Origin: Enterobacteriaceae endosymbiont of Donacia crassipes
Lineage (GTDB): Bacteria > Pseudomonadota > Gammaproteobacteria > Enterobacterales > Enterobacteriaceae
Direction of reading: 5' to 3'
Length of the DNA: 47,932 nucleotides
Assembly (NCBI RefSeq): GCF_012569785.1
Contig: NZ_CP046202.1
Span: forward strand, 208,569 to 256,500
The notes under the pieces were generated by a model. The model saw only the letters and a program-made list of their open reading frames with translations. It had not been told where the DNA came from and searched no databases. Below are positions 1 to 47,932 of the stretch, piece after piece; position 1 is the stretch's first letter, and each line of letters starts with the position of its first letter. Made by a program: the position numbers and the translations under genes.

Positions 1-497
1 TTAATTATGTAAAAAAACCACTTGTTATATTTACGCCTAAATCTCTTCTAAGACATACTTTAGCATGTTCATCATTGAAATATTTTGTAAATAAGTTTAA
101 AACTGTTATAGATGAATTAGATAAAAAAATTAATATAGAGAATATTAAACGTATTATTTTTTGTTCAGGTAAAATATATTATGATTTATTAGAATATAGA
201 AATTCTGTAAAAGAAAAAAACATAATTTTAATTAGAATAGAACAATTATATCCATTTCCATATAATAATATAAAAAAAATAATTATAAAATATTTAAAAA
301 TAAATAATTTTTTTTGGTGTCAGGAAGAACCTAAAAACCAAGGAGCATGGATATATATCCAAAATTATTTTAAAAATAAATTAAATTTAAATATTAGTTA
401 TATAGGAAGAAAATCATCTTCATCTCCTTCTACAGGACATTTTAGTATTCATAAAAAACAACAACAAAAAATAATATTCTCTGTTTTCAACATTTAA
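1..497 (+). CDS. sucA: 2-oxoglutarate dehydrogenase E1, C-terminal part
   Basis: This is the 3' end of the thiamine-diphosphate-dependent E1 subunit of 2-oxoglutarate dehydrogenase, which decarboxylates 2-oxoglutarate and passes the succinyl group to SucB. The gene enters from the left edge. The open frame runs from base 3 and is already SucA-like there (PKSLLRH, residues 12-18 of the visible part), so the in-frame TTG at 75 is not the start. Family signatures seen are CSGKIYYDLLE, IRIEQLYPFP and CQEEPKNQGAW, and the usual tail with SPSTGHFSIHKKQQQ. It ends 29 bases before sucB, the standard sucAB operon order. The active-site part lies outside the window. The tail shows no damage. Confidence 0.97.
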   Translation, partial: NYVKKPLVIFTPKSLLRHTLACSSLKYFVNKFKTVIDELDKKINIENIKRIIFCSGKIYYDLLEYRNSVKEKNIILIRIEQLYPFPYNNIKKIIIKYLKINNFFWCQEEPKNQGAWIYIQNYFKNKLNLNISYIGRKSSSSPSTGHFSIHKKQQQKIIFSVFNI

Positions 498-526
498 AAT
501 AAAAAATGAGTTTATAAGGATAAAAA

Positions 527-1702
527 ATGGATAGTATTAATATTATTGTTCCTGAATTACCCGAATCAATAAATAATGCAATAATTATTCAATGGTATAA
601 AAAACCAGGTGAAATAGTAAATATTGATGATATTCTTCTAGAACTAGAAACAGATAAAATAGTATTAGAAATACCATCAACAATTAATGGTATTTTAGAA
701 AAAATTTTAGTTAATAAAGGAGAAAAAGTACAATCACAACAAATTATTGGTTTATTAAAAATAAATAAAAATTTAAAAAATAAAATAGAAAATGATAAAA
801 ATATAGTAAAAAATAAAAATAGTTTTAATAATACTATAAATAATCAAATATCATTTTTTGATAAATTAAATAATTATAGTCCTTCAATAAGAAGAAAAAT
901 AAAAAAAAATAATTTTAAATTAAATGATGTTTTAAATAAAAAATTAAATGATATAAATTTGAAAAATTTTAATAAAATTAAAAAAAACAAAGAAAAATTT
1001 TATAAAACAAATAATTTTGAAATAAAAAAAATGAGTCCAATTAGAAAATATATTTCTAATAAATTAATGGATTCTAAAAAAAATACCGTTATGTTAACAA
1101 CTTTTAATGAAGTTAATATGAAAAAAATTATTGATATAAAAAATAATTATAAAAATTTTATATTAAAAAATTATGATTTAAAATTAGGATTTACTTCTTT
1201 TCATATTAAAGCTGTTACTAAAGCATTAAAATCATTTAAAGAAATTAATGCATTTATTAATGAAGACAATATTATCTATAATAAATGTTATAACATTAAT
1301 ATTGCTATTGCAACAAAAAGAGGTCTAATAACTCCTATTATATATAATACTGATCAATTATCATTATTAAATATTGAAAGAAAAATAAAAGAATTAGTTA
1401 AAAAAAATAATCATAATCAATTATCTCTTGAAGATTTAAAAAGTGGAACTTTTACCATTACAAATGGGGGTGTTTTTGGATCTTTAATGTCAACTCCAAT
1501 TATAAATCCACCACAAAGTGCTATTTTAGGAATGCATTCTATTAAAGAAAGACCTATTGTTATAAATCATAAAATATGTATTATGCCTATGATGTATTTA
1601 GCTTTATCATATGACCATCGTTTAATAGATGGTAAAGATGCTATAGGTTTTTTAATGTTAGTAAAAACATTTTTAGAAGATCCTATGTGTTTATTTTTAT
1701 AA
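527..1702 (+). CDS. sucB: 2-oxoglutarate dehydrogenase E2 (dihydrolipoyl succinyltransferase)
   Basis: This is the core E2 subunit, which carries the succinyl group on a lipoyl arm and transfers it to CoA. It has 391 residues against about 405 in E. coli. Residues 1-80 form one lipoyl domain with the lipoylation lysine K44 in ETDKIVLE. Residues 81-117 are an Asn/Lys-rich linker. Residues 118-150 are where the E3-binding domain should be: the [10 protein letters not shown] helix is there, but the Gly-rich GxGGRL segment is replaced by a Lys/Asn stretch. The catalytic domain follows, with [29 protein letters not shown] and the HxxxD active site in [14 protein letters not shown] lies 6 bases before the ATG. 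cydA follows after 87 bases; sucCD, which follow sucB in E. coli, are missing. Confidence 0.97.
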
Positions 1703-1789
1703 ACTTTAATTTTTTTAAAAAAATGTATATAAATATTTGGATAAAATAATAAAATAAATAATAATATTCAAATTAAACAAGGATTAATA

Positions 1790-3370
1790 ATGTTAAATAT
1801 TATTGACTTATCAAGATTACAATTTGCATTAACAGCAATGTATCATTTTTTATTCGTACCATTAACATTAGGATTATCTTTTTTAATAGCTATTATGGAA
1901 ACAATATATATTTTATCTAAAAAGAAAATATATAGAGATATGACTAAATTTTGGGGTAAATTATTTGGTATTAATTTTGCATTAGGAATAGTTACAGGGT
2001 TAACAATGGAATTCCAATTTGGAACAAATTGGGCGTATTATTCACATTATGTTGGTGATATTTTTGGAGCACCATTAGCTATAGAAGGTTTAATGGCGTT
2101 TTTTTTGGAATCCACATTTGTTGGTTTATTTTTTCTAGGATGGGATCGTTTAAATAAAATACAACATTTATTTGTAACATGGTGTGTTGCTATAGGTTCT
2201 AATCTTTCTGCTCTCTGGATTTTAATTGCTAATGGATGGATGCAAAATCCAATTTCATCCTTTTTTAACTATCATAACATGCGTATGGAAATAAATAATT
2301 TTTGGCATTTAATTTTAAATTCTACAGCACAAGTTAAATTTGTACATACTATAACAGCTGGATATACAACAGGCTCAATGTTTATTATTGGAATTAGTTC
2401 TTACTATCTTTTAAAAAAAAGAGATATTAAATTTGCAAAAAAATCTATTGTTATTGCTTCTTGTTTTGGTTTAATTTCTATTCTATCTGTAATAATTTTA
2501 GGAGATGAATCAGGATATCAATTAGGTAATACACAAAAAATTAAATTAGCTGCTATTGAAGCAGAATGGGATACACATAAACCTCCAACATCATTTAATT
2601 TAATAAGTTTTCCTAATCAAAAAAAACAATTAAACAAATATTCTATAAAAATTCCTTATTTATTAGGTATAATAGCTACAAGATCTTTTAATTTACCTGT
2701 TTTAGGTATAAAAGATTTAATTAAAGAAAACGAATTAAAAATTAAAAATGGTTTAAAAGCCTTAATTGCTCTTGAAAAAATTAAAAATGGGAATTTACAA
2801 TTAGATAATATAAAAATTTTTAATAAAAATAAAAAATTTTTAGGATATGGATTTTTAATTAAACAATATTATAAAAATATTAATAATATAAATTATACTC
2901 AAATTAAAAAGGTAGCTAAAAAATCCATACCATTAGTAAGTCCTTTATTTTTTTCTTTTAGAATTATGGTATTATCCAGTATACTAATATTTATTATATT
3001 AACGTTAGTTTTTATATTTAGTATTATAAAAAATAATATTGAAAAAAAAATATATTTATTAAAAATATGTTTATATTCAATTCCATTACCATGGATTGCA
3101 TCTGAATCTGGGTGGTTTGTTGCTGAATATGGTAGACAACCATGGGCTATTAAAGAAATATTACCAACATATATGGCTGGGTCTTCATTACAATTAATAG
3201 AAGTATTATTTTCAATAATTGTAATTTCTATTTTTTATACTATTTTATTAATAATAGAATTATTTTTAATATATAAAATATCTAGTATAGGACCTAGTAT
3301 TTTAGGTACTGGTAAATATTTTTTTGAAAAAAAATTACAAAAAAATGTTTTACATAAAAAAATAAATTAG
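1790..3370 (+). CDS. cydA: cytochrome bd-I ubiquinol oxidase subunit I
   Basis: This is the large membrane subunit of the high-affinity quinol oxidase, which oxidises ubiquinol and reduces O2 to water in the inner membrane. It has 526 residues, close to E. coli's 522, and is strongly conserved. Haem ligands keep the E. coli numbering: H19, H186 and M393. The proton-channel acids E99 and E107 are present. The Q-loop residues K252 and E257 are kept, as is the GRQPWAI segment after the loop. Multiple hydrophobic helices span the protein. AAGGA sits 6 bases before the ATG at 1790. cydB follows after 9 bases. No other terminal oxidase is in the window. The full set of ligands argues for a working enzyme. 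Confidence 0.98.
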   Translation: MLNIIDLSRLQFALTAMYHFLFVPLTLGLSFLIAIMETIYILSKKKIYRDMTKFWGKLFGINFALGIVTGLTMEFQFGTNWAYYSHYVGDIFGAPLAIEGLMAFFLESTFVGLFFLGWDRLNKIQHLFVTWCVAIGSNLSALWILIANGWMQNPISSFFNYHNMRMEINNFWHLILNSTAQVKFVHTITAGYTTGSMFIIGISSYYLLKKRDIKFAKKSIVIASCFGLISILSVIILGDESGYQLGNTQKIKLAAIEAEWDTHKPPTSFNLISFPNQKKQLNKYSIKIPYLLGIIATRSFNLPVLGIKDLIKENELKIKNGLKALIALEKIKNGNLQLDNIKIFNKNKKFLGYGFLIKQYYKNINNINYTQIKKVAKKSIPLVSPLFFSFRIMVLSSILIFIILTLVFIFSIIKNNIEKKIYLLKICLYSIPLPWIASESGWFVAEYGRQPWAIKEILPTYMAGSSLQLIEVLFSIIVISIFYTILLIIELFLIYKISSIGPSILGTGKYFFEKKLQKNVLHKKIN

Positions 3371-3379
3371 GTTATTTTA

Positions 3380-4528
3380 ATGTTAAATCATAAAATTTTG
3401 TGTATAATTTGGTCACTTATAATTAGTGTATTAATGACAGGTTCTATAATTACTAATGGATTAGATATGGGAGTAGGTATATTATTATTTATCGTTGGAA
3501 AAAATAATATTGAACGTAGAATTATGATAAATACTATTGCTCCTCATTGGGATGGCAATCAAGTATGGTTAATTACAACTGCTGCTGCTTTATTTGCAGC
3601 ATGGCCTATCGTTTATGCAACAATATTTTCTTGTCTTTATATTCCAATAATATTATTATTAATATCTTTATTTTTACGTCCTATAGGATTTGAATATCGT
3701 TCTAAAATTAAAAATAAAATATGGCAAAAAATTTGTGATATATTTATATCAATAGGAAGTTTTATACCTCCTTTCATTTTTGGTATAATATTAGGTAATA
3801 TATTTAAAGGTATTCCATTTTGGGTGGATAAATATTATCATATTTTTTCTAAAGGATATTTTTTAGATTTATTTAATTTATCTAGTATATTAATTAGTTC
3901 AACTATAATAATAATTTTTATTAATCATGCTGCATCTTATTTACAAATAAGAGTTAAAGAAAACAATATAAATTATCGATTAAATATAATTTTAAAATTA
4001 TTTTCTATATTATTAATAGTTTTTTTTATATTATCATTTATTAATATTACAATGTATACAAAAGGTTATAAAATTCATTCATTACTATCTAATAGTAATA
4101 TAGATAATTTTCTTATAAATAATAGTAATATTACTTATGAAAAATATGCATGGATTAATAATTTTAGAAAAAATACATATTTGTATATAATACCTTTATT
4201 AAGTATAATTTTTTCTTTATTAATGATATTATCATCTATATATAAAAAATTAATAGTTACTTTTGTTTGTTCAATATTAAATATTATTAGTATTGTTATA
4301 ACTGTAGGAATTATAATTTTTCCTTTTATTATTCCTTCAAGTATAAAATCTATGCAAAGTTTAACTATTTGGAATTCTACATCAAGTACATTAACATTAA
4401 CAATAATGTTTTATATAGTTATTATATTTATGCCTATTATTTTGATGTATACTATCTGGTGTTATAAAAAAATGTTTTTTAGTATTAATAAAAAAGAAAT
4501 TAAAAAAAAATCTAATTTTTATTATTAA
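3380..4528 (+). CDS. cydB: cytochrome bd-I ubiquinol oxidase subunit II
   Basis: This is the second membrane subunit of the bd oxidase. It supports the haem core formed by CydA and has about nine hydrophobic segments. It has 382 residues against 379 in E. coli. Recognisable family stretches are near the N terminus (GLDMGVGIL; NTIAPHWDGNQVWLITT; AAWPIVYATIFSCLYIP), then LRPIGFEYRSK, and late in the protein FPFIIPSS and SMQSLTIWNSTSSTLTL. The last 12 or so residues are a Lys-rich tail. The start lies 9 bases after the cydA stop, with TAGG spanning that stop as a weak ribosome-binding site. A short cydX follows after 17 bases, so the three form one operon. Confidence 0.97.
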   Translation: MLNHKILCIIWSLIISVLMTGSIITNGLDMGVGILLFIVGKNNIERRIMINTIAPHWDGNQVWLITTAAALFAAWPIVYATIFSCLYIPIILLLISLFLRPIGFEYRSKIKNKIWQKICDIFISIGSFIPPFIFGIILGNIFKGIPFWVDKYYHIFSKGYFLDLFNLSSILISSTIIIIFINHAASYLQIRVKENNINYRLNIILKLFSILLIVFFILSFINITMYTKGYKIHSLLSNSNIDNFLINNSNITYEKYAWINNFRKNTYLYIIPLLSIIFSLLMILSSIYKKLIVTFVCSILNIISIVITVGIIIFPFIIPSSIKSMQSLTIWNSTSSTLTLTIMFYIVIIFMPIILMYTIWCYKKMFFSINKKEIKKKSNFYY

Positions 4529-4545
4529 TGAACAATGGATAAAAC

Positions 4546-4635
4546 ATGTGGTACTTAATATGGTTAATAGGAATATTATTTTCATGTATTTTAACTATTT
4601 TTATAACTTTAAGTAAAGAAAATAAAAACATATAA
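4546..4635 (+). CDS. cydX: CydX, small subunit of cytochrome bd-I
   Basis: This 29-residue single-helix membrane protein starts MWYLIWLIGILFSC, matching the MWYFAWILG start of E. coli CydX (37 residues). CydX binds CydA and stabilises the haem centres of the bd oxidase. The gene starts 17 bases after cydB, as in other enterobacteria, and is easily missed because it is so short. Residues 2-22 form one hydrophobic segment. The tail is short and polar (SKENKNI), without the acidic tail of the E. coli protein. The upstream GGA is a weak ribosome-binding site, so expression may depend on coupling to cydB. The call rests on sequence start, size and position together. Confidence 0.9.
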   Translation: MWYLIWLIGILFSCILTIFITLSKENKNI

Positions 4636-4762
4636 AAATTTATTTGATATGATTATTTATTAAGCATGTTAGATAAATAATAAAAAAATGATTAAAACTA
4701 ATTGACTAAAAATGGATTTTTTTTATATTTAAAATATAAAATTATTATATAATTAATAAAAA

Positions 4763-6682
4763 ATGAACCATTTAAATCAATACAACGCAGATTCTATAGA
4801 AGTTTTAGAGGGTTTAGATCCAGTAAGACGTCGTCCAGGAATGTATACAGATCTTACTAGACCTAATCATTTAGCGCAAGAAGTAATAGATAATAGTGTA
4901 GATGAAGCATTAGCTGGATATGCTAATAATATTTTTGTAACTTTATATCAAGATCAATCATTAGAAGTTATTGATGATGGGAGAGGAATGCCTATTGATA
5001 TACATTCTCAAGAAGGTATTCCTGCTATTGAACTTATTTTAAGTCGTTTACATGCAGGAGGAAAATTCTCTAATAAAAATTATAATTTTTCTGGTGGTTT
5101 ACACGGTGTTGGTATTTCTGTTGTTAATGCATTATCGAAAAGAATGGAAGTAAGTATTTTTCGACAAAAAAAAATTTATACAATTATTTTTGAAAATGGG
5201 TATAAAATTCAAAATCTTAAATTTTGTAAAAATTTAAACCAACAAAAAACAGGAACAAAAATTAGATTTTGGCCAAATAAATATTTTTTTGAACATCATA
5301 CTTTTTTAAGTACTCATTTAATAAATTTATTAAAAGCTAAAGCAGTTTTATGTTCAGGTTTAACTGTATATTTTAAAAATAAAAATACTGAAGATAATTA
5401 CTGTTGGAATTATAAAAATGGTTTATTAGAATATTTAACTAATTCAATAAAAAATATTAATACTATCCCTAATACTCCTTTTATAGGAACATATATTGAT
5501 GATATAAAACAATTAAATTGGGCATTATTTTGGGTATTAGAAAATAATCATAATTTTATTACAGAAAGTTATGTTAATTTAATTCCTACTACTTCTGGGG
5601 GAACACATGTTAATGGATTACGTTTAGGTTTATTAGATGCAATACGTCATTTTTGTAATTTTCATAATATGTTACCTAGAAATATAAAACTCTTAGGAGA
5701 AGATATTTGGGATAAATGTTCATATGTTTTATCTGTAAAAATTCAAGATCCTCAATTTACAGGACAAACAAAAGAACGTCTGGCTTCTAGACAATGTACT
5801 ATTTTTGTAGCAAATATAGTAAGAGATGCTTTTATTTTATGGTTAAATCAAAATTTTAAAATAGGAATGCTTCTTATTGATATTTTTATAGTTAATGCAC
5901 AGAAACGTATTAGAGCATCTAAAAAATTTATTAAAAAAAAAAATTATAATACAAGTTCAATATTACCTGGTAAGTTATCAGATTGTATTTTCCATAATAC
6001 AGAACAAACAGAACTTTTTTTAGTAGAAGGAGATTCTGCGGGAGGATCAGCAAAACAAGCACGAAATAAAAATTTTCAAGCTGTTATGCCATTAAAAGGA
6101 AAAATTTTAAATACTTGGGAAGTAAATTCTGAAGAAATTTTATCTTCACAAGAAATATATGATATTTCTTTAGCTATAGGTATTTATCCTAATAATGAAG
6201 ATTTAAAAAAATTAAGATACAATAAAATTTGTATTTTATCAGATGCAGATTCAGATGGATTACACATTGCTACTTTATTATGTGCTTTATTTATAAAACA
6301 TTTTTTACCATTAGTAAAAAATGGACATATTTATGTAGCCATGCCTCCTCTATATCGTATAGATTTAGATAAACAAATTTTTTATGCTTTAAATGAAAAT
6401 GAAAAAATAAAAATATTAAAACAATATAATTATAAAAATAATAAACAAAAAATAAATATACAAAGATTTAAAGGATTAGGTGAAATGAATCCAACTCAAT
6501 TAAGAGAAACAACCTTTAATCCTACTAGTCGTAGACTAGTACAATTAGTTATTAATAATAACGAAAAAGAAATTAATAAAACGTTTTCAATAATGGATAT
6601 GTTATTAGCTAAAAAAAGATCAGAAGATCGTCGTAAATGGTTACAAAAAAAAGGTGATATAACAACAATGATAAATTTTTAA
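4763..6682 (+). CDS. parE: DNA topoisomerase IV subunit B
   Basis: This is the ATPase subunit of topoisomerase IV, which separates linked daughter chromosomes together with ParC. It has 639 residues (E. coli 630). It is ParE rather than GyrB: it lacks the long GyrB insertion and matches ParE at RRRPGMYTDLTRPNHLAQ near the N terminus and at the C-terminal KKRSEDRRKWLQKKGD. The GHKL ATPase has EVIDNSVDEALAG and the GGLHGVGISVVNALS lid. The TOPRIM domain has the catalytic EGDSAGGSAK and the metal-binding DADSDG. The end carries QRFKGLGEMNP. No ribosome-binding site is visible before the ATG. The gene stands alone; parC is not in the window. An A11 run lies near base 5933 in the reading frame. 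Confidence 0.96.
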   Translation: MNHLNQYNADSIEVLEGLDPVRRRPGMYTDLTRPNHLAQEVIDNSVDEALAGYANNIFVTLYQDQSLEVIDDGRGMPIDIHSQEGIPAIELILSRLHAGGKFSNKNYNFSGGLHGVGISVVNALSKRMEVSIFRQKKIYTIIFENGYKIQNLKFCKNLNQQKTGTKIRFWPNKYFFEHHTFLSTHLINLLKAKAVLCSGLTVYFKNKNTEDNYCWNYKNGLLEYLTNSIKNINTIPNTPFIGTYIDDIKQLNWALFWVLENNHNFITESYVNLIPTTSGGTHVNGLRLGLLDAIRHFCNFHNMLPRNIKLLGEDIWDKCSYVLSVKIQDPQFTGQTKERLASRQCTIFVANIVRDAFILWLNQNFKIGMLLIDIFIVNAQKRIRASKKFIKKKNYNTSSILPGKLSDCIFHNTEQTELFLVEGDSAGGSAKQARNKNFQAVMPLKGKILNTWEVNSEEILSSQEIYDISLAIGIYPNNEDLKKLRYNKICILSDADSDGLHIATLLCALFIKHFLPLVKNGHIYVAMPPLYRIDLDKQIFYALNENEKIKILKQYNYKNNKQKINIQRFKGLGEMNPTQLRETTFNPTSRRLVQLVINNNEKEINKTFSIMDMLLAKKRSEDRRKWLQKKGDITTMINF

Positions 6683-6841
6683 AAATTTTTTTTTAAAATT
6701 TATTTTATTAATCTAATAAAAATTATTAAAATTTATAAAATAATAATAATTTATTTACATTTAAATTTTAATAAATATAATTACAAATTTTAAATTATAA
6801 TTTTAATAATATTTTATAATTTTTCATTACAATAAGGAATA

Positions 6842-9517
6842 ATGACCATGTCAGATAAGTATCTATTATATTATAATGACGTGGATCCAATTGAAACCAA
6901 TGATTGGATACAATCAATAGATTCTGTCATAAAAGAAGAAGGCATTGAAAGAGCTAAATTTTTAATAAAAACAACATTAACACATCTTAATAAAGATGGA
7001 ACTATTTTAAATTATAATAATAAAAATTATGTTAACTCTTTTTCTAAAGAAGAAGAATTAACATATCCTGGAAATCTGATATTAGAGAAAAAAATTAGGT
7101 CTTTTATTAGATGGAATGCAATAATGATTATTTTAAGAACTTCTAAAAAAAATTTAGATTTAGGTGGTCATATTGCATCTTATCAATCTTCTTCATATAT
7201 TTATGAAGTTTGTTTTAATCATATTTTTAAAGCATCTAGTGATAAAAATAATGGAGATATTATTTATTTTCAAGGACATATTTCACCAGGAATTTATGCT
7301 AGATCTTTTTTAGAAGGAAGAATAAATGTTTATCATCTAGATAATTTTCGTCAAGAAATATCAGGTAAAGGATTATCTTCTTATCCACATCCTAAACTAA
7401 TGCCTAATTTTTGGCAATTTCCTACTGTATCTATGGGGCTTGGACCAATAGCTGCAATTTATCAAGCTAAATTTCTTAAATATTTAGAAAATAGAGAATT
7501 ATATAAAACTAAAAATAGAAAAATTTTTGCATTTTTAGGAGATGGTGAAATGGATGAACCAGAATCTAAAGGAGTTCTAAATATTGCTTCAAGAGAAAAA
7601 TTAAATAATTTAATTTTTGTTATAAATTGTAACTTACAAAGATTAGATGGTCCTGTATATGGTAATGGCAAAATTATTAATGAATTAGAAAATATTTTTC
7701 AAGGATCAGGATGGGAAGTTATAAAAGTTATATGGGGAAATAGTTGGGAAAATTTATTAATTAAAGATAAAACTGGTAAATTAATTGAATTAATTAACAA
7801 TACTTCAGATGGAGATTTTCAAAATTTTAATTCTAAAAATGGATCTTATATCCGAAAAAATTTTTTTGGAAAATTTCCAGAAACATTAGATTTAGTTAAA
7901 AATTTTACTGATAAAGATATAGAAAAATTAAAATATGGTGGTCATGATCCAAAAAAAATTTACACAGCTTTTAAAAAAGCATATCTTATTCATGATAAAC
8001 CTATAGTTATATTATTTCATACAATCAAAGGATTTGGTTTAGGAGAAATAGCTGAAAGTAAAAATATTGCTCATCAAATCAAAAAAATTGATATTAATAC
8101 AATAAAATATATACGTAATAATTTAAATATTCCTATAAACGATAAAGATTTATATAAATTACCTTATATTACTTTTAGTAAAAATTCATTAGAATATAAT
8201 TATCTACATAATCAACGTAAAAAATTAGGTGGATATATTCCATATAGAAGAATTAATTTTACAGAAAAATTAATATTACCTAATTTAAATGATTTTAAAA
8301 TTTTATTAAAACAGCAAGAAAAAATATCTACAACAATTGCATTTTTACGGATATTAAATATCTTATTAAGAAATAAAAATATTAATAATAGAATAGTTCC
8401 TATCATAGCTGATGAGGCACGTACATTTGGTATGGAAGGATTATTTAGACAAATAGGAATATATAATTCAAATGGATTACAATATACTCCACAAGATAAA
8501 TCATTATTTACATATTATAAAGAAGATATAAAAGGACAAATTATACAAGAAGGAATAAATGAATCTGGAGCTTTTGCATCATGGTTAGCAGCTGCTACTT
8601 CTTATTCAACTAATAATTTTCCCATGATACCATTTTATATTTATTATTCCATGTTCGGTTTTCAAAGGATTGGAGATTTTTGTTGGGCAGCAGGAGACCA
8701 ACAAGCAAGAGGTTTTTTAATTGGGGCAACTTCAGGACGTACTACTTTAAATGGGGAAGGATTACAGCATGAAGATGGCCATAGTCATGTTTATTCTTTA
8801 ACAATTCCTAATTGTATATCATATGATCCTACTTATGCTTATGAATTAGCTGTTATTATTAATAATGGCATACAAAGAATGTATGGAGAAAAACAAGAAA
8901 ATATCTATTATTATATTACTACTATGAATGAAAATTATGATATGCCATCTATAAATTCATTACATGAATATGGTATTTGTAAAGGTATATATAAACTTAC
9001 TTCTATAAATAATAATAAAAATAAAATAACTGTTCAATTATTAGGTTCTGGTGCAATATTACGTAACATGTTTAAAGCTGCAAGTATATTATATCAAGAA
9101 TATAATATTAATTCAGATATTTTTAGTGTTACTTCTTTTACTGAAGTTGCTAGAGAAGGACAAGATTGTGATCATTGGAATTTATTACATCCTTGTGAAA
9201 AACGTCGTATTCCATACATTACAAGTATAATGAAAAATTATCCAACAGTAGCTGCTACAGATTACATGAAAATTTTTGCAGAACAAATTCGTAAATATAT
9301 ACCAACAAATAATTATTTTGTATTAGGAACAGATGGATTTGGTCGTTCTGATAGTAGAAAAAATTTACGTGATTTTTTTGAAATTAATGAAATATATATA
9401 GTATTAACTATACTAAATATATTATTTGATTTAAAATTTATTAATTTAAAATTAATTTTACATTTTATTAAAAAAAATAATATTGATATTAATAAAAATA
9501 ATCCGAGAAATTCCTAA
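6842..9517 (+). CDS. aceE: pyruvate dehydrogenase E1 component
   Basis: This homodimeric thiamine-diphosphate enzyme decarboxylates pyruvate and acetylates the AceF lipoyl arm. It has 891 residues (E. coli 887), with no large gap. The cofactor motif is intact: GDGEMDEPESKG, followed by NCNLQRLDGP. Other landmarks are YFQGHISPG, SSYPHPKLMP and, in the second half, ADEARTFGMEGLFRQIGIY and EGLQHEDGHSH. Two ATGs lie close together, at 6842 and 6848; AAGGA at 6834-6838 is only 3 bases from the first and 9 from the second, so the true start may be 6848. The C-terminal 50 residues are Ile/Asn-rich and diverged but keep the final NNPR. aceF follows after 8 bases. Confidence 0.98.
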   Translation: MTMSDKYLLYYNDVDPIETNDWIQSIDSVIKEEGIERAKFLIKTTLTHLNKDGTILNYNNKNYVNSFSKEEELTYPGNLILEKKIRSFIRWNAIMIILRTSKKNLDLGGHIASYQSSSYIYEVCFNHIFKASSDKNNGDIIYFQGHISPGIYARSFLEGRINVYHLDNFRQEISGKGLSSYPHPKLMPNFWQFPTVSMGLGPIAAIYQAKFLKYLENRELYKTKNRKIFAFLGDGEMDEPESKGVLNIASREKLNNLIFVINCNLQRLDGPVYGNGKIINELENIFQGSGWEVIKVIWGNSWENLLIKDKTGKLIELINNTSDGDFQNFNSKNGSYIRKNFFGKFPETLDLVKNFTDKDIEKLKYGGHDPKKIYTAFKKAYLIHDKPIVILFHTIKGFGLGEIAESKNIAHQIKKIDINTIKYIRNNLNIPINDKDLYKLPYITFSKNSLEYNYLHNQRKKLGGYIPYRRINFTEKLILPNLNDFKILLKQQEKISTTIAFLRILNILLRNKNINNRIVPIIADEARTFGMEGLFRQIGIYNSNGLQYTPQDKSLFTYYKEDIKGQIIQEGINESGAFASWLAAATSYSTNNFPMIPFYIYYSMFGFQRIGDFCWAAGDQQARGFLIGATSGRTTLNGEGLQHEDGHSHVYSLTIPNCISYDPTYAYELAVIINNGIQRMYGEKQENIYYYITTMNENYDMPSINSLHEYGICKGIYKLTSINNNKNKITVQLLGSGAILRNMFKAASILYQEYNINSDIFSVTSFTEVAREGQDCDHWNLLHPCEKRRIPYITSIMKNYPTVAATDYMKIFAEQIRKYIPTNNYFVLGTDGFGRSDSRKNLRDFFEINEIYIVLTILNILFDLKFINLKLILHFIKKNNIDINKNNPRNS

Positions 9518-9525
9518 AGGTAAAT

Positions 9526-10998
9526 ATGTATACAAAAATAATACTTCCTGATACAGGAATAAAAGAAATGAAAGTAACTGATATTTTAGTTAAAGAAGGA
9601 GATATTATTAAAAAAGAACAATCAATTATTACAGTAGAAAGTGATAAAACTTCGATAGAAATACCTTCTAATCATGAAGGTATAATTAAAAAAATTTTAA
9701 TATCTATAGGTGATATAATTCATAAAGGAGATATTATCTTAGAATTATTAAATAATCAAAATAATAATATTATTAAAAATAATAAAGAAATATTAGATCT
9801 AAAAGAATTAAAATTTAAAAAATTAATTATTCCCGACATTGGTATTAATAAAATGAAAATTTTTGATATTTTAGTAAAAAAAAATGATTTTTTTATAGAA
9901 AATCAAACTTTAATTATTATTAATAATAATGTAAATACATTTGAAATAGCTTCTACATGTTCAGGTTTTATTTATAAAATTAATGTTAAAATTAATGATT
10001 ATATATATAAAAATGATATATTTATGTACATTAATCCTTCCCTTAAAGAAGGGAAACAAAATATAGTAAAAACATTTATTAAAAAAAAAAATTTAAAAAA
10101 TAATATACAAACATATATACATGCCTCTCCTATTATAAGAAAAATGGCAAGAAAATTTAATATTGATTTAAAAGAAATTAAACCAAGTGGATTAAAAAAT
10201 AGAATTCTTAAAGAAGATATTTTAAAATATATTAAAAATAAAAATAATTTAAAAAATGATGATATTCAAAATTTACTTTTTGTTTATAAAAAATTTGGTG
10301 ATTGTGAAGAAATTAATTTAAATAATATACAAAAAATTTCTAGTAAAAATTTATCTAATTATTGGAAAAACATTCCTCATGTTACACAACATATAGAAAC
10401 TGATATTACTGATTTAGAAAAATTTAGAGTTGAAAAAAATAAATATTTTAATCAACAACAAAAAAATATCAAATTAACTTTATTAAGTTTTATAATTAAA
10501 ATTTGTGCATATGCTTTAAAAAAATATCCTAATTTTAATTCTTCTTTATCACAAAATAATAATACTTTAATCATAAAGAAATATTTTAATATTGGTATAG
10601 CTATTAATACAAAACAAGGTTTATTAGTTCCAGTAATTTTTGATGTTTTAAATAAAAATATTAATGATTTATCTCAAATAATAATTAATCTTTCTTATAA
10701 AGCAAAAAATAACAAACTTCATCCAAATGATATGCAAGGAGGATGTTTTACAATATCTAATCTTGGTCAATTTAAAGGAAGTTTTTTTACACCTATAATT
10801 AATTCTCCAGAAGTAGCAATTTTAGGAATTTCACAAGCTAGTATAAAACCTATATGGGAAGAAAATAAATTTTTACCAAAACTTATGTTACCATTATCTT
10901 TATCATATGATCATCGTGTCATTAATGGAGTAGAAGGTATTAATTTTTTAAATTATATTTGTTTTTTAATATCTGATATTAGAAATTTATTAATATAA
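9526..10998 (+). CDS. aceF: pyruvate dehydrogenase E2 (dihydrolipoyl acetyltransferase)
   Basis: This is the core E2 of pyruvate dehydrogenase, which passes acetyl groups to CoA. It has 490 residues against about 630 in E. coli, mainly because it has two lipoyl domains instead of three. Lipoyl domain 1 (1-80) has K41 in ESDKTSIEIP. Lipoyl domain 2 (about 95-172) keeps the fold pattern, but the lysine position is valine (V136 in NNNVNTFE), so it cannot be lipoylated. The E3-binding domain (about 200-236) is intact, with SPIIRKMARK and the Gly/Arg segment. The catalytic domain ends with the active-site SYDHRVING; Asn instead of Asp there also occurs in Azotobacter E2p. It is in the aceE-aceF-lpd operon, 8 bases after aceE. 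Confidence 0.97.
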   Translation: MYTKIILPDTGIKEMKVTDILVKEGDIIKKEQSIITVESDKTSIEIPSNHEGIIKKILISIGDIIHKGDIILELLNNQNNNIIKNNKEILDLKELKFKKLIIPDIGINKMKIFDILVKKNDFFIENQTLIIINNNVNTFEIASTCSGFIYKINVKINDYIYKNDIFMYINPSLKEGKQNIVKTFIKKKNLKNNIQTYIHASPIIRKMARKFNIDLKEIKPSGLKNRILKEDILKYIKNKNNLKNDDIQNLLFVYKKFGDCEEINLNNIQKISSKNLSNYWKNIPHVTQHIETDITDLEKFRVEKNKYFNQQQKNIKLTLLSFIIKICAYALKKYPNFNSSLSQNNNTLIIKKYFNIGIAINTKQGLLVPVIFDVLNKNINDLSQIIINLSYKAKNNKLHPNDMQGGCFTISNLGQFKGSFFTPIINSPEVAILGISQASIKPIWEENKFLPKLMLPLSLSYDHRVINGVEGINFLNYICFLISDIRNLLI

Positions 10999-11050
10999 TT
11001 TTTTAAAAAAATATCATATATAATAAAAATTATTAATAATAGAGACTAAT

Positions 11051-12475
11051 ATGAATAATACAATAAAAACTGAAGTAGTTGTAATTGGTGGAGGTCCTGC
11101 AGGATATGCTGCAGCTTTTCGTTGTAGTGATTTAGGGTTAAAAACCATAATAGTAGAAAATTTTAAAAATTTAGGTGGAGTTTGTTTAAATGTAGGTTGC
11201 ATACCATCTAAAACATTATTAAATATAGCTAAGATTATAAAAGAACAAAATTTTTTTTTTCAAAAAGGTATATTTAATAATAATATTAAAATAAATTTAA
11301 ATAATATTTTAAGTTGGAAACAAGATGTAATTAATAAATTAACTAATGGATTACATTTTTTAGCAAAAAAACGTAATATTAATATTATAAATGGTATGAG
11401 TTTTTTAGAAACAGAAAATTGTTTAAATGTCATTAACAATAATAATAATTTACAAATTTTATTTAAAAATGCAATAATAGCAACTGGATCTCAACCAATA
11501 ATTTTACCATGTCTTCCCTATGAAGATAAAAGAATTTGGAATTCTACAGATGCATTAAAATTAAAAAAAATTCCTAAAAAAATGATGATTATAGGAAGTG
11601 GAATTATTGGTTTAGAAATGGCAACAATTTATCAATCTTTTGGTTCTAAAATAGATATAGTAGATATTTCGAATACTTTTTTATCAGAAGTAGATAATGA
11701 TATTATTGATGTTTATAAAAAAAATATAAAAAATAAATTTAATTTTATACTAGGAACTGAAATTATATCAGTAAATATTAATCATGATTTATTACAAGTA
11801 CAAATGACCAGTGATAATCATAAATCAATTTATTCAAAACAATATGATATAATTCTTGTTGCAATTGGTAGAAAACCTAATTCTAATTTTATAAATAAAA
11901 AATTTAATAAGATTTTAATTAATAATTCTGGATTTATTAATGTAGATAATCAAATGAGAACTAATATATCTAATATATATGCAGTAGGAGATGTTACTGG
12001 ATATCCTATGTTAGCTCATAAAGGAATACATGAAGGACGTTTAGCTGCAGAAGTAATTTCAGGTAAAAAACATTATTTTGTTCCTAAAGTAATTCCATCT
12101 ATTGCTTATACTCATCCAGAAATAGCTTGGATAGGAATAACAGAAAAAAATGCAATAAAAAATAATTTAAATTATAAGAGTTCTATTTTTTCTTGGAAAG
12201 GATTAGGAAGAGCTATATCTTCTAATGCAGAAAATGGTTTAACAAAATTAATTATAGAAAAAGATTCTAATAGAATTATAGGAGGAAGTATTGTTGGATA
12301 TAATGCAGGAGAATTATTAGGAGAAATAAGTTTAGCAATTGAAATGGGATGTGATATAGAAGATATTTCATTAACTATGCATGCACATCCTACTTTTTAC
12401 GAATCTATTGGTATAGCAGCAGAAGTATATACAGGAACAGCAACAGATATTATCAATACAAAAAATTTTTATTAA
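11051..12475 (+). CDS. lpd: dihydrolipoyl dehydrogenase (E3)
   Basis: This FAD enzyme reoxidises the lipoyl arms of both the pyruvate and 2-oxoglutarate dehydrogenase complexes, making NADH. It has 474 residues, the same length as in E. coli. It shows the FAD-binding GGGPAGYAAA near the N terminus, the redox disulphide in GGVCLNVGCIPSK, the NAD-binding GSGIIGLEMA, the second FAD motif NIYAVGDVTG, and the C-terminal catalytic His in MHAHPTFYES. It is third in the aceE-aceF-lpd operon, 52 bases after aceF. Because SucB has lost its usual E3-docking motif while AceF keeps it, how Lpd is shared between the two complexes is uncertain. A hairpin plus T-run overlaps the stop codon. Confidence 0.98.
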   Translation: MNNTIKTEVVVIGGGPAGYAAAFRCSDLGLKTIIVENFKNLGGVCLNVGCIPSKTLLNIAKIIKEQNFFFQKGIFNNNIKINLNNILSWKQDVINKLTNGLHFLAKKRNINIINGMSFLETENCLNVINNNNNLQILFKNAIIATGSQPIILPCLPYEDKRIWNSTDALKLKKIPKKMMIIGSGIIGLEMATIYQSFGSKIDIVDISNTFLSEVDNDIIDVYKKNIKNKFNFILGTEIISVNINHDLLQVQMTSDNHKSIYSKQYDIILVAIGRKPNSNFINKKFNKILINNSGFINVDNQMRTNISNIYAVGDVTGYPMLAHKGIHEGRLAAEVISGKKHYFVPKVIPSIAYTHPEIAWIGITEKNAIKNNLNYKSSIFSWKGLGRAISSNAENGLTKLIIEKDSNRIIGGSIVGYNAGELLGEISLAIEMGCDIEDISLTMHAHPTFYESIGIAAEVYTGTATDIINTKNFY

Positions 12476-12494
12476 ACTAAAAGTTTAATTTTTT
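12472..12494 (+). terminator. Rho-independent-type terminator after lpd
   Basis: A perfect 7-bp inverted repeat (TTAAACT / AGTTTAA) with a 3-base loop starts at the lpd stop codon and is followed directly by six T residues. This is the classic intrinsic-terminator layout at the end of the aceE-aceF-lpd operon. It separates that operon from the pectinase gene. The stem has one C-G pair only, so it is weak by E. coli standards. Confidence 0.55.
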
Positions 12495-12600
12495 ATTAAT
12501 ATAAATATTTTTTAGTAAAAAATGATTAATATCAAATATTATTATTTTATTTACAATTATAATATATTTAATTAAATATATTAATTTATATAAATAAATT

Positions 12601-13887
12601 ATGTATAATTCTAAAAAAAAAAATTATATTTTAGATCAGATAAAAATTCCATTTTTTAACAAAAAAAAATATTTTGTTATAGAATATATAAAATTTTTTA
12701 ATAAAAAAAATGATATTTCATATGCTATAAATAATGCAATTAGTGATTGTCATAGTAACGGAGGTGGAATTGTTATTATTCCTAATGGAGAATTTTATAC
12801 AAGTACAATTATTTTAAAAAGTAATGTCAATTTACATTTGCAAAATGATACTATATTAAAATTTTATACTGATCCTAATAAATATTATAATGTATTTACT
12901 AGATGGGAGGGAACAGAATGTATTAACTATGTTTCATTAATTTATGCTTATAACCAAAAAAATATTGCTATAACAGGTAAAGGTACATTAGATGGACAAG
13001 CTAATTTTTATAATTGGTGGTCTTGGAAAAATGATATAAATGGTAATCATTTACAAAATAATGATGTTAAAATACTTAAAGATATGAATAAAAATAATAT
13101 CCCTATTAAAAATAGGGTTTTTGGTATTAATCATTTTCTTAGACCAAATTTTATTCAATTATATTTGTGCAAGAATATTTTTATTTCAGATATTAATATT
13201 ATTAATTCTCCTATGTGGGAAATAAATCCAGTTTTGAGTAAAAATGTTATTATTCAAAATATTAAAATTAATAGTTTAGGACCTAATAATGACGGGTGCA
13301 ATCCTGAATCTTGTAATAATGTTTTAATTAAAAATAATATTTTTTATACAGGAGATGATTGTATAGCAATAAAATCAGGAACAAATAATGATGGAAGAAA
13401 AATAAATGTTCCTTCCAAAAATATTATAATAAAAAAATGTCAAATGTATAATGGACATGGTGCTATTACATTAGGAAGTGAGTGTTCAGGTGGAATAAAA
13501 AATATTTTTATAGAAAATTGTACTATTAATGATACAATTCAATCTTTTTTTAAAATTAAAAATAATGCAGAACGAGGAGGAAATATAAATAATATTTATA
13601 TTAAAAATATAAATATTAAATTTATTCAAAATAATTTTTTTAATATAAATTACTTATATGATGAAGGAGATAAGGGTAACTTTATACCTATTGTTAAAAA
13701 TATTTTTATTTCTGATATAAATGCAGAAAATTGTTTACAAGTATTTAATATTAATACATTTAAAAAATCTATTGTAGATAATGTTTTTTTTAAAAATTGT
13801 ATTTTTAAAGGATTAAAAAAACCAGAAAAAATATTAATTTATAATAAATATAATATTAACATTATTAATACAAAATTTATTTCTTAA
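12601..13887 (+). CDS. polygalacturonase, glycoside hydrolase family 28
   Basis: This is a pectinase that hydrolyses the alpha-1,4-galacturonan backbone of plant pectin. It has 428 residues in a right-handed beta-helix pattern with many Asn/Ile-rich coils. GH28 motifs are present: the catalytic Asp in NND (D231), the Asp pair in GDDCIAIKSG (D252, D253), and GHG (285-287). The usual R-I-K motif reads K-I-K (318-320), followed by the conserved RGG (325-327). RWEGTECINY (101-110) is typical of the bacterial exo-acting subgroup. The N terminus is charged (MYNSKKKNY) with no signal peptide or membrane segment visible, so the export route is unclear. No ribosome-binding site is seen. It stands alone between the lpd terminator and the convergent dapE, the only accessory gene here. 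Exo versus endo action cannot be settled from the sequence. Confidence 0.95.
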   Translation: MYNSKKKNYILDQIKIPFFNKKKYFVIEYIKFFNKKNDISYAINNAISDCHSNGGGIVIIPNGEFYTSTIILKSNVNLHLQNDTILKFYTDPNKYYNVFTRWEGTECINYVSLIYAYNQKNIAITGKGTLDGQANFYNWWSWKNDINGNHLQNNDVKILKDMNKNNIPIKNRVFGINHFLRPNFIQLYLCKNIFISDINIINSPMWEINPVLSKNVIIQNIKINSLGPNNDGCNPESCNNVLIKNNIFYTGDDCIAIKSGTNNDGRKINVPSKNIIIKKCQMYNGHGAITLGSECSGGIKNIFIENCTINDTIQSFFKIKNNAERGGNINNIYIKNINIKFIQNNFFNINYLYDEGDKGNFIPIVKNIFISDINAENCLQVFNINTFKKSIVDNVFFKNCIFKGLKKPEKILIYNKYNINIINTKFIS

Positions 13888-13910
13888 ACAATATTAAATT
13901 ATTTTTTTTA

Positions 13911-15074
13911 TTAAGTTAAAAAAATATTTTTTATTATCTGATAATATATTTTATATAAAATATATAAATCATTAACATGAACATGTTCATTAATTTTATG
14001 AATAGTTGAATTATTTAAACCTAATTCAATAATTTGTGCTCCTGTTTTTATAATAAAACGACCATCAGAAGTACCTCCATTATTAATTAATGTTGGATTA
14101 AAATTATTAATAGAATAAATACTTTTCTTGACTATATTTATTAAATTTTTTTTTTTATTTTTATAGTATTGATTGCTTAAAAAAAAATTTCCAGATAATT
14201 CCCATTTTATTTTAAAATTTAAAATATATTTTTTAATAATATTATTTAATTTTTTTAAAATATTTTGATGATTTGTTTCATTATTAAAACGAAAATTTAT
14301 ATAAATTATAATATTTCCTGGAATTATATTATCATTTTCTATATTAGACTTAATTTTTGTAATTTGCATACTAGTTTCAGGAAATAAACTATTATTTTTA
14401 CTCCATTTTTTTAAAATTAATTCATTTAGTAAAGGGATTACCATATGAATAGGATTTTTAGCTAACTTATGATATGCTACATGTCCTTGTATGCCTATAA
14501 TTTCTAATTGAACATTTAAAGATCCTCTTCTTCCATTTTTAATATTATCTCCAATAATTTTATTACTTGTAGGTTCTCCTATAATACAAAAATCTATTTT
14601 TTCTTTATTTATTAATAATTTTTGAATAACTTTTATAGTCCCATTTTTTGCATTACTTTCTTCATCTGAAGTAATAACAAAAGCTAAACAACCGTGATAA
14701 TAAGGATAATTTAAAATAAATTTTTTAGCCGCAAAAATCATTGCAGCTAAAGCTCCTTTCATATCACAAACTCCTCTACCATATAAAATATTTTTGTATA
14801 TAATAGGTTTAAAAGGATCAAATTGCCATTTTTTTATATTTCCAGGTGGGACAACATCAGTATGACCTGCAAAGACCAGAGTATTATATATATTTTTATA
14901 TTTAAAGTTATGAATTGCCCAAAAATTATTTGTATCTTTAATATTGATTAAATCAATATGGAATTTTAATTTTTTAAGTATTTCAATTAAAATATTTTGA
15001 CATCCTGCATCAAAAGGACTAATAGAAGGACATTTGACAAGTTTTTTAGTTAAATTAATTATTTTTTGTAACAT
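13911..15074 (-). CDS. dapE: succinyl-diaminopimelate desuccinylase
   Basis: This zinc enzyme removes succinate from N-succinyl-L,L-diaminopimelate, a late step toward meso-diaminopimelate (peptidoglycan) and lysine. It has 387 residues (E. coli 375). Metal and catalytic residues are seen in AGHTDVVPPG (His), GRGVCDMKGALA (Asp), TSDEESNA (the Glu pair), IGEPTS (Glu) and the C-terminal STIHKINE (His). NGRRGSLN and GGTSDGRF are also kept. The N terminus aligns directly with E. coli, supporting the start at 15074. It lies 38 bases downstream of lon on the same strand and converges on the pectinase gene with a 23-base gap. An 18-base palindrome overlaps its start codon. No other dap gene is in the window. 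Confidence 0.97.
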   Translation of the reverse strand: MLQKIINLTKKLVKCPSISPFDAGCQNILIEILKKLKFHIDLINIKDTNNFWAIHNFKYKNIYNTLVFAGHTDVVPPGNIKKWQFDPFKPIIYKNILYGRGVCDMKGALAAMIFAAKKFILNYPYYHGCLAFVITSDEESNAKNGTIKVIQKLLINKEKIDFCIIGEPTSNKIIGDNIKNGRRGSLNVQLEIIGIQGHVAYHKLAKNPIHMVIPLLNELILKKWSKNNSLFPETSMQITKIKSNIENDNIIPGNIIIYINFRFNNETNHQNILKKLNNIIKKYILNFKIKWELSGNFFLSNQYYKNKKKNLINIVKKSIYSINNFNPTLINNGGTSDGRFIIKTGAQIIELGLNNSTIHKINEHVHVNDLYILYKIYYQIIKNIFLT

Positions 15075-15090
15075 AAAAGTATACTTTTAT
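15073..15090 (-). promoter_or_regulatory. palindrome overlapping the dapE start codon
   Basis: An 18-base perfect palindrome (ATAAAAGTA/TACTTTTAT) sits in the lon-dapE spacer and includes the first two bases of the dapE ATG. As RNA it can fold into a 7-bp stem with a UAUA loop that buries the start codon. As DNA it could be a protein-binding site. There is no T-run after it, so it does not look like a lon terminator. In such AT-rich DNA a chance origin is possible. Confidence 0.35.
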
Positions 15091-15112
15091 TAAATAAAAT
15101 CATTTTTAATTA

Positions 15113-17446
15113 TTAAAACGGTTTATTTTGTAAAGCTAGTAATAATACTTCTTCAATATTTTTTACTGTTAAAATTTTTAAATCTGTAACAATATTTTTA
15201 GGTATATCTTCTAAATTTCTTTTATTTTGTTCTGGAATAAGAACAATATTAATTCCTCCTCTATGAGCAGCTAGTAATTTTTCTTTTAATCCCCCAATAG
15301 CTAATATTTGTCCTCTTAAAGTAATTTCTCCAGTCATAGCAACATTAGCTTTTACAGGATTATTAGTTAAACTAGAAACTAGAGCAGTACATATAGATAT
15401 CCCTGCGCTAGGCCCGTCTTTAGGAGTTGCTCCTTCTAAGGCATGGACATGAATATCTATATTTTGATAAAATTCAGTATTAATATTTAATTTTTTTGTT
15501 CTTGCTTTTACTACAGTTAAAGCTGTTTGTATAGATTCTTGCATTACTTCACCTAAAGATCCTGTATATGTTAGTTTTCCTTTGCCAGGTATACATACAG
15601 TTTCAATAGTTAATAATTCTCCACCAACTTCTGTCCATGCTAACCCAGTAACCTGACCAATTAAATTTTCATTTTCTGCTTTACCATAATCAAATTTTTG
15701 AACACCTAAATAATTTTTTAAATTTGTATTATCTATTTTTATAGATTTAATATTTTGTTCTATTAAAATAGTTTTTACTGTTTTTCTACATAATGTAGAC
15801 AATTCTCTTTCTAAACCCCTAACACCTGATTCTCTAGTATAATATCTGATTATATCAATAATTATTTTATCATTTATAATTAATTCTTTTTCTTTTAAAG
15901 CATTACGATTAATTTGTTTAGGTAATAAATATTTTTTAGCTATACTTAATTTTTCATCTTCTGTATAACCAGAAATTTTAATAACTTCCATTCTATCTAA
16001 TAAAGGAAGAGGTATATGCATAGAAGAATTTGAGGTTGCAACAAACATAACTGCTGATAAATCATAATCTATTTCAAGATAATGATCATTAAATGCAATA
16101 TTTTGTTCTGGATCTAATACTTCTAATAATGCTGATGCTGGGTCTCCCCTCATGTCATATGATATTTTATCTATTTCATCTAATAATAATAATGGATTTT
16201 TTACACCTGCTTTAACTATTTTTTGTATAATTTTTCCCGGCATTGAACCAATATATGTTCTACGATGTCCTCTTATTTCTCCTTCATCTCTAATACCTCC
16301 TAATGCTATTTTAATAAATTTCCGACCTGTAGCTCTAGCTATAGATTTTCCTAATGAAGTTTTTCCTACACCAGGAGGACCTACTAAACATAAAATAGGA
16401 CCTCTAATTTTATTAGATCTATTTTGAACTGCTAAATATTCTAAAATATGTTCTTTAACAGATTCTAATCCATAATGATCTTGATCTAATATTTTTTTTG
16501 CTTTACATAAATCTTTTTTTAATCTACTTTTTATATTCCATGGAATTTGTATTATCCATTCTATATATCCTCTAACAACTGTTGCTTCTGCTGATATAGG
16601 AGACATCATTTTTAATTTTTTTAACTCAGAAAATATTTTTTCTTTTACTTCTTTTGGCATCTTTATTAATTCTATTTTTTGTTTGAAAATTTCATTTTCA
16701 TCAAGATGATCATCTATTTCTCCTAATTCTTTTTGTATAGCTTTCATTTGTTCATTTAAATAATATTCCCTTTGACTTTTTTCCATTTGTTTTTTTACTC
16801 TATTACGAATTTTTTTTTCTACCTGTAATAAATCAATTTCAGATTCCATTATAGCCATTAAATATTCTAGTCTTTCATCAACATTAGACATTTCTAATAT
16901 TAATTGTTTATTAGGTAATTTTAAAGGCATATGAGCAGCAATAGTATCAGCTAATTTAGCAGCATCTTCAATATTATTTAAAGAACTTAAAACTTCTGGA
17001 GGAATTTTTTTATTTAGCTTAATATAATTTTCAAATTGATTAATTGCTGTTCTTACTAATACTTTTTGTTCTTTAATTTTTAAAATTGGAGAAGATAAAT
17101 ATTTTATTTGTGCAGTAAAATAATTTTCATTATTTGATAAGGTTACTATTTTTGCTCTATTTAAACCTTCTACTAAAATTTTTATAGTACCATCTGGTAA
17201 TTTTAACATTTGTAATATAGATGTAATTGTACCTACATTAAATAAATCGTTAATATTAGGATTATCATTAGATGCTTCTTTTTGTGCTACTAACATAACT
17301 TTTTTATCTTTATTCATAGCAGCTTCTAAACAACGAATAGATTTTTCTCTTCCAATAAATAAGGGAATTATCATATGAGGATATACAACTACATCACGTA
17401 ATGGTAAAACTGAAATTATAACATGTTCTGAATTCTTAGAATTCAT
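15113..17446 (-). CDS. lon: Lon ATP-dependent protease
   Basis: This is the soluble AAA+ protease that degrades misfolded and regulatory proteins. It has 777 residues (E. coli 784). The N-terminal substrate-binding domain starts with SVLPLRDVVVYPHMIIPLF. A coiled region follows (EKKIRNRVKKQMEKSQREYYLNEQ, split here only for description). The AAA+ module has Walker A GPPGVGKTS near residue 355 and Walker B LLLDEIDK. The protease domain has the catalytic Ser in KDGPSAGIS and the Lys in the LKEKLLAAHRGG segment. Everything needed for activity is present. The first residues align with E. coli, and a GAGAG lies before the ATG. It follows clpX in the conserved clpP-clpX-lon order, 79 bases away. 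hupB, its E. coli neighbour, is replaced by dapE. Confidence 0.98.
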   Translation of the reverse strand: MNSKNSEHVIISVLPLRDVVVYPHMIIPLFIGREKSIRCLEAAMNKDKKVMLVAQKEASNDNPNINDLFNVGTITSILQMLKLPDGTIKILVEGLNRAKIVTLSNNENYFTAQIKYLSSPILKIKEQKVLVRTAINQFENYIKLNKKIPPEVLSSLNNIEDAAKLADTIAAHMPLKLPNKQLILEMSNVDERLEYLMAIMESEIDLLQVEKKIRNRVKKQMEKSQREYYLNEQMKAIQKELGEIDDHLDENEIFKQKIELIKMPKEVKEKIFSELKKLKMMSPISAEATVVRGYIEWIIQIPWNIKSRLKKDLCKAKKILDQDHYGLESVKEHILEYLAVQNRSNKIRGPILCLVGPPGVGKTSLGKSIARATGRKFIKIALGGIRDEGEIRGHRRTYIGSMPGKIIQKIVKAGVKNPLLLLDEIDKISYDMRGDPASALLEVLDPEQNIAFNDHYLEIDYDLSAVMFVATSNSSMHIPLPLLDRMEVIKISGYTEDEKLSIAKKYLLPKQINRNALKEKELIINDKIIIDIIRYYTRESGVRGLERELSTLCRKTVKTILIEQNIKSIKIDNTNLKNYLGVQKFDYGKAENENLIGQVTGLAWTEVGGELLTIETVCIPGKGKLTYTGSLGEVMQESIQTALTVVKARTKKLNINTEFYQNIDIHVHALEGATPKDGPSAGISICTALVSSLTNNPVKANVAMTGEITLRGQILAIGGLKEKLLAAHRGGINIVLIPEQNKRNLEDIPKNIVTDLKILTVKNIEEVLLLALQNKPF

Positions 17447-17525
17447 AAATTTCTCTCTTTAGTATCATAAAATATTTAAAATATATGATTTATATATAAA
17501 AAAATTAATTATTATAAAATAATAA

Positions 17526-18785
17526 TTAATTTTTTTTGTATTCAAAAATAGGATTAGATAAGTTATTAATTACTTTATTATTAATTTTTATTTTATAAAT
17601 ATTTTTCATTGAAGGTGTATTATACATTATATTTAACAATGATTTTTCTAAAATGGATCTTAATCCTCTTGCTCCGATATTTAACATCATGGCTTTTTTT
17701 ACTATTGCTTTTATAGCATTATTATCAAATTCTAATTTAATGTTTTCATATTCAAATAAAATTTGATATTGTTTAATAAGAGAATTTTTAGGTTTTAATA
17801 AAATTTTTACTAGTTGTTCTTCATTTAATTCTTTTAATGCTGTTATAATTGGCAAACGTCCTATAAATTCAGGTATTAATCCAAATTTTATTAAATCTTC
17901 AGGTAATACTTTTTTTAAAATATTATATTTATTTAAAATTTTATTTTGATTATTATTTACTTTTGTATGGAATCCTATACTTCCAGTATGATTAAGTCTA
18001 TTTAAAATTATATTTTCTAAACCATAAAAAGATCCTGCACAAATAAATAAAATATTTTTAGTATTTATTTTAATAAATTCCTGTTGAGGATGTTTGCGTC
18101 CACCTAGTGGTGGAATAGAAGCTATTGTACCTTCAATTAATTTTAATAAAGCTTGTTGGACCCCTTCTCCAGAAACATCTCTAGTTATAGAAATATTTTC
18201 TGATTTACGTGCAATTTTATCAATCTCATCAATATATACTATTCCATGTTCTGTTTTTTCTATATTATAATTAGCATTTTGTAATAGCTTTTGAATAATA
18301 TTTTCAACATCTTCACCAACATAACCAGCTTCTGTCAAAGTAGTAGCATCTGTAATAACAAAAGGTACATTAAGAAAACGTGCTAATGTTTCAGCTAATA
18401 ATGTTTTACCACTTCCAGAAGGACCTAGTAAAAGAATATTACTTTTTTCTATTATAGAACAATGTTCCACATAAAAATTTAATTTTTTATAATGATTATA
18501 TACTGATACTGCAAGTATTTTTTTAGCTTTTGTTTGACTAATAATATAATCATTTAAATAATTAAAAATTTTATGTGGTGTTAATAAATTTATTTTTGTA
18601 TTATTAAAAATATTTTTAAATTTGTTTTGATCTTTTTTTTGTAAAATATTACTATATAATATAATACATTTGTCACAAATAAATATAGAATTATTTTCTG
18701 ATATAAGTTTATTAATTTCATTTTGATTTCTTTTACAAAAAGAACAACATAAAATTTTATTAAAAATCTCCTTATTATTTGTCAT
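17526..18785 (-). CDS. clpX: ClpX, ATPase subunit of ClpXP protease
   Basis: This AAA+ unfoldase feeds proteins to ClpP. It has 419 residues from the chosen start (E. coli 424). The N-terminal zinc-binding domain keeps its four cysteines in two CxxC pairs (CSFC and CDKC). Walker A is GPSGSGKT and Walker B is [22 protein letters not shown] is conserved. The ClpP-docking loop keeps IGF (in GSIGFHTK). The C-terminal part has IPEFIGRLP and [11 protein letters not shown]. An ATG lies four codons upstream at 18797, but its own first bases form GAGG, a good ribosome-binding site 6 bases before the ATG at 18785; the protein from 18785 (MTNNKE) also matches the E. coli N terminus (MTDKRK). It is 74 bases after clpP. 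Confidence 0.97.
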
Positions 18786-18859
18786 TACAAACCTCATTCA
18801 TTATTTATGATAATATATTTTATAATTTTAAATCTATATTTTTATAGTTAAAATAACTA

Positions 18860-19486
18860 TTATTTTTTATTACAAATAATATCATCTACTAAACCATATT
18901 TTATTGCTTCATTAGCTGATAAAAATTTATCTCTATTTGTATCTTTTTCAATAGTTTCAATAGACTTTCCTGTATGTAATGACATAAGTTTATTTATATA
19001 ATTTTTAATTCTTAAAATTTCTTGAGTTTGAATTTCAATATCAGTTACTTGTCCTTGATAATTTCCTATAGGTTGATGTATCATTATTCTAGCATTAGGT
19101 AAACAAAATCTTTTATTTTTTTTACCAGAAGCTAATAAAAAAGCAGCCATGGAACATGCTTGTCCTATACACAAAGTACTAACATCTGGTTTTACAAATT
19201 GTATAGTGTCATAAATAGACATTCCTGATGTAATAACACCTCCAGGACTATTTATATAAATAAAAATATCTTTATTTGAATCTTCTGAATCTAAAAATAA
19301 AATTTGAGCAACTATTAAATTAGCCATATTATCTTCAATAGGACCTGTAAGAAAAATAATACGTTCTTTTAAAAGTCTAGAAAAAATATCATATGATCGT
19401 TCTCCTTGAGGAGTATTTTCAATTACAATTGGGATTGTATTAAAATAATGATTTTTCATAATTTGATTATTTTTTTTATATAACAT
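18860..19486 (-). CDS. clpP: ClpP protease subunit
   Basis: This serine peptidase forms the proteolytic chamber of ClpXP. It has 208 residues (E. coli 207). The catalytic triad is complete: Ser in GQACSMAAF, His in RIMIHQP, and Asp in [29 protein letters not shown] is also kept. AAAGGA lies 5 bases before the ATG at 19486, supporting the full-length start with a short N-terminal pro-region as in E. coli. It lies between bolA (33 bases upstream) and clpX. Trigger factor (tig), normally between bolA and clpP, is absent. No missing key residue was seen. Confidence 0.98.
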
Positions 19487-19519
19487 TATTATCCTTTAAT
19501 AAAAAATAATTTTATAATT

Positions 19520-19792
19520 TTACAAAATTTTATTTTTTTTAATTTTTTGCCATTCACTTAATGTATAAGTATATAATGAAAGTGAATGTATATTATTTAT
19601 TCTATTTCCTATAATATGATATATTAATTTATGACGAGTAATTAATGATTGTTTGATAAAATTATCGCTTACAATAATAATTTCTAAATGATTTATTATT
19701 TTTTCTATTTTAGATTGATTATTATCATTAATTTTAAAATATATAGGTTGTAATTGAAGTATTATTTCATTTTTTATACTTTTTATAATCAT
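19520..19792 (-). CDS. bolA: BolA family protein
   Basis: This small protein of 90 residues resembles E. coli BolA (105). BolA proteins pair with monothiol glutaredoxins in iron-sulphur handling and affect cell shape under stress. The conserved core is VSDNFIKQSLITRHKLIY, with the His of the helix-turn-helix-like segment, then HSLSLYTYTLSEW. The loop between the first helix and the core is shortened, and the C-terminal tail of E. coli BolA is lost. Its place upstream of clpP, as in E. coli apart from the lost tig, supports the name. No clear ribosome-binding site is visible. It could be an IbaG-type paralogue, but the synteny favours BolA. Confidence 0.88.
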   Translation of the reverse strand: MIIKSIKNEIILQLQPIYFKINDNNQSKIEKIINHLEIIIVSDNFIKQSLITRHKLIYHIIGNRINNIHSLSLYTYTLSEWQKIKKNKIL

Positions 19793-19898
19793 TATTATAT
19801 ATCCAAAATTTATAATTTTTATAATTTAAAATATATTTTTTATTAATAATAAAATATTTTAATTTTAATAAAATTAATTATATTTTATAAAACAAATT

Positions 19899-20678
19899 TT
19901 AAGATTTAGATATTATTAATTTTCTAATAATGGAATTAGTAACTAATATATTTGAAGAATTTTTATAATTATAATTACCAATAAAATCAGTTATTAATCC
20001 TCCAGCTTCTTGAATTATTAACTCTCCGGCAAGTAAATAATAAAAATTTTTTACATTGTTATTTATATAACAATCAATTCTATTTGCAGCTAAATATGCT
20101 AAATCTAAAGATATACAACCACTAATTCTTAATGAAATTAAATTATTTTTAAATAAATAATTTAAATTAATATTTTGTTTATTAGAAAAAAAATAGCTAT
20201 TATTTAAAGCAAATAATAAATTTTTTTGCTTTATATAATTATTACAACGTAATTTATAGCCATTTAATTGAGCATTTCGACCTCTTATAGCTGTAAATAA
20301 ATCATTTTTAAAAGGATCATATATTAAAGAAATTATTGTTTTTTCTTTTATACAAATAGCAATAGATATTGAAAAATGAGGTAATTTTTTAAAATAATTC
20401 ATAATCCCATCTAAAGGATTTATAATCCATACAGTTTTTTTATAATTAAAAATTAAAAAATTTTTTTTACATACAATAACAATATTTTGTGCATATATAT
20501 TATAAAATGTTCTAGTAATCATATTATTTAAATTTTTATGAATTTTTTTTATAAAAACATTATTATCATAATAATTATTATTATAATGTATATTAATATT
20601 ATGAATTTCATAATTTTTAACAATTATATTACCAATATTACGAATTATACGTATAGCAATATTAAGCATTGGTTGCAT
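19899..20678 (-). CDS. suhB: SuhB-like protein with lost inositol-phosphatase active site
   Basis: This is a 259-residue member of the inositol monophosphatase family, clearly SuhB by its N terminus (MQPMLNIAIR), LPHFSISIAICIKEKT, YDPFKNDLFTA, RGRNAQLNGY and SLDLAYLAANRID. The metal site is destroyed. The Glu pair expected in ITEES reads VCKK (about 69-72), DPLDGT reads NPLDGI (87-92), the earlier VTNVD segment has lost its Asp, and the PWDFAAG Asp is replaced in NFYYLLAG. It therefore cannot be a normal two-metal phosphatase. In E. coli, SuhB also works as a Nus factor in rRNA antitermination complexes, a role that does not need catalysis, which would explain why it is kept. The reading frame is intact, so it is not an obvious pseudogene. 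Confidence 0.9.
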   Translation of the reverse strand: MQPMLNIAIRIIRNIGNIIVKNYEIHNINIHYNNNYYDNNVFIKKIHKNLNNMITRTFYNIYAQNIVIVCKKNFLIFNYKKTVWIINPLDGIMNYFKKLPHFSISIAICIKEKTIISLIYDPFKNDLFTAIRGRNAQLNGYKLRCNNYIKQKNLLFALNNSYFFSNKQNINLNYLFKNNLISLRISGCISLDLAYLAANRIDCYINNNVKNFYYLLAGELIIQEAGGLITDFIGNYNYKNSSNILVTNSIIRKLIISKS

Positions 20679-20857
20679 ATATTATTTCTCATATATATTA
20701 TGAATTAAATAATTAAATAATAGATTTATATTTATTTTATAATAAAAAATAAATATTTTAAATATTTTTTTTTAAAAGATATTTTATGTAAATAATATTG
20801 TTTTTTTAAAAAAAATACTTATTATTTAATATAAATATTGTAAAAATTAAATTTATT

Positions 20858-21430
20858 ATGTTACAAATTACAAAATTAGCTCAAGAATATTTTTTAGAAT
20901 TATTATCTAAAAAAAATAAAAATACATTTATTAAAATTTCAGTTTTTTTTAAAAAAAATATATTTAAAGGAAAAGTTACCTTTTGTAATATTACGACAAT
21001 AAAAAAAGATGATATTAAATTAAATTTTCATAAACTAAAAATATTTATAGAAAAAAATAGTTTTATTTTTTTAGAAAATATTAAAATAGATATAATTCAA
21101 CATAATTTATCTAAAAAAATAGATTTTATCGTTTTAAATAAAAATATACAAAATACTAATAGTATAAATCATTTAAAAAATAATATTAACATATTTTTAG
21201 AAAATATAATTAATCCTAAATTATTAAATCATGGAGGTTCAGTTATATTAAAAAATATTACTGTAAATCATATTGTATTATTAGAATTCCATGGTGGTTG
21301 TCAAGGATGTATAATGAGTAAACAAACTTTAAAGAATTGGATCGAAAAAGAAATATTAAATAATTTTCCAAATATAAAAGGTGTTCATGATGTAACTTTA
21401 CATAAAAAAAATAAATTTTCTTACTATTAA
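20858..21430 (+). CDS. nfuA: NfuA, Fe-S cluster carrier protein
   Basis: This carrier delivers 4Fe-4S clusters to target enzymes such as lipoyl synthase and aconitase. It has 190 residues (E. coli 191). The C-terminal Nfu domain (about 100-190) has INPKLLNHGGSV, the cluster-binding CxxC in HGGCQGC, and the NFPNIKGVHDVT segment. The protein even ends in SYY like the E. coli one. The N-terminal A-type-like domain (1-90) is strongly diverged and Lys/Ile-rich, as expected for a domain that is already non-cluster-binding in E. coli. No ribosome-binding site is visible before the ATG. It is divergent from suhB across 179 bases of AT-rich DNA in which nothing else was recognised. This neighbourhood is not the E. 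coli arrangement. Confidence 0.95.
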   Translation: MLQITKLAQEYFLELLSKKNKNTFIKISVFFKKNIFKGKVTFCNITTIKKDDIKLNFHKLKIFIEKNSFIFLENIKIDIIQHNLSKKIDFIVLNKNIQNTNSINHLKNNINIFLENIINPKLLNHGGSVILKNITVNHIVLLEFHGGCQGCIMSKQTLKNWIEKEILNNFPNIKGVHDVTLHKKNKFSYY

Positions 21431-21536
21431 TTAAATATATAATTATTTTATTTAAATGTTTTACTAATTTTTTAGTAGTGTATATTTAATATTTTAAAAA
21501 AAAATTATTTTATATTTAAATAAGGAATAAAAATAT

Positions 21537-22451
21537 ATGCCAGTTATAGTACATAAAGAATTACCAGCAATTAATATTTTAAAACAAGAAAATATATTTT
21601 TATTAAAAAAAACAAAAAAAAAATATCCTAGTCAACTTAAAATTCTTTTTTTAAATTTAATGTTTAAAAAAATTGATACAGAAAATCAAATAATTAGATT
21701 ATTATCTAATTCTTCATTACTAATAGATTTATCATTGTTAGCAGTAAGTGATAATAAATCATCAAATTATTTATCTATTCATCACATTAATAAATATTAT
21801 TCTCATTTAGATCAAATTAATAATAAATATTATGATGGTTTAATTATTACAGGAGCACCTTTAGGATTAATTAATTTTACTGATATTAGATATTGGAAAG
21901 AATTTGTAAAAATTATACATTGGGCTCATGAACATGTAAATTCTATTTTATCTATATGTTGGTCTGTACAAGCAATATTAAATATTTTATATAAAATTCC
22001 TAAAAAAATTAATCAATCAAAATTATTAGGTATATTTAAACATAAAATTTTATTAAAAAATAATTGTTTAATTCAAGGATTCGATGATTATTTTTTTGTC
22101 CCTCATTCTAGATATTCTAATTTTTCATTAGATATTATTAAAAATTATACTGATTTAAACATAATTGCTACTTCTAAAAAAGCAGGTGTATATCTTTTTA
22201 CTAGTCAAAAAAATAAATATATATTTATTACTGGTCATCCAGAATACGACGCTTTAACAATAAATGAAGAATATTTAAATGATTTAAAAAATAAATTTAA
22301 ATTAATTAATATACCATATAATTATTATCCTTTAAATAATCCAAAATTAAAACCTAAAATTAATTGGAGAAGTCATGGTAATTTATTATTTTTAAATTGG
22401 TTAAATTATTTATTTTATCAAAAAAAATTTATTTATATAAATAAATTTTAA
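21537..22451 (+). CDS. metA: homoserine O-succinyltransferase
   Basis: This enzyme transfers succinyl from succinyl-CoA to homoserine, the first committed step of methionine synthesis. It has 304 residues (E. coli 309). The N terminus MPVIVHKELPA matches MPIRVPDELPA. The catalytic Cys is in SICWSVQAILNILY, the His and Glu of the active site in FITGHPEYDA, and the C-terminal WRSHGNLLFLNWLNY is intact. ITGAPLGL is also kept. AAGGA lies 8 bases before the ATG. It sits between nfuA and proS, outside its ancestral neighbourhood. No other methionine gene is in the window, so whether a full pathway exists cannot be judged. The succinyl-CoA it needs can come from SucAB-Lpd. Confidence 0.97.
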   Translation: MPVIVHKELPAINILKQENIFLLKKTKKKYPSQLKILFLNLMFKKIDTENQIIRLLSNSSLLIDLSLLAVSDNKSSNYLSIHHINKYYSHLDQINNKYYDGLIITGAPLGLINFTDIRYWKEFVKIIHWAHEHVNSILSICWSVQAILNILYKIPKKINQSKLLGIFKHKILLKNNCLIQGFDDYFFVPHSRYSNFSLDIIKNYTDLNIIATSKKAGVYLFTSQKNKYIFITGHPEYDALTINEEYLNDLKNKFKLINIPYNYYPLNNPKLKPKINWRSHGNLLFLNWLNYLFYQKKFIYINKF

Positions 22452-22477
22452 AATATTAAAAATTTAAAGGAATAATA

Positions 22478-24232
22478 ATGTTATCAACAAAATATGTATT
22501 TTTTACATCTAAAAACAAAATATGTAATAATAATCTCAATAGTTTTACTTTAATGATTAAATCAGGAATAATTAGAAAATTATCTTCAGGAATATATATT
22601 TGGTTACCAACTGGATTAAGAATTATTAATAATTTGAAAAAAATTATACGTTATTTCATGAATAATATTAATGCTATTGAATTAATATTACCAACATTAC
22701 ATCCTATTAATATATGGAATCAAAGTGGTCGTATAAATGATTATGGTAAAGAATTATTGAAAATTATAGATCGTAAAAAACATAATTTTGTTTTAGGCCC
22801 AACACATGAAGAAGTTATTACCTATTTAATAAATAATGAAATTATATCATATAAATCTTTACCAGTTCATTTTTATCAAATTCAAACTAAATTTAGAGAT
22901 GAAATTAGATCTCGTTTAGGAGTTATACGTGCAAAAGAATTTTTAATGAAAGATAGTTATTCATTTCATATGAATAAAATTTCTTTAAAAGAAACGTATA
23001 ATGTTGTATTAAAAACTTATAAAAAAATATTTAATTTTTTAAATATTGATTATGTTATAGTTAAAGCCGATAATAACATTATCGGAGGTAATATTTCTCA
23101 TGAATTTCATATTTTATCTAAAAATGGAGAAAATTTACTTGCTTTATCTAAAGATAAAAAATATATTATGAATATGGAATTAGGAAATTTTTTGTTATCT
23201 AAAAAATTAAACATAAATCAAAAAAAATTTTTAAAAAAAAAATTATTAATAGTAGATAACTGTTTCTCTTATAAAGAATTAGCTAAAAGAATTAATATAT
23301 CAATAAAAAATATTATTCAAGTAATTATTATTAAAGTATCAAATAAAAAAAATCCTTTTATTTCCCTAATGATTAGAGCAGATCATAAATTAAACATTTA
23401 TAAAATAAAAAAAATGAATATTAATATAATGAAAATTTTATCAGATAAAGAAATAGAAAAAATTTTTGAAATTAATATAAATTTCATAGATCCATTTTTT
23501 TTAAAAATACCTGTTATTGGAGATTATTCTATAATAAATATGTATAATTTTGTTATAAGAACTAATATTAAAAATCAATATTCTATAAATACAAATTGGA
23601 ATATTAATTTACCTTTACCAAATAATATTCAAGATATTCGTTATGTAAATAATAATGATATTACACCAGATGGTAAAAGTATAATAAAAATTAAACATAG
23701 TATAGAAATAGCACATATTTTTCAAATTGGCACAAAATATTCTAAACTAATGAATAATTATATATATAATAAAGAAAAATTAAAACAATTAATATATATG
23801 GGTTGTTATGGTATTGGTATATCAAGATTAATTGCTGCTATTATAGAAAAATATCATGATTCTAAAGGAATATATTGGCCAAATGAATTTTTAGCACCTT
23901 TTTTAGTAGCTATTATCCCAATTAATATGTATAAATTTACTATAGTTAAAAAAAATGCTCTTTTACTTTATAAAAAATTTAAATTATTAGGTATAGAAGT
24001 TATAATAGATGATAGAAGAGAAAATCCAGGAGTAATGTTTGCTGATATTGATCTTATTGGGATTCCTCATATTATTATAATTAATAATTTTAATATTATA
24101 AATAATAATATTGAATATAAATGTAGAAAAACAGGGTTTACAAAAATTTTATCTATAAATTTAATTATTGATTTTATTTTAAAAAAGATAAAAATGAATA
24201 AATGTTTTAATATTTTTTTTGGAAATAAATAA
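22478..24232 (+). CDS. proS: prolyl-tRNA synthetase
   Basis: This class II synthetase charges tRNA-Pro, whose only gene here is at 46707-46780. It has 584 residues (E. coli 572). Motif 1 and 2 regions are clear (SGIYIWLPTGLRII; LGPTHEEVITYL; QTKFRDEIRSRLGVIRAKEFLMKD), and the motif 3 area has MGCYGIGISRLIAA. The anticodon-binding domain has ENPGVMFADIDLIGIPH. The insertion (editing) domain, about 225-385, is badly diverged: the lysine of the VKTL-like stretch is Gln and the GPxxLGP loop is not recognisable. Compared with E. coli the C terminus is about 11 residues longer and runs 26 bases into tilS on the other strand. AAAGGA precedes the ATG. proS-tilS-dnaE order is ancestral. Confidence 0.97.
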   Translation: MLSTKYVFFTSKNKICNNNLNSFTLMIKSGIIRKLSSGIYIWLPTGLRIINNLKKIIRYFMNNINAIELILPTLHPINIWNQSGRINDYGKELLKIIDRKKHNFVLGPTHEEVITYLINNEIISYKSLPVHFYQIQTKFRDEIRSRLGVIRAKEFLMKDSYSFHMNKISLKETYNVVLKTYKKIFNFLNIDYVIVKADNNIIGGNISHEFHILSKNGENLLALSKDKKYIMNMELGNFLLSKKLNINQKKFLKKKLLIVDNCFSYKELAKRINISIKNIIQVIIIKVSNKKNPFISLMIRADHKLNIYKIKKMNINIMKILSDKEIEKIFEININFIDPFFLKIPVIGDYSIINMYNFVIRTNIKNQYSINTNWNINLPLPNNIQDIRYVNNNDITPDGKSIIKIKHSIEIAHIFQIGTKYSKLMNNYIYNKEKLKQLIYMGCYGIGISRLIAAIIEKYHDSKGIYWPNEFLAPFLVAIIPINMYKFTIVKKNALLLYKKFKLLGIEVIIDDRRENPGVMFADIDLIGIPHIIIINNFNIINNNIEYKCRKTGFTKILSINLIIDFILKKIKMNKCFNIFFGNK

Positions 24233-25541
24233 ACCAATTATTTTTTTCTGTAATATCAGTTTGTCCATATTGTGTAATTAATTGATTTTCTAATTCAACA
24301 ATTAATTTTTTATTATAAAATAATAATGGAATTTGCTCTCTTTTCCATTTAGGAATATTTAAATTTTTCCATATATTATTAATATTTTTTTTATATTTAG
24401 CATTGTTAAAATAATATTTTTCTGTTGAATTATTAAATTTTATATATATAATTTCATTATTTTTTGGTTTTCTAATACATATTAATTTTTTTTTATAGTT
24501 TTTATAATAAAAAATTATTATTTTACCTAATTTATTAGGTAAAATTAAAGGTTTTTTTAAATTATTCCATACTAAAATTTTTTTTTTTAAATCAGGAAAA
24601 TATTTTATACAAAATAAATAATTTTTATATTTTCTAATAATATATTCCCCTATTTTAACTTGAGGATTATTATTATTTTTACAACAAATAACTTCATTCC
24701 ATATAATATTTAATAATTTTCTAGATGGCATATAATAATATTTATTATACTCTATCCATTTTCTAATAATAAAGTTTCTTTTAATTATATTAAAATGATA
24801 TAAAGGAGAAATAAACAAACTTTTATCTTTTTGAATTAATCTTATTAATATAGGTTTAATTAAATCATGTAATAATTTTTCTTGTTCATTATAATTTTTA
24901 ATTGATCTAGCAAGAGTTATTTGAAAAGATGGCCATCTATCAATCATTTTTGGTAAAATAATATTACGTAAAAAATTACGATCATATTTTATATTTTTGT
25001 TACTAGGATCTTCTATCCAATTTATTTTTTTTTTTATAGCATAATTAATTATATTATTTTTACTTATATTTAAAAAAGGACGGAATATTTTAAAATCATT
25101 TATAATTCTAATTATAGATATACCTGATAATCCTTTAGGTCCACTTCCTCTTTTTAAAGATAAAAAAAAAGTTTCACATTGTTCATCTAAATTATGAGCA
25201 GTAACTAAAATTTCATCATTTTTTATAATTTTTTTAAAAATTTGATATCTTTTTTTACGTGCATATTCTTCTATATTATTTTTTTTATTTATATAAATAT
25301 TTTTATGTATAAATAATACATTTAATTTTTTACATTCTGAAAAACAAAATTTCATCCAATCATTAGATCTTTTATTTAAATTATGATTAATATGGATAGC
25401 TCTTATTATAAGAGGATATTTTTTTCTTAATTTTACTAAATTATATAATAATACAGTAGAATCTATTCCTCCACTATATGCTAATAAAATATTTTTAAAA
25501 TTATATAATATTGATTGTATTTCTTTTTTTATTAATATCAT
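24207..25541 (-). CDS. tilS: tRNA(Ile)-lysidine synthase
   Basis: This ATP-dependent enzyme converts C34 of the tRNA-Ile(CAU) anticodon to lysidine so that it reads AUA, a codon that is very frequent in this AT-rich genome. It has 444 residues (E. coli 432). The PP-loop near the N terminus is AYSGGIDST. The domain continues with HINHNLNKRSNDW, TAHNLDEQCETFFLSLKRG and EDPSNKNIKYDRNFLRN, all family signatures. The C-terminal half is Lys/Asn-rich and diverged but keeps WKREQIPLLFY. No ribosome-binding site is visible. It overlaps proS tail to tail by 26 bases and lies 40 bases downstream of dnaE; accA and other genes normally between dnaE and tilS are absent. Confidence 0.95.
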   Translation of the reverse strand: MILIKKEIQSILYNFKNILLAYSGGIDSTVLLYNLVKLRKKYPLIIRAIHINHNLNKRSNDWMKFCFSECKKLNVLFIHKNIYINKKNNIEEYARKKRYQIFKKIIKNDEILVTAHNLDEQCETFFLSLKRGSGPKGLSGISIIRIINDFKIFRPFLNISKNNIINYAIKKKINWIEDPSNKNIKYDRNFLRNIILPKMIDRWPSFQITLARSIKNYNEQEKLLHDLIKPILIRLIQKDKSLFISPLYHFNIIKRNFIIRKWIEYNKYYYMPSRKLLNIIWNEVICCKNNNNPQVKIGEYIIRKYKNYLFCIKYFPDLKKKILVWNNLKKPLILPNKLGKIIIFYYKNYKKKLICIRKPKNNEIIYIKFNNSTEKYYFNNAKYKKNINNIWKNLNIPKWKREQIPLLFYNKKLIVELENQLITQYGQTDITEKNNWFIYFQKKY

Positions 25542-25581
25542 TATATGTTTATTTATAATTTTTTAATTGAAAATATTAGTT

Positions 25582-28500
25582 TTAATTAAATTCTAATTTA
25601 ATATATTTTTGATTTAGTAAATTAATAAATTTATTAAAAATATTTATTTCAGTTGAAATAAAATAAGATTTGTTAAAATAAATCTTTTTTCTAAAATTTA
25701 GTTTTTCATAAAAAAAATATATTTGTATATTCTTTTTATAATTTTTTTTTTCAAGAAAAAGTATTTTTTTTAAATTTTTTAAAAAAGAAATATTATATAA
25801 AACTTTTTTAGTTTTAAAAATAATATTTATTTTATTTAAATATTTTTCTCTAGCAGTTGTTATATCTGTAATATGATTTACGTCACATATAAATAATTTT
25901 AAAAAGTTATTAAAATATAATATTCCATTTATAATAACTATATTATTTAATGTAATTAAATCATTTTTATTACTTAATATATCTAAAAATAAATGTATTT
26001 CTAATACAGCAGAATTATCATCCAAATTAAATAATAATATTTTTTGTTTTTTTTTATTATAAGTAGTACGAATATTATTAATTATTCCACCTATTGTAAC
26101 TCTTATTGGTTTTTTATAATTTTTTAAAAAATATTGTATATTATTTTTTTTAGTATAAAAAAAAATTTCTTTTAAAAACCCATCTAGTGGATGTCCTGTT
26201 AAATAAAAACCTAAAATATTTTTTTCTTTTATAAGAATATCTTTATTTATCCATGATAAATTAATATCATTATAAATATAATTATCATCTTTTAATAAAA
26301 AAGTATTTTTTTTATTAAAAAAATCTATTTGCTTGGTTTGTTTTTCTTCTAAATATTTATTTGTTAATTTTATAATTTTTTCCAAGTTATTTATTAATAC
26401 TCCTCTATTAAATTTAAATGAATCTAATGATCCAGATAATATTAATGTTTCTATAATTTTTTTATTAAGTTTAGAAAAATTAATTTTTGTAAAAAAATGA
26501 AATATGGATTTAAAATAACCTATTTTTTTTCTAGCATCTAATATATTAAATGCTAATTGTTGGCCAATACCTTTAATAGCTCCTAATCCATAAATAATAT
26601 ATCCATTTTCATTAACATGAAATTTGTATAAACTAGTATTAATATTAGGTGATAAAATTTTAATTTTCATTTTTTTACATTCATGTATTAAATGAATAAT
26701 TTTATTTTTATTATCCATTTCTGATGTTAACACTGCTGCCATGAATTCTGATGGATGATATACTTTTAACCATAAAGTTTGATAAGATATTAAAGCATAT
26801 CCAGCAGAATGAGATTTATTAAATCCATATGATGAAAATTTTTCTAAGTAATCAAAAATTTTCATAGATAAAGTATTATCAATATTTAATTTTTTAGAAC
26901 CTTGTAAAAAACGTTTTCTTTGTTTTGACATTTCTTTATGTTGTTTTTTACTAATTACTCTTCTTAAAATATCTGCTTCTCCTAAACTATAATTTGCTAA
27001 TACTTGAGCAATTTTCATTACTTGTTCTTGATATAAAATAATACCATAAGTAGATTTTAATATTGGTTTTAATTTTTCATGTTGCCAATTTTTATCAGGA
27101 TATGAAATAATTTCTCTACCATGTTTTCTATTAATAAAATTTTCAACCATTCCTGATTGTAATGGACCTGGTCTATATAAAGCTAATAATGCTATTAAAT
27201 CTTCAAAATTATCAGGTTTTAATTGTATAATTAGTTCTTTAATACCTTTTGATTCTAATTGGAAAATTCCTGTAGTTTGAGCTGTTTGTAAAAAATTATA
27301 AATATTTTTATCATTTAAAACAAGATTATTAATTTCTAATAATTTTTTATTATTTTTAATAAGTTTTGTATTAATCATTTTTACTGCATAATGAATAACA
27401 GTCAAAGTTCTTAAACCTAAAAAGTCAAATTTTACTAAACCAATATCTTCTATATCATTTTTATCAAATTGAGTAACTCTATTATTACCATTACAATCAC
27501 AATATATAGTTGTATATTTTATAATATTATCAGGAGAAATAACAACACCTCCAGCATGTTTTCCGATATTTCTAATTGTACCTTCTAATTTTAAAGATGT
27601 ATTTACTAATTCTTTAATATTATTATCTGATTTATATAAATTAAATAATATTTTATTTTTTAAAAAAGCTTTTTTTAAATTAATACCTATATCTAAAGGA
27701 ATTAATTTTGAAATACGATTAATAAAATCATATGGATAACCTAAAACTCTTCCAACATCTCTAATAACAGATTTTGCAGTCATTGTTCCAAATGTTATAA
27801 TTTGAAATACTGATTTATATCCATATATTTTTTTTACATGATTAATAACTAAATCACGTTTTTCCATACAAAAATCAATATCAAAATCTGGTAAAGATAT
27901 TCTTTCTTTATTTAAAAATCTTTCAAAAATTAAATCAAATTTTATAGGATCTAAATTAGTAATATTTAAAACATAAGCTGTTAAAGAACCTGCGCCTGAA
28001 CCTCTTGCTGGTCCTACAGGAATATTATTTTTTTTAGCCCACTGAACAAATTCCATAACTATAAGAAAATAACTAGGAAAACCCATTTGATTAATAACTT
28101 TTAATTCTTGATTTAATCTTTTTTGATATTTTATATATTTTTTTTTGAAATCATTTACATTAGAATATAAAATATTTAATTTATTTTTTAAACCTATATA
28201 AGCTTTTTTAATAATATAATTTTCTGGTGTTATATTTTTATTAATTATAAATTTTGGTAAAAAATATTTACCTAATGACAAAAATAGATTACATCTTTTT
28301 GCTATTTCTACACTATTAAATAATGCTTCAGGTATATCTTTAAATAAAATACACATTTCTTCTGTACTTTTTAAAAATTGTTCTTTACTATAATGAGAAT
28401 TTTTATGATTTTTATTTATAGTAAAACCTTTATTAATTGCAATACGAATTTCATGCGCATAATAATCTTCTTTATTTAAAAAACGTACATCGTTAGTAGC

Positions 28501-29100
28501 AACTAAAGGAATAGCAAAATAACTTGATAAATCTATAATTAAATTAATATAATCTTCTTCATACATACGATTTGTACGTATAATTTCAAAATAAAAACGA
28601 TTATTAAAATATTTTTTATAAAAAAAAATTAAATTTTTTATTGAAAAATTATTTTTTTGTAAAAGATTTTTCCCTATTTCTCCTTTTATTCCACCAGATA
28701 ATACAATTAATCCTTTATTATATTTTGCAAGTAAATTATAAGTTATTATAGGACCTAAGTTATTATCATAACCATTTTGATAGCTATTAAATATTAATAA
28801 TTTTAAATTTTGATAACCAGTATTATTTATTACTAATATGGTTATTTTGGAATATTTACAATTATTATAAGTATTTAAATTTTTAATTTTAAAATCAGCT
28901 CCAGTTATAGCTTTTAATCCTAAATTATGTGATTTTTTATAAAATTTAACTAAACCAAATATATTATTAAAATCTGTAACAGCTATAGCAGGCATATTAA
29001 ATATTTTAGCTTTATTTATAATTTGTTCTATTTTAGCAAGACCATCTCTAATAGAATAGTCACTATGTACATGTAAATGTACAAATTTAGGATAATTCAT
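25582..29100 (-). CDS. dnaE: DNA polymerase III alpha subunit
   Basis: This is the replicative DNA polymerase. It has 1172 residues (E. coli 1160). The PHP domain starts at once with FVHLHVHSDYSIRDG. The palm has VGPARGSGAGSL and the catalytic Asp pair in PDFDIDFCMEKRD, with the third Asp in the VKFDFLGLRTL region. Fingers and thumb motifs include TTGIFQLESKG, LYRPGPLQSGMVENFI and YGIILYQEQVMKIAQ. The sliding-clamp contact corresponding to E. coli QADMF is present as QIDFF, following EEKQTK. The C-terminal part (about 930-1172) is the most diverged. The N terminus MNYPKFVHLHVHSDY fits MSEPRFVHLRVHSDY, fixing the start. It follows fabZ directly; rnhB, lpxB and lpxA have been deleted between them. 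Confidence 0.98.
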   Translation of the reverse strand: MNYPKFVHLHVHSDYSIRDGLAKIEQIINKAKIFNMPAIAVTDFNNIFGLVKFYKKSHNLGLKAITGADFKIKNLNTYNNCKYSKITILVINNTGYQNLKLLIFNSYQNGYDNNLGPIITYNLLAKYNKGLIVLSGGIKGEIGKNLLQKNNFSIKNLIFFYKKYFNNRFYFEIIRTNRMYEEDYINLIIDLSSYFAIPLVATNDVRFLNKEDYYAHEIRIAINKGFTINKNHKNSHYSKEQFLKSTEEMCILFKDIPEALFNSVEIAKRCNLFLSLGKYFLPKFIINKNITPENYIIKKAYIGLKNKLNILYSNVNDFKKKYIKYQKRLNQELKVINQMGFPSYFLIVMEFVQWAKKNNIPVGPARGSGAGSLTAYVLNITNLDPIKFDLIFERFLNKERISLPDFDIDFCMEKRDLVINHVKKIYGYKSVFQIITFGTMTAKSVIRDVGRVLGYPYDFINRISKLIPLDIGINLKKAFLKNKILFNLYKSDNNIKELVNTSLKLEGTIRNIGKHAGGVVISPDNIIKYTTIYCDCNGNNRVTQFDKNDIEDIGLVKFDFLGLRTLTVIHYAVKMINTKLIKNNKKLLEINNLVLNDKNIYNFLQTAQTTGIFQLESKGIKELIIQLKPDNFEDLIALLALYRPGPLQSGMVENFINRKHGREIISYPDKNWQHEKLKPILKSTYGIILYQEQVMKIAQVLANYSLGEADILRRVISKKQHKEMSKQRKRFLQGSKKLNIDNTLSMKIFDYLEKFSSYGFNKSHSAGYALISYQTLWLKVYHPSEFMAAVLTSEMDNKNKIIHLIHECKKMKIKILSPNINTSLYKFHVNENGYIIYGLGAIKGIGQQLAFNILDARKKIGYFKSIFHFFTKINFSKLNKKIIETLILSGSLDSFKFNRGVLINNLEKIIKLTNKYLEEKQTKQIDFFNKKNTFLLKDDNYIYNDINLSWINKDILIKEKNILGFYLTGHPLDGFLKEIFFYTKKNNIQYFLKNYKKPIRVTIGGIINNIRTTYNKKKQKILLFNLDDNSAVLEIHLFLDILSNKNDLITLNNIVIINGILYFNNFLKLFICDVNHITDITTAREKYLNKINIIFKTKKVLYNISFLKNLKKILFLEKKNYKKNIQIYFFYEKLNFRKKIYFNKSYFISTEINIFNKFINLLNQKYIKLEFN

Positions 29101-29166
29101 ATTTTATGTTAATTCACAAAAATTTTTAATTAAATTTAAATTTTATTTTTTTATAAAAATAAAATT

Positions 29167-29598
29167 TTATTTTTGAATATATGTACATATAAATTTTGCT
29201 TTACAAATAATTTTATTATTAATTTTAGCTATGCTATTAAAAAATATAAAAGAGTTTTTTTTTTTTTTTAAAAAACTTTCTATTATTATTTGATCTCCTG
29301 GAAAAATAAATTTTTTAAAACGAACTTGATCAATACCAGCTACATAATACATAAATTTTTTTTGATTTTTATTACTTTTATAAATTAATAATCCTGTAGT
29401 TTGAATCATAGATTCTAATAACAATGTTCCGGGATAAATAGGATTTTTAGGAAAATGTCCTTGAAAAAAAGGCTCATTAATAGAAATATTTTTTATAGCA
29501 TTCAAATATTTAAATTTTTTGAATGCTATAATTTTATCTACTAAAATAAATGGATACCTATGTGGTAAAATAGATAAAATTTCATTAATATTCAACAT
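29167..29598 (-). CDS. fabZ: 3-hydroxyacyl-[acyl-carrier-protein] dehydratase FabZ
   Basis: This enzyme removes water from beta-hydroxyacyl-ACP during fatty-acid elongation. It has 143 residues (E. coli 151). The hot-dog fold signature is present: LPHRYPFILVDKI, then NEPFFQGHFPKNPIYPGTLLLESMIQ (split across residues about 41-66) with the catalytic His and Glu. The gene contains a 15-T run on the plus strand at 29255-29269, coding for four lysines, prone to polymerase slippage. It lies between skp and dnaE; in E. coli lpxD precedes it and lpxA, lpxB and rnhB follow. With the lipid A genes gone, its job here is phospholipid fatty acids only. No ribosome-binding site is evident. Confidence 0.96.
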   Translation of the reverse strand: MLNINEILSILPHRYPFILVDKIIAFKKFKYLNAIKNISINEPFFQGHFPKNPIYPGTLLLESMIQTTGLLIYKSNKNQKKFMYYVAGIDQVRFKKFIFPGDQIIIESFLKKKKNSFIFFNSIAKINNKIICKAKFICTYIQK

Positions 29599-29645
29599 AA
29601 TAATTCTTATTATACATATAAATTTTTAATTTAATTTTATTATAT

Positions 29646-30170
29646 TTATAATATAAATAAAATATTATTTTGTTGAATTGCTAAATTAATTACATCATTT
29701 GTTATATCTTTAATATTTTTAATATATGCTATTGAAGAAATATCTAAAACAATATTATAATTATCCTTTTCAGCAATAATATTTATTAATTTATGAATAA
29801 AAATTAATATTTTATTACGTGCATTTTCTTGTTTTTGATGATTCTTTTTTGTATAAAATTTTATTTTTTTCATTAAAATTTTTTTTTCATATTTTATTTC
29901 TTTTTCTAAATTTTCTCTTGATTTTTTAGATAAATTTTTATTTTCTAATCGTTTTATTTTAGATAAAAATAATTTTTTCATTTTTTTAACAACTAAAAAA
30001 TCAGAATATAATTCTTTTTCTAATTTTTTGGTTATCTTTTCTTTTTGAGGTATTATATCAAAAATTTTAGCAATATTAACTACTACTATTTTTGTACAAC
30101 AATAAGCTTGATTGTTAGTTAAATTAAAAAAAATTAAAATTAATAATGTAAATTTAAAAAAATTTTTCAT
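29646..30170 (-). CDS. skp: Skp (OmpH) periplasmic chaperone
   Basis: This trimeric chaperone carries unfolded outer-membrane proteins through the periplasm to BamA. It has 174 residues (E. coli 161). Residues 1-24 form a signal peptide: Lys at 2, a hydrophobic stretch LLILIFF, then a QAYC-type cleavage region. The mature part begins KIVVVNIAKIF, matching the first strand of Skp, followed by a long, Lys-rich alpha-helical arm (about 40-125, coiled-coil) and a final strand NYNIVLDISSIAYI. Sequence identity is low, so the name rests on architecture and position directly after bamA and before fabZ, as in E. coli without lpxD. Confidence 0.88.
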   Translation of the reverse strand: MKNFFKFTLLILIFFNLTNNQAYCCTKIVVVNIAKIFDIIPQKEKITKKLEKELYSDFLVVKKMKKLFLSKIKRLENKNLSKKSRENLEKEIKYEKKILMKKIKFYTKKNHQKQENARNKILIFIHKLINIIAEKDNYNIVLDISSIAYIKNIKDITNDVINLAIQQNNILFIL

Positions 30171-30182
30171 ATTTAAATATTC

Positions 30183-32693
30183 CTATTTTAAATAATTATT
30201 CCCATTTTGAGTAAAATTAAATTGAAAAAATTGAATTTTATCCATTTTATATTTTTTAATTGGATATGCAAAAGAAATAATTATATCACCAAATGAAGTA
30301 TGAAATTGAAAAGATAAACCTATAGAAGATCTTATTTGAAAAAAAAGATTAAATTTAGGAATTTTATATAATTTAAATAAATAATTATTTTTCCATGTAG
30401 TATCAATTAAATTACCTATATCTAAAAAAATAGAAGATCTTATCTGTTTTATAAATTTATTTTTTATAAAAGATAAAGGAATAATTAATTCATTATTTAT
30501 ATAAAATAAAACATTACCACCTATTGGCATATTCGATAAACAAATAGTTTTTTTATCACTACAATTATATTCTGTTGAAGAATAATATACACCTTTAGGA
30601 CCAATAGTATTGATTTGAAAACCTCTAATAGAATTAGATCCACCTAAATAAAAATTTTTGTAAAAAGGATATTTACCACCTAAAAAACCATTACCATAAC
30701 TAAAATTACTTTTAAATAAAAAAATAATAAAATCATTATTTTGTAAATTATTTTGTAATTTTTGTAAATGAAATAAAGGAAAATATTGTAAATAATTAAA
30801 AATAATTTTATAATAACGATTTTTACTATACCATGGAATGGAAAAATAAGTATCTAAAGAACTTAAAATACCATTTGATGGATAATTAAAATTATCTAAA
30901 TTTTTAAATATAAATTTATAATGAATTACGAATTCATCTAATAAATAATATTTATATGATTTATTATATTTTTGATATCCTATATATCTAAGATAATTCC
31001 ATAATGATAATTGTGGTTCAATATTACTAATTTTATTTTTAATAAATCCAATATTACTTTCTATAAAAAATTTATGATTAATTGGTAATTTAAATATTCC
31101 TAAAAATCCTTTATTTTTATTTATATAATTATAAAAAAAATTATCGTTTTCGTTTATAGAATTCAAAAATATTTTTATACCAGAATTAATTTTTTTAAAA
31201 AAAGCATGATTTTTCATAATAAATATTTCTAAATAATAGTGATAAAAATCTTTATGAAAATCAATATCTATATCATATCCAGTACCTATAAAATTATTTT
31301 GTTGTAAAATAGTATTTAATCCTAATGATCCACCTTTAATTATGCCTAATCCTGTTCTTAAAAAACCTTCATTTTTTTCATCAACTTTAAATATTACATT
31401 TAATGTATTTTTTAAATCATTATTTTTATATAAAAAAATTTCTACTCTATTAAAGTATCCCAAAGATAATAATTTCTCTCTTGTTTTTTTTATTAATTTA
31501 ATATTTAATAAATCACCTTCTGATTGTAATAATTCATTTCTTAAAAGAAAATCTTTAGTATAATTATTCCCTACAAAATCTATTTTTCTTATATAATATT
31601 TATTATTAGTTTTTATATAAACTATAATATTTACTGTGTTTTTTTTTCTATCTATAATAGATTGTATCATTACTTTAGGATTTAAAAATCCATTTTCTTT
31701 TAAAAATTTTTTTATTTTATATTTTAATCCTATAACTGTATCAGTCTTATAAATTTTTCCTGGAATAATATTAATTATATTTTTTATTGGTTTTTTTAAA
31801 TACTTATTTGTATCGAGTTTTATTAATATTTTTTTAAAATAAAACGGTTGGTTTTCTTTAATTTTTATCGTTAAAAAAAATTTTTTTTTATCATATGATG
31901 AGTTTTGTATAATATCTTGTATCTCAAATCTTAAATATCCTTGATTTATATAAAAATTATTTAATTGATCTAAAATATGATTAATATTATTAATTTTATA
32001 TTTCTTTTTTTTTGTAAAAAAAAAGAAAAATTTATTATTAATATTTAAATAGTTTAATAAAAAATTAGTTTTATAAATTTTATTACCTACAAAATTAATT
32101 GTATTAATATTTATATAATTAAACTTTTTAAATAAAATTTCTATATCAACTTTATTATTTAAATATTTTTTTATTTTTATTTTTATATAAGTAAAAAATA
32201 TAGAATTTTTTAAAAAAATTAATTTTATATTTTTCTTAAATAGGAATAATGAATCATTATTTAATGTATTATTCTTTTTTATGTTTAATTTATCTAATAA
32301 AAAAAAAATAAGATTATTATTAATAATTTTATTATTTTTAATTTTAATATTATTAATAATTGGTTTTTCTAAAATTTTAACAAATATGAAATTTTTGTAT
32401 TGAATAATATTAATACTATTTATTATTTTATGTAAATACGTTACTTGTAATATATTAAATATTTCTTTTACAGAAAAACAATTTTTTGTTATATATGAAT
32501 ATATTTCATCATTTTGTAATTTTATTTTATTTAAACCAAAAAAAATAACTTGATTAACACAATTATTTTTTCTATTTAAACTATTTGCATAACAAAAAAT
32601 ATTTGTATTAAAAATAAAGAAAAAAATAAATAGAAATTTATAATAATAAATAATGTTTATTAAAATTTTTTTTTTAAAATCGATGAAAATCAT
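30183..32693 (-). CDS. bamA: BamA outer-membrane protein assembly factor
   Basis: This is the essential outer-membrane barrel that inserts other beta-barrel proteins. It has 836 residues (E. coli 810). A hydrophobic signal segment lies near residues 11-35 (FLFIFFFIFNT). POTRA domains fill roughly 45-440. The strongest one, before the barrel, has IRKIDFVGNNYTKDFLLRNEL and SEGDLLNIKLI. The barrel (about 440-836) has the substrate-gating loop motif IRGF in GGSNSIRGFQINTIGP and the start LRTGLGIIKGGSLGLN. The start ATG overlaps the end of rseP by 20 bases. POTRA1-3 are Asn/Lys-rich and much diverged. The final strand ends in FNFTQNGNNYLK rather than in an aromatic residue. Order rseP-bamA-skp is ancestral. 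Confidence 0.95.
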   Translation of the reverse strand: MIFIDFKKKILINIIYYYKFLFIFFFIFNTNIFCYANSLNRKNNCVNQVIFFGLNKIKLQNDEIYSYITKNCFSVKEIFNILQVTYLHKIINSINIIQYKNFIFVKILEKPIINNIKIKNNKIINNNLIFFLLDKLNIKKNNTLNNDSLFLFKKNIKLIFLKNSIFFTYIKIKIKKYLNNKVDIEILFKKFNYININTINFVGNKIYKTNFLLNYLNINNKFFFFFTKKKKYKINNINHILDQLNNFYINQGYLRFEIQDIIQNSSYDKKKFFLTIKIKENQPFYFKKILIKLDTNKYLKKPIKNIINIIPGKIYKTDTVIGLKYKIKKFLKENGFLNPKVMIQSIIDRKKNTVNIIVYIKTNNKYYIRKIDFVGNNYTKDFLLRNELLQSEGDLLNIKLIKKTREKLLSLGYFNRVEIFLYKNNDLKNTLNVIFKVDEKNEGFLRTGLGIIKGGSLGLNTILQQNNFIGTGYDIDIDFHKDFYHYYLEIFIMKNHAFFKKINSGIKIFLNSINENDNFFYNYINKNKGFLGIFKLPINHKFFIESNIGFIKNKISNIEPQLSLWNYLRYIGYQKYNKSYKYYLLDEFVIHYKFIFKNLDNFNYPSNGILSSLDTYFSIPWYSKNRYYKIIFNYLQYFPLFHLQKLQNNLQNNDFIIFLFKSNFSYGNGFLGGKYPFYKNFYLGGSNSIRGFQINTIGPKGVYYSSTEYNCSDKKTICLSNMPIGGNVLFYINNELIIPLSFIKNKFIKQIRSSIFLDIGNLIDTTWKNNYLFKLYKIPKFNLFFQIRSSIGLSFQFHTSFGDIIISFAYPIKKYKMDKIQFFQFNFTQNGNNYLK

Positions 32694-34032
32694 TTATAAA
32701 TGCAATCCCCATAATTATTATTAAAGTAATTATACTAAAAATATATATTAATTGTTTAATTTTATTTGGTATTTTTTTATTAATTATTTTTTCAAAAATT
32801 AAAAATAATAATTGTCCACCATCTAATATTGGTAAAGGAAATAAATTAATTATACTTAAATTAATACTGATTATTGCTAAAAATACGAAATAATATAAAA
32901 TTTTATTTCGAAATAATATACTTGCAATATGTCCTATAGAAATAGGTCCACTTAATTTAGAAATATTATTTTTATTATAAAATAAAAAAGTATTAAGAAT
33001 TAATTTTACTATTTTGAAAGTTTGATTTAATGATTTTATTAGGGCTTTGGTAAAATTTATTTTATATTGAAAATATAATTTATTTTTATTTCTATCTACT
33101 TTGGGTAGAAATCCTAAAAAACCAACATGATTTTTTTTAGTTAAAGATAAAATATTTAAATTTATATTATTATTTTTTCTTTTAATATTTAAATGAATTA
33201 TTTTATTAGGATTATTATAAATAATTTTTTGAAAATTATACCAATTTATAAATTTTATATTTTCTATACTTATAATTTTATCTCCAATTTTTAAATTAGC
33301 TTTTTCTGCAGGTGATCCTGGTATTATATAATTAATAATAGGATAAATTTTTAATTCTTGAGGTAATATTCCTAATATTGTAATTAAATTTTTTTCATTA
33401 ATAAAACTAAGAAAATTTTTATCAAAATTTAATTCTTTTTTTTTAATCAAAGAAGAATTTATTTTATGAAATTCTATATTTATTTTATTTTTTTGACGAA
33501 TATTTTTAATTAATTTTATATTTAACTTATTCCAGTTACTAATTTTAGTATTATTAATTTTTTTAATTTCAATATTAGATTCTAAATTAATTAGATTTCC
33601 AACAGACATATAATTAATTTCATTAATAATATTTTTTTTTATGGGTAATCCTATTAAAAAAATTATAAAATAAATAAATATTGCAAAAAAAATATTTGCA
33701 AAAGGTCCTGCTAATATAATAAGTATTTGTTTAAAAAAATTTAATTGATAAAAAAATAATAACTTAAATTTTTTAATATATTTTATATTATTATTTTTTA
33801 CCGATTCAGGCATTTTTACATACCCACCAAAAGGTAATAATCTTATTATATAATTTGTTCCATATTTATCACGATACTGAAATATTTTTTTACCAAAACC
33901 TAACGAAAAGCATTCGACATAAGTATTAAAAAAACGTGCTATAAAAAAATGTCCATATTCATGAATTATAATTAGACTACTTATAGTAATACAAAATATT
34001 ATAATATTATATAAAATATTTATCAAAATCAT
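32674..34032 (-). CDS. rseP: RseP intramembrane zinc metalloprotease
   Basis: This site-2 protease cleaves membrane segments: in E. coli the anti-sigma factor RseA and leftover signal peptides. It has 452 residues (E. coli 450). The zinc motif HExxH is HEYGH in the first membrane segment (LIIHEYGHFFIAR), and the third zinc ligand Asp is in FPLPILDGGQLLF near the C terminus. FGGYVKMP is also conserved. Two central PDZ regions are present; the second is clearer (GSPAEKANLKIGDKIISIE). Several hydrophobic segments agree with the family. It overlaps bamA by 20 bases. cdsA, normally between uppS and rseP, is missing. Sigma-E genes are not in the window, so signal-peptide clearance may be its main job (inference). 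Confidence 0.96.
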   Translation of the reverse strand: MILINILYNIIIFCITISSLIIIHEYGHFFIARFFNTYVECFSLGFGKKIFQYRDKYGTNYIIRLLPFGGYVKMPESVKNNNIKYIKKFKLLFFYQLNFFKQILIILAGPFANIFFAIFIYFIIFLIGLPIKKNIINEINYMSVGNLINLESNIEIKKINNTKISNWNKLNIKLIKNIRQKNKINIEFHKINSSLIKKKELNFDKNFLSFINEKNLITILGILPQELKIYPIINYIIPGSPAEKANLKIGDKIISIENIKFINWYNFQKIIYNNPNKIIHLNIKRKNNNINLNILSLTKKNHVGFLGFLPKVDRNKNKLYFQYKINFTKALIKSLNQTFKIVKLILNTFLFYNKNNISKLSGPISIGHIASILFRNKILYYFVFLAIISINLSIINLFPLPILDGGQLLFLIFEKIINKKIPNKIKQLIYIFSIITLIIIMGIAFINDFHRF

Positions 34033-34099
34033 AACTCCTAAAATTAATATTAATTTTTCTAATAATGATATATAAAATTTTTAATAAAAAATAACTTAT

Positions 34100-34837
34100 T
34101 TAATTTCCACCAAAACGGCGATTTCTTTTTTTAAAAGAATTAAGTGCTTGTTTAAAATCATATTCATTAAAATCAGGCCATAATGTTTGAGTAAAATATA
34201 ATTCTGAATAGGCAATTTGCCAGATTAAAAAATTACTAATGCGATATTCACCTCCAGTTCTGATTACTAGATCTACAGGAAAAATATTATTTAAACAAAG
34301 ATAATTACTTATCATATTTTCATTAATATCATTAGGATGTAATATTTTTTTATAAATTTTAAAAGCTATTTTTTTTACACTATTAATTATATCCCAACGA
34401 CCACCATAATTTATGGCTATATTTAATAGTAACTTATGATTATTTTTTGTTAAAAGTTCTGCTTTAGTAATAGATTTTTGTAAAGAAAAATTTAATTGAT
34501 TTATATTACCAATAATTTTTAAACATATATCTTGTTTTTTTAAATTTATTGTTTCTATATCTAAAATTCTTTGGAATAAATTCATTAAAAATTTAATTTC
34601 TTGATCAGATCTTTTCCAATTTTCACTGCTAAAAGCATATAAAGTTAATACTTTAATTTTATATTTTAAAGATAAACTAATAATTTTCTTTACAGTTTTT
34701 ATTCCTTCTTTATGTCCTAAAAATTTTAATTTTTTATTTTTTTTTGCCCATCTTCTATTACCATCCATAATAATAGCAACATGTTTAGGATAATAATAAA
34801 TATGATCAATATTTTTTTTTAAAAATTTTTTTTTCAT
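34100..34837 (-). CDS. uppS: undecaprenyl diphosphate synthase
   Basis: This cis-prenyltransferase makes the C55 lipid carrier for peptidoglycan by adding isopentenyl units to farnesyl diphosphate. It has 245 residues (E. coli 253). The catalytic Asp is in HVAIIMDGNRRWAKK, with the FLGHKEG motif after it. Further motifs are LTLYAFSSENWKR, NIAINYGGRWDI, DLVIRTGGEYRISNFLIWQIAYSEL (split in description) and the final RRFGG. The gene follows frr after a 67-base gap; dxr, which separates them in E. coli, is missing, so isoprenoid precursors must come from genes elsewhere or from the host. It works with uppP (43889-44698), which recycles the carrier. Confidence 0.97.
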   Translation of the reverse strand: MKKKFLKKNIDHIYYYPKHVAIIMDGNRRWAKKNKKLKFLGHKEGIKTVKKIISLSLKYKIKVLTLYAFSSENWKRSDQEIKFLMNLFQRILDIETINLKKQDICLKIIGNINQLNFSLQKSITKAELLTKNNHKLLLNIAINYGGRWDIINSVKKIAFKIYKKILHPNDINENMISNYLCLNNIFPVDLVIRTGGEYRISNFLIWQIAYSELYFTQTLWPDFNEYDFKQALNSFKKRNRRFGGN

Positions 34838-34904
34838 TTTTTTGAAATTTAAAATTTTATTTAATAAATAAATAAAAAATAATTTATATTTTAATAAAAA
34901 AAAA

Positions 34905-35459
34905 CTAACATAATAGTTTTTTTTCTATTTTTTTTAAAAATTCTTGAATATCTTTAGTATAAGATACTGTTTGTTTTTGAATTTTATTATACAAAATTTT
35001 TTCTTGATTTTCATCAATTTGTTTATTTTTTAATAAATTTTTAATTTTATGGTTAGATTTTCTACGTATATTTCTAATATTAATTTTATTTTGTTCAGCT
35101 TCTATTTTTAGATTTTTAATAATTTTTATCTTTCTAGATTCTGTAATAGAAGGTATATATACATATATATTATTCCCGATAATTTTAGTTGTTACATCTA
35201 AATTTGAAAGTATAATGCTTTTTTCTATATTTTTTTTTATTGTAGAATCAAATGGTGTAATTTTAAGAGTAAAATTATTTTTTAAAACTATAGAAGATAT
35301 ATGATTAATAGGTATTAATTTTTTATTTAATTTTAAACAAATATGATTTAATAAGTAAGGAGATAATCTATTTTGTGATAAAATGTTAACTTTTTTTATA
35401 AATGCATCTAAACATTTTTGCATATTTTTTTTATTATCAATAATAATATTGTTATCCAT
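34905..35459 (-). CDS. frr: ribosome recycling factor
   Basis: This factor splits post-termination ribosomes together with EF-G. It has 184 residues (E. coli 185). Family features are RLSPYLLNHI near residue 35, PFDSTIKKNIEKSIILSNL in the middle and, in the helical arm, NIRNIRRKSNHKIKNLLK, equivalent to the conserved RNIRRDAND segment. Final residues KIEKKLL fit the C-terminal helix. AAAGGA lies 7 bases before the ATG. It is downstream of pyrH by 34 bases in the ancestral rpsB-tsf-pyrH-frr order. No catalytic site applies; all structural segments are present. Confidence 0.97.
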   Translation of the reverse strand: MDNNIIIDNKKNMQKCLDAFIKKVNILSQNRLSPYLLNHICLKLNKKLIPINHISSIVLKNNFTLKITPFDSTIKKNIEKSIILSNLDVTTKIIGNNIYVYIPSITESRKIKIIKNLKIEAEQNKINIRNIRRKSNHKIKNLLKNKQIDENQEKILYNKIQKQTVSYTKDIQEFLKKIEKKLLC

Positions 35460-35493
35460 ATAATTATCCTTTATTTAAACTAAATTTATTTAT

Positions 35494-36222
35494 TTAATAA
35501 TTTTTTATTATTGTTCCTATAATGTTACCAGTTAAAATTTTATAAAGAGAACCAGGTTTTCGAATATTAAAAATGTGTATAGGTATATTATAATCACGCG
35601 CTAAAAGAAACGCAGTATTATCCATAATTTTTATTTTTTTTTTTATTACATAATCATAATTTATTATATTAAAAAATTTAGCATTTGAATAATTTGCAGG
35701 ATCTTTAGAATATACTCCATCAACTTTAGTTGCTTTTAATACAGCATCAGCTTCTAATTCTATAGCTTTTAAACATGCTGTAGTATCTGTAGTAAATAAT
35801 GGATTACCAATACCCCCGGTTAATATAATTATGTTATTTTTGATTAAGTCAATTGCTTTAAAAGCATTATATTCTTCACAAATACCTTGTATTGGTAAAG
35901 AAGACATTAAATATACATTTATTAATTTATTTTTAATAGAATGATATAATAATAAACCATTAATTATAGTTGATATCATACCAATTTGATCACCTAAAAC
36001 TCTTTTTACATTATTATTTTCATTACAATATCTACCTCTAAATAAATTTCCACCTCCTATTACTATGCCAATTTCAATACCTAAAGGTAAAACACTTTTT
36101 ATTTCTTGTATAATATAATCTAATAATTTATTATCTATACCCGATAGATTTTTACCTTGTAAAAATTCTCCACTAATTTTTAATATAATACGATTATAAA
36201 CTATTTTTTTTTTAGTATTCAT
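35494..36222 (-). CDS. pyrH: uridylate kinase
   Basis: This hexameric kinase phosphorylates UMP to UDP. It has 242 residues (E. coli 241). The N-terminal RIILKISGEFLQG holds the phosphate-binding Lys and Gly residues. Other signatures are GIEIGIVIGGGNLFRGR, DQIGMISTIINGL, ILTGGIGNPLFTTDTTA and KATKVDGVYSKDP. The C-terminal GSLYKILTGNIIGTII also matches. The ATG is preceded only by a weak AAG. It lies 62 bases after tsf on the same strand, in the standard order. All motifs look intact, so it is likely active. Confidence 0.98.
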   Translation of the reverse strand: MNTKKKIVYNRIILKISGEFLQGKNLSGIDNKLLDYIIQEIKSVLPLGIEIGIVIGGGNLFRGRYCNENNNVKRVLGDQIGMISTIINGLLLYHSIKNKLINVYLMSSLPIQGICEEYNAFKAIDLIKNNIIILTGGIGNPLFTTDTTACLKAIELEADAVLKATKVDGVYSKDPANYSNAKFFNIINYDYVIKKKIKIMDNTAFLLARDYNIPIHIFNIRKPGSLYKILTGNIIGTIIKNY

Positions 36223-36284
36223 AAGACACTTATTTATTATATATTTTATAAAATATAATTAATTAATTTATATAAATAAAATAA

Positions 36285-37091
36285 TTAATTTTTAATTAAA
36301 TCTGTACCAATTTCTAAACACAAAAAACTTAAAATTTTCATTTTATTTTCATTTAAAACATTAAATATTGTTTTATTATTATCTAATAAAAATTTTTGAT
36401 TATATAATGTAATATTATTTATAAATTTTTTTATACGTCCTTCTATAATTTTTTTAATAATTATTTTAGGTTTATTTTTTTTAATTGCAATATTTTTTTG
36501 TAATTCATATTCTTTATTTATAATAGTAGAAGGAATATCTTTTTCTTGTATATATTCTGGTTTTAACATAGCTATATGCATAGAAATTTTTTTCATTAGT
36601 AATTGATTATTAATATCAGATTTAATAATAATACCAATACGTCTACTATGATGTATATATTTTCCTATAAAATTACCTTTAATATATTCTAAACGATTAA
36701 TAAATATATTTTCCTTTAAAAGACCAATTAATTCTATTCTTTTTTGATCAAAAATTTTTTTTATTGTATTTATATTTTTTTGATTATTTTTTATAACATA
36801 GTTTAAAATTTCATTACCAAAATTAATAAAATGTGTTGATTTTGTAACAAAATCTGTTTGACAATTTATTTCTAATAATATTCCGAAATCTTTTACTACA
36901 TAATCTAAAATTAATCCTTCTTTCGTTTCATTATTTAATTTTTTAATAGATTCTATTTTAAGATATTTTTTTATATAATTTATTGCATTATGTATATTAC
37001 CTTTTGTTTCTATTAATGCTTTTTTACATTCTATAATACTAATACCTGTTATATTTCTTAATTCTTTAATTTTATTAATATCAATTTTCAA
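36285..37091 (-). CDS. tsf: elongation factor Ts
   Basis: This factor exchanges GDP for GTP on EF-Tu. It has 268 residues (E. coli 283). The N-terminal UBA-like domain has ELRNITGISIIECKKALIE, and the EF-Tu-contacting TDFV is present in NCQTDFVTKSTHF. The rest is Lys/Ile-rich and shortened in the second core subdomain. The start is a TTG at 37091: no in-frame ATG fits the family N terminus, and AGGAG lies 6 bases before it. That AGGAG is formed by the last two Arg codons of rpsB (AGG AGA), and the genes are only 2 bases apart, so translation is probably coupled to rpsB. Confidence 0.96.
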   Translation of the reverse strand: MKIDINKIKELRNITGISIIECKKALIETKGNIHNAINYIKKYLKIESIKKLNNETKEGLILDYVVKDFGILLEINCQTDFVTKSTHFINFGNEILNYVIKNNQKNINTIKKIFDQKRIELIGLLKENIFINRLEYIKGNFIGKYIHHSRRIGIIIKSDINNQLLMKKISMHIAMLKPEYIQEKDIPSTIINKEYELQKNIAIKKNKPKIIIKKIIEGRIKKFINNITLYNQKFLLDNNKTIFNVLNENKMKILSFLCLEIGTDLIKN

Positions 37092-37093
37092 TA

Positions 37094-37810
37094 TTATCTC
37101 CTAATTAATTTTAATTTTAAATTATTATTTAATTTAAATTTATTTTTTAATATAGTTTTAGTTACATAATATAAATATAATTTTATAGCACGAATAGCAT
37201 CATCATTAGCAGGAATAACAAAATTAATCCCTTCAGGATTAGAATTAGTATCTACTATAGCAAATATAGGAATATTTAATTTTTTAGCTTCATTTATTGC
37301 AATTTTTTCATGATTTATATCAATAACAAATATAGCATCTGGTAATCCTCCCATATTTTTTATACCACCTAAACTTTTTTCTAATTTTAGTAGTTTTCTA
37401 TTACGTATTAAAGCTTCTTTTTTTGTTAATTTTTTAAATGTTCCATCTTTACTTTGTAATTCTAATTCTTTTAATGTTTTAATAGATTTTTTAACAGTTT
37501 TCCAATTAGTTAACATTCCTCCTAACCAACGATGATTAATAAAAAATTGATTACAATTAATAGCTGTCTCCTTTATAAGATTAGATGCTGCTTTTTTTGT
37601 TCCAATAAATAGAATTTTGCCTTTACGAGAAGTAATTTTTTTTAATTCTTTTAATGCAATATTAAACATTTGAATAGTTTTATCTAAATTAATAATATGT
37701 ATTTTATTTTTATAATTAAAAATAAATTTTTTCATTTTTGGATTCCAATAACGTGTTTGGTGACCAAAATGAGCTCCTACTTTAAACATTTCATCAACAG
37801 ATATAGACAT
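37094..37810 (-). CDS. rpsB: 30S ribosomal protein S2
   Basis: This small-subunit ribosomal protein helps to anchor S1. It has 238 residues (E. coli 241). Key stretches are [23 protein letters not shown] at the start, [52 protein letters not shown] and [29 protein letters not shown] lies 7 bases before the ATG. It is divergent from map across 159 bases, as in E. coli. That spacer is nearly pure A and T; the conserved S2 autoregulatory leader could not be recognised in it, though a TGTATAAAT extended -10-like box at 37860-37868 is a possible promoter on this strand. Confidence 0.98.
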
Positions 37811-37969
37811 TATATTATCCTTATTTTATATATAACTAAAATAATATTACATAATTAATATTTATACAAAATTATTCTTAAATAAACTTAATTTAATTAT
37901 TTTCATAATTATTAGATTTAAGTATATAATATAATATTTTATATAATTAATATTTTATAAAAGAAAATA

Positions 37970-38749
37970 ATGAAAATATTCATTAAAAATTCTAAAGAGA
38001 TAAAAAAAATTTATACATCTTGTCAATTAGCAGCTAAAGTATTAGAAATGATTAAAACTTATATAATACCAGGAATTAGTACTGAAGAAATAAACAATAT
38101 ATGTCATAACTATATTACAAAAACTCAAAAAGCTAAATCAGCTACTTTAGGATATAAAGGATTTCCTAAATCTGTATGTATTTCTATAAATGATGTTGTA
38201 TGTCATGGCATACCAAGTAAAAAAGAAATTTTAAAAAATGGAGATATTGTAAATATAGATGTAACAGTATTATATAATAATTACTATGGAGATACATCAA
38301 AAATGTTTTTGGTAGGAAATAATGTTTCTAAAATATCTAAATTATTATGTTTAACTGCTAAAAAAAGTTTATATAAAGCTATTAATATTTTAAAACCTGG
38401 TATTAGATTATATAAAATTGGTCAAATAATACAAAAATATGTAGAATCTAAAAAATTTTCTGTTGTTAAAAATTATTGTGGACATGGTATAGGTAAAAAT
38501 TTTCACGAAGATCCCCAAATTTTACATTATAAATCATATGATTATGGTATCATACTAAGACCTGGCATGGTATTTACAATTGAACCTATGATTAATATTG
38601 GAAATCATGACGTATATCTAACAAATGACAATTGGACAGTAAAAACTATAGATAAAACTAATTCAGCTCAATATGAACATACAGTACTTATTACTGATAT
38701 CGGTAGTAAAGTATTAACTATTAGAAAAAAAGAAAAAATATATTTTTAA
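37970..38749 (+). CDS. map: methionine aminopeptidase type I
   Basis: This metalloenzyme removes the first methionine from new proteins. It has 259 residues (E. coli 264). The five metal ligands are all recognised: Asp in NIDVTV, Asp in YGDTSKMF, His in GHGIGKNFHEDP, Glu in TIEPM and Glu in QYEHTVLITD. The substrate-binding His is in DVVCHGIPS. A weak AAAGAA lies before the ATG. It is transcribed away from rpsB, an arrangement kept from the enterobacterial ancestor, and converges on rpoD, with a 13-bp hairpin between them. glnD, its usual neighbour, is absent. Confidence 0.98.
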   Translation: MKIFIKNSKEIKKIYTSCQLAAKVLEMIKTYIIPGISTEEINNICHNYITKTQKAKSATLGYKGFPKSVCISINDVVCHGIPSKKEILKNGDIVNIDVTVLYNNYYGDTSKMFLVGNNVSKISKLLCLTAKKSLYKAINILKPGIRLYKIGQIIQKYVESKKFSVVKNYCGHGIGKNFHEDPQILHYKSYDYGIILRPGMVFTIEPMINIGNHDVYLTNDNWTVKTIDKTNSAQYEHTVLITDIGSKVLTIRKKEKIYF

Positions 38750-38795
38750 AAAAAAATTTGATATAATTAAGTAATTAAGATATTAATTACTTAAT
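38749..38795 (-). terminator. hairpin between convergent map and rpoD
   Basis: A 13-bp perfect inverted repeat (38766-38778 with 38783-38795) with a 4-base loop lies in the 65-base gap between the convergent genes. Read on the minus strand it follows the rpoD stop by about 20 bases, and a run of T begins some 8 bases after the stem (A-run at 38749-38757 on the plus strand). It probably ends rpsU-dnaG-rpoD transcription and could slow map transcripts too. The T-run is farther from the stem than usual. Confidence 0.5.
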
Positions 38796-38814
38796 CATAT
38801 ATAAATTATATTAG

Positions 38815-40614
38815 TTAATTATCTAAAAAACTTTTTAATATTTCAGATCGACTAGGATGTCGTAATTTTCTTAATGCTTTTGCTTCTATTTGTCTGATTC
38901 TTTCTCTAGTGACATCAAATTGTTTACCTACTTCTTCTAAAGTATGATCTGTATTCATATCAATACCAAATCTCATTCTTAATACTTTTGCTTCTCTAGG
39001 AGTTAAACTAGCAAGAATATTATATGTAGCTACTTTTAAGCTTTCTGAAGTTGCAGAATCTAAGGGTAATTCTAGAGTATTATCTTCAATAAAATCACTT
39101 AAATGTGATTCTTCATCATCTCCTATAGGAGTTTCCATTGAAATAGGTTCTTTTGCTATTTTTAATACTTTTCTAATTTTATCTTCAGGAAGAAACATAT
39201 GTTTTGATAGTTCTTCTGGTGTAGGTTCTCTACCTAATTCTTGTAATATTTTTCTAGAAACTCGATTAAGTTTATTAATAGTTTCAATCATATGTACAGG
39301 AATTCTTATAGTTCTTGCTTGATCTGCAATGGATCGTGTTATAGCTTGCCTGATCCACCATGTGGCATATGTAGAAAATTTATATCCTCTTCTATATTCA
39401 AATTTATCAACTGCTTTCATTAAGCCTATGTTACCTTCTTGAATTAAATCAAGAAATTGTAATCCTCTATTTGTATATTTTTTAGCTATAGAAATTACTA
39501 ACCTTAAATTAGCTTCAATCATTTCTTTTTTTGCTTTTTTAGCTTTTGTTTCACCTATAATAATTTTTTTATTAATATTCTTGATTTGTAAAATAGTTAA
39601 TCCAGTTTTTTTTTCAATATTTATTAATTTAGTTATATAATTATTAAATTTAGTTAAAAATAATTTTTTTTCATATATATTATATTTTTTTTTATATTGA
39701 AAATGTTTTAATTTATTAAAAAATAATTTTTTATTTATTTCATTACAATAAAATATTGAAATAAAATTTTTTTTTGATATATGATAGTATTTAAATATAA
39801 TATTCATTATGTTACGTTCTTCTATATGTATTTTAGATATTATAGAACGTATTTTATTTACTAAATAATTAAATTCTTTAGATACTAAACGAAATTGTTT
39901 AAAAATTTTTGAAAGATTTTTAATTTCATTTAATGATTTATTATGATATTTACCTTTTTTTTTTATAAAAATTAATGTTTTATAATATTGTTTTTTTAAT
40001 TTTGAAAATTTTTTTTTAGCTAATTGATTATTTATAATATTTTCATTATTTTCTGTTTGTATATTATTAGATAATTTTTTATGAGAAGATATAATATTTT
40101 GTTCAAAATTATCATTAATAAAACCATGTATTAAATCTGATAAACGAATATCTCCAGATTTAACTTTTTTATATTGTTTTAATAAATATTCAACAGATTT
40201 AGGATATTCAGCTATTGAAAATTGTATTTGATTAATACCTTCTTCTATGCGTTTCGCAATACTAATTTCTCCTTCTCTTGTTAATAATTCTACAGTACCC
40301 ATTTCACGCATATATATTCTTATTGGATCTGTAGTTTTACCCATTTCTAATTCTACATTAGATAATACTTGTACTGCATCTTCTGTTTCTGTCGTATTAT
40401 TTCTATTATTATTTAAAATTAAATCATCATCATCAGGAGCTTTTTCCATTACTTGAATACCTATATCATTTATCATTTGAATAATATTTTTTATTTGATC
40501 AGAATTAATTATTCTATCAGGTAAATGATCATTAATTTCTGAAAAAGTTAAATAACCTTGTTCTTTACCTCTAGTTACGAGAAGTTTAAACTGTAATTTT
40601 GAGTTATAATCCAT
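38815..40614 (-). CDS. rpoD: RNA polymerase sigma factor sigma-70
   Basis: This is the housekeeping sigma factor. From the chosen start it has 599 residues (E. coli 613). Region 1.1 is kept ([22 protein letters not shown]). Region 1.2 starts at [23 protein letters not shown] Lys-rich non-conserved region follows, and regions 2.1-2.4 are almost unchanged ([35 protein letters not shown]). Regions 3 and 4 are intact, with the -35-recognising helix [21 protein letters not shown]. An upstream ATG at 40626 adds four residues, but the ATG at 40614 gives exactly the E. coli spacing to the LKLL segment and has GGA 7 bases before it. Third gene of the rpsU-dnaG-rpoD operon. Confidence 0.97.
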
Positions 40615-40702
40615 AAATAGTTCCATAATATTATTTATTAAAATTTAAATAAATTATTTATTTAAAAAATATATTATTTATAATATTTTAATTATTTTTT
40701 AT

Positions 40703-42448
40703 TTAAATTTTTAAATTATTTTTTTTTTTAATTAAAATTTTATTTAAAGACCATAATTCTTGTTTTTTTTTATTATTTAATCCTTGTTTTCTATCTAAAG
40801 ATATTAAATAATCTTGTCTATTTTCTAAAATATTTATTTTTAATTTCTTTATTAAATATATAAAAAATGTTTCTATTTGATGATTAGGAATCATATGATT
40901 CCATGTTATTAAAATTTTAATAATTTTATTTAATTTTGTCCCTCTATATTGTTCTACTATTTCAGTAGTTGTTATATGTTGATTTTTATAATAATTTACA
41001 AATTTTATAAAAAAAAATAAACCATTTATATTCGAATTTTTAAAATATTTAAATTCAGGTACTAATTTAATTAATTTAGGATTTTGTATTAATAAACTTA
41101 ATAATCTACGAATAGTAGTTTTTTTAAAATTATTATTTATAATTTTTTTTTTTTTATTACCTAATAAATTATATATATCTAGAAAATTTAATATTCCTAT
41201 TTTTTCTCCTAATTTTTGTATTAAATTAATTTGAAAAAAATTATCAGGAATTAATTTTATAAATGATAAAGCTTTATATACAAAATCTGTTTTTTCTTCA
41301 CAAGAAGAAAAAACAGATTTTAAAAATAATCTTTTAAAAAAAAATTTTGAAAATGATAAAGTATTGTTAATTCTTTTTTCAAAAAGATTTTTCCCTTCTT
41401 TTCTAATTAAACTATCAGGATCTTCTCCCTCAGGTAATATCATAAAATGTACTTGTTTCCCTTTTATTAAAAAAGGTAAACTCTTTTTTAAAGAGTTCCA
41501 TTGTGCTTCTATACCTGCTTTATCTCCGTCAAAACAATAAATAATTTTATTTGTTATGTTAAATAATTTTTGTATATGAAAATTAGTTATTACAGTTCCT
41601 AATACGGCAACTGCGTATTTTATATTAAATTGAAATAGACTAATTACATCAATATAACCTTCTACTACCATTATTTTTTTTATAATATTATTTTCTTTCT
41701 TTATTTCGAATAATCCATATAATTCATTACTTTTATAAAAAATATTATTTTCTGAAGAATTTAAATATTTAGGTTCTTTATTATTAAGAACTCTACCACC
41801 AAAACCGACTACAAATCCATGTATATTTCTGATAGGAAATATGATACGATTATAAAAAATGTCATAGTAATTATGATTACTTTTATTTAATTTTAAAATT
41901 TTTAATTTATTCAATAAAATTTCTGTGTTTTTTGTATTATGAAATATTTTATTAGCCCAATATAAAGGAGAAAAACCAATAGAAAAATATTCTATAATAT
42001 ATAAACTAAATCCTCTATTTAATAAATATTTTAATGCTGTTTTACCCAAAGGTTTAAGTAAATAATTTTTATAAAAAAAACTTAAATTGAACATTATTTG
42101 ATAATAAATATTATTTTTAATTTCTTTTTTAAAGAGAAAAGATTTTTTATCATTTTTAATTGGTATATTAAATATATCTGATAATAATTTTATACTTTCA
42201 AGAAAAGATAAGTTTTCATAATTCATAACAAAATCAATAATATTACCATGTGCACCACAACCAAAACAGTGATATAATTGTTTTTCAGAATTAACAACAA
42301 ATGAAGGATTTTTTTCTATATGAAAGGGACAAATTCCAAAAAAATTTTTACCTTTTTTTTTTAATTTAATTTTATTTATAATTAATTTTACAATATCAAC
42401 TTGATCTAATAGATTATTAATAAATATACGAGATATATATTTAACCAT
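40703..42448 (-). CDS. dnaG: DNA primase
   Basis: This enzyme lays RNA primers for replication. It has 581 residues, as in E. coli. The N-terminal zinc-binding domain has its CHC2 ligands in GICPFHIEKNPSF and YHCFGCGAHGNIIDF. The RNA polymerase core has FPIRNIHGFVVGFGGRVL and PKYLNSSENNIFYKS. The TOPRIM domain has the catalytic Glu in VVEGYIDVIS and the Asp pair in YCFDGDKAG, followed by LPEGEDPDSLIRKEG. The C-terminal DnaB-binding domain (about 430-581) is diverged and Lys/Asn-rich. The N terminus MVKYISRIFINNLL matches MAGRIPRVFINDLL. It lies 45 bases after rpsU and before rpoD, the ancestral operon. Confidence 0.97.
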   Translation of the reverse strand: MVKYISRIFINNLLDQVDIVKLIINKIKLKKKGKNFFGICPFHIEKNPSFVVNSEKQLYHCFGCGAHGNIIDFVMNYENLSFLESIKLLSDIFNIPIKNDKKSFLFKKEIKNNIYYQIMFNLSFFYKNYLLKPLGKTALKYLLNRGFSLYIIEYFSIGFSPLYWANKIFHNTKNTEILLNKLKILKLNKSNHNYYDIFYNRIIFPIRNIHGFVVGFGGRVLNNKEPKYLNSSENNIFYKSNELYGLFEIKKENNIIKKIMVVEGYIDVISLFQFNIKYAVAVLGTVITNFHIQKLFNITNKIIYCFDGDKAGIEAQWNSLKKSLPFLIKGKQVHFMILPEGEDPDSLIRKEGKNLFEKRINNTLSFSKFFFKRLFLKSVFSSCEEKTDFVYKALSFIKLIPDNFFQINLIQKLGEKIGILNFLDIYNLLGNKKKKIINNNFKKTTIRRLLSLLIQNPKLIKLVPEFKYFKNSNINGLFFFIKFVNYYKNQHITTTEIVEQYRGTKLNKIIKILITWNHMIPNHQIETFFIYLIKKLKINILENRQDYLISLDRKQGLNNKKKQELWSLNKILIKKKNNLKI

Positions 42449-42493
42449 AAAAATAATTTTTAATTTTTTATTTTTTATAAAAATAAATAATTT

Positions 42494-42709
42494 TTAATAT
42501 AAACGAATTCTTTTAGAATTTTCTCTTAATATTTTTTTTATATGTCTTTTTATTGCAGAAGCTTTTGCTCTTTTTCTTGCTGTTGTTGGTTTTTCATAAA
42601 ATTCTCTACGTCTAACTTCTGATAAAATTCCTGCTTTTTCACATGAACGTTTAAAACGTCTTAAAGCTAAATCAAATGGTTCATTATCACGTATTTTAAT
42701 AACCGGCAT
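42494..42709 (-). CDS. rpsU: 30S ribosomal protein S21
   Basis: This small basic ribosomal protein helps start translation. It has 71 residues, the same as E. coli, and is nearly identical over its length, including [35 protein letters not shown] and the tail [16 protein letters not shown] lies 6 bases before the ATG. It opens the rpsU-dnaG-rpoD operon and is divergent from tsaD across 135 bases, as in E. coli. The spacer contains several TATAAT-like boxes, but none with a convincing -35, so no promoter is called. It is one of the best-conserved proteins in the window. Confidence 0.99.
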
Positions 42710-42844
42710 ATAATATCCTTTTATTTTATGATTACAATATTATAATTTTATATTGTTTTAACAACACATTATAATATATAATTTAAATTATATAAATAAT
42801 TTTTTATTTTATTCATAAAAAAAATTATAATTTTAAGGAGAAAT

Positions 42845-43867
42845 ATGCTTTTTATGGGTATAGAAACATCATGTGATGATACATCAGTATCTATTTATGA
42901 TGATAAAAAAGGTATATTATGTAATAATATTTATACACAAAAAATTCATTCTAAATATGGAGGTATAGTACCTGAATTAGCCGCTAGGAATCATTTAAAA
43001 AAAATTATTCCACTAATTAAAAAATCTTTATTCAAAATTAAAAAAAATTTGAAAAATATTGATGCTATAGCTTATACTGCTGGACCAGGACAAATAAATT
43101 CTTTAATAATAGGAGCAATTGTTTCTCATACTTTAGCATTTGCATTAAATATTCCTATTATTCCAGTAAATCATATAGAAGGTCATTTATTTTCAATAAT
43201 GTTACAAAAAAAAAAACCATGTTTTCCTTTTATTGGTTTATTAATTTCTGGTGGACATACACAATTAATATATGTATATAAATTTGGAAAATATAAAATT
43301 TTAGGAAAACACATAGATAATGCAGTAGGTGAAACTTTAGATAAAATATCTAAATTATTAGGATTAGATTATCCTGGGGGTAAAAATTTATTTAAATTAT
43401 CTAAACATGGTATACCCCAAAAAATTTTTTTTCCTAGACCAATGATATCTAAAAAAAATAATTTGGATTTTAGTTTTTCTGGATTAAAAACTTTTGTACA
43501 AAATTTTATAAAAAAACAAAATTTAAATAATTTTCAAGTTAAAGCAAATATTGCATACGCATTTGAAGATGCTATTATAGACACTCTATATATAAAAAGC
43601 TTATGGGCTTTAAAAAAATATCATATAAATCAGTTAGTTATTGCTGGAGGAGTTAGTGCAAATAAAAAATTAAGAAAAATTTTTTATCAAAATTTTCAAA
43701 AATATAATATTAAATTATTTTATAGTAATAAAAAATTATGTACAGACAATGCAGGAATGATTGCTTATATAGGATCAAAAAAACTTTTTTTAAAGAAAAA
43801 AAAGTATATACTTAATAATATTATTATTAATCCTAAATTATCCTTAGATGATAATTTTTTATTATAA
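42845..43867 (+). CDS. tsaD: tRNA N6-threonylcarbamoyladenosine transferase subunit TsaD
   Basis: This protein transfers the threonylcarbamoyl group to A37 of tRNAs that read ANN codons, working with TsaB, TsaE and TsaC. It has 340 residues (E. coli 337). The N-terminal GIETSCDDTSVSIYD is the ASKHA nucleotide-binding start. The metal-binding HxxxH is VNHIEGHLF, and LISGGHTQLI, GLDYPGGKNL, DFSFSGLKTF and AGGVSANKKLR follow. The late metal-binding Asp is in CTDNAGMIAYIG. AAGGAG lies 4 bases before the ATG, one of the strongest ribosome-binding sites here. It is divergent from rpsU. plsY and folB, normally near, are absent, and uppP follows 21 bases on. Confidence 0.98.
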   Translation: MLFMGIETSCDDTSVSIYDDKKGILCNNIYTQKIHSKYGGIVPELAARNHLKKIIPLIKKSLFKIKKNLKNIDAIAYTAGPGQINSLIIGAIVSHTLAFALNIPIIPVNHIEGHLFSIMLQKKKPCFPFIGLLISGGHTQLIYVYKFGKYKILGKHIDNAVGETLDKISKLLGLDYPGGKNLFKLSKHGIPQKIFFPRPMISKKNNLDFSFSGLKTFVQNFIKKQNLNNFQVKANIAYAFEDAIIDTLYIKSLWALKKYHINQLVIAGGVSANKKLRKIFYQNFQKYNIKLFYSNKKLCTDNAGMIAYIGSKKLFLKKKKYILNNIIINPKLSLDDNFLL

Positions 43868-43888
43868 ATTTTAATATTTAAAATTATT

Positions 43889-44698
43889 ATGATAACATTA
43901 AATTATTTTTCTGTTATAATATTAAGCATAGTACAAAGTTTAACTGAATTTTTACCAATATCTTCAAGTGCTCATGTAATTATTTTTTCTAAAATATTAA
44001 ATATTGTTAATAATAAAAATTTACAAATTTTTGAAATTATAATACAATTAGGATCAATATTAGCAATTATAATTATTTTTTGGAAAAAAATTATTAAAAT
44101 TATATTAAATACAATTTATTATAAGAATTATAATAAAAAAACAATTAATATATTTAATATAGTAATATCTACTTTACCAGTAATTTTTATAGGATTAATT
44201 TTTTATTATAAAATTATAGCAATTAATAATATTATATATATAATATATGGATTATTTTTAGGAGGAATGTTATTATTAATTTCTGAAATATATAAACCTA
44301 AAATATATAATATTGATAATATAGATCATATTTCATATGATTTAAATTTTATAATTGGATGTTTCCAATGTTTAGCTTTATTACCTGGTGTTTCTAGATT
44401 AGGATCAACATTATCTATAAGTTTATTATTAGGAATAAAACGTTCTGTTGCTATTAATTTTTGTTTTATTATATCTATACCTGTTATTTTAAGTGCCAAT
44501 TTATTGGAATTATATAAAAATTATTTAATCATAGATTTTAATAATTTTAAAATATTATTTATAGGATTTTTTATTTCATTTATAATTAGTTTATTTATAA
44601 TAAAAAAATTTATTTATGTAATAAATAATATTTCTTTAATATGGTTTAGTATATATCGTATATTTTTAATATTAATTATATTATTAAATATTAATTAG
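43889..44698 (+). CDS. uppP: undecaprenyl-diphosphate phosphatase
   Basis: This inner-membrane enzyme (BacA) recycles the undecaprenyl carrier used in peptidoglycan synthesis. It has 269 residues (E. coli 273) and about eight hydrophobic segments. The (E/Q)xxxE motif is QSLTEFLPISSSAH near residue 15, with Gln at the first position, which the family allows. The second motif is LPGVSRLGSTLS, where Leu replaces the usual Ser after SR. IIQLGSILAIIIIFW and IGCFQCLALLPG are also kept. It follows tsaD by 21 bases and overlaps cca tail to tail by 4 bases. It pairs functionally with uppS (34100-34837). Confidence 0.96.
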   Translation: MITLNYFSVIILSIVQSLTEFLPISSSAHVIIFSKILNIVNNKNLQIFEIIIQLGSILAIIIIFWKKIIKIILNTIYYKNYNKKTINIFNIVISTLPVIFIGLIFYYKIIAINNIIYIIYGLFLGGMLLLISEIYKPKIYNIDNIDHISYDLNFIIGCFQCLALLPGVSRLGSTLSISLLLGIKRSVAINFCFIISIPVILSANLLELYKNYLIIDFNNFKILFIGFFISFIISLFIIKKFIYVINNISLIWFSIYRIFLILIILLNIN

Positions 44699-45924
44699 TA
44701 TTTAGATTTTAAAAAACATTTTAATAATTTTAATCTTTCATTTTGAATTTTTTTATTTATATTAATCCCTTTTAAATTAATATTATTAATTATATTTTTA
44801 ATATTTAATGTAGAAATAAATTGATACATATCAATAAAATATTTACCTTGTTTATATTTTATTGATTCTAATGTTAATCTACCTCTTGCATCAGCTTCAC
44901 TTATTAATGCAATTTGTTTTACTCTTTCAGGTTTACGCCAAGCATCAATTATATTGTATATATTTAATATATCTTCTGGTTTTTGATTATGTATATCATG
45001 AATAATATCATGTATTTGAGCTGCTAATATAGATAATTTTTTAATATTATTAGGTATTTTTAATGTTTTACATAATTTTTTAATTAATGGTATGCCAGCT
45101 ACACCATGTCCTGGATGTCTAGGCCATAATTTTTTAGGAGTTAATCCTTTACCTATATCATGACATAATGCAGCAAATCTTGTTGATACATTTTTCGTAA
45201 GTTTAGAAATAATTTTTAATGTAAGCATTGTATGTACTCCAGTATCAATTTCTGGATGCCACTTTAATGGAGCAGGTACACCATATAATTGATTTATTTC
45301 TGGGAAAATAACAGATAAAGCATTGCATTTTTTTAATACTTGAAAATATATTTGAGGATCTTTTGATTGAAGTGCATTATATGTTTCTTTCCAAATTCTT
45401 TCAGGTTTTAAATATAATAATTCTCCAGAATTACTCATAATTTTCATTAATTTTAATGTACTATCATGAATTTTAAAATTTAAATATTTTAATTTAGCAG
45501 CAAATCTAGCTACTCTTAAAACCCTTAAAGGATCATCTTTAAATGATGATGAGACATGTCTTAATATGCAATTTTTTATATCTTGTAATCCATTATATGG
45601 ATCATAAAATTTTCCTGAATTATTTTGTGCAATAGCATTAATAGTAAGATCTCTACGTAATAAATCTTCTTTTAAAGTAATAGTAGGCGTAGCATAATAT
45701 TTAAATCCTTTATAACCATGTCCAAATTTATGTTCAGTTCTAGCTAATGCATATTCTTCATATGTTTTAGGATGTAAAAAAACAGGAAAATCTTTACCAA
45801 CTAATTTAAAACCTAATTTTAACATTAATTTTATATTAGATCCTACAACAACCCAATCTTTATCCTTTACATTAATTTTTAATAAATGATCACGTATAGC
45901 TCCACCAACTAAGTATATTTTCAA
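44695..45924 (-). CDS. cca: CCA-adding enzyme (tRNA nucleotidyltransferase)
   Basis: This enzyme adds CCA to the 3' ends of tRNAs. It has 409 residues (E. coli 412). The nucleotidyltransferase domain has YLVGGAIRDHLL and the metal-binding DxD in KDKDWVVVG, followed by EYALARTEHKFGHGYKGF and LLRRDLTINAIAQN. The template-arginine region RVLRVARFAAKL is kept. The C-terminal HD domain has RFAALCHDIGKGLTPKKLWPRHPGH (split in description), with its phosphohydrolase residues intact. Both complete tRNA genes in this window lack an encoded CCA, so this gene should be essential, unlike in E. coli where it only repairs tRNAs. It converges on uppP with a 4-base overlap. Confidence 0.98.
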   Translation of the reverse strand: MKIYLVGGAIRDHLLKINVKDKDWVVVGSNIKLMLKLGFKLVGKDFPVFLHPKTYEEYALARTEHKFGHGYKGFKYYATPTITLKEDLLRRDLTINAIAQNNSGKFYDPYNGLQDIKNCILRHVSSSFKDDPLRVLRVARFAAKLKYLNFKIHDSTLKLMKIMSNSGELLYLKPERIWKETYNALQSKDPQIYFQVLKKCNALSVIFPEINQLYGVPAPLKWHPEIDTGVHTMLTLKIISKLTKNVSTRFAALCHDIGKGLTPKKLWPRHPGHGVAGIPLIKKLCKTLKIPNNIKKLSILAAQIHDIIHDIHNQKPEDILNIYNIIDAWRKPERVKQIALISEADARGRLTLESIKYKQGKYFIDMYQFISTLNIKNIINNINLKGININKKIQNERLKLLKCFLKSKY

Positions 45925-46045
45925 TTTATGACTCCTAAAATTTTTTTAAAATATAAAAAATTTATTGTTTATCAAAATATATTATTTTTTTAATTTTATT
46001 AAATTAATATATAATATCATTAAATTAAAATTTGAATATTATTTT

Positions 46046-46693
46046 ATGAATTTACTTAATATAGAATTTGGTGATATTGAAACACGTATTAAAAATGCTA
46101 TTAATTTATTAAAAAAGGGAAAAGGAATCTTAATTTTAGATGATGAAAAAAGAGAAAATGAAAGTGATATTGTTTTTGCAGCAGAAAATATTTCTATAGA
46201 TAATATTGCCTTTTCTATTAGAAATGGTAGTGGTATTATTTGTTTATGTATTACAGAATATTTACGTAAAAAATTAAAATTACCTATGATGGTAAAAAAA
46301 AATACTAGTTTTTATAAAACAGGATTTACTGTTAGTATTGAAGCAGCAATAGGTATTTCTACTGGAGTATCTGCAAAAGATAGATTTACAACTATAAAAA
46401 CTGCTATTGCTGATAATGTAGTTCCTACAGATTTAAATAAACCAGGACATGTTTTTCCATTAAGAGCTGTGAATGGGGGACTTTTAAAAAGACAAGGACA
46501 TACTGAAGCAACAATAGATTTATTAAAAATTGCAAATATGAAACCTGTTGGTGTATTATGTGAATTAACTAATAAAAATGGAACTATGGCAAATAAATTT
46601 GATGCTATATCTTTTGCAAAAAAAAATAAAATGATAGTTATTACAATTAATGATATAAAAAAATATTTTATTAAAAATAATTTTAATAAGTAA
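46046..46693 (+). CDS. ribB: 3,4-dihydroxy-2-butanone 4-phosphate synthase
   Basis: This enzyme turns ribulose 5-phosphate into the four-carbon precursor of riboflavin. It has 215 residues from the ATG at 46046 (E. coli 217). The frame stays open back to a TTG at 45965, but those 27 extra residues are hydrophobic, Ile/Tyr/Phe-rich and absent from the family, so the internal ATG (MNLLNIEFGD) is chosen. Metal and substrate residues are in LDDEKRENESDIVFAAE, SGIICLCIT, TGVSAKDR, PGHVFPLRA and GHTEATIDL. The FMN riboswitch that precedes ribB in enterobacteria does not fit or appear in the 121 bases after cca. FAD made from riboflavin is needed by Lpd. Confidence 0.96.
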   Translation: MNLLNIEFGDIETRIKNAINLLKKGKGILILDDEKRENESDIVFAAENISIDNIAFSIRNGSGIICLCITEYLRKKLKLPMMVKKNTSFYKTGFTVSIEAAIGISTGVSAKDRFTTIKTAIADNVVPTDLNKPGHVFPLRAVNGGLLKRQGHTEATIDLLKIANMKPVGVLCELTNKNGTMANKFDAISFAKKNKMIVITINDIKKYFIKNNFNK

Positions 46694-46706
46694 TAAATTA
46701 TTTTTA

Positions 46707-46780
46707 TCGGCGAGAGAGGATTTGAACCTCCGACCCACTGGTCCCAAACCAGTTGCGCTACCAAACTGCGCTACTCGCCG
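46707..46780 (-). tRNA. proM: tRNA-Pro (anticodon UGG)
   Basis: This 74-base cloverleaf folds cleanly: a 7-bp acceptor CGGCGAG/CTCGCCG with discriminator A, D-arm GCGC/GCGC, anticodon stem ACTGG/CCAGT with loop TTTGGGA (anticodon at 46744-46746), and T-arm GGAGG/CCTCT with loop TTCAAAT. It differs from the E. coli tRNA-Pro(UGG) at only two positions as recalled. The CCA end is not encoded (TAA follows the discriminator). It lies 10 bases downstream of tRNA-His; leuT, between them in E. coli, is gone. It converges on ribB with a 13-base gap. Confidence 0.98.
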
Positions 46781-46790
46781 TAAAATTTTG

Positions 46791-46864
46791 GGTGGTTAAT
46801 GGGAATTGAACCCATGACAACAGGAACCACAATCCAGTGCTCTACCAACTGAGCTATAACCACC
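46791..46864 (-). tRNA. hisR: tRNA-His (anticodon GUG)
   Basis: This 74-base tRNA has the histidine-specific extra G-1 paired with C73 and an 8-bp acceptor GGTGGTTA/TAACCACC. The D-arm is GCTC/GAGC and the T-arm is ATGGG/CCCAT with loop TTCAATT. The anticodon GTG is at 46828-46830. Two oddities compared with E. coli: base 42 is U (plus-strand A at 46822), making a U-U mismatch with U28 in the anticodon stem, and base 37 is G instead of A (46827). The C5-G68 pair has changed to U-A on both sides, a compensated change. CCA is not encoded (CAA follows). Confidence 0.96.
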
Positions 46865-46897
46865 ACAATTTTAAATATAAAAATTAATAATTCATTT

Positions 46898-46971
46898 TTA
46901 CACTTTAACAAAATTGAACCTTAAATTTCTATTCAAGAAGACGTACTTCATCTAACTAAGTATAAGTGTAA
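46898..46971 (-). pseudogene. argX: decayed tRNA-Arg (argX) remnant
   Basis: This segment lies exactly where argX precedes hisR in E. coli. Read on the minus strand it aligns with tRNA-Arg(CCG) mostly through C-to-T and G-to-A changes. The acceptor reads ACACTTA against GCGCCCG, the D-arm ACTTAGTTAGATGAAGT against GCTCAGCTGGATAGAGC, and AGGTTC of the T-arm is kept. TTACACTT/AAGTGTAA ends still pair. Single-base losses in the D-arm, the anticodon stem and the T-arm break the cloverleaf, and the anticodon position now reads CTT. It looks like a tRNA gene being lost, but a strongly deviant working tRNA cannot be excluded. The call is my own alignment from memory. Confidence 0.65.
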
Positions 46972-46985
46972 TTTATATAATATTG

Positions 46986-47014
46986 ATATTACAAATTCAT
47001 TTCTTAAATGTCTA
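46986..47014 (-). promoter_or_regulatory. candidate promoter of the tRNA operon
   Basis: On the minus strand TAGACA (47009-47014, 5 of 6 matches to TTGACA) and TAATAT (46986-46991, 4 of 6 to TATAAT) are separated by exactly 17 bases. The start point would fall just before the argX remnant at 46971 and drive argX-hisR-proM. It is the only -35/-10 pair with a good -35 box that I found next to a gene start. The rest of the 253-base spacer between rho and tRNA-His (46865-47117) holds only this, the argX remnant and AT-rich sequence. Confidence 0.45.
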
Positions 47015-47117
47015 GTTTTTTTATAAAAATTTTTTAAATAATATATTTAAATGAATATTTATTTATATTAAAAATTTTTGTTTAAAAAAAATTTTAATAA
47101 AATATTAATATAATTAA

Positions 47118-47932
47118 TTAAGATCGTTTCATCATGTTAAAAAAATCATAATTAGTTTTTGTCATTGATAATTTATTTATTAAAAATTCCATTGCATCTA
47201 TTTCATTCATAGGATGAATTATTTTTCTTAAAATCCACATCCTTTGTAGTTCTTCAGTAGAACTTAATAATTCCTCTTTTCTTGTTCCAGATCTATTATA
47301 ATCTATAGCAGGAAATACCCTTTTTTCTGCTATTTTACGTGATAGATGTAATTCCATATTACCAGTTCCTTTAAATTCTTCATAAATAACATCATCCATT
47401 TTTGATCCTGTATCAATTAATGCTGTTGCTATAATTGTCAAACTTCCTCCTTCTTCAACATTTCTTGCAGCTCCAAAAAATCGTTTAGGACGATGTAATG
47501 CATTTGCATCTACTCCCCCCGTTAGAACTTTACCAGATGCAGGTGCAACAGTATTATATGCTCTTGCTAAACGAGTCATAGAATCTAATAAAATAATAAC
47601 ATCTTTTTTATGTTCTACTAATCTTTTTGCTTTTTCAATAACCATCTCAGAAACTTGAACATGTCTAGATGGAGGTTCATCAAAAGTTGATGCTATTACT
47701 TCACCTTTTACTAATCGTTGCATTTCAGTAACTTCTTCTGGACGTTCATCAATAAGTAAAACTATTAATACACAATCTGGATGATTATATGCAATGCTTT
47801 GTGCAATATTTTGTAATAACATAGTTTTTCCTGCTTTTGGAGGAGCTACTATTAAACCTCTTTGTCCTCGTCCTATAGGTGAAGCTAAATCTAATACACG
47901 AGCAGTTAAATCTTCTGTAGAACCATTACCTC
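47118..47932 (-). CDS. rho: transcription termination factor Rho, C-terminal part
   Basis: This is the RNA-dependent ATPase helicase that ends transcription at Rho-dependent sites. The gene enters from the right edge; the visible 270 or so residues cover the ATPase domain. The frame stays open to the window end and is Rho-like there ([20 protein letters not shown]), so the ATG at 47822 is internal. The P-loop is APPKAGKTM, Walker [17 protein letters not shown], and the secondary channel and arginine-finger region has [15 protein letters not shown] and [13 protein letters not shown]. The tail FFNMMKRS is complete. The RNA-binding N-terminal domain lies outside. In E. coli the argX-hisR-leuT-proM tRNAs also lie downstream of rho, with the wec genes between. 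Confidence 0.98.

Follow-up and report, generated by a model that had tools for sequence, protein, structure and literature searches.

The suhB gene of the enterobacterial endosymbiont of the reed beetle Donacia crassipes encodes a protein of normal length that retains the SuhB fold and lacks four of the five acidic metal ligands of the enzyme, and loss at this site is general among the reduced Enterobacteriaceae genomes that we sampled. We infer both that the protein is inactive as an enzyme and which non-enzymatic role was kept; that SuhB, its enzyme dead, is retained solely as a structural Nus factor is the reading we consider likely. On balance we also favor, with greater reserve, a wider proposition: that insect-endosymbiont Enterobacteriaceae have repeatedly (in at least eight lineages, in some early in genome reduction) turned SuhB into a pure, metal-free structural Nus factor, with CysQ intact wherever it is kept, and that the rRNA complex of the D. 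crassipes symbiont would be a minimal one, without the grip of NusA AR2 and held together by the contacts that a dead enzyme makes with RNA, NusE and NusG.

The gene lies in the window (the whole stretch of DNA analysed, 47,932 nucleotides) of a genome of 464,968 bases in all, whose chromosome has 458,439 bases; Table 1 of PMC7289800 gives the same chromosome length and a plasmid of 6,529 bases. The frame opens with ATG, and its product is matched by the Pfam profile PF00459 (116.6 bits, E 1.9e-33, passing the gathering cut-off) and by E. coli SuhB (2qfl), which aligns over residues 1-256 (E 5.3e-50). No other PF00459 gene was found in this genome, and no CysQ. Although the score against the NCBIfam SuhB equivalog NF008027 (PRK10757) is 190.6 bits, below the curated cut-off of 332, this family is nevertheless the top-scoring one among six compared. 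The predicted structure is a confident SuhB fold, and E. coli SuhB is the nearest solved relative by both sequence and structure. Downstream lie bolA, clpP and a gene that we take to be clpX; nfuA and metA are in opposite orientation. The metA gene (21537-22451, plus strand; homoserine O-succinyltransferase, PF04204, 340 bits) looks intact, an observation that stands against the statement, in the excerpted part of PMC7289800, that methionine biosynthesis is lost in Donacia symbionts except that of D. tomentosa.

The ligand roles of D44, E67, D84, D87 and D212 (E. coli numbering) are presumably also those established with human inositol monophosphatase; the features of the gene that bear on them are as follows.

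19899..20678, minus strand: suhB, 259 aa, catalytically dead as judged by its sequence (ATG-start open frame, PF00459, E. coli SuhB match, purifying selection, structure model)
20538..20540, minus strand: His47, codon CAT, replacing ligand D44
20469..20471, minus strand: Cys70, codon TGT, replacing ligand E67
20418..20420, minus strand: Asn87, codon AAT, replacing ligand D84; Asn in 24/24 reed-beetle symbionts
20409..20411, minus strand: Asp90, codon GAT, the sole ligand kept (D87); Asp in 24/24 reed-beetle symbionts
20040..20042, minus strand: Tyr213, codon TAT, replacing ligand D212; alignment ambiguous by one residue

In E. coli SuhB these five residues are the acidic ligands of the catalytic metals (PMC5516325, PMC2080633), and relative to that protein the symbiont SuhB carries D44H, E67C, D84N and D212Y, with one ligand of five kept. 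The initial annotation had described four lost metal or catalytic positions in an open frame of normal length with its fold signatures retained, and each of these elements is borne out. The D212 column is ambiguous by one place, owing to a one-residue insertion nearby, and no aspartate stands there in the D. crassipes protein. T89 is replaced by isoleucine as well, and the column of E205, an inositol contact, holds a residue other than glutamate in all 24 reed-beetle symbionts. At least three ligands are lost in every one of the 24: D44, E67 and D84 throughout and D212 in 20, the remaining four being Plateumaris symbionts with an aspartate at or beside the D212 column, which was scored as kept. 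Since the D44, E67 and D84 losses are common to all 24 genomes, sequencing error is unlikely. On the residues that remain, symbiont SuhB would be catalytically inactive.

The frame is open in all 24 reed-beetle symbionts (in D. bicoloricornis the beginning of the gene is masked), and omega across them is 0.102 (lnL -6699.8, versus -7117.1 at omega 1), so that the dN/dS comparison proposed in the initial annotation, far from giving a value near 1, places the gene under purifying selection. Comparison genes gave 0.048 (clpP, 18 sequences), 0.116 (nfuA) and 0.218 (bolA). Within the D. crassipes clade (five genomes) omega is 0.090, and selection on SuhB there is not relaxed. Pairwise estimates depend on the method, ranging from 0.16 to 0.55 with NG86 (eight pairs) and from 0.06 to 0.22 with YN00 (seven pairs). 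Values of 1.000 returned by IQ-TREE for Plateumaris only (suhB, nfuA and two suhB refits) were rejected as failed optimisation, the likelihood being higher at a fixed omega of 0.1 than at 1. Selection is spread unevenly over the protein: 67 of its 259 sites are invariant over the 24 genomes and the median site changes twice, while the E67 column changes 10 times (above practically every other site), the D44 column five times (82% of sites change less), the D212 column four times, and the N84 and D87 columns not at all. On these counts, ligand positions 44 and 67 are free to vary and the N-P-L/I-D-G loop is held, probably for its shape.

The generality of the loss was assessed by searching 392 genomes of the family, of which 80 of up to 2.4 Mb were hand-chosen for a closer look; 78 of the 80 gave a match, and about 25 other small genomes lie outside this sample. 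One of the 78 matches, that of G146, is CysQ-like (L112) and is excluded from every SuhB count; L036 is a second copy of the window gene's record, and L015 and L110 lack a protein start. The small-genome set comprises 88 SuhB proteins from 37 GTDB genera, all in genomes of 1 Mb or less, reed-beetle symbionts included; because GTDB seems to divide Buchnera among several genera, these are not 37 independent origins. None of the 88 keeps all five ligands, and every one has lost at least two: 18 keep none, 50 keep one, 15 keep two and five keep three. The ligand loss reported for this DNA is a sound observation, and what falls away is its peculiarity to one tiny genome. Among genomes of 1.1-2.4 Mb all five ligands are found in 1/14, and in large-genome controls in 47/47, the controls being E. 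coli and 46 genomes, 40 of them taken from the top of the match listing and hence biased to well-preserved proteins. A further 17 lower-scoring or mid-sized genomes were mixed. Seven are intact (G081, G101, G293, G372, G382, G098 and G031), whereas SuhB lacking metal ligands was found in G116, G237, G220 and G193 (2.1-3.3 Mb; L258-L261), which are perhaps young symbionts, and in G086, G126 and G164; the G075 protein is a fragment, and the only matches in G405 and G141 are CysQ-like. Many symbiont genes annotated as inositol monophosphatase are thus probably not enzymes.

Weighted by genus, retention in small genomes is 6% for D44, 12% for E67, 16% for D84, 22% for D212 and 56% for D87, against a median of 51% over the 170 positions invariant in the controls (small-genome genera, equal weights). 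From the bottom of these 170 positions the five ligands rank 6, 13, 22, 44 and 91 (one-sided p 0.01). The ligands are less retained than a typical invariant position, which is the opposite of the pattern of an enzyme.

The losses are also recurrent. A SuhB tree of 159 tips, from which the ligand columns were excluded, contains eight maximal clades in which no tip is intact, and hence at least eight inactivated clades, one of which holds 86 tips and may conceal several origins or be pulled together by AT bias. Retention patterns, on the assumption that lost ligands are never regained, likewise include eight that are mutually incompatible. GTDB genus g72 has intact ligands in a genome of 3.6 Mb and A-E-Y-D-D, D-K-N-D-D and N-K-D-N-N in three of 0.7-0.9 Mb; of two Serratia symbiotica entries one reads D-E-D-D-D and the other D-K-D-N-Y; and four entries of Candidatus Pantoea edessiphila read K-E-D-D-N, K-A-E-D-D, K-K-E-D-N and K-E-E-D-N. 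Loss can therefore begin early in genome reduction and then continue. An excess of separate loss events at the ligands was sought and rejected: 18-24 events, compared with a median of 17.5, place the ligands between the 50th and 74th percentile among invariant positions. Compared with 18 other Asp and Glu positions that are invariant, the ligands give a p of only 0.047.

CysQ offers a control of the same Pfam family and fold in similarly AT-rich genomes. An earlier set of 18 had been drawn from SuhB-profile matches, with a possible bias to intact copies, and the search was redone with the CysQ profile, which found CysQ in 22 of the 69 genomes searched (two just under the family cut-off, with a 105-bit gap to the next match; copies decayed beyond the reach of this profile would escape). 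In contrast to SuhB, all 22 retain the five ligands (D-E-D-D-D), and 21 of these 22 genomes also contain a SuhB with an incomplete ligand set.

The D. crassipes symbiont genome encodes NusA, NusB, NusG and Rho. Among 73 small genomes examined, NusB is present at cut-off in all 57 with SuhB, whereas of the 16 without SuhB 11 have no NusB, a broken one or one that scores below cut-off, and six have it at cut-off, one of them (G146) in split frames. By genus, NusB is lost in 0/36 with SuhB and in 5/7 without (p 2e-5), or in 4/7 (p 3e-4) if g126, whose NusB is just under cut-off, is scored as present; g84 is grouped as SuhB-less since four of its five genomes lack SuhB, and the genomes are non-independent, so that the p values are a guide. 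The four SuhB-less genomes of g84 (G106, G231, G375 and G429; genomes about 440 kb) do contain NusB, against a simple SuhB-NusB rule, and none of the five g84 genomes, the SuhB-bearing G308 (L107) included, has a NusA long enough for AR2. Rho is found in 73/73 small genomes, NusA in 71/73 and NusG in 17/17 examined. Two side observations concern these genes: all four g126 genomes of about 300 kb (G148, G257, G329 and G389) have an in-frame TGA in nusA, and TGA also occurs in frame in rho, suggesting that this codon specifies an amino acid there; and in G099 and G228 (g77) nusG is matched in short frames as two pieces that overlap, which may reflect a frameshift.

In the rRNA leaders boxA was assigned by its motif. 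From 30 rRNA loci, 26 readable leaders were obtained, and 23 of them carry the core GTTCTTT with a boxC-like stretch behind it, at a genomic GC content of about 20%. The core reads GTTTTTT in one operon each of the D. proxima, D. piscatrix and D. cincticornis symbionts (L230, L235 and L236), close kin of genomes without AR2, where decay of the rRNA complex may have begun. In the D. crassipes symbiont one leader (L248) has, by motif, the boxA-like AGTTCTTTAAAAA, and the other (L224) is masked by N. Of the elements that the initial annotation wished to see, NusA, NusB, NusG and a boxA-like site are in place, the last of them in one of two leaders.

NusA itself has changed. In E. coli, SuhB residues K251 and L254 bind NusA AR2, and when both are changed AR2 affinity falls over a thousandfold and the anti-Rho effect becomes weaker (PMC6614801); their counterparts in the symbiont protein are listed here with roles taken from that source.

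19920..19922, minus strand: Lys253, codon AAA, at K251, NusA AR2 contact
19911..19913, minus strand: Ile256, codon ATA, at L254, NusA AR2 contact

The D. crassipes symbiont NusA has 427 aa, ends before AR2 and matches no AR2 chain, whereas that of D. tomentosa matches AR2 of 6ib8 (6ib8_C). A stop-containing AR2 remnant lies behind the NusA stop (L194, nusA 313376-314392 and downstream). AR2 is found in 19 of 23 readable reed-beetle NusA proteins and lost in four (D. crassipes, D. cincticornis, D. proxima and D. provostii), D. piscatrix being masked; among other small genomes with SuhB, NusA is too short for AR2 in 8/53. At the NusA-contact surface that the initial annotation had in mind, K251 is kept and L254 has become isoleucine, and AR2 itself, being lost, cannot hold SuhB. 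Across genera (8 genomes without and 45 with AR2, assigned by NusA length, reed beetles omitted), AR2 loss was not significantly associated with loss of K251 and L254 (Fisher p 0.09 and 0.19) or with conservation of the SuhB C-terminus (p 0.18). An AGN motif near the C-terminus is changed in the AR2-less clade and also in AR2-keeping Haemoniini, and no inference is drawn from it. Because selection in the D. crassipes clade is not relaxed, its SuhB must serve a purpose in the absence of AR2. In E. coli, as described in PMC6614801, recruitment of SuhB needs boxA, NusB and an RNA signal and is independent of AR2, a dependence that fits the co-occurrence of SuhB with NusB.

According to published work, the E. 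coli SuhB dimer is a structural hub contacting NusA, NusE and NusG, with boxA as the key element (PMC10250234); its cellular role is independent of phosphatase activity, and inactive mutants complement (PMC6614801, PMC4807359 and work cited there). These contacts belong to the complex that assembles on RNA polymerase at the boxA of rRNA leaders, NusE being ribosomal protein S10. An E. coli K-12 strain deleted for suhB is cold-sensitive, and in M. tuberculosis SuhB dimer formation is promoted by Mg (PMC2080633). Its main role has been argued to be rRNA maturation and not the prevention of termination (PMC4807359). Deletion of boxA in E. coli lowered 30S activity about threefold and, in one test strain described there, left the doubling time unchanged (PMC10250234); by analogy, the antitermination part alone may bring a modest benefit. 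In the mechanism we propose, symbiont SuhB would act only as a structural Nus factor: with the phosphatase no longer selected, the Mg site would decay, here by four of its five acidic ligands, and selection would continue to act on the fold and on other surfaces in support of 30S assembly and of the transcription and maturation of rRNA. With AR2 gone, SuhB of the D. crassipes lineage would be held by RNA, NusE, NusG or other NusA regions. We favor this reading because of the ligand loss, the purifying selection, the recurrence, the CysQ contrast, the Nus factors and Rho, and the boxA-like leaders; the absent AR2, the weakened boxA core in three relatives, g84 with NusB and without SuhB, the lack of a significant AR2-K251/L254 link and the ordinary loss-event counts weigh against it. 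The suggestion that the transcription role alone is under selection thus gains from the dead site, omega, the Nus partners and boxA and is weakened by the loss of AR2, the role itself being a proposed one.

It is unlikely, in our judgement, that SuhB is instead retained for another non-enzymatic role (association with RNA polymerase or the ribosome, or the stability of another complex) outside the boxA-dependent rRNA complex. Such a role would sit well with the persistence of an omega of 0.09 despite the loss of AR2 and the weakening of the boxA core in one operon of relatives, and with the failure of K251/L254 loss to track AR2 loss significantly, but not with the co-occurrence of SuhB and NusB, with boxA-like and boxC-like leaders kept at about 20% GC, or with a recruitment that in E. 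coli goes through boxA, NusB and an RNA signal rather than AR2 (PMC6614801). We give little credence to the idea that symbiont SuhB remains enzymatically active, through a rebuilt site or a single metal or on a different substrate: the E67 and D44 columns change too often for a new fixed ligand, T89 and E205 are altered too, lineages differ in the ligands they have lost and CysQ retains all of its own, whereas the invariance of D87 and of asparagine at 84 in all 24 reed-beetle symbionts, in a loop that is held, speaks for it. Decay of suhB toward loss, as in g84, appears very improbable. SuhB is absent from 16 of the small genomes examined, and the NusA AR2 of the D. crassipes symbiont did decay recently; suhB, however, is an open frame in 24/24 genomes with an omega of 0.10 rather than 1, with 67/259 sites unchanged and with a confidently predicted SuhB fold.

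In the structural Nus factor that we prefer, conserved residues are candidate contacts, some of them surely structural. Among control-invariant positions, small-genome genera show about 100% retention of Y59, W81, N91, Y117, F125, N136, L190, Y194 and E222 and 98-99% of R139 and R141 (D. crassipes SuhB has lysine at 139), while most other arginines drift, and N122 is likewise retained in dead SuhBs; in a distant alignment N91, F125, R139, R141, R183, Y194 and E222 are mostly unshared with CysQ. The undrifting positions (N91, N136, R139, R141, Y194, E222 and others) form a ready list of what the transcription job or the fold needs.

The closest known system is E. coli SuhB (2qfl, 6ib7, 6ib8, 6tqn), inositol-1-monophosphatase and Nus factor, whose fold the symbiont protein matches end to end, in a genome that likewise has the Nus partners; it differs in four of five ligands, in T89 and E205, in its score (190.6 versus 332 bits) and in the absence of NusA AR2. 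Phosphatase-less E. coli mutants similarly fulfil the cellular role without catalysis (PMC6614801, PMC4807359), but those mutants are laboratory-made, whereas the symbiont loss is natural, multiple and recurrent. In excerpts of earlier work on symbionts, a Buchnera metabolic model omitted suhB as unconnected to biomass (PMC2649895), and suhB appears in a gene table by aphid subfamily (PMC11188193); PMC12508126, which has RNA-seq data behind it, leaves suhB unnamed in its main text. In the literature searched, with subscription papers mostly outside its scope, we found no mention of symbiont SuhB losing its metal site. The separability of the two roles was already known from E. coli; the symbiont loss is expected in its direction and surprising in its regularity. 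A laboratory result, that SuhB functions without its phosphatase, becomes a natural experiment repeated many times, probably misnamed inositol monophosphatases matter for symbiont metabolic models, and the pattern would show which half of a two-job protein survives extreme genome reduction.
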